64,000 bases of DNA, taken from positions 9,431,683 through 9,495,682 of the forward strand of contig OY735212.1 of the NCBI GenBank assembly GCA_963457665.1. Direction: 5' to 3'. Below are positions 1 to 64,000 of the stretch, in pieces (the first letter of the stretch is position 1; the number at the start of each line of letters is the position of its first letter). Under the pieces are notes generated by a model. It saw nothing but the letters and a program-made list of their open reading frames with translations. It was not told where the DNA came from and ran no database searches. The translations under genes were made by a program, and so were the position numbers. This stretch comes from Thysanoteuthis rhombus. Its lineage: Eukaryota; Mollusca; Cephalopoda; Oegopsida; Thysanoteuthidae.

Positions 1-2470
1 CTGGGTTTTCCAGTATTGTGTTCAGGAGTGTTTCCTCGCTGTTTCGTCTTCTCTTACTTATGGTATAAACTAAAGAAAATATCTATCTATCTTTTATTGA
101 GTTACTGATAATTTTCTTTGAAGGATTTTTCTTCCGTACGTTGGCCAACCGTGTTTGAAATAAGTGCATATTTCATTCAATAATTAAAACATTTTTTTCC
201 GCCCAGAAACAATGCGTTTGCTTTCTCAGATATCACAGTTTTTGGTGGATAAATAAAGAAAAGGATACAATAAAAACGATTATATGTCAAAAAAGAGTTG
301 AGGAAAAAGGGAAAGATATGAGATTGGACGCTGAATGATATAGAAATAAGCTCCAGATTAAAAGTGGTGCGGGGCCTGTAGCATATGTTATAAAGGGGTT
401 CTATTTTTAGAAGAAACGAACTCATGAATATTACGAGACATAATCTTTTTACTTGGAGATTAAAATAGTCAGATTTTTCACGGTTCTTTTTTACATCTTT
501 CTTTCGATAAGCAATCTTGTATATCTCCTTTTGTCGTATCTTTCTTTCTCTTTTTTTTTCTTTTAACTCTGTCAACGAAATTGAAAAGAGGTATATGTTT
601 TCGATCGCCTCCGTCCGTTCGTCTTTTCATTAATTTGCTCATTCGTCTGTCCACACGATATTTTCCAAAGTCCACGGATATCTTTGATAAAATTACGTCA
701 AAGGATGTGCGATGGGTTAAAAAAAAGGTGATACAATCTGTGGATGGATCCATAATTTTTCCATTAATTATACATATTTATACGCTGACATTTTCTGGTA
801 AGGTACAAAATAGGTTACGGGATAAATGATTACATTTTCAAGCGGAAAAGTTCACAATTATCTCACTTACATCGTTGTTATACGTCCGACCCACATAAGA
901 GAGCCAAATATCATGTTTGTCTGTACAATGTCTCCAAAAGTTCTCTGTGGATTTCAATGATGTTGTGAGTAAAAGCAGACAACGTGGACTTTGGAAGGAA
1001 TATTTAGATTTTGTGGTGAACCTATGCACAATTATAACCCCTAACAATGGTATTGGCAGAGGTATGAGCTCTTTAGGTAGAGGTATGAGCTCTCCTGGAG
1101 CTTTATAATCTTTAAAAGAGATTTAAGAAAAGATGATCAAAACTGAAAATGACAAAATAGAGAGAAAAGACAAAAGTAAAAAATGAAAGAAGTAAACGAA
1201 GAAAAATGAAACAATGCTGGAAAAAAGAAAAACTTTCATTAACCCAACACCATTGGGACTAAAGGAGTGCTGAGTCAAGGAAAAAAGCCGAATTACAAAA
1301 AGAATTACCTCTAAGTAATAGCAAACTACCTCATCATAACTTTCGAATATCATGTGCGTCAATACAAGTTAGATAGTAAAGGGAGAGAATCGTTAAATGA
1401 GAAGCGCGTGAAAATTTAAGGAAGTGACGTACTGTGCAAACACAGATAAACCATATCTTCAATCGATCATAAACGATGTGTCAGCTTCAGAACACACGAT
1501 ACACTCTCCTAATTTACTGGAGCCATAAGTTGGGTTAGATAAGAGAAAGTGGTATTATTAATTGCAAGAAAACAATGTACAACCATGTGGCTGTGTTTAT
1601 AAGAGCACGTTGAACAGGAAAAGATCTACTTCTACCAAAACAAGCAAGTTGGTTACTCAGGAAAATTCAGAGTCAGTGCTGGATCGGTAGTTTTACCGTA
1701 ATAGAAATAGCCGGATCAGTGAAGTTCGAATGCCCGTAGCTGGGTTAGTGAACTATTGTAGCCGAACCTCTGCTGTAGATAGATTTGATTTTCGAGTTTA
1801 AACCATACCCTGACATACGCAATGAGAGCTCTATAAAACTCCTTTGTGTGAGATACACTTTTGATGTTCTGGTTTGAGCTGAAGAATGAATCTATTATAT
1901 GCAGTATCCGTTGATCAACGACCGAATGATTTGTAATTGAGAAGTATTGACCTTACCCTCTTTAACACGAAAGGGAAAGGAGAACCATTACTGTTTCTTT
2001 CTGTTTTTAATCGCTGCTATCAACAACAAACCACATTAAACACGGTTGCTTGGTTTAGGTTATTCATGTATTCTGGCATCAATATCTACATTTCTATGTA
2101 TCTGTATTCCAACTAGCCGTAAACATTCATAGTGGGAATTTCCATGCACAATTGGGGGGGTTCTTTTTTTTAATACCCTGCATAAATACGGTTTTAGTGA
2201 GTGTGTGTGTGTGTTTGGGGTCATTTAACAAATAAAGTTTATAGTAAATTTATCCTTTAGTTTGTGTCCGACGGCTTTCATACTTTTTCTTCCTTTTAAA
2301 CTTGTAGTCTTTTAGCGATAACTTCCCAAGAAAAGTAACTTATTCCTTGGTCACCCTTCTTTTCAAATTTTCAATGGAACTCCATACCAACACAGCTTGC
2401 TGTCAGAAGACATTCTCCATGTAAATGTGGATGTGCTAACTTACAAGTGATAAAAAATATTGATTTTGAT

Positions 2471-2473
<3 letters not shown>
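1..2473. other. AT-rich DNA, no recognised gene or transposon
   Basis: I see no coding signal here. Short reading frames on both strands are AT-rich and low in complexity and look like chance. The only local structure noted is an 18-bp direct duplication around 1055-1099, where GGTATGAGCTCT recurs. A short (GT)n run lies near 2200-2214. Confidence 0.6.

Positions 2474-2539
<66 letters not shown>
2474..2539. repeat. (TA)n microsatellite
   Basis: Uninterrupted alternating T/A for about 66 bp. It directly abuts the 5' side of the hammerhead-bearing repeat. The related repeat near 29170-29280 (opposite strand) also abuts a (TA)n array on the equivalent side. Confidence 0.95.
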
Positions 2540-2542
<3 letters not shown>

Positions 2543-2740
2543 CAATGCTCTTCCATAGGAAAAGAGCGCTCTGGTGGATGAGGAGTTTCAGCGTAAATGA
2601 ATCTATCGCTTAAATTCAGCCTTACTGACCACCAAGTTCAGTAGTCCAGAGGTGGGATATCGGCCTCCGGGTAAAAGTCTATAGCCACACTGAAGAGATG
2701 TAATACATCGAAACAGCTGTCTGTGGATGACACAATAAAT
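2540..2740 (+). mobile_element. dispersed repeat carrying a hammerhead ribozyme (possible Penelope-like or retrozyme-type unit)
   Basis: A non-coding repeat between a (TA)n array and the (AAT)n start of the R2-like LINE. Its middle (about 2611-2672) is shared with a second copy on the minus strand near 29171-29280: AAATTCAGCCTTACTGACC, then GGATATCGG and CTCCGG blocks are recognisable in both. The 3' end contains a complete hammerhead ribozyme. Hammerheads of this minimal type I form are known from Penelope-like elements and small non-autonomous retroelements of animals. No protein is encoded, so the parent family is inferred, not shown. Confidence 0.6.
2685..2726 (+). ncRNA. type I hammerhead ribozyme, all core nucleotides present
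   Basis: Self-cleaving RNA motif read directly from the sequence. Stem I is CCACA (2685-2689) with TGTGG (2722-2726), five perfect pairs. The first core strand is CTGAAGA (2690-2696), matching CUGANGA. Stem II is GATGT (2697-2701) with ACATC (2705-2709), five perfect pairs around an AAT loop. The second core strand is GAAA (2710-2713). Stem III is minimal: A2713 with T2720 and C2714 with G2719 around an AGCT loop. The cleavage triplet GTC ends at 2721, so cleavage is predicted between 2721 and 2722. A very short stem III is typical of hammerheads in animal retroelements, where dimeric action has been proposed. All catalytic positions fit the consensus; activity itself is predicted. Confidence 0.9.
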
Positions 2741-2751
2741 AATAATAATAA

Positions 2752-5055
2752 TTATAATGCCAAAAACTATTGGAATAGCATATGGGGGCACCCAAAAAGA
2801 CACAACGTAACACCGCAATGGTTAGGAAACATGAGAAAAGAACTAGAAGATATAGACAAGGGGGAACCAATAGTACTGAATGAAAACACATTGAAACATA
2901 TTCTTAGGAAAGTAGCCAACTGGAAAGCACCGGGGCCCGACGGGATCCATGGGTATTGGTTCAAAAAATTCACCACGTTACACGGCAGACTCACTCACCT
3001 ACTCCAAAATTGTCTAAATGAAGGCAAAGCACCAGAATGGATGACTAAAGGCAGAACCACCCTCATCCAAAAAGACCCGGGAAAGGGGAACATAGCAAGC
3101 AACTATAGACCAATCACTTACCTACCACTTATGTGGAAAATCCTGACCGGACAAATAGCAGAGAGAATATACATGTCAATGGATAGAAGGGGACTACTAC
3201 CAGAAGAACAGAAAGGGTGTAGGATAGGAACCAAAGGGGCAAACGATTTACTCTACATAGACCAGATGATCTTAAAAGAAGTAAGGAAAAGGAGAAAGAA
3301 TATTGCAATGGGATGGATAGGATTACAAAAAGGCATACGATATGATTCCACATAGCTGGATACTCGAATGCCTTAGAATGTTCAAAATTAGCGAACCGGT
3401 GGTTAAATTCATTGGTAATTCAATGGAAGACTGGAAAGTAGATTTGACAGCCGCAGGGGACAAACTAGCCGAGGTAGGGATAAAAAGGGGAATCTTCCAA
3501 GGAGACTCGTTGTCCCCACTATTATTTGTTCTAACAATGATACCGCTTAACAGAATCCTGAAAAACAGCAAAGGATACCACTTCTCTAAAACAAAAGGAA
3601 AGGTCAACCACTTAATGTACATGGACGATATTAAATTGTTTGCAAAAAACAGGGGAGAGCTTGAGACTCTGTTCAACGAAGTAAGGGAATATAGTGAGGA
3701 CATAGGAATGGAGTTTGGGATAGAAAAATGTGCAATCATGGTGATGCACAAGGGAAGGCTTTCAAAGACTGAGGGAATTGAACTTCCGGACAACAACAAG
3801 ATTAGGGCATTGACTGCACAAGACCGATACAAGTACCTAGGTGTCCTTGAATGTGACACGATAAAACGGGAAGAGATGAAGGAGAAAATTAAGAGAGAAT
3901 ACCTCAGAAGGATAAGGAAAATATTAGAAACCAAATTAAATAGCAGAAATCTAATAAAAGGAATGAACACCTGGGCTGTGTCAGTAGTTAGGTATACAGG
4001 ACCATTCCTAGGATGGACAAAGGAAGAGCTCCAATCAATGGATAGGCGAACAAGGAAACTTATGACGATGCATAAAGCATTACACCCTAGGGATGATACG
4101 GATAGACTATACGTTAAGAGAAAAGAAGGTGGTAGGGGGCTCATCAGCATAGAAGATTGTGTCCAGAGAGCTAAAGTAGTCCTAGATAGATATGTGCAAA
4201 CAAATAGTGAAGAAATCATAAAGAGCGCGAGGGATAGTGCAACAAACAATAAAGTAGAAAACAATGGAACAGTACAGCAAACTAGAAAAGAAAAGTGGGA
4301 AGGGAAAAAATTGTACGGCGAGTTTAAAAGACAGATAAAAGATATAGCAGACGAGAAATCATGGACATGGTTACGAAAGGGAAACCTTAAGAGAGAAACA
4401 GAATCGCTCATCATGGCAGCCTAAAACAAAAGCATAAGGACAAACTACATAAAAGCAAAAATCGACAGAACACAGGCAAACAGCAAATGCCGCATGTGCG
4501 GTGAAAGAGATGAGACAGTAAACCACATAACTAGTGAATGTAGTCAGCTCGCCCAGAAGGAGTATAAGCATAGACACGATAGAGTAGCAACGATGATACA
4601 CTTGGAACTAAGTAAACAAATGGGATTCAACCATGGGGAAAAGTGGTATCAGCACAAGCCAGAGGCAGTTTTGGAGAATGACAACCACAAACTACTGTGG
4701 GACTTTGACATCCAAACTGACCACCTCATCCAGGCAAAAAGGCTGGACTTAGTAATAGTAGACAAAAAAAAAGAAGGCCTGCCAAATAGTAGACGTTGCT
4801 GTGCCTGCAGACCATAGAGTAAAAAAGAAGGAGGGTGAAAAAAGGGAAAAATACCAGGACCTAGCAAGGGAGTTAAGGAAAATGTGGAACATGAAAACCA
4901 GGGTAGTACCGGTCATAGTGGGAGCACTAGGAACTGTCCCCCAAACGCTGAGGGAGAGACTGGAGGAGATCGGGATTAGGGGGAGGATAGAGACCGTACA
5001 GACCACAGCACTACTGAGAACTGCACGGACACTGAGGAAGGTGCTAGAGATATAA
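2752..5055 (+). pseudogene. R2-like LINE polyprotein: reverse transcriptase, CCHC, restriction-like endonuclease (disrupted)
   Basis: Would copy element RNA at a nicked genomic target (target-primed reverse transcription). Visible RT motifs: WKAPGPDG near 2921, SNYRPI near 3100, a frameshifted KKAYD motif near 3321-3341, FQGDSLSPLLF near 3500, and the active site YMDD at 3618-3629 (many LINEs have YADD). A thumb region with LYVKRKEGGRGLI follows at about 4108-4145. A zinc knuckle of form C-X2-C-X8-H-X4-C starts at 4488. The endonuclease block follows, with DLVIV near 4746 and then VPADHR and KYQDLARE after 4801. Three lesions are visible: one extra base at about 3320, shifting frame just before the KKAYD motif; a TAA at 4422-4424 where CAA is expected; and one extra base in the A-run at 4764-4772, against copy 2. 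Its endonuclease has LD where copy 2 keeps PD. The start is missing through 5' truncation. Confidence 0.85.
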
Positions 5056-5099
5056 GTACTGCAACGAATAGTAGCTCTGTCATGATATGCGAAAGAGGG

Positions 5100-5291
5100 A
5101 GAAGACGTTAGCTGAGGACCTGAGGAGACTTATTGTCACTCAGCCTTCAGCGATAACCACTGGGCAACCAGTGTGAAACTGTAAATCGTAGAATTACTGC
5201 GACCTATGAGTACTAGGAGAGGAGGGCTGGAGACTTGAGGAGACTTGCTGTCACTCAAACTCGAGCGGTTACCACCAGGCAACTGGTGTGA
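5100..5291 (+). other. duplicated, structured 3' UTR of the R2-like LINE
   Basis: Two imperfect tandem blocks share GAGGAGACTT, TGTCACTCA and a terminal hairpin. Hairpin A is 5158-5173: CACTGG, loop GCAA, CCAGTG. Hairpin B is 5273-5288: CACCAG, loop GCAA, CTGGTG. Both stems have six perfect pairs, and the two differences between A and B are compensatory in both arms. The GCAA loop is a GNRA tetraloop. In copy 2 the corresponding hairpins lie at 19408-19423 (one change, to a wobble pair) and 19523-19538 (identical). In R2-type elements the reverse transcriptase recognises 3' UTR structure, so this is a plausible recognition element; the role here is inference. Confidence 0.75.
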
Positions 5292-5295
5292 GATT

Positions 5296-5644
<349 letters not shown>

Positions 5645-5804
5645 GTCGGGCGCAGAAATGTTCGGGAATCCCTGCTATTGACTAAAGGCCAATATGTATA
5701 GCTTTTTCTCTAAGAATCATCACCATAGTCATCACATCTTTTTCAATTTTCTCCCCCTTTCTCCCCAAGTCTTCACTTTTTTTTAGCTTATCTGGTATCT
5801 CTAT

Positions 5805-6140
5805 CACTGATTTCTATCACTAACCGATTGACTGACATATCAGAATGTGAGTTACGTCACTTGCCAGTGGTTGCCAATTGAGATTGTTTAGTTTTTTGTT
5901 TTTTTTGTTTTTTTGTCTAAATCAAGAATTTTGGGGATGCGTCTAGATGTCAGATCTTACCATTTAGATTTTTCCACAATTAAAAATAAGGAATATTTCC
6001 ATTTAATTTATACAATTAAAACAAATGATATCATTAATAAATCCAGGAATGCCATAATAAAACGAATGTTGAAGATTAGAGTCACGTTTGATTTATTGAT
6101 ATGTCATATATTTCCTCGATTTGAGATACATATCCATAGA
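5805..6140 (+). repeat. dispersed repeat family B, copy 1
   Basis: Recognised by comparison with 33520-33900 and 55010-55320 (same strand) and 11270-11480 (opposite strand). Shared core: TGACTGACATA, then a GTGTTGCC-like block (here GGTTGCCAA), then a GATGTCAGAT block. This copy is divergent. No coding capacity is seen. The class of element is unknown. Confidence 0.45.
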
Positions 6141-6789
6141 ATGTATATATTTCTGAGTGTTTCATGATGTTTCCTGACTTGACTTCAATGAAAGTTGATA
6201 ATAAAGTTGGCAACACTTCCCTTTGTTTGATCTGTGCATAAGAAAAGGAAGTACACATCTATTGTCTGACTTTGAGGCTTGTCCCTCTCCTTTTACATTT
6301 CCTTTGGCTTGTTCAGGTTCAGCTCTGTCTTTATGGTCTTCAGCGCATGCGTCTTTATTGTCCTTGTCTTCATCCGCCTCTTTAGTAAGAGCTATTGTCT
6401 CATCATAATAACTCCGGTCAAATGATTATTCCCCATCTTCCGTAATCCTTCTGATTTTTCCCTCATTATTTCTCCCTTCTGTGCTCCTCTTATTTGCCTT
6501 TGATCTTAGCTTTTTTCTGTTGCATCTTTTGATCCCAACTAAAGTAACGACCATTTCGTCGTTTTTACATGCGCGTGCGATCAATCAAACTCTATCTTTA
6601 TTATGAAAAAGGCCCCCTGAGAGGGAGTGAAGTAGGTGCATCACTCTTGGACCCATAAGGGCCAAAATGCGCTTGGGAAAGTTAAATGTCAAATCGATCT
6701 TCCTCAATAAAATAGGTTAATACAAAATTTACGGAGAGTTAGTAAAGTGAAATATACTAAAATAGTTATATCAAATGAAAGCAAGTGTA

Positions 6790-6790
<1 letters not shown>
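6140..6790. other. no recognised feature
   Basis: Mixed AT-rich and pyrimidine-rich DNA with no reading frame or repeat that I can assign. Confidence 0.5.
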
Positions 6791-6830
<40 letters not shown>

Positions 6831-6885
6831 GAGAGAGAAAGAAAGAGAAAGAGAGAGAAAGACAGACAGACAGACAGACAGACAA
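6791..6885. repeat. (GT)n-(GA)n-(GACA)n compound microsatellite
   Basis: GT repeat to about 6826, then GA-rich sequence, then a GACA tetranucleotide run to about 6885. Confidence 0.9.
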
Positions 6886-7221
6886 AGGTGTTTGAGAACA
6901 GCTCTGCATTGTCGTATAAATTTCATCTTACAGGCCCTGTAATGAACTATGTGGCTTTTTTCGTTTCTTTGTCAGTAGCCACGAAGTCTTCGACTAAAAT
7001 GTGACGACTATGCTGATAAAAATATCTCCAACACACCATTTGAAACAATAGGCTGTTTTCCTAAAGTGCAAAAACTCACAAGAATTGATAAGACGTAAGC
7101 ATCTATTTGCACTACTTACAATTTTATGAGAGTTGTGAACTATTTAATCGTAAAGCAAGTGAGATGAGAGGGAGAAACCGGTGAAAAAACATCCGTTGAG
7201 TGAGAAATTACCACACCCAAT

Positions 7222-7327
7222 ACACACAAACACACACACACACACACACACGCGCGTGTGTGTGTGTATATATATATAAATGTGTGTGCGTGTGTGTGTG
7301 TGTGAGAGAGAGAGTGATAGAGAGAGT
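7222..7327. repeat. (CA)n-(TG)n-(TA)n-(GA)n compound microsatellite, self-complementary
   Basis: A CA run (to about 7250) is followed by CGCG and a TG run, so the two arms can pair as an inverted repeat. Short TA, TG and GA runs follow. Confidence 0.9.
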
Positions 7328-7503
7328 ACGGATGTGTGTTATAACGAGTCGAAATGTCCTATTTACAGCTAAAACCTTCTTCCATCCAATTGAATCCTCA
7401 AAATCGGAGGGCATTTATTTATTAGCCTTGTGTAAAATAAACATTGAGCACTAATGAATGAAAAAAATGAAAAAAATACAAATTTTTCACGGTATACTTA
7501 TCA

Positions 7504-7504
<1 letters not shown>

Positions 7505-7534
<30 letters not shown>
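7505..7534. repeat. (TA)n-(TG)n microsatellite
   Basis: Short alternating runs of TA then TG, about 30 bp. Confidence 0.85.
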
Positions 7535-7964
7535 AAGGTGTGAGTACGTTTCAATCATCTTATAGAAATTCACATTCGCATATATCTGTGAAAGTTTTAT
7601 ACGAGTCACATCAACTTCAATAGGAACATTCTGATGTGAAAGAAGTGGAAATCCCTTAGTTCCTGTTATGGGAAAGCGTTAGCTTAAGTGTATTAGCAAG
7701 GAAAGGTATTATGTTTGAAAATAAATATTTGCTGTGTGAAAGAAATCCTTTTTTATCATTAAGTTACTGATTTATTGATGCACCTACTTACACTTGATGT
7801 TTGTCTAACCCATGTTATTATGTTGAGAGATTTATTAAACAAATACTTCAAAGCTTCACTCCGATGATTACGTGAATATAGTGACGCAGCAAAATACTAA
7901 TACCACTGAGGAAATCGGTTGAGATGCCAAAATTCCCAGAGTGTATGTAGCGTGTGAATAAATA

Positions 7965-8210
7965 CAGTATTGCCCATAAATGAGTACACCGCTAACACTT
8001 TTTTTTAGGGAAAGTTGATTTTATATTGAACTAATATGGCAGGATTTTTTTTTTTTTAGTGGATAAAAAAACTATCAGAACGGATATTATCAGGTATTAT
8101 TTATGGAAAAAAAAACAAACAAAAAAAAAACGCTACAATATGGAAAGTCTGTGGCAAAAAATGAACATGCTGCAAAATGGTGGGGTTGTACTCATTTAAG
8201 TGCGATACTG
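7965..8210. mobile_element. MITE with Tc1/mariner-like terminal inverted repeats and TA target duplication
   Basis: The left end begins CAGTATTGCCCATAAATGAG and the reverse complement of the right end begins CAGTATCGCACTTAAATGAG. The inverted repeats continue for about 26 bp with a few mismatches, sharing AAATGAGTACA. The 246-bp unit is flanked on both sides by TA (7963-7964 and 8211-8212), the target duplication of Tc1/mariner elements. The interior has A- and T-runs and no transposase, so it is non-autonomous. Confidence 0.8.
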
Positions 8211-9513
8211 TACGCAGCGAATTCAAAAAGCCAATAATTTGAAATCTATCGATATTGAAAATGTATGTAGGATTCCCAGAGGCGTTCCTAAAAAGTACAA
8301 AAATACATTCTGTCAACTGCCTCTATCTGAGAAGAATTTGCTACAGGACACTCGAGGTAAAAGAATATTATGTTCAATCACAATGAGGAGATGCAGAGTG
8401 ACGGAACGGAAAGCAGTTTACAGACTAGGTGAGCTGAATTCAAACTTTACTTGTGAAAGATTGTGTTCATATTGCACAAATGTCTTTGCAAGAGGTATGC
8501 GTCCACCTTTCTTCGTGCTACTGGTAAAATAGCACTCCAAACTCATCGCAAGCGGGCTGGGCATGTGAAACCTATCCAGGACTGAAGCGCTAGCCAGCAT
8601 CAAGATACTACGAACTTTTTAATGACTATTTATGAATGGAAATTTCACAAGGAACATCAAAACTTGAAAGAAGAATATGCTGATTTTAGCACTGGATGTT
8701 GCAATTTCTATGTAAAATAGTCAGATCAATTTCCAGCTCCCAGTCTGAATGCAGTGGAGTGGTAATCAGGCGGCAAGTGCTTGTCTGAGCAATTTAATGG
8801 TCCGAATAGATGAAAGCTTTCATGTGCGTGATCATATCTCTTTCCATCTATTTGACTGTGTTAGTCTACTTTCTTGAGTATTTTTCATCCGTTTAACTAT
8901 CTCAGTTTTCATCCATTTATCTATCTATCAATCTATCTATCTAAGACTTTTGAACTATGGCCTTTGTTGTTGGGTCAGAAGCTGACGTTGTACTCGGTGA
9001 CCTTTTTGTTGCTTCCTGTTTATATCCATTCTTTTTTTTTAAAGTAAACAAAACATTCGTTGTTTATGATTATTATCTACTTCTGTCTGAGCAGGTTTTC
9101 AATTGCAGAACTGTTGCGAAACTAATATAATATCTGTAACAACGTGGAGGATTTCCAGTCGATAAAAGGATTATATCTTATACGTTATCGGTGAACATTC
9201 CGTCTATATCCCAATTTATCAATATATATGTCTATCTCAATCTAATTTTATACTTGTGCTATATATCTCAGTCAAAACAATTTACATATAATACAAGTTG
9301 TTTTCACCAGATAATCACCTCAGATTAGACACGTCGGGCTTCATCACATATTTATTTATTCATTGCTTTCTTATGGGAGACACTAAAAATACAAAAGATA
9401 ATGCTCACCATTAGACGGGTTAGTCAATTTGGTTTTGTTCTTCGTTCGGGTGTACCAACTGGATATTTATGACTGTAAACATATTTTTTCTATATAACCG
9501 AAGATAACATATT

Positions 9514-9515
<2 letters not shown>
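8211..9515. other. no assigned feature; possible very degraded Tc1-like stretch at 8390-8780
   Basis: A plus-strand reading frame at 8200-8532 and the DNA to about 8780 weakly recall Tc1 transposase. For example, a conceptual FPAPSLNAVEW near 8731 resembles the WPAQSPDLNPIE block. The match is too weak and broken to call. A short TATC tract lies at 8915-8942. Confidence 0.3.
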
Positions 9516-9602
<87 letters not shown>

Positions 9603-9635
9603 GTGAAAAAAAGCAATTTGAGAAAAAGTGCAAAT

Positions 9636-9715
<80 letters not shown>

Positions 9716-9722
9716 GTATGTA
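9516..9722. repeat. two (TA)n arrays separated by ~38 bp
   Basis: Arrays at about 9516-9601 and 9640-9703, the second ending in a TATG run. The spacer is unique, purine-rich sequence. Confidence 0.95.
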
Positions 9723-10108
9723 TATTTATATTCATATATATCATTGTTTATTCGTATTTTTGGTGATAATTAAGCCAAGAAATCAATTCATAGAGAAATT
9801 GTCACCAGAACTATGGAAAAACCATAATATATTCGTCTTTATACTCGATTTTTAGGTTTCCTTTCCTTCTTGTCACAATATTGGAAACTTCACATCCCAT
9901 TTATACATATGGACTCATATTAAATACGGCATTGCTCAATTCACATAAATTCACTTTTTGTAGAAAGAAAAAACTTCGATTCATATGAACATTTGACCAT
10001 AGAAAATAGTTCTTTTGTCATGATTTAATAAACATTTAATCTAATTAAATCAGCCTATTTATTCATATTATGTTAAAAAAACCCTAAAGTTTCGCCAATA
10101 CAGCATAC

Positions 10109-11265
<1,157 letters not shown>

Positions 11266-11269
11266 ATTC

Positions 11270-11480
11270 ATCAAAAAAATTACGTATTTTATAACTGTCA
11301 ATTGAATGAGGGTTTTACTTATCCTATAAGATATAGAAATATCTGACATTTGAGCGCAACCAAAACATAGGTTTAATTGAAAATTCCCCAAGATGGCAAA
11401 ACTGAAAAGGTACGCAACTTAGTCGTGTCAGTCAGTGATGAAAACCGATACAAGAGATGGTAGTGCATCTGAAATTATAT
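11270..11480 (-). repeat. dispersed repeat family B, copy 2
   Basis: Reverse complement of family B. Read on the minus strand it gives AGATGCACTA, then CACTGACTGACAC, a TTTTGCCATCTT block, then TTTTGGTTGCGC and a TGTCAGATAT block. The same order is seen at 33520-33900. Confidence 0.65.
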
Positions 11481-11794
11481 CAGCATGATCAGACTTGTAG
11501 CACGATTTTTATTGAAGTCATTTAGCTATATCGAGCCAACTTTTTACATCCCTCGTTAACCGCTTCTCTATTCATAGCGTTGCTGAAGTAATTAACATTC
11601 TGCTGAGGCGAAGCGATCTCAGCGATGATGAAGCGCAGAATGAACGAAGGATTATCTTTCTGACCAAGAAATTGAACTCATCTGTTGGCAAGTCAGCCCC
11701 CGCTACAATATCACCATTCAACGACCCCAGGAAATCAATTAGTCGAATGGAAAAACTTGGTGTCTTTGGTCACTAAATAAAAACAGTCACGTGT

Positions 11795-11965
11795 TGTAGG
11801 CGATCAACTAGAAAAATTGAAAAACAGATGAACAATGAATAAGTTACTTTCTTCAATTTTTGTTAAAAGCCCATATTTAATTAAAAAAAAATCATGAATA
11901 CTTCTTGATACATGCTAAGGGACCAATTTAGCAGAGGTTTACATTATAGACTAAATCCTAAAAAA
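11795..11965 (+). repeat. dispersed repeat family A, partial copy
   Basis: Contains the internal family A blocks: CAACTAGAAAAATTGA, a variant of the ATGAATAAGTTACTT block, and GGGACCAATTTAGCA. The conserved 3' end GGTTGACGGTTTCTAA is missing here. Confidence 0.6.
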
Positions 11966-12117
11966 AACCCAAAAAAAAAACCAACCTGTTTTAAACTTGA
12001 TTAAGGAAAAACAAAAACCAAAAAACACAAACCAACAAAAAACGCTTGTTTTATATAAAAAGGAGAAATTGTCCAAATTGTCAGTGCTCAAACTCCATCA
12101 CTCTGGTCCGTACAAGT

Positions 12118-12148
12118 GACACACACACACATACACATACACACAGAG

Positions 12149-12212
<64 letters not shown>
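12118..12212. repeat. (CA)n-(TA)n microsatellite
   Basis: CA-rich run to about 12152 then (TA)n. It abuts an RTE-like LINE fragment. Confidence 0.95.
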
Positions 12213-12214
<2 letters not shown>

Positions 12215-12215
<1 letters not shown>

Positions 12216-12530
12216 TCATGTTTCAGCTCCATGAGTGACTATGGAGAGGTTTGGTTGTGTATCCGTCTTTATAAAACTTGCATAATTTTCTTCTTCCTGA
12301 AGGTTGAGCATCCTCTACCGAAAGCGTGCCAACATACCATAGCTCTTCTCCTGATTTCTTCTTATTTTGAGCATTTCATGAATATTTGTTGACATTGGTA
12401 GACATTGTGGTCTACTTGGTCCAGTTCTCCGTGTTGGATTTTGATGGTTGTGTCTCTGTCATCAATATATCTGTTGTACATTACAATTGCTTTCTTTCTG
12501 GCTCTTTTCGTTGTTGATGTCAATAAACAC
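12215..12530 (-). pseudogene. RTE-like LINE fragment, post-catalytic C-terminal region
   Basis: Read on the minus strand this gives, with frameshifts, the region after the RT active site: a VDH-Y motif, an EEI-RR block, a W-AFGRG-STF-KKKI block and a THGAE-W motif beside the (TA)n array. The same order appears in the fragments at 16738-17430 and 22893-23590. It has stops and frame changes and is dead. The 3' end of the element is missing, because the match stops at the microsatellite. Confidence 0.7.
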
Positions 12531-12879
12531 GTCTGGCTGCTGCAAGGTCAAACTCCATTCTGACTGAACATTAACACTGCAACTTTTGTATTGCATGTAT
12601 TCCATAGATCGTGTGTTTGTATAATTGAAGACCTTTCTTTGTCAATACTAGGCAAAAGGAGATGTTGATATTCCGTCATCCAAACGAGCAGCTCGAAACT
12701 GAGAGCAGAGGTCGATACCTAACTATGGTTTACTACAATCATTTCGAAGTAGACTATAATCTCAGTCAGCCAGTTCAACCCTCATGGCCTTGTGTTCTAC
12801 TTCAACTATGGAAATGGAAGCCACACTGTGAAAAGAATTGTTGACAATCCAGTCCTGTTGACAATTGCATCTTTATGGG

Positions 12880-13260
12880 AAAACATCAAATCATCAACCA
12901 AATCTGTCAACATAAGTTTCTTCAGTTTTTGAGGCTGGCTAGCTGGCTGGCCGGCTTACTGGCTGACTATGTTCGTATCGCGCTTGCAGGTCGCACCTAT
13001 GGTGCAAGAGGGCTGAACGTTCACAAACTTTCTCCTTGTCATGTCTAAAGAGAAAAAAGCGTTCCCCCTTTTCAAATTCCCACCTAAATAGATTTTCTGA
13101 GAGCAGTTCAGTTTCAGTTCATCCTAATTCAGTGTCCTTGTTCTGACATTGATCACCGCCAACACAACATGCTACCAAAAAGACATTGTTCACAAGACGT
13201 TTTTTTTAAATTATTGACTAACCAGTCCTGTTTGTCTCTTTCACCACAAGAGAGGCTACT
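12880..13260 (-). repeat. dispersed repeat family A, near full-length
   Basis: On the minus strand it starts with the CAGGACTGGTTAGTCA block, passes through a GGTAGCATGTTGTGTTGG block, and ends with AAACTTATGTTGACAG and a mutated GGTTGATGATTT. It aligns with 40055-40470 over most of its length, including the ATGCTAC-AAAAAG and CTAACCAG-CCTGTTT blocks. Confidence 0.7.
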
Positions 13261-13447
13261 CATTACGAAAGTTATGTTCGAAAACACCTTTCCCTTTTTT
13301 ATATGAATATTATATAAACATACATGTATACTTACAAATGGACAAAAAAATGTATGAGCTTATTAATAAGAACACATATTGTGTTTGTGTCCGTGTCTGC
13401 AGTCATAACGAGGGCAGATACAACTATACTTTTATATACACAAGTGC

Positions 13448-13496
13448 ATACGCACACGCACACACACACACACACACATATATACATATATATATG
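13448..13496. repeat. (CA)n-(TA)n microsatellite
   Basis: CA run with CG interruptions followed by a short TA run. Confidence 0.9.
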
Positions 13497-13962
13497 AACT
13501 GTGAATATTTCGACCCCGAGACAACATTCAATTCTTTATTTACTTATGCAAATGGTCTTTTGTTTTCTTACTGAGTAAAACAGGTGCTGATTATCAGATC
13601 CTAATTTATTATCCTCATAATTATCACATTCTGCCAGATTAAAATTGTCGATTTACTGATGTTTTATACTGTCATCATAGGGAACATCATAATTATGCTT
13701 ACACTCGTCCCCTGCCTCGCCTTGAGAATGTTGTTACCTCACTTGTATGTGCAGAGCTTGCTTATGAAGCTGCTTCATAGGTGAATGCGACCGATATGGT
13801 AGCTGCATCAACCTAGTGTTGATCTAATCATTGGGTTAAACGGTCACCAGTTATGCAAAGACCCGAATAACTGATTTAACACCTAATTCCCATATTTGTT
13901 CATCCATGGTCTATATCTGCTCCATTTGTTTCTTTTGACATGACGATAATGTTATCAGGAAA

Positions 13963-13963
<1 letters not shown>

Positions 13964-14027
<64 letters not shown>

Positions 14028-14211
14028 CAAAATGATTATGAATTGCGTTATATTATATTGAAACTCTTATTTGAAATGATCCTCCGTTATTATAAGGTGG
14101 ACGTACCATGTTTATTCTATATACGTTGTGTAGGCCCAGTGATACATTAACCGTGTAAAAACGGATGATCATTTCAAATGAGAGTTTACATATTATATAA
14201 CTCAATTTATG

Positions 14212-14278
<67 letters not shown>
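13964..14278. repeat. two (TA)n arrays flanking a foldback element
   Basis: Arrays at about 13965-14025 and 14213-14278 bracket the inverted-repeat element described separately. Confidence 0.95.
14027..14212. mobile_element. foldback/MITE-like element with ~60-bp inverted arms inside a (TA)n array
   Basis: The left arm (about 14032-14095) contains TTGAAATGATCCTCCGTT, and the right arm (about 14155-14212), reverse-complemented, contains TTGAAATGATCATCCGTT. The pairing extends outward through imperfectly matching AAACTCT, TTATAT and AATTG-like blocks to the (TA)n arrays. The loop is about 60 bp of unique sequence. Insertion into TA and the palindromic form fit a TA-targeting non-autonomous DNA transposon; no transposase is present. 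Confidence 0.7.
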
Positions 14279-14281
<3 letters not shown>

Positions 14282-14496
14282 TGTATGTGTGTGAATACAT
14301 GCTTGAAGGGATTCATTCACATCAATCGAAACGCACGCAGACACATATTCACTTCTGTAAATACATATCAGAGGGACGTAGTGAGTCATTTTCAAGTTTT
14401 AACAGCAGCATCATGCATGTAGCATTGTGACAGAATAGTTTAGTCAATCCATTTACGCATTTATGAACTAAATAATTGATAGATATGAATTGACTG

Positions 14497-15029
<533 letters not shown>

Positions 15030-15030
<1 letters not shown>

Positions 15031-15460
15031 AACGTTAGTGATACGTTTGAGGGAGGCTCTATTCCCTGGAGTGGAAGTGATTCAAGTCACGGTCAAATGA
15101 GAGATGATGACAATCGGCCTTGCCCGAAAAGAATGAGTCAATATCAAGTTTTCCTGAAAAAAGTGGAAAGTTTTTTCTCTGTTGTTCCGCCGTCTCGCTT
15201 CGTTGGGCGTGTCGATACGACTCAGAGATGATGTATGTAGTTATTGTTCGGAACAGCAGGTTTCGGTTATTAAAATAACACACATGCAAACTTGTTAGGT
15301 AGGTAAATCGGGTGCATGATTAATTCTGTATCTTCGTGTTTTCATAAAAGTTGCAGACTCGATGTGTTAGTGGACAACGGACTAATATTGCAGTGTTGCA
15401 AATAACAACCAGAGAATCAGTATGCCAAATTATTACTAGGTAGTAGGTGCTGAGCCAAAA
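15030..15460. other. no recognised feature
   Basis: Less AT-rich than its surroundings but with no convincing reading frame. A minus-strand frame at 15059-15289 (76 codons) has no recognisable domain. Confidence 0.5.
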
Positions 15461-15464
15461 TAGA

Positions 15465-15880
15465 TCTGGTTAGTAACCAAATAGAAACTGTCACATGAAC
15501 AATATCTTTTGGTGGCATGCAGTGTTGTGCGTGATCAATTAGAAAATTTTGGTAAAAAGGGGTGATTAATTAATGAGTCACTTCTTCGCCTTTAGTTGCG
15601 TTGCAATCTCTAAGAAAGTTTCGATTTCCAAACAACGAATGTGAATTCTGCCGGATAGGTTTTAAAGGGACAATTTAGGATAAACTTGCATTGCAAAACA
15701 AATAAACTGTTATTTTTCTGGACATGATAAATAGTAAATGCTTACATTTGCAGCCCTTTAGCTTCATTGGTGCAATTTGCACGCTTGACACATATGTAAA
15801 TAACCATTCAAAACAATTTTAAAACTATGCTGTCAGTTTGGGTGACAGTTTTGTTTGACGGTTTCTAACAAGGCCAGCCC
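15465..15880 (+). repeat. dispersed repeat family A, near full-length
   Basis: Runs from GATCTGGTTAGTAACC, through TAGAAACTGTCACATGA, GGTGGCATGCAGTGTTG and GTGATCAATTAGAAAA, to the 3' end TTTGACGGTTTCTAA at about 15855-15869. It is one of the best-preserved copies in the window and the best one for drawing the family consensus. Confidence 0.75.
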
Positions 15881-15884
15881 TACT

Positions 15885-16735
15885 TACTAGCCACACTTGC
15901 AGTCGCTTATGGTGTCATGTATTAGTGGGGGCCTGTCATGTGTCTGTGCGACCTTCCAAATACGACTGGGACATTTGGGAAAATGGAATATTAACAAATG
16001 ATATGAAAAATAAAAATAAGGAAATCCCCAGATGTGGATTTAGATTATTCTGGAATATCTGACGGTCAAATACTTTCTATTACGGTTGCATTATGAGAAA
16101 TAGCCAATGGAATGTTCAGGACACACAAGAAGCTCAGACAAGATTAACTAGTTTGGAGTGATAAAATGCTATGGGCAATTGAAGATTCACATATGAAGGG
16201 CTAAAAAATCATAGCTTCAGATTCCCTAGGCATGCCTCTTGAATTACTATTGATTTCTGAATTGATAATCTGATATTCGTTAAATCAGTTCATGTGGTAC
16301 GAACATTTTGGAAATCGTACAAATCTAAATATTTTTCTTGTCGTTGGCAAGCCACAATTAGAGCTATAGAAAAGAGTGGTTGAATAAGTGCTTTGGTGAA
16401 TCAGTCATTTAGCCCAAGAAGCAGAAACAGTTATGCACATTGTCAACCTTGGTCTTAGCCTGTCTATCCTGAATGTTAAAATTATAGGACGTAAGAGTTT
16501 ACATATCTAATAAACCTTCCCTGTGATAACATATAACTAAACAAATGAACGCAAAAGTGTCATTTAAAATATGTTTTAATTCTAAATCAATGGTCAACCC
16601 TAATTCATGAAGCACCCAAGGTGGAAAGAAATCATTATTAACGCTACACTGAAGTAAAGCGCCTGTCTCTTTAGAGATAACTCCCATTTGATTTCATGGT
16701 TTCCTCTACATGTCAGCTTAGTGATCCGTACAAGT
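15885..16735. other. no recognised feature
   Basis: Ordinary AT-rich DNA without coding signal or identifiable repeat. Confidence 0.5.
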
Positions 16736-16737
16736 TT

Positions 16738-18050
16738 CATGTCTTTATCTTCATCAGTCTTTATTCATCCTCATCTCTCTATCGTGAGCGTCGCGAAGCC
16801 AGTTCTCTCTGAATATTTTTAATTCGTCTCTCCATCTGGTATTCTGCCTGCCTCGGTTGTGCATGCGATCTCTAGGGATCCATGTTGTGAATCGTGATGT
16901 CTATCGGTTGTCTGCCATTCTATCAACATGACTGACCCAGAGCCACTAAACTTTTCTAGAAGATTCGTTGATGTCTTGGACTCGTGTTTCCTCCCTGATA
17001 TAAAATGGGCCGTCTTGTGATCTCTCCATGTGAGCTAAGGCATGATTTCCTCATGCACACATTGCATGCATCACAATTTCTTGGTCTGTGTCTGGGTTGG
17101 GTTCCATGTTTCAGCTCCATAAGTGACTATTGGGACGATGCATTTTTTGTATACGCTTCTTTTTAAGATTAATGGAATCTTCTTGCTTTTGAAAGTTGAG
17201 CTTGTTCTGTCGCAGGCTTGCCACCCTAGGGTAATTTTTCGCTTGATTTCTCCTTTTGCAGGTTTCATTGATATCTGTTTTCCTCTGTAGATTAAATGGT
17301 CTACTTTCCCCAGTCTTTCATCTTCGATTTTGACAGTTATATTCTTATTCTCGATGTGGTAGTGGCACATAACCTTTTTTTTTTAATGGAATGCATGTGT
17401 AGGCCGACTCTCTTGCTTTCTTCGTTTAGTTTTCTTGGTTTTCGGTCGTTGCTTCCGATGTTTACTTGGTTAAAAACTAGAATGTCTTTGATGGTGTTAC
17501 TTTTGTCAGTTAGGATGCAGTCTATTTCGTTTTTGGGTTCAATATCTGGGCTTGTCCAAGTCTATTTTCTATTTGGTTTCTTTTTACTAAAATTATTCAT
17601 AATTTTGAAGTCGTTCACGGTTGCAAAGTTTACAAGATCTTCACCTCACTCGTTCTGTATTTTTTATCTTAACTCGCCAACCCAACATTTGTTCCCCTGT
17701 CCTACTTCAGCATTGAAGTTTCTTAAGATGACATTGAAGTATCTTTAGTATCTTGCAGTTGAAAGTTCAAGTTATCGTAGAAGTCGTATATTTTCTTTCT
17801 TGGTTGATTGCAAAGTGTGAGCATAGACCTGGAAAACATTCAGTTTGTACCTCTTTGGGAGTTATATGGTTACGCTAACAATGCAGTCTGTGACAGTTTC
17901 GAAATCCATCACATTGTCATTGAGGTTTGTATTGATGTGGAGGTCTATTCCATTTTGTTGTGCTTTCTCTCTTCCGTAGTTGTAAAGAAGATGTTTGCTT
18001 TTCAATTCTATTAGGTTCATATTTTACTAATGCTGATGATGTCCCATTTG
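16738..18050 (-). pseudogene. RTE-like LINE with endonuclease joined to RT C-terminus (internal deletion)
   Basis: Minus strand. The part nearest 18000 encodes the end of an apurinic-type endonuclease: conceptual KNEIDCILTDKSNTIKDIL, then an NQVNIGS block (about 17450-17540). At about 17430 this runs straight into the post-RT region: RVGLHM, VDHLIYRGKQIS, ITLGWQACDRTSSTFKSKKI, and YGAETW at 17105-17125. The RT catalytic core (FADD and flanking motifs) is missing. The 3' end has degraded LTWRDHK-like and ARM-DNR-like blocks and ends at 16738 with the complement of the GACTGATGAAG tail. An intact APE-type element would use target-primed reverse transcription. The centre-deleted structure points to splicing, template switching or recombination. 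A 99-codon open stretch at 17071-17370 survives. Confidence 0.8.
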
Positions 18051-18051
18051 A

Positions 18052-18225
18052 CGTTTTGGCCTCCACCTTAATCATACAGCTTAGAGTTAGTTCAAATAGC
18101 TGTAGGGTGCCCAGAGAAATCGTCCTCATGAAGAGTATTTAACACTCTTTTCTCACACCAGTAATTACACCATAAGCTTTTGGGTGCGAGGCAGACTTAC
18201 TAACCATCTCACTACATTTGTTAGA
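18052..18225 (-). mobile_element. tRNA-derived SINE fragment
   Basis: On the minus strand it contains a tRNA-like head (GATGGTTAGTAAGTCTGCCTC near 18200) and then the body block CTGGGCACCCTACAGCTATT, CTCTAAGCTGT and a GTGGAGG segment. The same order is seen in the SINEs at 22165-22395 and 47480-47730. It abuts the RTE endonuclease remnant and is diverged and truncated. Confidence 0.7.
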
Positions 18226-18572
18226 CTAGCGTAACAATTATTGCAGTGAGGTAGGTGCCTTTATCTCATCTGTAAAGAAGAATGTTCATTTACTCAAATA
18301 AGATTTTTATGTTGATGACATTTGGGCAGAAAACAAAGCATTTGATATTCCGTAGATTCTCATCGTCTTTTATGCCTACAGAATCAAATCAGCGTGGTAT
18401 CAAATTTTACATTGGATTGTATTTTTCTGAATGATATTCCATAGTATCAAGCAAGCTATCGCGTCTGCTAATGAGAAAACGTTATCTTTTTGTTCAAATG
18501 TAGAAATAGTAAAAACAGATAAGTACAGTATCACACAGTACTTATCTTTTAATTTGAAAAAAGGGATCTTGA

Positions 18573-18574
<2 letters not shown>

Positions 18575-18630
<56 letters not shown>

Positions 18631-18665
18631 TGTTTTCGAGTATTGCTTCATCTTTTAATTTTGAG

Positions 18666-18722
<57 letters not shown>

Positions 18723-18730
18723 TACATACG

Positions 18731-18763
<33 letters not shown>

Positions 18764-18770
18764 ACACATA
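18575..18770. repeat. (TA)n, (TA)n and (CA)n arrays with a duplicated flank
   Basis: Arrays at about 18575-18630, 18668-18718 and 18729-18770. The segment after the first array (TGTTTTCGAGTATTGCTTC, 18631 on) recurs after the last as AGTTTTCTTGTATTACTTC (18778 on), so array and flank were duplicated together. Confidence 0.85.
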
Positions 18771-18906
18771 CATAAATAGTTTTCTTGTATTACTTCATCT
18801 TTGGTGATTATGCTCAATTTTTATTATTCCAAAATAAAATGTAAATAGATCGGTAGTTACATACAATTGTGATGTTACTGATATGTTTCACTAAGCCATG
18901 AGATCG

Positions 18907-19548
18907 ACAAGCCAGAGGCAGTTTTGGAGAATGACAACCACAAACTACTCTGGGACTTTGACATCCAAACTGACCACCTCATCCAGGCAAGAAGACCGGA
19001 CTTGGTAATAGTATACAAAAAAAGGAGGGCCTGCCAAATAGTAGACGTTGCTGTACCTGCAGACCATAGAGTAAGAAAGAAGGAGGGTGAAAAAAAGGAA
19101 AAATACCAGGACCTAGCAAGGGAGTTAAGGAAAATGTGGAACATGAAAACCAGGGTAGTACCGGTCATAGTGCGCGCACTAGGAACTGTCCCCAAAACGC
19201 TGAGGGGGAGACTGGAGGAGATCGGGATTAGGGGGAGGAAAGAGACCGTACAGACCACAGCACTACTGGGAACTGCACGGATACTGAGGAAGGTGCTAGA
19301 GATATAAGTACTGCAACGAATAGTAGCTCTGTCATGATATGCGAAAGAGGGAGGAGACGTTAGCTGACGACCTGAGGAGACTTATTGTCACAGCCTTCAG
19401 CGATAACCACTGGGCAACCGGTGTGAAACTGTAAATCGTAGAATTACTGCGACCTATGAGTACTAGGAGAGGAGGGCTGGAGACTTGAGGAGACTTGCTG
19501 TCACTCAAACTCCAGCGGTTACCACCAGGCAACTGGTGTGAGATTCCA

Positions 19549-19609
<61 letters not shown>
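18907..19609 (+). mobile_element. R2-group LINE, copy 2 (3' end only)
   Basis: The match to copy 1 begins abruptly at about 18908 within the CAAGCCAGAGGCAG sequence and continues through the 3' UTR to an (AAT)n tail at about 19548-19609. This is a classic 5' truncation. Identity to copy 1 is about 96% by eye over 630 bp; a 3-bp deletion in the 3' UTR and a few substitutions distinguish the copies. Both 3' UTR hairpins are kept. Confidence 0.9.
18910..19307 (+). pseudogene. R2-like restriction-like endonuclease C-terminus, frame intact
   Basis: About 130 codons without a stop, ending at TAA 19305-19307. The endonuclease would nick the target DNA to prime reverse transcription. Visible: WDFDIQTDHLIQARRPDLVIV (PD motif, near 18957-19010), then IVDVAVPADHR (second acidic residue, near 19039-19068) and KEKYQDLARELRKMW (near 19100). 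This order fits a PD-(D/E)XK-type nuclease. Unlike copy 1 it keeps RPD and has no frameshift in the A-run, so it serves as the reference for reading copy 1's damage. It lacks RT and zinc knuckle through 5' truncation and cannot act alone. No true start codon is needed, since it is the end of a longer protein. Confidence 0.8.
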
Positions 19610-19610
<1 letters not shown>

Positions 19611-19977
19611 AAAATATCATTCAATGTACTAATATTAAATTCAAACTTACTTTATCTATAAATCTACGTAAATCACTATTCTGCAAGTAATACAGCAAGA
19701 TATCAAACTTCAAAATACTGATAAGGCCAGAAAGAACCGCAAGTTAACAGAATCAAACTTGCGCAAACTTGATGAACATAGCAACCCGTTACGAACCCAA
19801 TCCAGACATCTAATTAAACACTAACGCTGAACCTAAGACACATACACAGGGGCAGAAAACACGAAACGAAAACTTCCTAAAACAAGAAGAAACTCAATAA
19901 AACAAAACGAAGCAGTTGTCTGTCGATTGCAATACAGTGTGGAACCGATCAGTAACAACACAATTTGAAATATCCCT

Positions 19978-19978
19978 T

Positions 19979-20066
<88 letters not shown>

Positions 20067-20164
20067 CTGCTTTTTAAAGGTAAAATGTGTGATACTCTTT
20101 TTTTGTGCTTGAGGCGTATAAACACACATATGTTCACATAGTAATTTATACATATATGTATGCA

Positions 20165-20230
<66 letters not shown>
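19978..20230. repeat. (CT)n-(TA)n array and (TA)n-(T)n array
   Basis: CT then TA at 19978-20062, about 105 bp of unique DNA, then TA at 20170-20212 ending in a T-run of about 18. Confidence 0.9.
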
Positions 20231-20639
20231 GAAGGTTTCATTCGTCGTAAACTTCCTGGAGATTGCTCATGTGATAATGTTGATAGGAAAACTTAATTGG
20301 AAGGCGCACTGATCAATGGAAACAGGGTTGTTTCAACGTCATAGTTTAAATTGATAAGGGAGATTGAAAGTTGCCAACTGTGCCAGTTGTAGATGCATAT
20401 TGAAAAAAACAAAACAAACAAACAACAAAAAAATAACTTCCAAGTTTGACCCCTAGTAAGACTTGAATGCTAACTAATGAAATCCAACATTTTTAGTTTA
20501 CTCTCAGAAAAACGTATTTGCTGGCTCTGGCATATTTCTCCCCGTCCGTGAAAGAACAGATTGTTAGATGCACAACAAAGCTACGTCCAATCTGCTTTAG
20601 AAGTCGGATACAGGATGTTTATCAAATAAAGTAACCCTT

Positions 20640-21020
20640 AGAATAAATGGATAAGAACTAAGCCAATGTGACTTTTATTCTATAATATCTGCCACTTAGC
20701 AAAACTTATCTCAGGAACAACAATACTCAGTATTTGAAATGATAGCATAACACGCTAGTCACATTTACCCGTGTTGTGTCAACATCGTCTTTTTCGAATG
20801 TAATGAAACTTTGATACAATGAAACAGGTCCAAACTAGCATGTTAGAAGAGATCACTTTTAACGACTATTGTAAAGTTAGAATTTGTTTGTCATTGTCAT
20901 CACTTTGTGATTGTCTCGTAATTGGTATCTCAAAAATATGTTTTCAGATTTAAAATAGTTAAAATACAAGTTGTCCAAATCACTGTTGCATATTTTTTCA
21001 ACCATCTTGCGAATGAGCGT
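20640..21020 (+). repeat. dispersed repeat family C, copy 1
   Basis: Shares ordered blocks with 45835-46270: CAGTATTTGAAATGAT with a following GCAT/GCAC, then ATGAAACAGGT-C-AAACT-GCAT, then TCACTTT-AAC, then a TTTGTGATT block. Divergent; no coding capacity seen. Confidence 0.5.
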
Positions 21021-21246
21021 CAGCAATCTGTGATGTCACTATGCTATGTTCAATCAGCTTTACAAATCGTATGTAAACGTTGGTCCTACATTGGAGTTGG
21101 ATAATAACAACAGTAATCATATCAATAATCTTCGTGACAACTGTTTATCGTGATAAGTGGAAGACTTACATTGAAAGACAAGATGGATTGATTTATGAAA
21201 TACTACAAACGCTATTGATTAATTGATAGATATATGATATGAACTT

Positions 21247-21261
21247 ACACACACACATATA

Positions 21262-21310
<49 letters not shown>

Positions 21311-21452
21311 GGGGGAAGAGAGAGAGAAAAAGAGAGAGGCGAAGGGAAAGAAAAGGGGAGAAAGATGATGTGATATAGAAACTGAATATATATATTTATA
21401 TACATACATATATAGAGAGAGAGGGAGAGAGAGAGAAAGAGAGAGAGAGAGA
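21247..21452. repeat. (TA)n-(GA)n arrays, two adjacent compound blocks
   Basis: TA then GA at about 21254-21340, and again TATA then GA at about 21409-21452, separated by purine-rich DNA. Confidence 0.9.
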
Positions 21453-21639
21453 TGCATATTTACTTAGCCCAGCTTTGTCGAGGAAAATGTCAAATTGAAG
21501 TAATCAAAAAAGTAGGAAGATTGTTGTCATCCAAATACTGGTGGGGTGGGGGATCTAGAGACCTGTCTAGAATTTTAATATTTAAACCTGCGTAGTTTAC
21601 CTGGATTCTATGATTGACCCCCAACGCTAGCTCATTTTA

Positions 21640-21955
21640 TTCTGAACAAATCGACCATCTACTATGTTGAGGGTGATCAACTAAAAATTTTGAAGGGTGA
21701 ATAACTTATTTCTCTAATGTTTTTTGGGGTAGTAAACACTACAAAAGTCTGAATTAGAAAAAAAGAAACAAGACAAAAAAAAAAATCTATCTCGAGGCTG
21801 GTTCCAGAAAATTGAAAAAACCGTTCTATTTGAAAAAATGACATGCAACTGTTTAAATGTTTAGCCCCCCCCCCACCTATTTGCTGCTAGCCAGACCCAC
21901 TCAAAACCCGGAAAAAAACTATGTTGAGAATTCTGATTGACGGTTTCTAAATGAT
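21640..21955 (+). repeat. dispersed repeat family A
   Basis: Contains GGGTGATCAACTAAAA, the ATAACTTATTTCTCT block, a GTCTGAATTAGAAAAA block and the 3' end ATTGACGGTTTCTAA at about 21929-21943. The middle is diverged, with a C-run near 21866. Confidence 0.65.
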
Positions 21956-22164
21956 ATTACGAAGTTGAAATCAATTAAGTTGAATGTTTGTTTGACGTGA
22001 GGGTCCCCTCTCTGTTTTGGGAAATGTGCTACTTAATTCTAACGGTTGATCTCTGTGTAAAATATTCATCTCTTAAAAGACAACTCCCTATTGGGAGAAT
22101 GAAATCCTGTTTTCCGTTGCATGCGTCAGCTTATTGATCTTTGCAATTTCCAGGTCATGTCATG

Positions 22165-22395
22165 ACCCGGACTTACAAGTCTTTACGACCATCCCTTTAG
22201 CAGGATGCGAGTCCACCAAAAGAATATCTCCACAATAATCTTACAGCTAAGAGTGTATTCAATTAGCAGCTGAGCGCACTGGGAAATGTCCCTAAATACT
22301 TCGCTCATACCAGGAATCAAATCCGGGATCTTCTGCGTGTGAGGCAGACGTGCTGACCATTAGACTTTCTTTCATGTGGACATGGATCATTGGAG
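22165..22395 (-). mobile_element. tRNA-derived SINE
   Basis: On the minus strand: tRNA-like head with TCTAATGGTCAGCACGTCTG (A-box region) and GGATTTGATTCCTGG (B-box; consensus GGTTCRANTCC). A body follows with CCCAGTGCGCTCAGCTGCTA, CTCTTAGCTGTAAGATTA and GTGGACTCGCATCC. RNA polymerase III would transcribe an intact copy and a LINE would mobilise it. The body is shared with the plus-strand SINE at 47480-47730. Confidence 0.85.
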
Positions 22396-22892
22396 ATTAG
22401 ATAAGAAATTCAACAGGTGCAAGCACGTCAGCAAACATAACATCATTTCCACCTAATAACTGATAACATGGCAAAGGACTTCAGGACGTGGGAACAGATG
22501 AATTAGAGAAATGTTTGAAGATAAAGGCAGTGGACAAACATATCAGGTGCTTAAAACGATAACGTACATTCTGTCAATAAAAAGAACGGAAAATGCATCC
22601 AAAGTTTCTTGGCGTAATTTTCAAAATGCTATAATTTCGAAACAATGCAAATATTTCATATATGTTTTATTATGTCGCTGCAAGCATTTACTTTAAAATT
22701 CGAACGCTTTCATCAGAAGAACCATGGCATTTTCAAACAAAAGATGTTTAAGGCCTTCAACTGTAACTGCACGCATTCTAATTTCGACCACATTTCAAAA
22801 ACTACCCAATCAATATGAATCACCAACCCCTTTAATAAATCAATACAAATTTTGTAGATTAAATGGGAATACCTTCTTCGATTTTTTCGCTG

Positions 22893-23590
22893 GTATGAAC
22901 TTCAGCAACAAGAAGATGATGTGCAACAACCACATAAGAGATGAAAACACTAAGATCAAAATTGAGGACATTGAACTGGAGAAAGTAGACCACTACCTCT
23001 AGCGAGGACAACGAATCTCCTGGAGACCCTCAAAAGAAGAAGAAATCAAGCAAAGAATCACACTAGGATGGCAAGCCTTTGGCAGAGTACGCTTAACCTT
23101 CAAAAATAAGAAGATCCAATTAATCTTGAAAAGAAGGGTGTATAATCAATGCATCCTCCCAATAGTCACTTATGGAGCTGAAACATGGAACATAACAAAG
23201 GGATAGATCTACAAATTGAGAACCATGCAATGTGCACATGAATGAATAATGCTGGGCCTCACATGGAGAGACCACAAGACAGAACAGTACATTCGGGAAA
23301 AGACAAGAGTCAGGGACATCAAAGAATCCATTAAAAAGCTCAAATGGTGGAGGGCTGGCCATGTTGCAAGAATGGGGGACAACTGATGGCCATTGCGACT
23401 CAGGACATGGATCCCTCGAGATCATAAGTCGAATTGAAGCCGGCAGAATATTAGATGGAGAGACGAGCTATATAAATTCATAAAGTACTGGCTCTGCAAC
23501 GCCCATAATAGAGAAGTGTGGCAAATCCTTGGGGAAGGTGTATGTCCAACGATGGACGTTGAAAGACTGATGATGATTATTTGCTAAAAG
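22893..23590 (+). pseudogene. RTE-like LINE fragment, C-terminal half of RT protein to 3' tail
   Basis: Reads GMNFSNKKMMCNNHI near 22893, then VDHYL, a stop, ITLGWQAFGR, KNKKIQLILKRRVYNQCILP, YGAETW (about 23170-23190), LTWRDHK, IKKLKWWRAGHVARMGDN and IPRDHK, ending with the 3' tail GACTGATGATGAT at 23567-23580. Four or more in-frame stops and an additional codon break it. The upstream RT core is absent: 5' truncation lies just after the active-site region. Comparison with 37228-38520 shows the missing part. Confidence 0.85.
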
Positions 23591-24480
23591 AAAAGGATAA
23601 ATCAATCAGTCAACTCATTCCAAAGACAAATAGCAAACTTTTCTGTTGCGAAAATGAGGCAATAAACGATCATGGAGAGTCAATGAGTTTGAATGAAATT
23701 TTTCTTCTATGTTCAGTTTATTCAAATTATCATTTGTTTTGCTCTGTACAAAGCTTTTTTTCGTTCAGCAGTCCAAACAAATCTAAGATTCTGAAAGTAT
23801 ATTTCAAATGAACCAAACAAAAATAGAATCCTTGTTTTATGATAGAATTCATTATTCAACGGGAAATAGGTGTGAGCTCATAGAAAGTCGTCGAGAATAG
23901 TTCAATAACTGAACATTAATGTTCTGAATTAATATAGATATTGAATTTTGGCTCCAAAATGCTTCAGTCAATCTAATGAATAGCGACGAGTTGTAACAAC
24001 GTTTGAATGCAAGTTTTACTTGGTAAAAAAATGTTTCAACAATTGGAGAGCGAAAAATAAGGACCCTTACGCTGGCTACGATTTCAGTTCCCTCCTGCCG
24101 AGACTTTGCGCGTCACAATTTCATTTACTCATTCCGTTTGTAATATTTGAAATTAACTTAGGAGATAAGCACCACTGGGGCGTCACTCACTGGTTTACAT
24201 ACCATGAATGAAGGTGGGATGAGGGTATTACAGCAAAGTGAGCACAAGTTGTCTCTGTCGGAGTTTGAACGCAGTTCGCTGAATCTATTTTCTAAGCAGT
24301 GTTGAGTTGAGCATCCATGCTGGGAACCTGCATTAACTTGAAAAAAACTGCCATAAATATAATGATTGTTTTTCCCTGGTTGATATGGCAACGAAGAAAC
24401 TGCATTACATAGATAAATTTATAAACGCATTCACGGATAAATATATGCACTCATAGAGAGGAACATATCAGAAGAATAGA
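23590..24480. other. no recognised gene; short repeat shared with 54055-54170
   Basis: TTTACGCTGGCTACGATTTCAG at about 24067 recurs with changes at 54060, and the similarity extends about 100 bp (CAC/CAAATTT, ATTACT/ATTTACT, TTTG-AATAT). The rest is unassigned. Confidence 0.5.
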
Positions 24481-24543
<63 letters not shown>

Positions 24544-24563
24544 TGTGTGTGTGTGTGTGTGGG

Positions 24564-24658
<95 letters not shown>
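24481..24658. repeat. (TA)n-(GT)n-(TA)n-(GATA)n compound array
   Basis: About 60 bp of TA, a 20-bp GT run, about 55 bp of TA, and a GATA tetranucleotide run to about 24658. Confidence 0.95.
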
Positions 24659-24659
<1 letters not shown>

Positions 24660-26765
24660 GCTCCATTCTCGATATATGTTAAAAACAAATATTTCAAAAA
24701 CACTACAGTCATCATTCAAGTTGAACAGACTAAGATCGATATCGGAAGACCAATATAGATATCGAAAGAGTAATATAGATAAACAGATAGAAAGATTTGC
24801 ATTTGAAAAGAGAACTATTGATTTAGATAAAGCTAATATGTATTTTCATCTTAGAAACGATATCCACGATTTATGTTTTCATTTTTCTCTGAGAAGTTTA
24901 TTATGGCCACCCATATCTTATCTATGCGAGTTGCTTCAGTCTTGGGCACAAATTTCCAAACATCTTACAAAAAAGCAACCCGTATAAATTAAGCTCTTGG
25001 TTCGTTTTGATGGTTATTCAATAAAGAACTTTAGCTTTTTCTTCTTTACCGATATGTATGAAAATTTCTCAGTCTGAGTTCTTTGAAGATATTCCGCGGA
25101 AAGATTTGAGAGATTTATCAAAGAGTTAAAAAATACTATTGCGTGAAGTGATTCTTTGTGGTATAGTATAAAAGGCACGTTCTTTAATTTGATGTGATTC
25201 ATACTATCCATGTGAACTTGCTTTGCGGTCAAAGAACAGCATGAAACTCACAAAAGATGTAGCAAATATATGTCATATTTTATAATATTATAACCATGAG
25301 TATGTAGACGCGTGCATATGGGTAGTACATGTCTGTTTACTTGGCCTAGCAGAGACTGGTACATTTCTATATCTATGGGACATCCAGGTGGGGTATAACT
25401 CATTACATTGAAGTACGTCCTAGTAGTTATCAAAAACATTAATATTGAATCAAAATTAACAAACACAACACCCTCACTAATCTTCATCATCACAATTTTG
25501 ATGTCCATCGTTGGATATACACCTTATCCAAGATCCTCCAGGTATTTCGATCCTAAGGATTGCATCACAAACATCTCTTTACACTGTATCAAGCGTTATG
25601 CCATCTTATTCACTGTCTGCCACTATTGCGCATATGATTTCAGGGGAACTATCTTATGGGTCACAAAATCCAAATTAGTAACTAAAAACTGCCAATTGAT
25701 TGTTATTAGCGAATAAGTGATTTTCATATCGATCTGGAGTCAATCTACGGAGTGTAGTGTCTCGGGGGGAAATATTTGTGGGGTCAAGGGTTTTTTCAAA
25801 GCAACTTCTTGGAAATTCGGCAATTTATATGTAATTCAGACGTAAGAATTGCATCATTTATTTCAAAATGGTACATTCTTACTTTCATATTTGCTTTTAT
25901 TCTTATCTTCTCTTTTTTATTTGCTAAAAGTTTAGGGACCGGTGCCCTCTACCCCATCCATCAACAGATATTACTAACCGTGTTCCAAATTGGAAACAGT
26001 AAATAAACGGTGGATTTAGCTGGCTTAGCAGGGTCAATACTGATTCAAGGACATAACCACCCAAAAGGCAATTTCCTTCAGAGGGAAATTACCCATGAAG
26101 ACACTTACACAGAGGGCGTTTACCCCTAAGGATATTTATCTCCAAAAACAATCGTAGATAATGGAATGAATGATAAATCATTGCTCTGTTCTGCTTTATT
26201 ATATATTCTTTATTATGGATTTCAGTAAAACCGTAGCATTAACTGGAACCTATTTCCAAATTTTCGTCGGTGAAAATCGTCTCTTGGAGCAAACTTTCTC
26301 GTGGAAATTGTGCCATAGGGTGATTGTCCACGAAGGAAATTGTCGTGCGAGGGAAATTGTCTTGACACTGGTCAGACTAGCAGCCATACAAAGCGAAAAA
26401 AAAGTTTGGGGGGGGGCAAAATATGCAACTCAAAAATACTTTTCCTTCTCATTTATTTTTTTAACCTTACCTACAAAATATTCTAGTCACGTACCGGTAG
26501 TAAATCATGAAAAAAGAAACTCCATTTTCATCTCTAAAAGCAACTTTTGTGCCAGAAATTGTCAATAGACGACAAAGGGAGAGAACATAAAAACTTTTAC
26601 ATGAGACGCAATTTTTATTTCACTGTTGAGGTATGGTTCTTTGAAGAACAATTTCTTTTTTGCTATGTTTGCAAAGGTAAGAATAGAAATACTTTGAGCA
26701 TGTTAATCTGGCATTCAACTTTTTTTGCGTGCAGGTGTATACATATGCAAATCTGCATCCTCTTT
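24660..26765. other. no recognised gene
   Basis: Several frames of 70-130 codons occur but none shows a domain, biased composition or conserved motif. The stretch 26060-26570 has a recurring GGGAAATT/GGAAATTGTC motif (about 26090, 26333, 26351, 26555), described under findings. Confidence 0.5.
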
Positions 26766-27011
26766 GTCTCTTTGTCTCTCTCCCTCTCACTGTCTTCACA
26801 CACATGAACAAACATACACACACATGCACACACACACACATATATATTTTATATATTGATATATAGATTCACGTAAACACACACACATATATATGTATGA
26901 TATCACATTATGACACACACGCAAATACATTCACGCACAAATGATAACACAGCCAACTCATATATGAATATGTAATATGTCTGCAGAACAAATGACTTAT
27001 GATATATATAC

Positions 27012-27045
<34 letters not shown>

Positions 27046-27138
27046 ATAATTCACTTATGCATCGCTTGAAATAATGTTTTATTTGCCTATTACGTTGGTC
27101 TGCAATTTTTCCTTCATTTTCAATCAGAAAAAAATCGA

Positions 27139-27176
<38 letters not shown>
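26765..27176. repeat. scattered (CT)n, (CA)n, (TA)n and (GT)n tracts
   Basis: CT tract near 26770-26795, CA tracts at 26800-26840 and 26875-26885, TA/GT at 27003-27044 and TA at 27142-27176, separated by short unique stretches. Confidence 0.85.
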
Positions 27177-27178
<2 letters not shown>

Positions 27179-27427
27179 TCAAAAACTTTATGGATTATAA
27201 CACTAAACACATTGAAACACTTTATCACTTTGTGTCACTTCAGTCACCTATTCCCAAATATTTGTTGATGCAATTTATATAATTTTCGTCATTTTTTTTT
27301 ACACATAGTTTTATATTATCGTACCATGTGTGAATCCCTTCTTGCTGGGATCATCAGTTGTTCATGTAACTGCATCAGGATTTTAAAACAGCTATATAAA
27401 CATGGTATCCTAGAAACGTTTATAAAA

Positions 27428-27443
27428 CACACACACACATAAA

Positions 27444-27527
<84 letters not shown>

Positions 27528-27550
27528 ATGTGTGTGTGTGTGTGTGTGTA
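27428..27550. repeat. (CA)n-(TA)n-(TG)n array, self-complementary ends
   Basis: CA at the left end, about 65 bp TA, then TG at the right end, so the ends can pair. Confidence 0.9.
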
Positions 27551-27559
27551 TACTGGAAT

Positions 27560-28865
27560 ATCAACTGTCATATAAAGGTATTTTGATACTAGGATCATGC
27601 TTACGCATTTCTGAAAATATCAAGGTATTTCTTTTTTTGGTCAACCGTATTTGACTTTAGCATGGAAGTTCGTAATTTGGAACGGGCTTTCATTGCTTAT
27701 GGAAAATAAAATGATAGAACAATCTTTCGACCATTGAATTGATTTTGAAGTCAACAGAAACCCACAGTATGCAATTTTTCTTTCACTGTACCTCGAGTAA
27801 GGACTCCTCATGCACAAAAGTGCCTTTTTATACCAATTTTTCAGATATAATTTTGGTTTAGTATATATAATATAAGGACTGTAGCTGGGCTACAGATATG
27901 CATACTCAAAGCAATAGATAATGTGCATTATTCATTGTATCATTGGTTTATCTCAAATAATAGAAAATCGATCACCTATATATTTATAAGGGCATCTTAC
28001 ACAAAGAAGGTCTGGGTTTATCACTCAATGACAATAGAAAAGCAATCTTCCTCTGCATTGGTCCCCTTTCGTACGGAGAAACTGTGAAATAAAATCTAAA
28101 ACCTGCTTTCAGTGCGTGGACTTTTTTTATATACCATTTTATTCAATCATGTTTCAGGAATACATATATGCAAAATATGCGATATGTTCTTGGTCTACAC
28201 ATTTAGTTATGAACATAAATATAGCGTGACCAACTAATTTTTGTCGGTGGAGTACCTCTTCTATTTCTTTCATTTCAAGTCTATTTTTTCAATTGATTTC
28301 ACGTTTGTAACCTACATAGTACAATTTTCTTCATGGTAAATAATTAACCTGATAGCGACAAAAGCAACCTCAAAATAACCAGCACGTCTCTCCAGAGAAT
28401 TGAAAAAAATATCTAAACTTGATTATGTCACTTTATGAAATTCAGATTCATATTTTTAGAAATATATCAGTAAATCGACGCCACAAGACGGGAAGATAAA
28501 TAAAAAGTCGGATTATTTTGGTATCTTTACAACACCAATAAGATACATATCGCGTACACTGTACAGAAAAAGAGTGAAGTGAATATGTATACGTATATGT
28601 GTGTGTTTGTAGGGAGGGTGTATGTGAATGAATGAATGATTAAACGAATAAAAACATTCGTGAAGTTCCCCTAAAACAAACTGTCTCTTTACTTTTCAAT
28701 CGAGTGAAATGAATTCATATTGTTTTTTTGCGTTTTGTTCCTTTGAAATTTTGAAAATGTACGTTTCGTTATTATTCGTTCTGTTCATACATCTTTCATT
28801 TATTTATTGTTACTATTTCATTGATACTGAGCACTATGTTTTTAAAGGCACTAAATCTTACTTTT
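27560..28865. other. no recognised feature
   Basis: AT-rich DNA without coding signal. Nothing identifiable. Confidence 0.5.
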
Positions 28866-28867
28866 CT

Positions 28868-28908
28868 ATCTCTCTCTCTCTCTCACTCTCTCTCTCTCTC
28901 TATCTATC

Positions 28909-28981
<73 letters not shown>
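28868..28981. repeat. (CT)n-(TA)n array
   Basis: CT tract to about 28910, then about 70 bp of TA. Confidence 0.95.
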
Positions 28982-28985
<4 letters not shown>

Positions 28986-29149
28986 CTAATCAGGGATGCA
29001 GTGCAGTATAATAGAATATGATATGATACAATATCTAATGTGTTATGGGTTTGTTTCGAAAAGTGCAATAATTCAACAATAAACACTAAGTTGATTTTAT
29101 AATCTTATATAATAAGCATTTACAACACAAATTCGGTTACGTTCGGGGT

Positions 29150-29278
29150 TTATATATATATATATATATATTGATTGAAACCTTGCTCCAGATCCGGAGA
29201 CCGATATCCTACGGAACTGGACGGTCAGTAAGGCTGAATTTGATATATACTAGCTGGTTTCCTCAACAGTGAATTGCT

Positions 29279-29316
<38 letters not shown>
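29150..29316 (-). mobile_element. second copy of the hammerhead-associated repeat, ribozyme missing, between (TA)n arrays
   Basis: On the minus strand the unit begins next to (TA)n (29281-29316). It has a GAGGAAACCAG block where the first copy has GAGGAGTTTCAG, then AAATTCAGCCTTACTGACC, GGATATCGGTCTCCGG, and ends at another TA tract (29150-29171). The part corresponding to the ribozyme at 2685-2726 is not present. Confidence 0.6.
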
Positions 29317-29318
<2 letters not shown>

Positions 29319-29319
29319 G

Positions 29320-29880
29320 ATCAGCTGTTACAGTCCATTGACTCTCTCATCTCCTTCTATGACGAGCGTGATTACCTTCATCTCTGCCATGACTTATCAG
29401 CAGACCTTTAATCTCATATCTTGTCTTTTCCTATTGCACCAACTCTCTGAAGAGCACTGATCGGTTAGCCTTTTGCTTCATCGGGACTCCCTTCTTCTCG
29501 TTACGTGCCCGGTCCATCTCGATTTTTGCTGCTTAATCATTTATACTTTATCCTTCACTCTCTCCCATCCATGTTGATTTTTTTTATCCGTAGGGTTCAT
29601 TCTTAGCATTACTCAAGAAATCATTTTTTGCGTGGTTCCGAGTTGATTTTTGAGTTGATTGGTTCCAAGCTTTCGAAACCGTACGATATGATTTCCGAGG
29701 TTTCGAACCCGTACTTCATATCTTCCGAGGTTTCAAACGTCATAGCTTTCAAGGGAAGCAACTGTATAGAAAGACCCGTGTCCGAATAATTCGTAGAATG
29801 ATATACATATTTGACAGGGATAGTGGAAATAATAACAAAAAACACTACCCGAAGTTTTTGACCATTTAAACAATTGAAGA
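29320..29880. other. no recognised gene
   Basis: A pyrimidine-rich first half and two nearby copies of a TTTCGAACC/GGTTTCGAA-type motif (about 29654-29720) are seen. No assignment. Confidence 0.45.
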
Positions 29881-29884
29881 AAAT

Positions 29885-29950
29885 TGGGCTGCAGTAGGAA
29901 TCGAACCTGCAACCGATATGTTGCTGCTTTAGCGTAATATAAATTGACGT
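29885..29950 (-). mobile_element. tRNA-like SINE head
   Basis: On the minus strand GGTTGCAGGTTCGATTCCTAC gives a perfect B-box (GGTTCGATTCC), with GCTAAAGCAGCAACATATC upstream where the A-box should lie. The acceptor-like ends do not pair well enough for a functional tRNA. Confidence 0.55.
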
Positions 29951-30131
29951 TACTCTAAACAGCCTCCAGGAATGTAATGGCAAAAATAACTTCTTTATCT
30001 CCGAATTCTCATTTTGTTCATTCATGTCTATATCTGGTCTATTTGTTCTCCAACGTGGGAAATTATATTAGTAAGAAATAGGTATATAAACTGACAAAGA
30101 TAAATTTCTGTCGGATTATATTCCCATTTCT

Positions 30132-30202
30132 CGATGATGATAATAATGATAGTAATAATAATAATAATAATTATAATAATAATAATAATAATGATAATAA
30201 TG

Positions 30203-30249
<47 letters not shown>

Positions 30250-30273
30250 CTCTGTTTCTCTCTCTCTCTCTCC

Positions 30274-30310
<37 letters not shown>
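30132..30310. repeat. (AAT)n-(CT)n-(TA)n array
   Basis: AAT with GAT interruptions to about 30248, then CT, then TA to about 30310. No R2-like 3' UTR precedes it, so it is not evidently a LINE tail. Confidence 0.9.
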
Positions 30311-30679
30311 ACTTATTTCTTTTCAATATTCATTTTTCAATCACCTCGAGAACACCTGGTTCTCTAGATACAAAGGAATTTCTCTCTGAAAAGTCTGCCT
30401 GATAAACTCTATGTAATTCTATAATGAAATTATGTGTAAACCACCTTTTAGAGAAACCTTTCATATTGCAGATTTTGTTACGTAATCTGTCGAATGCTTT
30501 GGCTTTGAGAGGGTAATAATCAATTATGGAAAGTCCTGCCCCCTTCACACAATACACACACACACACTAACACCAAAAGTCGTGTGCTTGTAAAAATTTC
30601 TCATGTACAGGAAAACAATACAATAAGTCGAAATATCGATATTTTTCTCTCAATGAATTCCATTACATGAGGTGCGTGT

Positions 30680-30965
30680 CGACCACCATAATCCAGTGGT
30701 AGAGTGCTCACCTCTGCTTCAGTAGGGCGAGTTCAATTCATCGCTGACTCATACCAAAGACTTGAGGAATGGTACTCAATACCCGCCCACTGTGTCCTAA
30801 GCACAAGGACTAGATTTGGGGTACTTATTCTGTAGCTATTGGATTACGGAAAAATTACTTTGGATACACTGGTTCCCGTAAGATCTGCTGAAGTTGAACT
30901 ACATCGAGACTGGTAAGCGCCTAGATGAGCGAAAATCACGCACCGTAAGCAGAACGAAGTTGGGA
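30680..30965 (+). mobile_element. tRNA-derived SINE, different body from the other SINEs
   Basis: The head ATCCAGTGGTAGAGTGCTCA gives a good A-box (TGGTAGAGTG). GGCGAGTTCAATTCATCGCTG gives a B-box close to consensus. A non-coding body follows, including GTGTCCTAAGCACAAGGACT and TACACTGGTTCCCGTAAG, ending near 30960. Plausibly one of the octopus tRNA-derived SINE families; the family name cannot be assigned without a library. Confidence 0.8.
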
Positions 30966-32465
30966 TAGACGAGGCAAGATGAGAACGGATTTCACTAACA
31001 GCTCCGCGTGCGTACCTAACCCGGAAACATTCTCAGTGTGGTTATTAACGGAGAATCATGATAAATACGAACATTCGAGGTGTGGGACGGCTGAGCACTG
31101 ATATTCTTTGGAAAGACATGAATCTGTCTACTCCCATATGCACCCCAGCCATGGGTAAAATATCTTTGAGAGAAGTGTTGCTTCTTGCCTTTAAATCTAT
31201 TCCACACATTGCAAGCCTGGGCCGAAGAAGTTATATTGTATTACATTGAACACAAGCAAGGATGACTGAAGCCGTATCAAGCGTAGCTGGTACAAAAAGA
31301 AAAGAAAGAATTCCTACTATAGCCACCCTGATGCATTTCAACTGTAATTTAATCCATTCATTTTTTACGTCTGAGATGTTTATAGAAAATCGGTTAAAAG
31401 ATAAAGATTTTAGATGCAAAGCATTCAATGAAATTCCATAACTTGGTGAAATCATCAATGAATTTAAAAAGTAATGAACGTCAAAGAAAACTTATTATCC
31501 AACCTAAATAAACACGCTAATTAATAAACAATATAACACACGGTGAAGTAGCAAGTTAGACTAGGTCAAAGGCGATTGATCTGGTCTTTTGGCTCCCCCT
31601 CAGCTTATTTATTTTAAAATACTTCAAGGTCACGGATGAGATTGTTAACTCATTGGCATGGCTGGAATCTTTCGTTAACCCAACTCTGACTAAGTCTGCG
31701 CTTGAATATTTTGAGTGTACTTGCCCTTATCAGAGAAGGAAATCAATTCAAAAATACGAATTCCTTGAATAGTCCGTTTGGATTTTCAGTGTTATAAATA
31801 TTCTAAAACATTGCTTAAAAAGTGATATTTCAATTTATACAAAGTAATTCTTTTGTTAAGTCATATCTTCATTCTATCTAATTAATTCATTCGGAAAAGT
31901 CAATAAAACATTTTCTTAATGTCTGCAAAACCTGATTAGTAATTCGGTAATGGAGCAAAGAAACGGACAGAGACAATCTATTTCACTGGCTGCTCTACAC
32001 CACATTTTGCATTCGGAAATTCTCACTTGTGATTGGTTAGTTTTTGACAAATTGACTAATCAGAGCGTATCGGCCGTCAGCAGAACAAGTAGATTATAGG
32101 ATGATAAATATCGCTAGACCTCTTCTTCGATTATAGTCCCGACGCCAGTTGAGCAGATGTATGCCTTGTGGAAAGATGATATGTTGAATGCTCTAAATAA
32201 ATATCATTTAAACATAATCTGTTCTCTTAATAAATGTTAATATGACATATATTCGCCTTTGTGGAGATATTAAAGTTACTTTGGGGTAAAAAAATCATTG
32301 CTCTGAAAAAGGAGGTGTGTATACACTCTTGGATATGCTTTTTGCAAATAAACGTATATAAGCAATTACACTTGTATTGTATTAAATGTATTAAAAAATA
32401 CAAGCATTGAGATATACTAAGTAGTCTCCAGTCTTTACTTTTTTTCCTGGAGAGTAAAGTCTTGT
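30965..32465. other. no recognised feature
   Basis: AT-rich sequence with only short chance frames. No repeat recognised by internal comparison. Confidence 0.5.
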
Positions 32466-32469
32466 ACAA

Positions 32470-32895
32470 CTAAGGCGTCAGCAGGATTGTGGAGGGATTA
32501 TGTTTTCAGCCGGAATTGTTGGAGACAAGCTGGTTGGAACTCGGAATGTGCTCGATGAAGTGAAAATGACTTCACAGGAATTCATTAAAGACAGTTTTTA
32601 GTAGGGGTTCACGAATATGTCTCTCAGGCTACGAAATAAATTTATCTTCGTGTAAAACAACATCTCTTCGCACAATCTACCAGCAATGATCGAATTCCTA
32701 ACTGAAATATGTTTCAGAAAGAGTAAATTAGTGGAGTGACCACCATTTTCTCCAGATCCCAACCTTCTGGAAAATATTGGGGAATTTCGAAGAGGAAGGT
32801 GTATAAGGATGGGAGCCAGGTTGTGAGAGTTACAAAACTTGAACTTCACACAAGAACGAAATTGTATTGCAACCAGCACAACAAAATGTCCAGAT
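32470..32895 (+). pseudogene. Tc1/mariner-type transposase relic, C-terminal catalytic part
   Basis: The transposase would cut and join element ends using a DDE/D catalytic triad. Conceptual translation in shifting frames gives VFSAGIVGDKLVGTRNVLDE near 32500, resembling the block after the first Asp. NNISSHN near 32660 stands where a QDNA-H motif is usual. FSPDPNLLENI (near 32750-32780) stands where SPDLNPIENLW is usual, and RKVYKDG follows in a second frame near 32795. Stops and at least one frameshift make it dead. The middle Asp appears replaced by Asn. No terminal inverted repeats were found around it. Confidence 0.75.
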
Positions 32896-32899
32896 AGGT

Positions 32900-33515
32900 A
32901 TGTTTTGTGGTTCTGAATGTTACGTTTCTGAAAAATGTGTTTTCTATAATAGATGTTAATTCTCAAACGAATCAATGCAAGTATTTTCCTTCACCCTGCA
33001 GACACTCTGTTCAGATTCGATCAATGGAATTGGAAACACTAACATTGCTATTTGGAAGAATTGCCAAACTAGTAAACCGTATAGCCTCAAACTAACCCAA
33101 TACATATTTTGGAAAGAATGCAATCATATGCAACACACAAAGTTTATTCTCGTTTATTTCACATATCATATCTAGCGCTGTCGAAAAGTGCGGAACAGAG
33201 CATATGTAATGACGGTATGAAAACAGAATATTGCCAGCGGGCTCTGCACTTTGCATGGATATTGGCATCTCGCGTCAACAAGAGAGTGTTAGGTTTGGTT
33301 CAGGAATACGTATCTATAATCACAGGTAGCAGCTCAACGCTGCACATGAGAATTTGAAATTTGCATTGTTATTGAAATTATCCGAATGGACTGCAACAGT
33401 AAACGTGACTGGACACAGGGAATGATACCTTTGCCCAATAGATATATGTACACCAAAAGCATGTGATCGAAAAGATCAACGGATGTTTCATTAAATGGAG
33501 ATAACCTTTGTTTCA
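32900..33515. other. no recognised feature
   Basis: Several 60-80-codon frames, none with recognisable content. Confidence 0.45.
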
Positions 33516-33519
33516 TTTG

Positions 33520-33900
33520 AGATGTGCTTGCATCTGTAGCATCAGGTGACGTCACTGACTGACATACCGAAATGTCCCTTACCCAGTGTTGCCATTTTAA
33601 ATGTTTTACATCTAAATGTACATGCTTTGGTTGCGTCTACTTGTCAGATGTCGCTATTCAGCTGATATCCAATAAAATAAGTAACACTTCTGGGAAATTA
33701 AGTGGTATTTTGACATAATGCTGAATACAAAAGAAACATTTAACTGCCATACTGTTGTATGTGTTACGTCCCTTGTTATGTGGCCAACCAAGATGCTCCG
33801 GTTACCACTACCTGTCGAAAATTTCTCTTCAGATGATACATGCTGGAAAAAGTAATGTTTTTGATAGATCAAGTCGTATTTTGATAAAATGAATGTTGAA
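33520..33900 (+). repeat. dispersed repeat family B, best copy
   Basis: Contains TGCATCTGTAGCATCAGGTGACGTCACTGACTGACATACCGAAATGTCCC split over 33531-33573, then CCCAGTGTTGCCATTTTAAAT, then TTTGGTTGCGTC and TGTCAGATGTC. The same order occurs in the other three copies. The palindrome TGACGTCA (a CRE-type site) lies at 33547-33554 in this copy only. Confidence 0.7.
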
Positions 33901-35630
33901 AATCATGTTTAATTCATTAAAAATATATGAAAAGGTTTCATAGAATTTTTAAATTACTTAGGGAATCTAGATGTTTCTAGGTGTTTAAGATCTAAACTAA
34001 AATAAGAAAAAATACCATCACTATCCCAGAAAAACTAGCGCATTTATGGTCTGTCTTTGAAACCTATTTTTAAACTGCTCTGCAACAGACCATTAATCTT
34101 CTGATTCCAAAAGTCTATGAAGACAATGTAAGTATTTTTTGTCGCTATTTACTATTTCAAATAATCTGTTCTATGACGTTGACCTACCAGGCGCAAGAAT
34201 ACGGACGATATGACTGGTTTTGAGACATAGTACTTGGAGAATGTACCCATGAGTTTCCCAAACAATCAGAGTCGAGACTTGGATTCAGCTCACCGATTCA
34301 GTTTGCATGACTCTGACACAAATCTTTTGATACGAACCTACGAGAAACATTACACCATTGTGAGGCTAAGGAATATTCAAGAGAAGCAAATCAGATACAG
34401 ATTAAGGATGCACCAATGACATCGAGACATAAATACTCCTGGGAAGAAGGAAGTGAGCCACCTGTAGAACTGTGGAGCGATGACTAGTTTCATTATGAAT
34501 ACAAAAAAACGAAATCTTTTTTTTCTATAGAATACACATATTGTTTCATTTTTCTCTTTTCAGATGAATGGGTAATCTTACAACCCCGAATGGCATAAGG
34601 TGGCTTGCTGCTAAATACATATCTAGTTGCACTCTACCTAGATGACTTGGATTATTCCTTCAAACTATCTTTTAGCCAGGCTACCCCCTGCTCCAAAAGT
34701 GGTCACTCCTGACTAATCCCCGAGGAGGGAAATCAAAGAAATAACGCTTCAGATGATCAGGGCTCTATTATTCGGGTGATGTTTACAAATTAGTTTACAT
34801 GCATCACCCATGTACGCACACACGTGCAACTTATTATGCAGTAGGTGTACTGCCACATACTATCACATGATAGCTTGAAAATACACACAGGATGTTATTT
34901 TATGTATTTGTTTTACGTCTTCACCTATCATCCTCATTAATTAAGATGTCTATTTAAAGATTAGTAAGAACTATTGAAATTATACGCCAAAATGATTTGA
35001 CTGTTGCCCAGAAGTCTAGAATACGCATCATTCAAGAAATTGCTATCTCTCGAAAGGTCAAACCACTTGACCTTTTTACCGATCAAGGATCAAGTGTTCG
35101 CTATCATTAGCCGAAAGTTCATGAACTGTTTTCTGATATTTGGCCACTGAATAATGTTCGTATAACGTTTGGGTTCCCAGAAATGTGCATCTTCTGTTGT
35201 CAGCCGTTTGTATAACGTTCGGACAGTTTAGAACATGCATTAAAAGTTTGTAAATGTTTTTCAGTAAGAAAAAAATAACAAAAAATATTGTTCCATTTGC
35301 TTTTGCATTCAGGAGTTAAATGAATTGTGGCTTGAATGAATTCGATTAATAATCCGAATATAATGTTGTCACAAATAAAACAAGTACGCTCCTATGATGA
35401 ATTTCATCTCTACATAAAAATGTATCCGGGCGAAAAAGTCCCATATACGAAGACAGTTAGGAAGAGGTTGCTACACATACATGCACTCAGAGGTGTGCAA
35501 GAATGTCCCAGTTGATATTTCAGAAAATTATTCTCTTGTTTTAAGAATCAATCAGTTCAGTTTTTTTGGGTTTTTTTTTAAAGAAATCTGCCCTGCATTA
35601 TAGAAATATCTATTGATCTACATAGTGAGA
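33900..35630. other. no recognised feature
   Basis: No coding signal, SINE box or LINE motif could be seen. Confidence 0.5.
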
Positions 35631-35631
35631 T

Positions 35632-35945
35632 GTGCACCCAACCTCACATGGAGAGATCACAAGACATCACAGTATAAAAAGAAGAAACTGGGAGCCTGAG
35701 ATATCGTAGAATCTATAAGAAAACTTAAATGGTGATAAGCAAGCCATGTTACAAGAATGAAAGACAATCGATAGACATCACGACTCACAAAATGGATCCT
35801 CACAGATCATGTGCGAAACTGAAGCCGATAGAACACCAGATGGAAAGATGAAATAGATAAATTAAATAATAGAGAAGTGTGGCGAATCCTGGGGTTGGTC
35901 TATGTCCAGCAACGGACGTTAAAAGACTGATGATGATGATGATGA
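35632..35945 (+). pseudogene. RTE-like LINE 3' fragment
   Basis: Conceptual LTWRDHKTSQYKK, IRKLKW, SHVTRMKDNR, ILTDHVRN, RWKDEIDK and NREVWRILG, followed by the tail GACTGATGATGATGATGAG. Contains several stops. The order and the 3' terminus match the other RTE fragments here. Confidence 0.85.
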
Positions 35946-35949
35946 GCCG

Positions 35950-37225
35950 GAATAATTGAAGTGAATCATTGTTGTCAGTAATAGAGTATTGTGAGATAAG
36001 ATGCTCTTCAACTCACATGCATTCAATTCATACATGTCAAAATTTGAGTATGATTTATGATACTTAAACGAAGTTCAGATAGCAAACTTGAAGGTGGTCC
36101 TAAGAGATTCATCAAATGGGCATAAAGCCGTGTCCAATTTAATTTTCACAATTTCTACACTTTTTATAACTCAGTAAAGGTAGATATCATGTATAAGTAA
36201 CCTCTTATAATTATTGATGAATTATATGTTTACAAGTAGAATTCTTAATGTTACGCTTTATTTAGGTATTCTCTTGAATTTGTAAACTTTCCCACAACAT
36301 GACATATTTCTATTCTGGCTATATTGTGACATGGGACCAGTAAGCTTACTCGTATATCTTTGAAAGTACAGTTTATCATTTTGATGTAAATAACAGATTT
36401 TAAGAAAAAACATCGAAGACTTGTTTGATTTGGGAGAGTAACTAAATTGTATTGACATGACTGGGTGTCAAAAAATATATTTTTCATTTATTTCCATTTG
36501 ATATATGTATTTCAAATCATTATTGATTTTCATGACTGACTTCTTTTACCATCAGCTTAACTTTATTCTAGTTATCCCGTGATTTTAACTTTTGTTTTCT
36601 TCCACCATAATCTATCTAAGCAAAGGAGGTTCCCTTTTTTTAGGATTGAAATCGAAGTTTTATTTTACGTCCTATGTGCATAACACTAGGTGGAAGGGAA
36701 AAAAAGGTGAAAAAGACTGGAAAGGAATAAATATTTTATAATATTTCATCGAATGAAATTAATTGAAAATCTCTTTAATTGACTCGTTTTTTTTCAAAGA
36801 AACTTTCTAAATGACATAGAAAAAAAACACCAGCATTACACAATAATTCTTTGATTGTGCTACTGATCGTATGAAAACTAAATGTTTGTGAAACGTTTTT
36901 AAACATTCGGTACTTGTTTTTGCCTCAATATTTGTTTTCTATGTGGGTACTTCGTCTATAGTTGTGTGCAAACTTTCGATGAACGTTCAAAGAGCTTGTC
37001 TCTTTTGTGTAGGTAGGTATCCCTAATTCCATAGCAGAGAAAAGAAAACTCACTCATATAATTACACTGTACAACATGATCGCACACATATGTGATGTAT
37101 TGTAAATGTGGGTTCAAAGGAACCCGAGATTTTGTGGGTATCATAGGCCAATACGCCTATATTCTAACAATGGAAGTTTCCGCAACATAAGTAAACGTAT
37201 ATTCAAACTGAATGGCACAGTTCAT
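35950..37225. other. no recognised feature
   Basis: AT-rich; chance frames only. Confidence 0.5.
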
Positions 37226-37227
37226 CG

Positions 37228-38520
37228 ACATCAGTCTTTTATCGTCAGTCGTTAGACCTAGACCTTCCCTAGGATTCGCCGGACATTTCTATCATGTGCG
37301 TTATGGAGTCAATACTTTTTGTACTTGTCTAGTTCGTCCTTTTATCTCATATTCTACCGGTGTCACTTTTGCATGTGATCTATGGGAATCCATGTTGTGA
37401 GTTGGGATGTCCATCGGTTGTCTGCCATTCTCACATTGACTGTTTCTACGATTCTTTGGACCCTTGTTTTCCCATTATATACTTTGCTGACTTATGATCT
37501 CTTCATGTGAGATTGAACAAGATTATTTCATGTGCATGTTGCATGGTTGTCACTTAGCAGGTCAGTCTTATTCCATGTTCCAGCTCCATAGATGAATATT
37601 GGGGTGATGCATTGGTTGTATACCTTTCTTTTTAGGACCGATGGGATTTTTTTGCTCATGCTCTATCCTAGAGTGATTCTTCGCTTGATTTCTTCTTTTG
37701 AGGATTTCATGAGGATTTGTTATCCTCGGTATATGTAGTGGTCTTCTTTCTCCAATTTTGAGGTTTATATTTTAATCAATGTGTTTATTTCCGACGTGAG
37801 ATTTTTTTTTTTTTTTGCTGAAGTTCATGTTGAGGCCGACTCTCTAGTTTTCTCCAATCAGTTCATCTAGAATTATTTGAAGGTCGTGAAGGTTCTCTGC
37901 AGAAAAGACAATGTCGTCTGCAAATCCATAGTGGCTTAGGTATTCGCCATCTATTCTGATTCCTTAATTTTTCTCAGCCTAGATCTTGAAAGATCTTCTT
38001 TAGAAAAGCTCTGAAGATTTTGGGTGAGCTGGTATCACCTGGTCTTACTCTTTTTTGGGAACTGAAAGGGCTCTGAATCTATACGTAACCTGATAAAGGA
38101 GCTGTCGTGACTCTAAATCTTATGCAGTACTCTGGCGTTCCGGGTCTGATAGAGTCTTAGCTTCAATGACCTCGAGAATTCTAACTGGGTCGAAGGCCTT
38201 TTTGAAGTCTATAAATTCAACATCGAGTGGCTATTTGTATTCTGCTGTTATTTCTTTTAATTGATTAGTAGTTTCCTGTAGAACCAGTATGTCCCCGTGG
38301 TTGTTTTCCATCTAGCGTCTTGATGACCTGGTTGGTGATAATTTCGGTGAAAAGTTTGTAGACGTAGATGTGTTGACTTATTGGCCTGGAGATGTTGAGG
38401 TCCTTTGGTTTTCCTCTAACAGTTTCATGATTGCAGTGTTCTAATCTTCTGAGACCTTACTCTGGATTAGACATGAGTCTAATAGAAAGGTTAGTTTCTC
38501 CTGATAACCCTATCAGCTTT
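37228..38520 (-). pseudogene. RTE-like LINE, longest copy (RT core to 3' end)
   Basis: Minus strand, about 1.3 kb. From 38520 downward the conceptual translation shows, across frameshifts and stops, a KVFTEIITN-like block, SKRPSTQLEF where FKKAFDSVEF is usual, HDSSFIRLR-DSEPF, a degraded GVRQGD block, and DLQTTLSFLQRTF where the frame should read FADDIVFSAENL (about 37890-37935). It then continues with LIGEN-RVGLNMNF, YGAE-W, LTWRDH and NVRRILGKV, ending at 37228 with the complement of the GATAAAAGACTGATG tail. The family carries RT with a FADD active site, unlike the YMDD R2-like element. Heavy damage shows it is old. Confidence 0.8.
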
Positions 38521-40050
38521 TAGTTCAGATAATTAAAAATTTTCACATGTCTTATTTTCAATTCCACTGTGAGTCAACCCTATTTATTTTTCTGTCTCTC
38601 TCTTCCTCCCCCTATATCCCTCTCAAAAAAAGAAGATTACAAGGACCTCCATACATATTGAATGCTAAAAGTAACTTTGAAACTTATCTAAAACCGCTCC
38701 GGAGTCCCTTTCCTCAGAGGTGGGGATGAATTTCGGCCAAGTCTTGCCAAAGATAAAATCAGGCAAGAAGGTCACTTTTAACGATAAAAGAAGATAATTC
38801 TTCCATCGCCAGAAAAAAGACACAACTTTGATGGATCAGCCTATAGTTTTTGACAAAAAGCTAAATAGTCATATTATTTCAAATCCATCAATGTATTCCC
38901 TTTCAACCAAATCCGAGTAAAAAAAGTGGTCCCCAGTCAAGTTCAGATAAGTGCAACCTTTTCTTTTTTATATTCAAACTACAATGTCACAGTTATATTC
39001 TGACAAATATCCGAACAAATTTATGCGACTCTCAACTATCAAGACAAGGGAAGAAGAAACGAAGGAAATAACTAGAGAAAGAGAGGAAGGAAGAAGGAAA
39101 AGGATAGAGACAGGGAGAGAATGAGGGCAAAATGTCATCAGGGGAAGAAAAAATGATTTTTATGACATTAAAAAAAAACTTAACATGATTAGTCAAGTAC
39201 TAAGCTCAGGTTAGCCTGATAGAAGAAATAGGTCTTGGGGAAATTATGTCTTTTTGCGCCAAAATGTCTCGAAAATCAGCATTTGAAATCTGGACTTCTA
39301 CCTTTGATCGAGTGTTGGCACCTGTGCAAAGTGAGACACAGCACACTTAAAGTCCACACACTTTGCAGAAAATGGATTAAAGTTTCGTATTGTCTTTCAT
39401 CATTTTAAAGACTTTCGTTCAAATTTTCTTCCATTTTATCGAATTTTTGTGACTCTATAATCAATTTTAAAGGGTAAAACCAAGTGACATAACTCTTCGG
39501 AGATTTGATTATTTCACTTTTAACTCTAAATTCTGCAATTGTGGGGGGGTTTGGTTCAGCATTTATGATGTATTTTTACCATGAATTTGAAATTAAGATT
39601 TCATCCTTGTTCTCAAATATTGAATTTTCTTCTCAAATATTTCCCCTTAAACCAGCGTAATTTAATTATGGCAGCTGTAGCAACAGGGCTTAATTTGTTT
39701 ATAATGCAACTTGTGGGCGCAGTTTTTTTTATATGATTTTACTCATTAGGTTACATAATAAAATTTCTCCTCGGTCTGTTTGCATAAAGATACACATCCA
39801 TATAGACGAGAAAACATACGAATTAATTAATTCAGCTGTTTCTGCCACGGGAATTATTTTCTTATTATCATATAAAAACAAAACAAAAATGTCCCTGCGA
39901 TTGCAAATCATCTTGAATAAAATACCACTTGCCCATCGCCAGTATTTTTCAAAAGTATTTGGAAGTATTTTATTATTTTTGATTGATTTTAAAAATCCTA
40001 TGCATTTTAAAAAGCATCAAATGAAACTGTCGTAACAGATTCTTCCAGTT
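38520..40050. other. no recognised gene; one small inverted repeat
   Basis: A perfect 9-bp inverted pair TGCAAAGTG / CACTTTGCA lies at about 39326-39366. Purine-rich tracts lie near 39050-39130. No coding signal. Confidence 0.5.
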
Positions 40051-40054
40051 TCGA

Positions 40055-40470
40055 TGCGAGATCTGCTGGGTGGCTACGTATGTCCCGTACAGGTCCTACC
40101 AATGAAGCAAGAGGGATGAAAATCTCAACTCTTACTCTTCATCATGTCTAGAAAAAAACCTCTTTTTTTGGAGATGGGTTGATTGGTCCCCGCATCAGTT
40201 TTCAGTGGAGGGTTCAACTTGCCATGTGAGTTAATTCTAAATTGATCACTGGTTTGTGACCAGCAGTATTAACCCTTGAAAAAAAATCAGTCTCTATGAT
40301 TAATCACTGCCCAACAAAAGGTGGGAGAAGTAGCTCATTCGTTGATCATCCCCTTTTTTCTATTTTTTCTCAATAAATCATCCTCAACATAGCATGCTAC
40401 AAAAAGATGTTTGTCACATTACAGTTTCTTTTGAGGGACTAACCAGACCTGTTTTATCACTTTTTGACTG
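40055..40470 (-). repeat. dispersed repeat family A
   Basis: On the minus strand: CAGGTCTGGTTAGTCCCTC, GAAACTGTAATGTGACAAAC, TTTTTGTAGCATGCTATGTTG and the GTTGATC/GATGATC blocks. It aligns with 12880-13260 including the outer GAGGGCTGAA/GAGGGATGAA segment. Confidence 0.7.
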
Positions 40471-40599
40471 TGTTTTAAAAGTTTCTATGTATATTGTTGC
40501 TTTTTAAAGCAACGCTCATACCATTATAGATTTTACGATCATTCAGTTAGCTGTAGTTTAATGGCGTCATTAAACTTTATACAGCATCAGCAGTCCCTG

Positions 40600-40710
40600 T
40601 TTGAGTTCCCTGGTTAGTTCCATTCGATTCATAACCAAACAGCAAGCCAGACATACTTGGAAAATGGAGAAACTTATGTACACAGTTTCGGTTGACGGTT
40701 TCTAAAAGTA
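40600..40710 (+). repeat. dispersed repeat family A, 3' end
   Basis: Contains AGCCAGACATACTTGGAAAA, AAACTTATGTACACAG and the terminus TTCGGTTGACGGTTTCTAA. It lies in the opposite orientation to the neighbouring copy at 40055-40470. Confidence 0.7.
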
Positions 40711-40711
40711 A

Positions 40712-40798
40712 TCATTTAGAAGATTTGAACTTGCATCTCGTATCCTTTGAAGCTAATCTTACCGAGGCAGCGACTTATCGATCAGGCCACGGAAATCC
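40712..40798 (-). mobile_element. tRNA-like sequence, possible SINE head or tRNA pseudogene
   Basis: On the minus strand GGATTTCCGTGGCCTGATCG (A-box-like TGGCCTGATCG) is followed about 50 bp later by GCAAGTTCAAATCTTCTAAA (B-box-like GTTCAAATC). The end sequences could form part of an acceptor stem (GGATTT with AAATCTTC). It sits directly beyond a family A terminus. Confidence 0.5.
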
Positions 40799-40799
40799 A

Positions 40800-41450
40800 T
40801 TAGCAAGCTGAATACAACATCAATCATACAGCTAGATTCTAATTTTCTCCAAGTAATATTGTTTGTTTACATGGAGTAATAATATACGTTAAAATCTCAA
40901 GTTGTAGGAGAAACATTGTCATTATTCATTTCATCAGTCAGGCACACGTGTTGCAAGTTCTGATCTCGTCGGGGGCAAGTTCAGATCTCGTCGAAAGCTA
41001 TTTCTTTATGACCGATCCCTGCTGCTTAACCAATGGTAGTAGAATGTAAAAACGACCTGAGCGTTGCGAAAAGACGCGATAAAAAAATAGAAAAAAAAAA
41101 ACACACTGCATATTCTTGAATATGATTCGGATATATTAGATGAGTTCGGTAATGAGTGTAAAATGCTAATGATCGAATGATTCGAGTTTCTTATTCTGTC
41201 AAAACATAGTCTGTAGACGTATCCCCTTCTTTCAAATAGACTCTTTATGACACTTTATCAGCTGTCACCATAACATGAATTTTTTTTTCATCTTCTTCGA
41301 TCGATAAAAAGAAAATTCTCATCAACCTGGATATATTATTTGAATTGGATATTAAACACCATATACTACCAACATAGCAACTCATACAGAAATTTGATAA
41401 TGAACTGAATTTAAACAAAGGGCATTATCGTTTGTTGATATTCTGTATTG
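40800..41450. other. no recognised feature
   Basis: A short duplicated phrase GCAAGTTC-GATCTCGTCG occurs at 40955-40995. Otherwise nothing. Confidence 0.45.
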
Positions 41451-41454
41451 TATC

Positions 41455-41660
41455 TATCGACAACGTCACATGCTAAATTGGTCCCTGAACTTATTCATTC
41501 ATGTTCGCTTCTTTTTTTTAAATTCAGACTTTTTTTGATGGTCACCGTCCAACGAATGAAATGATAAAAACTTATACCTAGGTTGTCTCTTTCTCCAATC
41601 GTTCAATCTCCTCCTGTACGGCATGCTGCCAAAGGACAAGGTTGTGTGATTGTTTATACA
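41455..41660 (-). repeat. dispersed repeat family A, partial
   Basis: Complement of the internal blocks: TGCTAAATTGGTCCCTGAA, AAATTCAGACTTTTTTTGAT, GCATGCTGCCAAAGGACAAG. Confidence 0.65.
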
Positions 41661-43195
41661 GAGTGATGATCCAGACCCGTTATTAAATAAACATTAGCAC
41701 ACATCTATTCGTATTTCAATTAGTTGAAGACGTACCTAAGCACACTCCTATTTCTTCTGCTTTGTTTTAATACGCTCAAAACCAAATATACATCGTGAAA
41801 AAAAAAATAACCAAGTATGTAAAAATACACAAACAAAATAACAACAGGAACAATTTTCCCAGGTCGCCAGGAAAACGTTGCCAAGCTTTAAATAGTGTTT
41901 CCTATACAGATGAGAGTCGTTGATAAATTAACTAATGACTCCTCTTGCGTTCAGAGCGAACAAAGAAAGCAAAATTTCAGAGTAACTAATTACATTGGGT
42001 TTTTAAAGTATCTTCTACGTATATCTATTTTATTGCATAAAACAGCTAGCTCTATTTTTTTTACTGTGTGCCCTCGTCCTTTGAACACTGGCGCCACTCA
42101 ACAAAATTCCGCTCGAATTTTACGTGCACACTCAATCGACAAAGGGAAATGCCGAATCAAAAAGTTCTGAAAAAGAAGTTGAAGCATATTACAGGATTTT
42201 TGTTTATTAAAGATTTTTTTCTTTACAACGAAACTATAATGCTTGACTAAAGCGTTACTTTCTGTTCAATATACATCTATACATATACATATTAGCTGGA
42301 AAGCACCTGGAACGGCGAGTTGCAGAAAGTAAACGTATGAATTAGTTCAAAGGGTGTAGGCATCAATCTCTAAGTGTATTCACGCATGAGTACGCATGCA
42401 AACATATAAGCGATTACAAATAAACACATTCAGATAAAACGGCTTCTCTTTTGCATCTACAAAAAAAGGCAAAAAGCGAAAAATAGCTCTCAGTTTTTTT
42501 GTTTTTTTTTACAAAAAAATATTAATAATAAGAAGGTAGATTCTGAACAGAGGTCTGTGGGCCCCATCAAACAATGACCTGAGGTCTTCAGTTGAACATT
42601 CAGATTCAATATTATGAATTTAATATTTGGATGACTGAACTCTAGCAAATATTTAACCTGACATTAGTGATATTGCAAGGGAGGAAAATCCCCATCCATC
42701 GCACACCTATCGATAAACATAATTCTTGTAAACAACCCTGTTTGATATATTGGGATTCGAGTAAATGCTGGACAAACTGAACGAAGAAAGCCAGAAAGTC
42801 TTTTTCTGCATGAATTTCCGAAAAAGATATGTGTCACTATAGTGAATGTGTACGAGACTTGATATAGCTCAAAACAGTAACAGGGAAAACGGAGGAAATC
42901 TTAGCCACTATATTAAATCAGCTCACCAATTGTCACTTTTTGACACAAAATATCCCATTATCCAAATTCTAAAATTAACTTCTCACTAAAATACGTAATT
43001 CTAACATCTGATAATTCCAGCTGCACAGATGACGAAAAAGTCAGTAGCTAATCATCCCCAAGATCGTGGAACACATACCACCGCTAAGCTTATGACACAA
43101 TTGATTTATCAACACACCACTTTCTCTACCCATCATATATTCACAGACACCCATTTTCTTCTGGCACCTCAGTTTCTTGACAAAGCTTGAAACAA
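41660..43195. other. no recognised feature
   Basis: AT-rich DNA, chance frames only. Confidence 0.5.
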
Positions 43196-43198
43196 GCA

Positions 43199-43296
43199 AA
43201 ACGTTAGAAGGAAGAGCAATTCGTCTTGAATAGTCCACTGATATCGTCATTTTACTCTCGTATTCTATCATATATATATATGTATATATATATATG

Positions 43297-43341
<45 letters not shown>

Positions 43342-43427
43342 CGTTTGAAAGAAGAGCAATTTATCTTGAACAGTCCACCAATATCGTCATTTTACTCTCG
43401 TTTTGTTTGATTGACCATTAACCCATA

Positions 43428-43495
<68 letters not shown>
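43199..43495. repeat. direct duplication: ~70-bp unique segment plus (TA)n array, twice
   Basis: The segment at 43199-43268 (GAAGAGCAATTCGTCTTGAA ... ATATCGTCATTTTACTCTCG) recurs at 43340-43402 with about ten changes. Each copy is followed by a TA array (43270-43339 and 43431-43495). Confidence 0.85.
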
Positions 43496-43496
<1 letters not shown>

Positions 43497-43499
43497 ATA

Positions 43500-44340
43500 G
43501 ATGGAGGGTGAGAGAGCGGGAGACAGAGAGAAAGTATTATTAATTAGATCTGTCACGCCATTTAAATTACCTTTCATTGTCCTTCTGCTCTCGGAATCTT
43601 CTTCTTTATTTTATAACTTTTTATCAAGTCTGCAGATCACGCTACGTTCATTTGACTGCGCGTCACCAAAACAATTATCGCTAATCGTCTCACATCTTTT
43701 GAACATATATCCTTTTAAACATTCTACAGGTCTAGTTAGTCACTCAAAAGAAACCCTTTACATGACTAACGTCTCTCAGTAGCATACCTTGTTGCGGTGA
43801 TCAGAATTGAAAAAAAAAGGGGGTGGTTCAGTAAATGAATTGCTTCCATTGTATCTTGTTGGATAGCAATCATTACATATGTCCGATTTATGAAAAACAA
43901 AATAAAAAAAAAACAAAGAAAAAAAAACTGTAAATCGCACCGGAAATAAGCGAAGAGATAAATTTCAACTCGATATTTATTTCGAACAGAACTCCGACTA
44001 AAAATTGTTTTGCGGGGAATTTTCACAAAAAAAAAAAAAAAGAAAAGTTTTTTTCCTAGGCATTGTATTTGCCTGAACCCTCACGAGAACAGAGTGTGAC
44101 ACAAAGTCGGTTTAATGTAGGTATACCACGTAGGAGAACGTATGGGTATGGTGTCTCAAATATTCTTCGGTCTTCACAACTCTTGTCGCACAGACATAAA
44201 AGCGTTGGTTTTTAGGTCCCTAGACAAATCCTCGGACTTGATTACACAGAGCAGTGACACGCCTCATGAGGTAAAACTTCTATCGGCTTTGGCATCATAT
44301 CTGTTTTCTTTGACAGGATAATTGAAAACTGAAAATACCT
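43500..44340. other. no recognised feature
   Basis: Poly-A tract of about 18 at 44024-44041 with no recognisable retro-copy upstream. Otherwise unassigned. Confidence 0.45.
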
Positions 44341-44344
44341 ATGT

Positions 44345-44390
44345 CGACTGTCTGCTGACTGTTCTGGTTGACGGTTCATAACAAAGACTA
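44345..44390 (+). repeat. dispersed repeat family A, 3' terminus only
   Basis: GACTGTTCTGGTTGACGGTT followed by CATAACAAAG. It matches the conserved family A end, with no upstream body recognised. Confidence 0.5.
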
Positions 44391-45003
44391 CGTGAAATAC
44401 GAGTTAGCCCCAAATGTATTTCTGAACTTTATGACGCCTATGTTGGAGTTTCCTCGCAAAAAAATCGATGAAAATTGAAAGACGTTTTTTTTCATTTTTA
44501 AAACTTTTTTTTTTAACAGAAACCAATTAATAGGTGCAAGAGAATAACAAATAACAAATATATCATGCGTCATAATGAATCATTTGAGTAAATATGGAAT
44601 ATCTAAAAACATCAATGTACATATGAGGCTACCTTACATTCAATACAATCGTATCTGCCACCACATGAAATTGCCAAGACGAGTTATCTCGTACATTGGA
44701 GCAAAGAAGTCAAATGATATTGTAATATTTTCAAGAATTCCACAAATTGAGCAAATCCATTTTTAGAATTAGACGCCATAATCTCGGAATATCTGTAACC
44801 AAGCATTCTCATTACCATCATTTTTTTTACTACTGTTCCTTCATTTTGTTTTCTCATTGAAATGCTCAGGTCGACTTTCTACTATCTATAAGCAAGCTGT
44901 ATAGATTTCGCTTATTCTTTTTTGTTCACATCCATGATGATCAAATAAGAGTAGCAAATCAACGAGCTGAATTTCACAATAAAGAAAGGATAAAAAACTA
45001 GTC

Positions 45004-45290
45004 AGAAATTGACTATAAGTATACCCTCAGTCGAATGCCTTCTTGAAATCTCCATCGACATAAAGACTCTCACTCTACAAGGTGTAGACCCTCTATATGC
45101 CAATGTACTGCAACATACATACAATCGCGACAACTCTTTTATCAGGCTACATAAAAACTCTGAACCCTTCCAATTCCAAAAAGGAGTAAGACAAGATGAT
45201 ACTAGTAGATCCTTGAAAAGGTCTATGTCAAACGACGGACGTTAAAAGACTGCTGCTGATGATGATTATGATGATGATACTTTCAGTAAT
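45004..45290 (+). pseudogene. RTE-like LINE with internal deletion: RT piece joined to 3' tail
   Basis: Encodes YANVLQHTYNRDNSFIRLHKNSEPFQFQKGVRQDD (the stretch just before the RT active site; family motif GVRQGD) at about 45097-45200. Then near 45205 it joins directly to the 3' terminal region SMSNDGR and the tail GACGTTAAAAGACTGCTGCT. The intervening kilobase or so, containing FADD and the C-terminal domain, is missing. Confidence 0.8.
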
Positions 45291-45830
45291 GAAGGTAATT
45301 GCAGAGATATTAAAGTGGAGACCCTTTATATAAGGTTTGATACCCAATTTAATCTATTGCTCCCTGGTTTCCCCTGCAAGACTGAGAGGGGGATTCGTAC
45401 AACTTGGCATCCTGGGATCTATAAAGCCTCTTCCAGGCATGCATCCTGGAAAGTACGTCCCATTGCTGGTAAAGACAGAAAAGAAACCATTCATTTGTTA
45501 ATTCAACAAGCTCATAATTTAATTCGTTAAACAAATTCATTGAAATATTCATTCATCCGAATCAATGCATATATAGTGACTGAAAATTTTGGCGATAATC
45601 ATAATCAGGTAATATTTCGTTTTTCATCTTCGTTTAAAACCGGTATACGTAAACAAGGTTTAGAGTTTTACCGACTTTACAGCTATCCACCATATTGTAC
45701 TAAACTATCATTTTGTAGCACTAAACTAACTATTTCTGGCATCAAATTTCTGGGGTGAAATTTGATGATTAAGTAACAGATATTTCAATTTTCAGATTCG
45801 TTTTAGCAATTTTCAGTTCCATTTACAGAG
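45290..45830. other. no recognised feature
   Basis: AT-rich; no assignment. Confidence 0.45.
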
Positions 45831-45834
45831 TGTG

Positions 45835-46270
45835 TCATTAGAAGCACGGCTCTAAGAGCTAGAGAATAGAAACAACATGCTCTCAAATATTATGCTACTA
45901 TATCAGTCACTTGTTTACACTTAACGCAGAGATAACAGGATTTAGCATTTGAAATGATTGCATCGTGCCTGATTCGAACATCAATTCCTTTCTGTTGTGC
46001 CAGCTATTTCATTTTCCTGTTTAATGGAACCTTTATATAATGAAACAGGTACTAAACTGCATCCAGAAAATCACTTTCAACATCTAATGTGAGGTTCAAA
46101 TGTATGTTTAATTAGAACATTTGACCACTATTTTTTCTAATTTGTGTATTCAAAAAAGCTTTGTGATTTAAGATATTTTAAATACATGTTATCAGCTAGA
46201 TGGCTTTTGGAACACTGTGTATTCGTTCGAATCACTCCCTTTGCATTGTTTTAGGTCTGAGGAATCGAGA
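45835..46270 (+). repeat. dispersed repeat family C, copy 2
   Basis: Shares ordered blocks with 20640-21020, including GCATTTGAAATGATTGCAT, ATAATGAAACAGGTACTAAAC and AAATCACTTTCAAC. Non-coding. Confidence 0.5.
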
Positions 46271-46434
46271 CGGTCAGTGAGGAAGAGGGAAAAATGTTAG
46301 ATAGAGACAACACAAGGAAGTTGGAATCGATCCGTACTCGATAGGAGACTGACCTTTATTTCCTTATGAATAAACGACTAATTTTGAAAAGAAATAATTG
46401 ATCATCATCAATACATTCCCATATAAGAAACATA

Positions 46435-46880
46435 GCTGGTTAGTCATTCAATAGAGACCGTAGCGTGATCAACATGCCATGCCTGGGATGATCAATTAAA
46501 AATTTGATAAAAAGGTGGAATCAATGAAATTACTTCTCTCGCTTTTTATTGAGGATTGACCAGTAAAAAGATCCATTGAAAAAAAAAAAAAAGGAAAAAG
46601 TGCAGACATTGCCAGGCACAAACTGAGGGGCCAGTTTAGCATTTCTTTACATTGACGACAGAACACCAACTAGAAAAATATACAAACATTTAAGAAAAAA
46701 TAAAACAACGTTTACAGAATACATATTGAAAATTCAAGCTATCTAGGTCTATGGGTGTAGTCCATACGTGTGACACATCAATCGATAGATACCAGCCAGT
46801 CAGCCAAACCAACTTGAAAAATTGAAGAAACTTATGTTGGCAGTTTTCGTGACTGTTTGGGTCGACGGTTTCTAATACAC
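46435..46880 (+). repeat. dispersed repeat family A, near full-length
   Basis: From AGCTGGTTAGTCATTCAATAGAGACCGT, through GGGATGATCAATTAAAAA, GGGGCCAGTTTAGCAT and ACATCAATCGATAGATACCAGCCAG, to GGGTCGACGGTTTCTAA at about 46859-46875. Confidence 0.75.
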
Positions 46881-47085
46881 GGAGTTCAGTTAATCTACAC
46901 ACGGAACGGTTCTGTGGTTACTAAGCCATGCGAGTGATTTCACGAAACCTTAACACCAAAAAGAATTATCTAGAAATGATATTTTCAGTTTGGCATATAA
47001 AAAGATTGAAACAAACTGGATTATTACCTATGCAATATTCTTACTATATCCATACAGGAAGTGAATGCAGATGTGAAACAGTACT

Positions 47086-47430
<345 letters not shown>

Positions 47431-47479
47431 CCAAAGAAGGCAACTTACTATTTCAGCAAGTTCGATTCTTATTAGATCA

Positions 47480-47730
47480 GATAGTAAAATGGTGTACCTG
47501 TTTCCTCACGCTCTGAACGTCCTGGGTTCAATTCCCAGTATGAGCAAAGACCGTGGATAAGCTTTCCCTTGGGATACATTTTTTGGTGCACTCAGTGGCT
47601 AAACGAGTACATTCTCTGCTGTGCCATTAGAATGGGGGTATCCCTCTGGTGAACTTGCATCCAGCCAATCGTGTGGAGCGAATGAAATCCTGGTCTCAGC
47701 CAGACTTGAAACTTGTAAGGATCCCTAAGC
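47480..47730 (+). mobile_element. tRNA-derived SINE, best-preserved copy
   Basis: The head has AGATAGTAAAATGGTGTACC (A-box region) and CCTGGGTTCAATTCCCAGTA (B-box GGTTCAATTCC with pairing arms CTGGG/CCCAG, a T-stem). The body has GGTGCACTCAGTGGCTAAAC, TTCTCTGCTGTGCCATTAGA and GGTGAACTTGCATCCAGCCA. The body matches the minus-strand SINE at 22165-22395. Confidence 0.85.
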
Positions 47731-48868
47731 AGACGCTTGCAAAGGATTTGATTCCAGCCATATAATACAGTGGGACCTGTTTGTTACTTTAGAGAGTTCG
47801 ATCCTCAAGGTTCACATATTTGTTCAATGTATTGAACAGAAAAAAAGTTATACCCCAGTATTTCGAAACAATGGGCTGATTAGCGCCGGACGATTTTTGT
47901 ACTCCGTTTCTACTCATTTGGCACAGTGCTTCACAAACCTAAACTTAGTAAACACGAAAGGAATTCACCATCACGGTCAATAATTGAACAGCAATAGCGT
48001 CAAAATCTGAAGTCTTATGAAGAAGGAAAAAATCAATCCAAGAATAAACATAGAATAATTTCTATTAATGGCATTGCTGGCGTTTTGCTCGGGAAAAATC
48101 TAGAATAGTGTAAAAAAAAAATTGGATATAAACACATCTAGATTCTTCAGTATTCAGATGTTATTAATATACCCGTCAAAAGTAGGCCGCAAATGTAAAA
48201 AAAAAACTTTCTTTATCTAAAAAGCGAAGAGATCATTTTAGAAGTGGGGCACTGATACCAATTTTCAAGTCCGTGAACATGGCAGTACGGCTTGGAGCAT
48301 TACTGTGGCTCAGTTCTAAAATCCAAAGCAGGCATCAAATATTTACCATGATTTTTGAAGCCCTGCAGATGTTGAATTGATTTCCAACGAGTCACATTCA
48401 GTTACACAAATTTCAAAAAAAGTGTTTTAATTTTTAGGCCGTTTCAATACTCAATTATCGTGTGACTTTTTATCATTACAGAGTGATCAGTTAATTCAAT
48501 GAATCCAAAAGTGTGCGTTATCACCCCCTTGTGGGTTCTGGAAGACTTGAAGGGGAGGGGAAGACGTTGGAGGATGATATGAGTCGTTTGAAGTTAACAG
48601 AGCAGCAGGGAGCGCTTGAAGTCAGGGTCGGGGTAGAAAGTGTTGGGAGTCAAAAATGTGATAAGAGTTCTGGAAAACATTGTAGGGGTAGCGGTCTTTA
48701 CAACTCAGGGGATGGTGAAAGGATCAAATGGTAGAGAATATGTTGTCGTTTTTTCTCCAATGTATCAATTTTGACCGACTCTCCTGAGGTAGAAATGTTG
48801 GTGCAATACATGCCTTATAGGGGTCGATAGCTTGATTAAGTTTTTGAATCTCTAGAATCTCTGAGGAA
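47730..48868. other. no recognised gene
   Basis: A G-rich 73-codon frame at 48513-48734 stands out in composition (48530-48730 is richer in GA/GG than its surroundings). It has no recognisable domain and is not called as a gene. Confidence 0.45.
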
Positions 48869-48869
48869 A

Positions 48870-49125
48870 AAAATGAAATGGCAACAGGCAGGTCATGTTG
48901 CAAGAATGATTGACAACCGATGGACATCACAACTCGGAACGTTGATCCCTAGAGACCACATACAAGATTGTGTTCGTCAAATTATAAGATTGCTTGACGG
49001 ACTAGACAAGCTCAGAAAGCATTTGCTCTGCAACGTCAATGCTTGTCATGTCTGGCTAATTTGGTGGAGGGTCTATATCCAACGACAGGCGCTTAAAAAC
49101 TGCTGTTGCTGCTGCTGCTGATGAG
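48870..49125 (+). pseudogene. RTE-like LINE 3' fragment
   Basis: Conceptual MKWQQAGHVARMIDNRWTSQ, then IPRDH, LDKLRKHLLCNVNACHVW. The end is GCGCTTAAAAACTGCTGTTG with a CTG-repeat tail instead of the usual GAT repeat. The frame is open for 82 codons but is only the C-terminal tip of a LINE protein. Confidence 0.8.
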
Positions 49126-49772
49126 CTAAATACAGTCTACATTTACGATACGATTTGACGTCAACATTTCCTAAGTACTCTTCCCCAATAGCGTCCTGAT
49201 TCTAACAGCCTACGGAAATAACTTATACATAATATGCAATAATTCAATCATATCTTTACCGAATCAATTTTTCTTAATTATAGGTTGATCATAAAAAAGA
49301 TTCTAATTGATGCTGGTATTATATTCTGCAGGTCAGTTATTAAAAGAAGAAAGATTTATCTCAATTTCCATTTGATACGTATGAGTATGTACTTAAACTA
49401 AATATACATATGCACACACATACACACACATTCATACTTCAAGACAGTCACCGATTAAGACGCTAACTAGACACGACGTGGCTACACAACGGTGATCTTA
49501 CCAGCACTGGTGTGTCCAAGGCGATTTGACGTTCTTGGAGAAAGAAAGATATGAATCTTTCAATGGATAGACGAGGAAGAAAAGGATATAGTATTGAGCT
49601 GTGTGGAAGATGCGATGAATGAAGAGGTGGAGGTAATGGTGTTGAATTGATTCAATTTTAGAAAAAATATAATTAGTTCGCGATTAGATGACAAACAAGA
49701 CTGGCGTCTGCTGTGTCAAACTCTGCTCCTACTTGTATTCAGATTGAGGGTGATTAATGCAACTTTTGTATC

Positions 49773-49775
<3 letters not shown>

Positions 49776-49830
<55 letters not shown>

Positions 49831-49990
49831 AACAATATTATTTCAAAAGTGTATGAATTTATCAAAATAGAATTTCAAGTTAACATTTATCAGTATATTC
49901 TTAAGCCAAATATGTGTACACATGCCCCCTCCCCACACACACATGTACGCACACACAAATACACACATATAGACGCACACACGCATACAT
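49776..49990. repeat. (TA)n array and a (CA)-rich tract
   Basis: TA at 49776-49827 and an interrupted CA tract at about 49916-49990. Confidence 0.9.
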
Positions 49991-50009
49991 ACATATTTCC
50001 AGACGCACT

Positions 50010-50615
50010 GGAGTTTGGCAGAACCAAAGCAATAGCATCCTCATAATTTTCAGGCTTTGAGTGTGAAGAGAATTCGTGTTTGGCAATGAAAATAAAAACA
50101 AACAAACAAAACAAAGCTATGAAATAAGTCTGTGCGTATCTGTGAGGTGGATATTCGCAGATATGTAAGACTAGTCAGTTTAATTCAGTCGATAAAAAAG
50201 CCACCTACCTACCACTTGGTCATGATTTCAAATCACGGTAGGTAAAAATTAATTTCATAAGTGTATTTATTTATGCCTGTGCGTATTTTAGCTTATGTTC
50301 CCATGAATATGTAAGACTTATCTATTCAACTTAGTCGGTAAGAGAGTTGCCTACCAATCATTGGCCATCATTTAAAATCACCGTGGGGGATGGTAATTTT
50401 TCATATTGGTTTGGTTTAACGTGACGGGGTGTAAAAACGGGAGAGTTTATTACCCTGAATTAGGTGAGTGTTGTTGTTGATGCTGTTGTTGTTACGGTAG
50501 TAAAAAAAAGTCAACTCAAGAATTGGACTGGACTTTGATAAAGCTACAGCATTCATATAATCTTCAGGCTCTGAATATGAAAAGAATTCGTGTTTTGCAA
50601 TAAAACATAGATGAA
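50010..50615 (+). repeat. nested repeat: flank duplicated around two tandem tRNA-like units
   Basis: The outer segment 50015-50100 (TTTTCAGGCTTTGAGTGTGA, AGAATTCGTGTTTGGCAATG) recurs at 50527-50612 (CTTCAGGCTCTGAATATGA, AGAATTCGTGTTTTGCAATA). Between them are two direct copies of a ~150-bp unit (50130-50280, 50281-50405). Each unit has GTGCGTAT, ATATGTAAGACT, an A-box-like TTAGTCGGTAAGAGAG or its diverged counterpart, CTACC, and a B-box-like ATTTCAAATCAC or ATTTAAAATCAC. The arrangement looks like a dimeric SINE in a duplicated context. Confidence 0.65.
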
Positions 50616-51169
50616 AAAAAACCTGTCAAAACTCGATAAACAGAAGATATCGTTTTCAAGACATGCGCACTATTGCAATGGAGCACGGATAGAATTCAAT
50701 AAAGCTTTACAAAATATTTCTTAATCCAGAGTCAGCTGTTTGGGGATGGAATGAAGCTGAAAAAAATGGAGAAAAAATGCTGTGTTAATTCTTGTTATGA
50801 GAAATAGTTTCTGTTATTAACAACTATTAAAATTGTTTATTACGACCCGGGCTGCTTTTCAAAATAGACCAATATTTCTTCTCCTGAATTTGCAAGTCTT
50901 ATTTTATGGTTTCACACAAGATTCTTGAAATATCTGCTTTCTTTTTTGCTTCCTGTTGCATTAATGGAACCAATAAACAGGATTTATCGTCAACGGAATG
51001 AATTCCCACGGTTGTTCCTTGTAAATGAAATACACAAAAAGTTTGAAGAAAGCGTTAAAAAACAGTTTTACATTCAGATCATGTATTAAAAAAAGAGATT
51101 ATTCACGTCTCTTCTTGGGATCAAGTGACAGCATCGCCACTACAGTTCTGGGTAGGTCCATATACTTAC

Positions 51170-51250
51170 ACAGTTAAAAACCGTCAACCGAAACTGTCTA
51201 CATTTTTTGAGTTTTAAATTGATTCTGCCAGGCTGGTTATTTATGTATGT
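51170..51250 (-). repeat. dispersed repeat family A, 3' end
   Basis: Complement AAAAACCGTCAACCGAAACTGT followed by a TTTTTTGAGTTTTAAATTGAT block and CCAGGCTGGTTATTTATGTA. Confidence 0.65.
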
Positions 51251-51319
51251 AGTTTTCATAAACGATGAACGGCCCCAGAACAGCTTTTTGTATTGTTGTA
51301 GTGTGGAAAGTGTTCAAAA

Positions 51320-51505
51320 CTTATGAAGAGATACACGGACCGCATAAAGAATTATCTCAGGAATCTGTGAATGGTCGTTGGAAATTGGGAAGAACTTGCA
51401 CCAAGTCGAAGAGATCGGAGGTGTTCTGTTAAGAAAGGATGCAGCATGTTTGAGGAAAGGTTCAAACTGAAACGGGCCTTGCACAAAAATACTCTCGTGA
51501 ATCTT
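51320..51505 (+). pseudogene. C-terminal tip of a different non-LTR LINE protein
   Basis: The translation from 51323 gives MKRYTDRIKNYLRNL, a stop at 51368-51370, then VVGNWEELAPSRRDRRCSVKKGCSMFEERFKLKRALHK. This resembles the widespread LINE tail that reads roughly KRYKD-LK-L and WEELA-DR--WR--V-KG---YE. It differs from both the RTE-like and the R2-like tails here. One nonsense codon is visible, and nothing upstream is recognisable as RT. Confidence 0.65.
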
Positions 51506-51509
51506 CTAG

Positions 51510-52375
51510 AGATTGTGAAAAAACTGGAAATTTAATGTCTGTAGTTGTACCCCTCTTTGAAAGGCAAGATGTGTAAATCTCACTTGATCACGCAGAAATC
51601 TACAGAAACAGACTGAATGGAACAAACATAGTGCAGTATTTTGCAAGTTGTTTAAGATAATACCGGGACTGAAGAGATACATGTAAATGCACAAGGCTGC
51701 CATTTTATAGACGGATTCAGTCAATCCGGTGAGCAGTCTGAATTATGTCTGCCAAGTGTACTTCGGTTCTTGCAGGTCAGCAATTGGTCTCAAGAGCCAC
51801 CCTAGAGCACATGGGCTAAGTGAAATGAAGCAAGGTGGCCAGATAAAGTAGAGGGGTGAGTATCATCTGTCAAGATGAAGAAATCATCATGTATGTATGT
51901 CTGGCTGGCTGGCTGGCTGGATGTGCTGCATGCACGGGCTTCACCAGAGAAGCTACAGGAACGTCATTTCCCTCTTATCTTCAGAAAAAACTGACTGATT
52001 TTTAGACGTAATTTGCAGGGAGTGGAATTCATAATGAATGGCGAGGAGTATAGTTCCCTTCACTTTGTGTCCGGTAATACTCAGGCTTGTTTTTGAAAAT
52101 TTGGACTTTCCAGTGATCCTACAAAAGGCAGATCCGTTTTGCTTTCTTTTGATTTCATCTTTCTGACTGCTGGAATACTTAAATCCATTATTTGACACAT
52201 TTCTTTTATCCTGGTTCAGGGTGACTATATCTGATCTCCTGGCTTGAAATAGTTAATCTATTTGAACTTCAGCCTGGTGAATATAGAGAATACAGTAAGA
52301 ATTCATATCCCAAATGTCTAAACTTTGACAAAATCAACTGGGATGTATTGCTCCTGTCACTATCATGGAAGATTC
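51510..52375. other. no recognised feature
   Basis: A GGCT tetranucleotide run at 51901-51920. No coding assignment. Confidence 0.45.
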
Positions 52376-52377
52376 CA

Positions 52378-52620
52378 TTATGTTGGTGCACTAATTTTTA
52401 TTTTTCTTATCGCCTCGATATCACGTGATATGGCCGTCGTTGCTGACCAAACGTCATCACAACGTGCTTGAACAGTTGATAGTGGATCCTCAAACACTTT
52501 TGTTGATAGTTTGGGACTCCCTTGAAGTTTATAATTGGTATTCATGTTTCCAAACGTAAACTCAAGAGACCAACGCTGAACAGTTCTCACTGTTTGCTCC
52601 GAACGCTGAGCTATCGCAGA
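52378..52620 (-). pseudogene. mariner transposase relic, N-terminal DNA-binding part
   Basis: Open on the minus strand. The portion QTVRTVQRWSLEFTFGNMNTN, then SPKLSTKVFEDPLSTVQA and TTAISRDIEAIRKIK corresponds to the paired helix-turn-helix region of mariner transposases (usual motifs TAQRWF--FR-GD, GRPS, TTRELA, STISRHLK-IGKVKK). This part would bind the element's inverted repeats. The catalytic DD34D domain is absent. Its upstream end is directly joined to an RTE fragment on the other strand at about 52620. Confidence 0.75.
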
Positions 52621-52862
52621 CTCTATTAGAAAACTGAAATAGCAATGGATTAGTCTTGTTGCAATAATGACAGACAACCAATATACATCACGAATCAAAA
52701 CATGGATCCCCTGAGACCAATAGATTACAAGGTAACTACAAGAGACGAACTAGACAAGTTCGGAAAGCATTGGCTCTGCAACGCCCATGATAGAGTTGTT
52801 TGGCCAATTCTATGGAATATCCATATCAAACGACGGACGATAAAAGACTGATGATCATGATG
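52620..52862 (+). pseudogene. RTE-like LINE 3' fragment
   Basis: Starts abruptly with a degraded IRKLK-like segment. It continues with a NDRQPIYI-like block, WIP-changed to MDPL, RDELDKFGKHWLCNAHDRVVW and the tail GATAAAAGACTGATGATCATG. The junction with the mariner relic suggests insertion of one into the other. Confidence 0.8.
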
Positions 52863-52864
52863 TA

Positions 52865-53475
52865 CACAATTCTTATTTGTAAGCTTCTTAAATCTGGTGA
52901 TCCATGGTAATATGTTGGTTTTCACTGAGATTCCATTATTAATTCTCTTATCAAAGTTTTCCAGTTTTGTCTTGGAGATTCATTTTGCCAAGTGTTTCAC
53001 TCACAATGAATTATTTTCTAATGCAGTTACGAAGCGCACATAATCTCTATGCTGCTAACCAATCGATTATTTCTGTTCTAAGACCACACATTCGTTCTAA
53101 CCCTCTTTTATTTTTTGTTCCTTTTGACATCTTTGTTTTAATGCTTCAATATGGCTTTTCTGACTTGAGTACGAGTGCTCTTTGGCCATGTGAGCCATTA
53201 TTTATTTCAAAGTCACATTTAATCTTCAGATAACCGTATTGGGATCTGCAGCGACATTGCTTCTTATATCAACGTATTGATTCATCGTCCCCGGTAACAT
53301 GTCTATAACATCACGACAGAAATAGATGTATGTAGATATATAGCCGGAGCGCTAAATAAATGAATTTATCGGTATTATAATCAGCGCGAATTTATTTCTG
53401 TTTGTCTCAATGATCCCTTCTACTTGAAGATGGCCGTTTTGCTGAAAAAAAAATCTCACTATTTAAAACAGTCGA
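52865..53475. other. no recognised feature
   Basis: A plus-strand frame at 52967-53233 (88 codons) has a hydrophobic, chance-like composition. Nothing assigned. Confidence 0.45.
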
Positions 53476-53479
53476 TCCT

Positions 53480-53865
53480 CGATAGCCGGTATAGTGATTA
53501 TTTTAATAAAACATAAGCTGAAGTCGAAAGGGGATGATCAATAGATAAGTTATTTCACTTGTCTTTTGCTGGGCGATGATCACTAGAAAACTAAACAAAT
53601 AGAAAATAAAATATGAACAGTGTCAAGCACTAACTAGGGAACCAATTTAGCATAACATTATATTTCAGATCCCCCATTTCACATTAAAATCGCGGGTTGG
53701 GGGATTACGGAATACTTTTTTCTACACGTAAGAAAGGAGAAGAAACGTTCAACTTTCTAGCAACCTGTGTGTGCGACAAATGCATAGCAAATAAGCCGGT
53801 ATAATCACTTAAAAACTGACAAAATCTATGATGATCTTGACAGTTTTGGTTGACGGTTTCTGATT
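53480..53865 (+). repeat. dispersed repeat family A, near full-length
   Basis: Contains GGGGATGATCAATAGATAAG, the TTTGCTGGGCGATGATCACTAG block, GCACTAACTAGGGAACCAATTTAGCAT and the 3' end TTTTGGTTGACGGTTTCTGA at about 53843-53862. Confidence 0.75.
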
Positions 53866-53869
53866 GCAA

Positions 53870-55005
53870 ATCACCAGGCAAGATGTGCTCGTCCTTTAAT
53901 AAGAGAGTAAGTGAAACCAAAGGTTTTCCTCTATTATTTTTCGCAAGCAAACGCAATGAATGGCAGAACTTGACTCAGACAACTGACCAGTGCCATTTCA
54001 ATAAAGACACGTATTTTCATCTCACTTTTTTTGTCGGTATTGGTCAATTAAAGTAACGTCTTTACGCTGGCTACGGTTTCAGTCGCCGTTACTTGGGCAC
54101 CAAATTTCCCATTACTGCTTATTCGGTCTATTTGCAATATGTAGATTTAGAGGCGATGTTCAACCGGAGTTGCCTTCACTCTTATCAACTTGAGTATTGG
54201 TTAATACTATTTATTCATTGTTTAATTTTTTAAAGTGTTGGTTCTTTATAAAACTGTTCATCGTAGTCTACTGATGCTTTGTGATTTTAACTTATTTCTT
54301 TTTTTCGTTTCAACCATACTCTCCTTATAGGTATTGATTCATCCAATATTGAATCACCGCTGCCCATCATACAACCTGACCAACAAGCCAAGTGCGATAC
54401 AGATTTTTCTCACTTTGCTGGTGTCTGTGTGTGCGTGTGTGTTCGCGCACGTACGTATGTTTGCACGTGTTCTCCAGGTCACATTTTGAGGGCAATAGCC
54501 TTGGAAATTCGCGTTAGCACACTTCTAGGAACCATCTAAGTGCTCTTTTTCCTTTTTTTTTTAAAGAGCTTTTTCAGGTTCTCTGTGGTCATTTTGGGCC
54601 AATAATGCCCGTCATTACTTTTCGGATAATTCTAAATATAGTATCTTTTTAGACGAAGATTGATAAAAGAAAGAAATTTTTTAGATAATTGCTCAGATGA
54701 TTTTAGACAATTTTTTCATCCAGTCTGGAGTCAGGAGGGAAACATTGCCATGAGCTCTGAATTTTAGTTCCCTTCACTTCTCAGCGATTATCAACACTAC
54801 GAATTATCCAAATATAGCTCATTATTAATCAGCGAACATTTGCAACAATTAATTTCGCATCTTTTGTCATTACTCCATTGTATTCAGGATAACGTCATGA
54901 ATTTAACTTGGGGCTATCAATTTGGAAAATAAAAAATGAAAAAAAAGAGAAATGGCATCATATATTTTGACGCGTCGTATGGTAATTTATCGTGGGAACA
55001 TTAAA
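53870..55005. other. no recognised gene; short repeat shared with ~24067
   Basis: TTTACGCTGGCTACGGTTTCAG at 54060 is the partner of the sequence at 24067. The rest is unassigned AT-rich DNA. Confidence 0.45.
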
Positions 55006-55009
55006 TTCA

Positions 55010-55320
55010 AACAGCTGTATTTTTATAGATGCACTAGCATCTCTAGCAGCAATTATCGTTTCTCACTGACTGACTGACATGCCGAAATTACGATTTATGT
55101 CCCTCAGGCTCAGTGTTGCCTAGATGTTTGTCACCTGAATATAGGTGGGGTTTTTTTTTGTTTTCGCTTGGATGTCAAAAAACGCTGTTCAGTAAATTTT
55201 TGATGAATAGAGTAATTTTCAAAATTTAATTCATGGTAAAAAATCAGTTACATTTCAATAAATTAATTATTATTTCGATGAAATAAAATGTAATGATTAA
55301 ATTCACATTCAATTAATTAA
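55010..55320 (+). repeat. dispersed repeat family B, copy 4
   Basis: AGATGCACTAGCATCTCTAG, CACTGACTGACTGACATGCC, GGCTCAGTGTTGCCTAGATG, then GGATGTCAAAA and an AT-rich 3' part. Same block order as 33520-33900. Confidence 0.65.
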
Positions 55321-55329
55321 GAATATGGA

Positions 55330-55425
55330 GTATATTTCATCACCAGCAACACCACATGCTACTAAAAGTCCTTGGTCTTGTGACGGTTTTCTATCAAGTG
55401 AACAACCCAACGTATTCTTGTTTAA
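55330..55425 (-). repeat. dispersed repeat family A, 5' part
   Basis: Minus strand GATAGAAAACCGTCACAAGA followed by CTTTTAGTAGCATGTGGTGT, the conserved 5' region of family A. Confidence 0.6.
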
Positions 55426-55785
55426 TGTTTAAAATGTATTGATATTGCTGATTGTCTATCTATCTACCTATTTACGCCTTATTTCAAGATATTGAACATT
55501 ATTACCATAGCTAAAGCAACCCTTAAAAGTGGTTAGGACTCACAGGGTGGCCCAGTAAGATTTGTCAAACTTTCATTACGTCCATACTTGTTTATGTCCT
55601 CAACGCACACTTAAAGCAAATGATGTCTTCGCAAATTTCTTCTTTCCTTCCGTATCGTTATTGGCCAAGTTATGAAATCAAATCAATAAATATCTCGCAG
55701 CTCCAAGTATTATTTATCATTTTAATTTGATTTAAACTGCTATGAATCTAATTTACATGTGTCTAGCTTTTTTGGGGCTATATAT

Positions 55786-55793
55786 ATACGTGT

Positions 55794-55829
<36 letters not shown>

Positions 55830-56095
55830 ACATTCTACCCCTGCCCTATGCAAAATTGAACGGTCAGTTGGACCAAATTATGCGATATATTTTACTTACG
55901 CATAATTCCCTATCTACCAAAGTGCTCCATTCCAGAGTCAGAAGATCCTTGCATTATAGCAATATGTGTGTGTACGTGTGTTTGCACGTGTGTGTGTTTG
56001 TGTGTTTGCACATGTGTGTATGTGTTTGTGCATGTGTGTGCTTGTGTGTCTGTGTGTGTGTGTGTCTGTGTGTCTGTGTCTGTGTGTGAGCGTGG
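55786..56095. repeat. (GT)n arrays
   Basis: A pure GT run at about 55791-55828 and a degenerate GT/GTTT/GTCT-rich run at 55963-56095. Confidence 0.9.
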
Positions 56096-56224
56096 GTTCA
56101 AACTTGTCTTTAGAATGATGCATCACTCCCATGGGAGAACCACCACCTATTGACCCCAAAATCAATGCAAAATCACACATGTAAGGAGTTAAATATTTTT
56201 TGTGCTTTCAGAAAAGGCGTTGCT

Positions 56225-56290
56225 TGTTGAATATCTGAGCATACTCCAGCTACTAAAAGTGTTTCACATAACACCGTTTCCAAAGTCATT
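56225..56290 (-). repeat. dispersed repeat family A, short 5' remnant
   Basis: Complement of the same 5' region: CAGCTACTAAAAGTGTTTCACATAACACCGTTTCC. Diverged. Confidence 0.4.
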
Positions 56291-56299
56291 ATTCATATC

Positions 56300-58940
56300 A
56301 TATCAGTTTAGGGGAACTGAACAATCACAAATCTAATTAACAGATACAGAGAATATGCACCCTCCTTTTATCTTGAAATCTAATAATACGTTCTAATCGT
56401 GATTTTGAGTTTAAAGCTTTCTGGCGACACACCTATTCAATATTGCTAACTTCATTTGTCATTTACTTGCACTAACTCACCTGGCAAGATGTCATATTTT
56501 TCGGAAAATTGTCAATCGCCGTTCGAACTATTGTTGTACAGCATGGAACACGATTTTCGTTCCTGAGTAGTGAATGTCATTTTACAATAGCTTATTTCAA
56601 AAAAGTTTACTTGCAGTTATCATCCTTTTCAAATATCGCTTTTGTGATCAGAACAGTGATATTCATATGTTGTTGTTTCTTCTTACTTCATGTAATTGGA
56701 AATATGCAAATTTCGCTGTTTTCCAAGTAAGAAGATTTAAAATTTTCACAGCCCTGGTCACAAAAGCAAATCTTGAAGGAAATAATTGACATTTCCTTTA
56801 CTTTTCAGACACAAACAATCAGGAAATAACACAGACATAATCAATTAGCAAATTACCCAGTAACTAAAAAACAAAATTGTAATGTTTCACTGTCTTGTCA
56901 AACAATTCTATACGATTTTTGAAATTGTGGCTCTGCCTAAACTGGAATGAAAACAATTAGAAGTGAATATGAAGCCTTTTTCTCGAACAACCGTATTCTC
57001 TCGGTAGCTGGCGTTTGTACAGAGTGGTTATCGTACATTTCACAATCAATTATTCTGTTTTCAATGATTTTAGTTTCATGCTTTCTACATTGTGTGATCA
57101 AATGTTCAAGATAGAACGGTACATGTTGGAGAGGATCGTAAATTGGGGAGTTTCATACTTTTGCTCACTTGATCATAAAACACGATGCACAAGTAAAAAA
57201 GAAGAAGAGAATAAATGATAGAAAAGAAGTAAATATATTAATTATATTGTTATTGCTTCCACTAAATCAAATTGTTAAATTGTTATTACTTGTACGCTGT
57301 TTTTTTTTCTTTTAATCGAGTGAGCAGGTGTGTGAAACCTTACAACTGCCCTAGAATTGTGTTCAGACAACTATTTGCTGGCTGTGAATCTTGCGAGCAA
57401 CATTCTTGAATCAGTGTATTTTACAAAGACAAAACTCAGCAGCGACGTTTAAATTATAAAGAAGTCTTCAACGTGGGCGGTTCCACTCGCTGGTGGGAGA
57501 TTTGCCATTTTAAGTGGGTGGCAATTTGTTTTGAAGAAAACTATTAGGCTTAAAAGGAAATGTTCTCGGTAGAGCATTTTAATTAGATTTTCCAGAGATG
57601 AGATCTATTTGCTTCTCAGTATAATGAAGATCAAATATAAAGGATTTGGTTCGAAGGCATCAGCCACCATATCTTAGGTCGTCGGTAGCATGTTATAGTG
57701 GGCGGTGAGTTACTTAAAGAGTAAGAACCGTACCTCGCAAAACTGGGGCACCGTCGGTGAATGCGTGTAACAGAACTGATTATCATGGTAAAATATCTAA
57801 ATTCATCTAAAAAAATAGATTTTTTTCATCTAAAATCATCAGAAAGAAATACCGGCGTAAGATTTGCGCACTTTTTAAAAAAAAAAAAACCTTAGAAACC
57901 CTCAAAAGCGCTTTTTCGAAAAAATTAAAAAAAATTAAAAGCGTTTATAGATGGTATTTAATGACATTCCCATGCACGTTTACAAACTTGTCACACCAAA
58001 AATGTGGCCAGGAGTGTTTGGATGCATACACAAACACGCGCACGCACACGCACACACACACATCAGCAAAAAGAGAGGAATCTGTAGCCCACGGATGTGG
58101 AAGCGAATACAAACTTGAATGGCCACGAGTAGACCATGTGGCCTGACTTTCAGACAACTTCTAGGAATCACATCTTGCAAAGCGGCTTGTTTAAGATCAT
58201 GAACAAAATTGTGGTTGGCAGAAAAAGAATGACGTTAGGATCTCGATAGATTAAGAATATTTTAGGACCGTGATGCCCAAAAACCAAAAACTAGCAGACC
58301 TTGGGGAGAGCCTACGGTCAGTAATGGGCACTGCTGACAAAAATGCTAACCTAACGAAAAGTGAAAATTTAGCAGAAGCAAGGATAACGGCAAAACACTA
58401 ACTTCTATTCGATGAGATCAGCCTCAGTTCTGTTCTTTGCTCTAAAATCATTTTAAAGCTGAAATTCAATGTGTATGGCAGCTAAGACAAAAAGCTATCC
58501 TGAAAGGTATTCAACAAGTCAATATAAGATGATGATCAAGGTGCACATACATGATTAAATGAACATTAATTTTCATTTTACATACATTTTTAAAGTTCCA
58601 TGTCCAAACTGCTACGTACAAAAATTTCAGCTCTGTGATTCTAATCTAAGGGTTTTAGAGCACAAAAACAGCGAACTGCAGCTAAATCCAAATAATGACA
58701 GTTAGTGGTTATCTTTGCTTCTACCAAATATGAAGCGGTTTATCAGTCTAGCAATTTGGTTAGCTGTGCCTACCTCTCCTTATGTATAACAACATGCTTT
58801 AAAAAGTCCAATTTGCGATTGTGATAATGATATGATTTTGGAGCAAGTGCAAGAGAAACTTGCAATGTTTCGTTCTCACCGAATTCCTGGTAATAAACGA
58901 ATATTAATTACAAATGGAAGAGCGAGGAACTCCTTGAATA
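56300..58940. other. no recognised gene
   Basis: The longest stretch without a recognised element. Frames of 60-73 codons show no domains. A CA/CG tract lies at 58030-58060. Confidence 0.45.
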
Positions 58941-58943
58941 GGA

Positions 58944-59015
58944 GTCAGCAGTCTACGACCCTCGGGCCAAATCCTGCCTGCTGCTTCATTTCATCTGGCC
59001 TGACGACTTCAATGA
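58944..59015 (+). mobile_element. hAT-like DNA transposon end (GGGCCAAATC-type)
   Basis: CAGCAGTCTACGACCCTCGG, GCCAAATCCTGCCTGCTGCT and TTCATCTGGCC resemble the common end of animal hAT-type non-autonomous elements (usual form CAG-GGTC...GGGCCAAATC-GGCCCGC). Only one end is visible, and neither target duplication nor the other terminus was found. The family assignment is tentative. Confidence 0.45.
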
Positions 59016-59539
59016 TAACGTGACTGTTTACGTAAATGCACACAAATGTTACTGTAACATAATGCACTTGTGTGCATACACATAAACATAATGCTGCACC
59101 CAAAAATTCTTCGTTTTCCTTATCTGTCTTCGTTTAGTGAGCATTAAAAATCTATGATGAAAAAAATGCGTGGAAAGCTAGTTTGACGATTCTCTTATAC
59201 GGCAATCCATGTTAGTTATTCGGCTAACATTCTTGCCTCGTAAAACCTACAGTTTATACACAATGATTGGGGCTCTGTGGTTCGTCCAAGAAATGAAATA
59301 AAAATCATTGCCTCATGTATCTAACGGTACGGGAGCTACTGAACTTAACTAGCGACACTCCAAGATAACTTACTCTATTAATAAATCAATTATTACCAAA
59401 GATAAAACTGGAAATAGTAAGACTTTATAACCATGATATTGGAATAGAATCCTAAATCGGAATATGTGTCGAACTAATGATGCACAAAGGAAACAGGATT
59501 TAACAGAATCAATCAATGTACAGAACAGTAAATATTAAT

Positions 59540-59990
59540 ATTACAGTTCTTGCCAGTCACCCAATGAAAACTGTCAAGCAACCAACATCCCTTAGCACCA
59601 TGAGGCGTTGAGGAAAAATGGGAAAAAGGTGTGATCAATGAAAATGTCATTCCTCTTGATTTTTGTTGCATCGCCAAAAAGTCTGAATTAAAACAAAATG
59701 GAAGCGTGAACGTTGTCAGCCACAAAGGATTTGGACCAATTCAGCATAAAATTCCATTGTAGATTTCCACCTGCCAACTTATTTTAGGGTAGAATAAAAA
59801 AAAATACAAGATAAAATATGTATTTTCGTATACGTAATAAGGAGTAAATGCTCACATTTTCAGCTATCCAAATCTATTGGTGGGTGTGGACGCGAGACGC
59901 ATACATACATAGCCAGGCAGAATCATTCAAAAACTGAAAAATCCTTCGTTAATCATTTTGACAGTTTTAGTTAATATCGAATGGTAAAGA
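59540..59990 (+). repeat. dispersed repeat family A
   Basis: Contains GAAAACTGTCAAGCAACC, AAAAGGTGTGATCAATGAAA, AAAAGTCTGAATTAAAACAAAA and GGACCAATTCAGCATAAAAT. The 3' end is mutated (TTTTGACAGTTTTAGTTAAT). Confidence 0.7.
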
Positions 59991-60023
59991 ACCACTTCAA
60001 AAATATTACAGTACTAAAATCAG

Positions 60024-60305
60024 ATGCTACAGAAAAAAGTCAAATTGAAAGGCGAGATAACGACAGAATATCTGAGTAAAGAAGATTTTGAAACAAGAGT
60101 CATAAAAATATGGACAGTTTACAGAGTTGAGTTATTATGGTCTTTTTTCATTGAGTGGGAACGAGAAGAACTGTAATATTTGGATTATAGATCGGGAAAC
60201 AGCACCACGGAGATAATATCATTAGACTTTATGTGAAGAAGAAGGAGCAAGGAATTGAAATGCTTTACACTGAAGGCTTTGTTGAGTCGACAATTAAAAG
60301 ACACA
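60024..60305 (+). pseudogene. old R2-like LINE fragment (thumb region)
   Basis: Conceptual VKLKGEITTEYLSKEDFETRVIKIWTVYRVELLWSFFIEWEREEL, then after a frame change RLYVKKKEQGIEML (about 60215-60262). It aligns in order with copy 1's MKEKIKREYLRRIRKILETK, NTWAVSVVRY, LGWTKEEL and RLYVKRKEGGRGLI. Similarity is only at protein level with gaps and stops, so it is an older or different family member than the two recent copies. Confidence 0.6.
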
Positions 60306-60309
60306 GTTG

Positions 60310-61195
60310 AACGACGACAAAGAGGACTTTGGTATGAGAACTAGAAAGGTGTCACGGAACTGAAAGAAAGACAAAAGTTGAAATATTAATAAATCAAAAT
60401 ATCTTGATACCAATAACGGTATTGAAACAAAGTCTATGGAAATTTCTTGGAATACCGTGAATAGATTAGATACACAAAAAAGTAATACTGCCTTCGTGGG
60501 GATCAAAAAGTAATCGTACATACTAGATAAATTTAACAAAATAGCTCGAAAAGAATGCAAAATCCCTACTCTCTCTGTTTCTCTTGTCCCAGCCCCCCCC
60601 CTCCATCTCTCTCCCTTGCATTGCCTCTCGATCTCAGCCTCTCTCTTTTCGCCGTTCATAGGACCGTTGCAAGAAGACGGGGGAAGTTGTATCATATCTG
60701 ACGGAAACAGTTCCATGGAAATCACAAGGAATACAAATGTTTTCACTCTCTTTATTATCATATAATCATTAATGAAACTCACTATCACAGTCGATAACTG
60801 ATCAGTCATTGCGTATAAATTTGAAGTCTTATTAAAAAAAGTGATGAATATGGTCAGAATAAATTCAATTTATTACAGTGCTGGTGTTTTCCTCGGGGAA
60901 GCATACAAGATAAAGTAAAAAAAATATGAAAAATTCTCAAAAAAAATCTAGAAGCATCTAAATTTTGAAAACTCTAGATATTATCAATAAACCTGCGAGA
61001 ATAACACTCCCAACAATCAAAAAGGCTTTTCAGCCCAAAAATCAAAAAAAAAAAAATAATGATGTTTGTTGAACACTGATTTCGATTGTCAAGTCAGTCA
61101 ACAAAACTATATGGCCAGGAGCACTGAAACAATCAAACAAGCAAACAAACAAAAGAACACAGACTTATAAAAAAAAGATTGAACCCTTACCCGTT
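60310..61195. other. no recognised feature
   Basis: A C-rich spot at 60590-60602 in a pyrimidine-rich tract. A minus-strand frame at 60294-60809 (171 codons) spans that tract without recognisable domains and is not called. Confidence 0.4.
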
Positions 61196-61229
61196 TTTCC
61201 TGGTGGAATCCCTTATATAATTGTCAGTG

Positions 61230-61520
61230 ACATCATGAACCGAGTACAGTAAGATCATAAAGAAGAGACTCGTTCACTAGTTTCTTGAATGGTCCCCAAA
61301 CAATGATTGCATCTTCATGCAAGAAGGAGTACCGTGTCACAAGGCCAGTAAGATAATGAACTAATTTAATCTTTTTGGCATCAAAGAATCTGATTGGTCC
61401 GGAAATTGTCCCAACATGAACCCGATAAAAGGCCTGCAGAGAGTTCTCAAAGGTGAATTATTTAGGGTTGTCTTATATGATCAAGAAAGGCCTGATTGCC
61501 CTTTTGATTGGAATTTGGCT
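61230..61520 (+). pseudogene. Tc1-type transposase relic, catalytic C-terminal part
   Basis: Conceptual SPNNDCIFMQEGVPCHKASKIMN, a stop, FNLFGIKESDWSGNCPNMNPIKGLQRVLKGELF. The order matches Tc1-family transposases (usual motifs FQQDGAPCH--- and WPGNSPDMNPIEN-W--LK). The conserved Asp of QDGAPCH is Glu here, and the Glu of NPIE is Lys, so both visible catalytic positions are lost. It is a different subfamily from the relic at 32470-32895. Inverted repeats were not found. Confidence 0.75.
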
Positions 61521-61818
61521 TCACAACCAAAGGAGCTGTTATGCCAATACGTGGTAAAAATGCAAAAGTGTGCTGCAGCAAATTGTACAACATAAGTTGC
61601 TGTAGCGTAAGAAGCAATAAAAGTCACAAAATCAATGAGTGTTCATCCCTGAATTTAAAAATAAATAAATAAATAAGTAAAAACAAGTCGATGTGTGGAT
61701 TAAGTGCACAATAATTCTGACAGTACTTGGCTAGTGAATGGGTGGGATTTTCACGGATACCGCTATTGTATATTAGTAGTACAACAATATAAAACGGGCA
61801 TAACTGAAAGATTTATGA

Positions 61819-62259
61819 AATGAAATCGTATATAAGGATCTAACGGCTGTATCGTACTTGCCTACAAATTACAGTAAATTTGTTCCGAATATTAAGTTTC
61901 CGGAGATGGGCATACAATTCAACATACAGACGTTGCCAAAACTTGATCCCCTATTTAAAGCGCATCGCAGTCCAAGTAATAAAATGTTTTCGGCGTTAAT
62001 CCAAAGCATTGATAATCAATTCAATACGAGGGGAGCTTCGAAACAATATTTTGGACTTGCAAAAATGGACATGTTTGGGAGAGAAATTGAAAGAACATGC
62101 CCTGTTGTAACCCCACAAGCTACCTACACAATACTCGAAAGGTTTCCTGGCCGATTGAACCCCTTGTTGTTTGAAACACGACGTTTTGGTCGATACATTT
62201 CACGATGTTTTTCTGGTTTAATATCCGAATGTGATGGCAGAAAAAGAATTTCCCAATGA
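61819..62259 (+). CDS. unrecognised 146-codon open frame, possible exon, retrocopy or transposon piece
   Basis: I do not recognise this protein. The frame is open from just after a stop at 61816-61818 to the TGA at 62257-62259, with no ATG near its beginning (first internal Met well inside). An exon or 5'-truncated copy is therefore more likely than a complete gene. Composition is protein-like rather than low-complexity: YKDLTAVSYLPTNYSKFVPN at the start, LPKLDPLFKAHRSPSNK in the middle, RFPGRLNPLLFETRRFGRYI near the end. No signal peptide, membrane segment or known motif stands out. Sequence just downstream (62298-62336) has CCTGAAGAAGGC and GGAACGTC, reminiscent of the 3' region of Penelope-like elements; this hints at, but does not show, a transposon origin. 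Confidence 0.35.
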   Translation, partial: NEIVYKDLTAVSYLPTNYSKFVPNIKFPEMGIQFNIQTLPKLDPLFKAHRSPSNKMFSALIQSIDNQFNTRGASKQYFGLAKMDMFGREIERTCPVVTPQATYTILERFPGRLNPLLFETRRFGRYISRCFSGLISECDGRKRISQ

Positions 62260-62530
62260 TGTTAGTAAAGACAATATTCTGATGGTTTTCGGATATTATA
62301 CCTGAAGAAGGCTGTAGAATGTATTGGCTGGAACGTCATGTTAAGAAACTCAATCAACAACGGTGAGTTCAATCGCCTGAAAAACTCTGTACATGTTAAT
62401 GAATCTATAGACAGTATGTGAACACAATATGCTTTACACGATTTTCGACGTTGTTTACACCATTCTTTTAGATATTTATTTGAATGGAGAACCTATATAA
62501 GCAGCTTCACTAAAATTCTGTCCGCAAATC

Positions 62531-62539
62531 TCTCCCCGC

Positions 62540-62584
<45 letters not shown>

Positions 62585-62618
62585 ATTCTCTCTCTCTCTT
62601 TCTCTCTCTCTCTCTTTC
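62531..62618. repeat. (CT)n array
   Basis: CT repeat with TTT interruptions, about 88 bp. Confidence 0.95.
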
Positions 62619-62619
62619 T

Positions 62620-63942
62620 GGGTGCTTTCAACCGTTTTCAATTCGGTCGGTCGAAGGTAGAAAAAATAAAAATGTAAGTGCTCCTCATAATATTTACGAA
62701 AACAGCCTCATACTGAATGGCAGTCATAATAAAGTCAGGAACAATTAAACATAGTGATTAAAATATCGGCATTGTTAAGTGGCTGAATAAAATAAATTAC
62801 AAGAATTAAGGAGTACATGGATATACTTGAGTTTTTATTTGTATGTGTACAACCAACACAAGAAGAAACTCGAGTATACACATGAATCTTTCTATACTAA
62901 TATATGAATAAACTGGAACAGAGTCATCAATAGTGAAACTAGAGCCTGCATATCCCTAAGGAACTGCAAGTTAAACCACAGCATAGCCCAACCCAAAAAC
63001 CTCAATAAAAGTCGAAAAAATATACGTGCTAAAACGATTGTACAACCTTCCTAAGGGAAGTAACCGAGTACTTTAAAACTATGCAAAATAGCATTATAGC
63101 GTTATCGTTGCAGGATAAATGGAAGTTCATTTCAAAACCTTGAAAGAATAATTCTTGTCAAAACTGTATGTTAACGTAATACACGACGTTAAGATGCACT
63201 AATTAGCTTTGAAACAGCGATGATATCACAGAAAACTGTAGGAGGAGAAGCGTTGCCCAAAATGAAAGGATCAAGAATAAGATAAATTGATTGAAAGAAT
63301 ACAAAGAATAACAATAATATACTTGCAGTGCACGCACAATCATGAAACTAAAAGTGTAAATGTTTATAATTAAAATGAGACTCGTAAAAAAGCGGAAACA
63401 ATTAAATCAGAAATAATTAAATATATTAATTGAATATCAAGTTCGTTAAGTGGTTGAAATAATAAAAAAACAGTAGTATAAAGGAGTTCAGTTGAACACA
63501 TTCGCACGCAGATGGAGAAACCAACGTATGTCTGTGAATTTGTTTATGCTGTTGTATGAATAATCTAATACAAAGGTATCAAAAGTAGAATAAAATCTTT
63601 CCTTTGAAAGATACGCCTCGTTGCTAAACGGACCATCCAACGTTGTTACTCAGCACACTGCTGCGCTGACGACCCCGCGTGTATTTCTGACGTCATTGGA
63701 AAGTAATAGAATGATGATCTATTCTGACAACAGGTGGCACTTTCTCATCGAGTAAATCTAATTGGAAACAAAAGTGCTTGTTTGGTAGGTGCGTCTCTGT
63801 ACGTATCTTTTAAAAAGAATTGGGTATACTTGAGGGAATGAGCGTGTGTGAAACACATATTCGGAAGTATCAGATAAGTGACCAGGAAATTCAATTACCT
63901 CTGAAAATAAGGAAACAGTATTTGCCATGATGTTTCTTAAAG
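62620..63942. other. no recognised gene
   Basis: AT-rich except for 63645-63700, which has a small GC-richer patch including a TGACGTCA palindrome (63690-63697) followed by ATTGG. On its own this does not establish a promoter. Confidence 0.45.

Positions 63943-64000
<58 letters not shown>
63943..64000. repeat. (TA)n microsatellite, cut by the window end
   Basis: Uninterrupted TA to the last base; true length unknown. Confidence 0.95.

Follow-up and report, generated by a model that had tools for sequence, protein, structure and literature searches.

A type I hammerhead ribozyme motif in a possible retrozyme-like remnant of the cephalopod Thysanoteuthis rhombus

A compact hammerhead lies beside a LINE retrotransposon in a 64,000-nucleotide stretch of Thysanoteuthis rhombus DNA, the whole of which was analysed and is called the window below. 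Is it a genuine ribozyme motif, and does it belong to the LINE or to a repeat of its own? We find that positions 2685-2726 hold a genuine type I hammerhead motif, and we put at roughly one half (0.5) the probability that it sits in the decayed remains of a short repeat, non-coding and resembling the non-LTR retrozymes of animals (Table 1).

Statements from the literature are taken from excerpts of the papers cited. Type I hammerheads dispersed in non-coding animal DNA have been described in non-LTR retrozymes (PMC7229834), while the minimal hammerheads of Penelope-like elements (PLEs) and Terminons number in the thousands, mostly as dispersed motifs (PMC7761336, PMC6155905). The two settings named by the original prediction, Penelope-like and retrozyme-like units, are thus both published.

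Table 1. Features of the locus, in window coordinates.
Feature	Position	Strand	Basis and remarks
Type I hammerhead ribozyme	2685..2726	+	Sequence; Rfam Hammerhead_1; chance simulation; predicted cut 2721/2722
Hammerhead with possible distal helix I	2677..2731	+	GUC 2677-2679 / GAC 2729-2731 past internal loop UAUAG/AU; core-unpaired fold
Perfect palindrome ACAGCUGU / ACAGCTGT around helix III	2713..2720	+	Sequence and energy evaluation; possible 8-bp helix III in double hammerhead
Repeat core of host unit	2612..2670	+	Other copy 29194-29241 (-); blastn, sequence, local alignment
Possible decayed second copy of hammerhead 3' half	2554..2581	+	150 nt upstream of real cut site; local alignment
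AAT tract	2738..2752	+	Between hammerhead unit and LINE; one of 6 TAA/AAT-type arrays of at least 15 nt in window, two others being at LINE 3' ends
R2/R4/Dong-like LINE, 5'-truncated, frameshifted, (AAT)17 end	2753..5348	+	RVT_1, PDB matches, homologues extending upstream, AAT array 5297-5348

The hammerhead motif: rarity, covariance and folding

The plus strand of the motif reads CCACA CTGAAGA GATGT AAT ACATC GAAA CAGCTGTC TGTGG. Its core is complete: CUGAAGA (CUGANGA), GAAA and a GUC triplet at 2719-2721 follow each other in the CUGANGA...GAAA...NUH succession and type I order, joined by three stems. Stems I and II each contain five Watson-Crick pairs; stem III consists of an A-U and a C-G pair with the loop AGCU. 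The motif is thus exactly as it had been described beforehand, with all core bases, 5 + 5 + 2 pairs and the GUC. Loop 2, UAAUA, aligns with the consensus loop of the Rfam model. Searching both strands under two rule sets turned up no other complete type I hammerhead in the window, and looser rules gave no second intact one either. The CTGANGA and CGAAA strings at 5032 and 19284, inside LINE copies, failed the stem rules.

To gauge rarity we simulated the window with a third-order Markov model (2.296 Gb, one strand) and expressed rates per window for two strands. The strict geometry, which demands stems of 5, 5 and 2 Watson-Crick pairs, matched once, i.e. 5.6e-5 per window; a compact geometry gave 7 matches (3.9e-4) and a loose one (4, 4 and 2 pairs, G-U allowed) gave 138 (0.0077). 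The last figure is the fairest, because the motif was chosen after the sequence had been read. Across this range, chance occurrence is very unlikely, as had been asserted.

The Rfam model Hammerhead_1 matches 2683-2728 from end to end (23.4 bits, E 5.1e-4) when the 91 bases 2660-2750 are searched. The covariance-model hit proposed as a check was hence obtained, but below the curated gathering score of 34, a cut-off that serves annotation and is not a biological criterion. The Rfam scan of the whole window at E<=1 gave 67 matches, Hammerhead_1 not being one of them; rescaled to 64 kb the Hammerhead_1 E-value is about 0.36, and the filters of the whole-window scan are stricter. All 67 matches fall under their own gathering scores, and the five alignments displayed are of simple repeats; simple repeats such as TA arrays also underlie sub-threshold microRNA matches. 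A tRNA-like match at 22309-22368 (-) scores 26.2 bits, short of its gathering score of 29, and is possibly a tRNA-derived repeat or a decayed tRNA.

When the 42 nucleotides are folded without constraint, the hammerhead core does not form: the core CUG pairs with the CAG of stem III. This alternative reaches -10.0 kcal/mol and the hammerhead fold -4.9 (a gap of 5.1). The unconstrained fold has a z of -1.92, equalled by 13 of 200 shuffles. With the core kept unpaired and the flanks included, a distal helix I (GUC with GAC) is gained at -9.3 kcal/mol, against -15.6 unconstrained, and the two-pair stem III stays open. The linear fold of 2541-2760 beats 198 of 200 shuffles (z -2.18) and does not display the hammerhead. 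Such energies are weak evidence in either direction, because the models ignore the tertiary contacts of hammerheads.

Since stem III lies inside the perfect palindrome ACAGCUGU, the hammerhead may cut best as a dimer; a double hammerhead paired through it evaluates to -25.7 kcal/mol, 2.7 above the cofold optimum. Excerpts of PMC7229834 offer parallels from the axolotl: HHR_Amex2 has a two-pair stem III with a tetraloop, "similar to invertebrate HHRs", HHR_Amex1 has a single-pair helix III with a palindromic tetraloop, and both cleave poorly alone and better as dimers. Most invertebrate retrozyme hammerheads, however, are reported to self-cleave efficiently alone (PMC7229834, PMC7761336), which argues against the dimer step, so that a single copy may also cut by itself here.

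A non-coding host unit and its hammerhead-less sister core

The host unit is bounded by a TA array upstream (2474-2539) and by the AAT tract downstream, and no convincing coding region was found between the two. An open frame running from 2675 into the LINE crosses the hammerhead, but its likeness to proteins does not begin before the AAT tract (codon 2747 is the first to align). The unit thus appears to be non-coding, in line with the initial description.

Part of the unit is repeated elsewhere in the window. A blastn match of 33 bases (E 1.7e-6) links the core to its sister on the minus strand: TTCAGCCTTACTGACC is identical in both copies and GATATCGGCCTCCGG differs by one base. Local alignment of the two regions scores 75, a value reached by 0 of 2000 shuffles (shuffle maximum 55). 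No hammerhead is recognisable beside the sister core (p 0.17 for the 5' flank, 0.36 for the 3' flank), and its comparison with 2671-2690 gives p 1.0. A full second copy of the unit was not found in the window, where the core alone is repeated, and no tandem array was found in 2400-5700. The suggestion of an undescribed ribozyme-bearing family is therefore supported for the apparently non-coding unit, while the family stays a suggestion: the window contains one hammerhead, and the sister core has none.

A TA array precedes the core by 72 nt; the sister core has one such array on each side (29151-29171 and 29281-29316), at distances of about 40 nt upstream and 22 nt downstream. This flanking is a hint at most, because the window has 48 TA arrays of at least 12 nt, covering 1851 bases. 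A sequence so rich in microsatellites, together with an R2-like LINE, is what an animal host would lead one to expect.

Further upstream, the candidate half-site aligns to the 3' half of the hammerhead with a score of 25, reached by 0.45% of 2000 shuffles (p 0.0045) in one of six comparisons. When the 3' half is compared with 6394 tiles of the window, 11 of them score at least 25: three at the hammerhead, one at 2554-2581 and seven at two unrelated places (25-29). A decayed half-site is only suggested by this resemblance in sequence. The 150-nt candidate unit 2572-2721, whose length rests on that doubtful half-site, has a GC content of 0.45. Folded as a circle starting at 2571, a single base ahead of the aligned cut site, the candidate has a z of -0.69, with 72 of 300 shuffles as stable.

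The neighbouring LINE is truncated at the AAT tract

Open reading frames from 2738 onward encode a reverse transcriptase (Pfam RVT_1, E 1.4e-21). The neighbouring LINE is presumably of the R4/Dong clade. In the PDB 10 distinct sequences match, and the three best carry the name R2 (9nl2_A, E 8.1e-13); a protein database search at E<=0.001 gives 3720 matches (120 listed). The frame is broken, with two ORFs overlapping out of frame near 3321-3355; the alignment of the ORF at 3321 with an R2 protein of 1121 residues begins at residue 506 of the latter.

We compared the N-terminal piece with 240 fetched proteins: 161 align, and 55 reach its first 12 residues. Among these 55, 34 have at least 20 and 23 at least 50 more residues upstream, and the other 21 have fewer than 20, some perhaps being truncated themselves. 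The 14 proteins displayed in the alignment are mostly alike in the upstream part. Because homologues continue upstream of the AAT tract, this copy is 5'-truncated inside its ORF and its true 5' end is absent; therefore the hammerhead is not its 5' UTR.

AAT tracts occur both at the 5' junction and at the 3' end of the LINE. The one at 2738-2752 is the probable insertion target, and the LINE is probably a neighbour unrelated to the hammerhead unit: the hammerhead belongs to the DNA that adjoins the LINE. The 3' ends of the hammerhead and of the LINE have no similarity beyond chance (p 0.75). The original prediction placed the ribozyme next to a retrotransposon; the LINE does adjoin, but this carries little functional weight, as the LINE is 5'-truncated at the tract separating them.

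The assignment to Dong/R4 follows from a reverse transcriptase akin to that of R2 and from insertion at a TAA/AAT tract, the clade name coming in part from excerpts of PMC3774820 rather than from a tree. Like Dong/R4 LINEs, our copy has a reverse transcriptase related to R2 proteins and an AAT tract at both ends; unlike them, it is missing the 5' end with its HDV-like ribozyme. No HDV-like ribozyme occurs among the 67 whole-window Rfam matches.

A second copy of the LINE (18907-19608), 96% identical and reduced to its 3' end, finishes in a TAA array. The 3' UTR contains a diverged tandem duplication (5111-5182 and 5226-5297; 19352-19426 and 19476-19541 in the second copy). Each repeat of the first copy carries a hairpin, CACTGG-GCAA-CCAGTG (5158) and CACCAG-GCAA-CTGGTG (5273), with compensatory differences between them. 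The pair is present in both LINE copies, the first hairpin of the second copy being CACTGG-GCAA-CCGGTG; these are likely the stem-loops recognised by the reverse transcriptase.

Origin of the hammerhead

Which element, then, did the hammerhead come from? The locus resembles animal non-LTR retrozymes (Cervera and de la Pena 2020, PMC7229834, in excerpts) in its type I ribozyme, its lack of an evident protein, and the shortness and low GC of the candidate unit; the GC content of animal retrozymes is given as below 50% (PMC7229834, PMC7761336). With amphibian members it shares a short stem III with a palindromic loop (PMC7229834). The complete core and geometry, their rarity by chance, the Hammerhead_1 match, the GC of 0.45, the repeated core and the possible half-site all speak for this origin, as do the two-pair stem III with its tetraloop, the energy of the double hammerhead and the z of the 2541-2760 fold. 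Against it, retrozymes, whose RNA occurs in linear and circular form, have tandem or dimeric copies of a unit of ~150-400 nt bounded by hammerheads, whereas the window shows no such intact copy; published circles are highly self-paired, unlike the candidate circle; the sister core lacks a hammerhead, the half-site is weak, the Rfam score is sub-gathering, and the 2541-2760 fold leaves the hammerhead out. Because the intact tandem copy and the self-paired circle are absent, we do not file the locus as a retrozyme.

We take its loop AAUA, compared here with the Rfam consensus only, to resemble that of Schistosoma Sm-alpha, and its stem III is presumably the shorter of the two. Sm-alpha, named in excerpts of PMC6155905, likewise combines a type I hammerhead with a non-autonomous retroelement.

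The main rival is a fragment of the pseudo-LTR of a Penelope-like element, or a dispersed minimal type I hammerhead derived from such elements. As in the minimal Penelope and Terminon hammerheads, stem III is short and the motif lies in non-coding DNA; TA arrays stand near both the unit and the sister core, and cleavage of AT-rich targets is mentioned for one PLE (PMC11167929, in excerpts), a hint only in a genome rich in such arrays. We nevertheless consider this origin unlikely. PLE hammerheads usually lack helix III or loop contacts (PMC6155905, PMC7761336), whereas this one has two pairs with a tetraloop and a consensus-like loop 2, and no PLE domain (reverse transcriptase with GIY-YIG) was present in the 14 ORFs scanned within the window, 4 from one set and 10 out of 25 from another. 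The two-pair stem III and the loop aligned with the Rfam consensus lean towards the retrozyme kind.

Other origins fare worse. Coincidence, or a dead motif without ribozyme ancestry, would accord with the single copy in the window, the sub-threshold Rfam score and a competing fold 5.1 kcal/mol more stable; with 5.6e-5 (strict) to 0.0077 (loose, the fairer figure) expected per window, we hold it to be highly improbable. The hammerhead could also belong to the adjacent R4/Dong-like LINE as its 5' ribozyme, filling the place that an HDV-like ribozyme has in Dong. Its position upstream of the LINE, on the same strand, would suit this, and there is precedent in excerpts of PMC3774820: Dong and R4 self-cleave at their 5' junctions, and the RNA of Dong, an R4-lineage element whose 5'-junction construct has upstream TAA repeats, does so at the element's 5' end right after them. 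For the copy at 2753-5348 this idea is largely refuted by the 5' truncation, since protein similarity starts mid-protein at the AAT tract; the other copy (18907-19582) is truncated further and has no hammerhead near, and we regard this origin as very improbable. The same holds for a novel non-autonomous family whose conserved non-coding core (AAATTCAGCCTTACTGACC...GGATATCGGYCTCCGG) would come both with and without the hammerhead; its members, ending in an AAT tail, would be mobilised by the machinery of R4/Dong-type LINEs and not by Penelope enzymes.

Returning to the retrozyme-like remnant, we propose the following course. Read-through transcription of the plus strand would yield an RNA that adopts the ribozyme fold and self-cleaves 3' of C2721; the upstream product would end in a 2',3'-cyclic phosphate and the downstream product would begin with a 5'-OH. 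As long as the parent element was intact, two hammerheads in tandem could have paired through ACAGCUGU and cut more efficiently as a double hammerhead; the released monomer would then have been circularised by a host RNA ligase and reverse-transcribed by way of an autonomous retroelement. The LINE, of R4/Dong type and 5'-truncated, would have inserted into the AAT tract. The ribozyme probably works like that of a retrozyme, at a locus that is probably a remnant. With one intact hammerhead left, the locus cannot release a unit-length monomer; it is probably without present function, while the single ribozyme may still be able to cut.

Relatives elsewhere and significance

Exact core patterns occur in 9 and 21 IMG/VR contigs. 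Aligned to all 30, positions 2541-2737 give short pieces of at most 22 nt, and around the longest exact one (21 nt) nothing more matches in 251 surrounding bases. The hammerhead pattern is found in 0 IMG/VR contigs, and phage records gave no match at E 1e-5; these collections are poor places for an animal repeat and may omit the genome from which the window comes. Our literature search, with subscription journals and supplements outside its range and papers available in excerpts, returned no report of cephalopod hammerhead ribozymes, molluscan type I hammerhead satellite DNA, oyster hammerhead retrozymes or this unit.

The locus is a further example of the published dispersed animal type I hammerheads, to which 2685-2726 adds one. 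Excerpts of PMC7229834 and PMC7761336 propose Penelope-like elements, by inference, as the likely mobilisers of such units. The mobiliser question could be approached through the sister core, which has no hammerhead, and through the AAT tract, although neither establishes an answer here. The finding would gain greater importance if copies in the genome revealed an autonomous element that mobilises such units.
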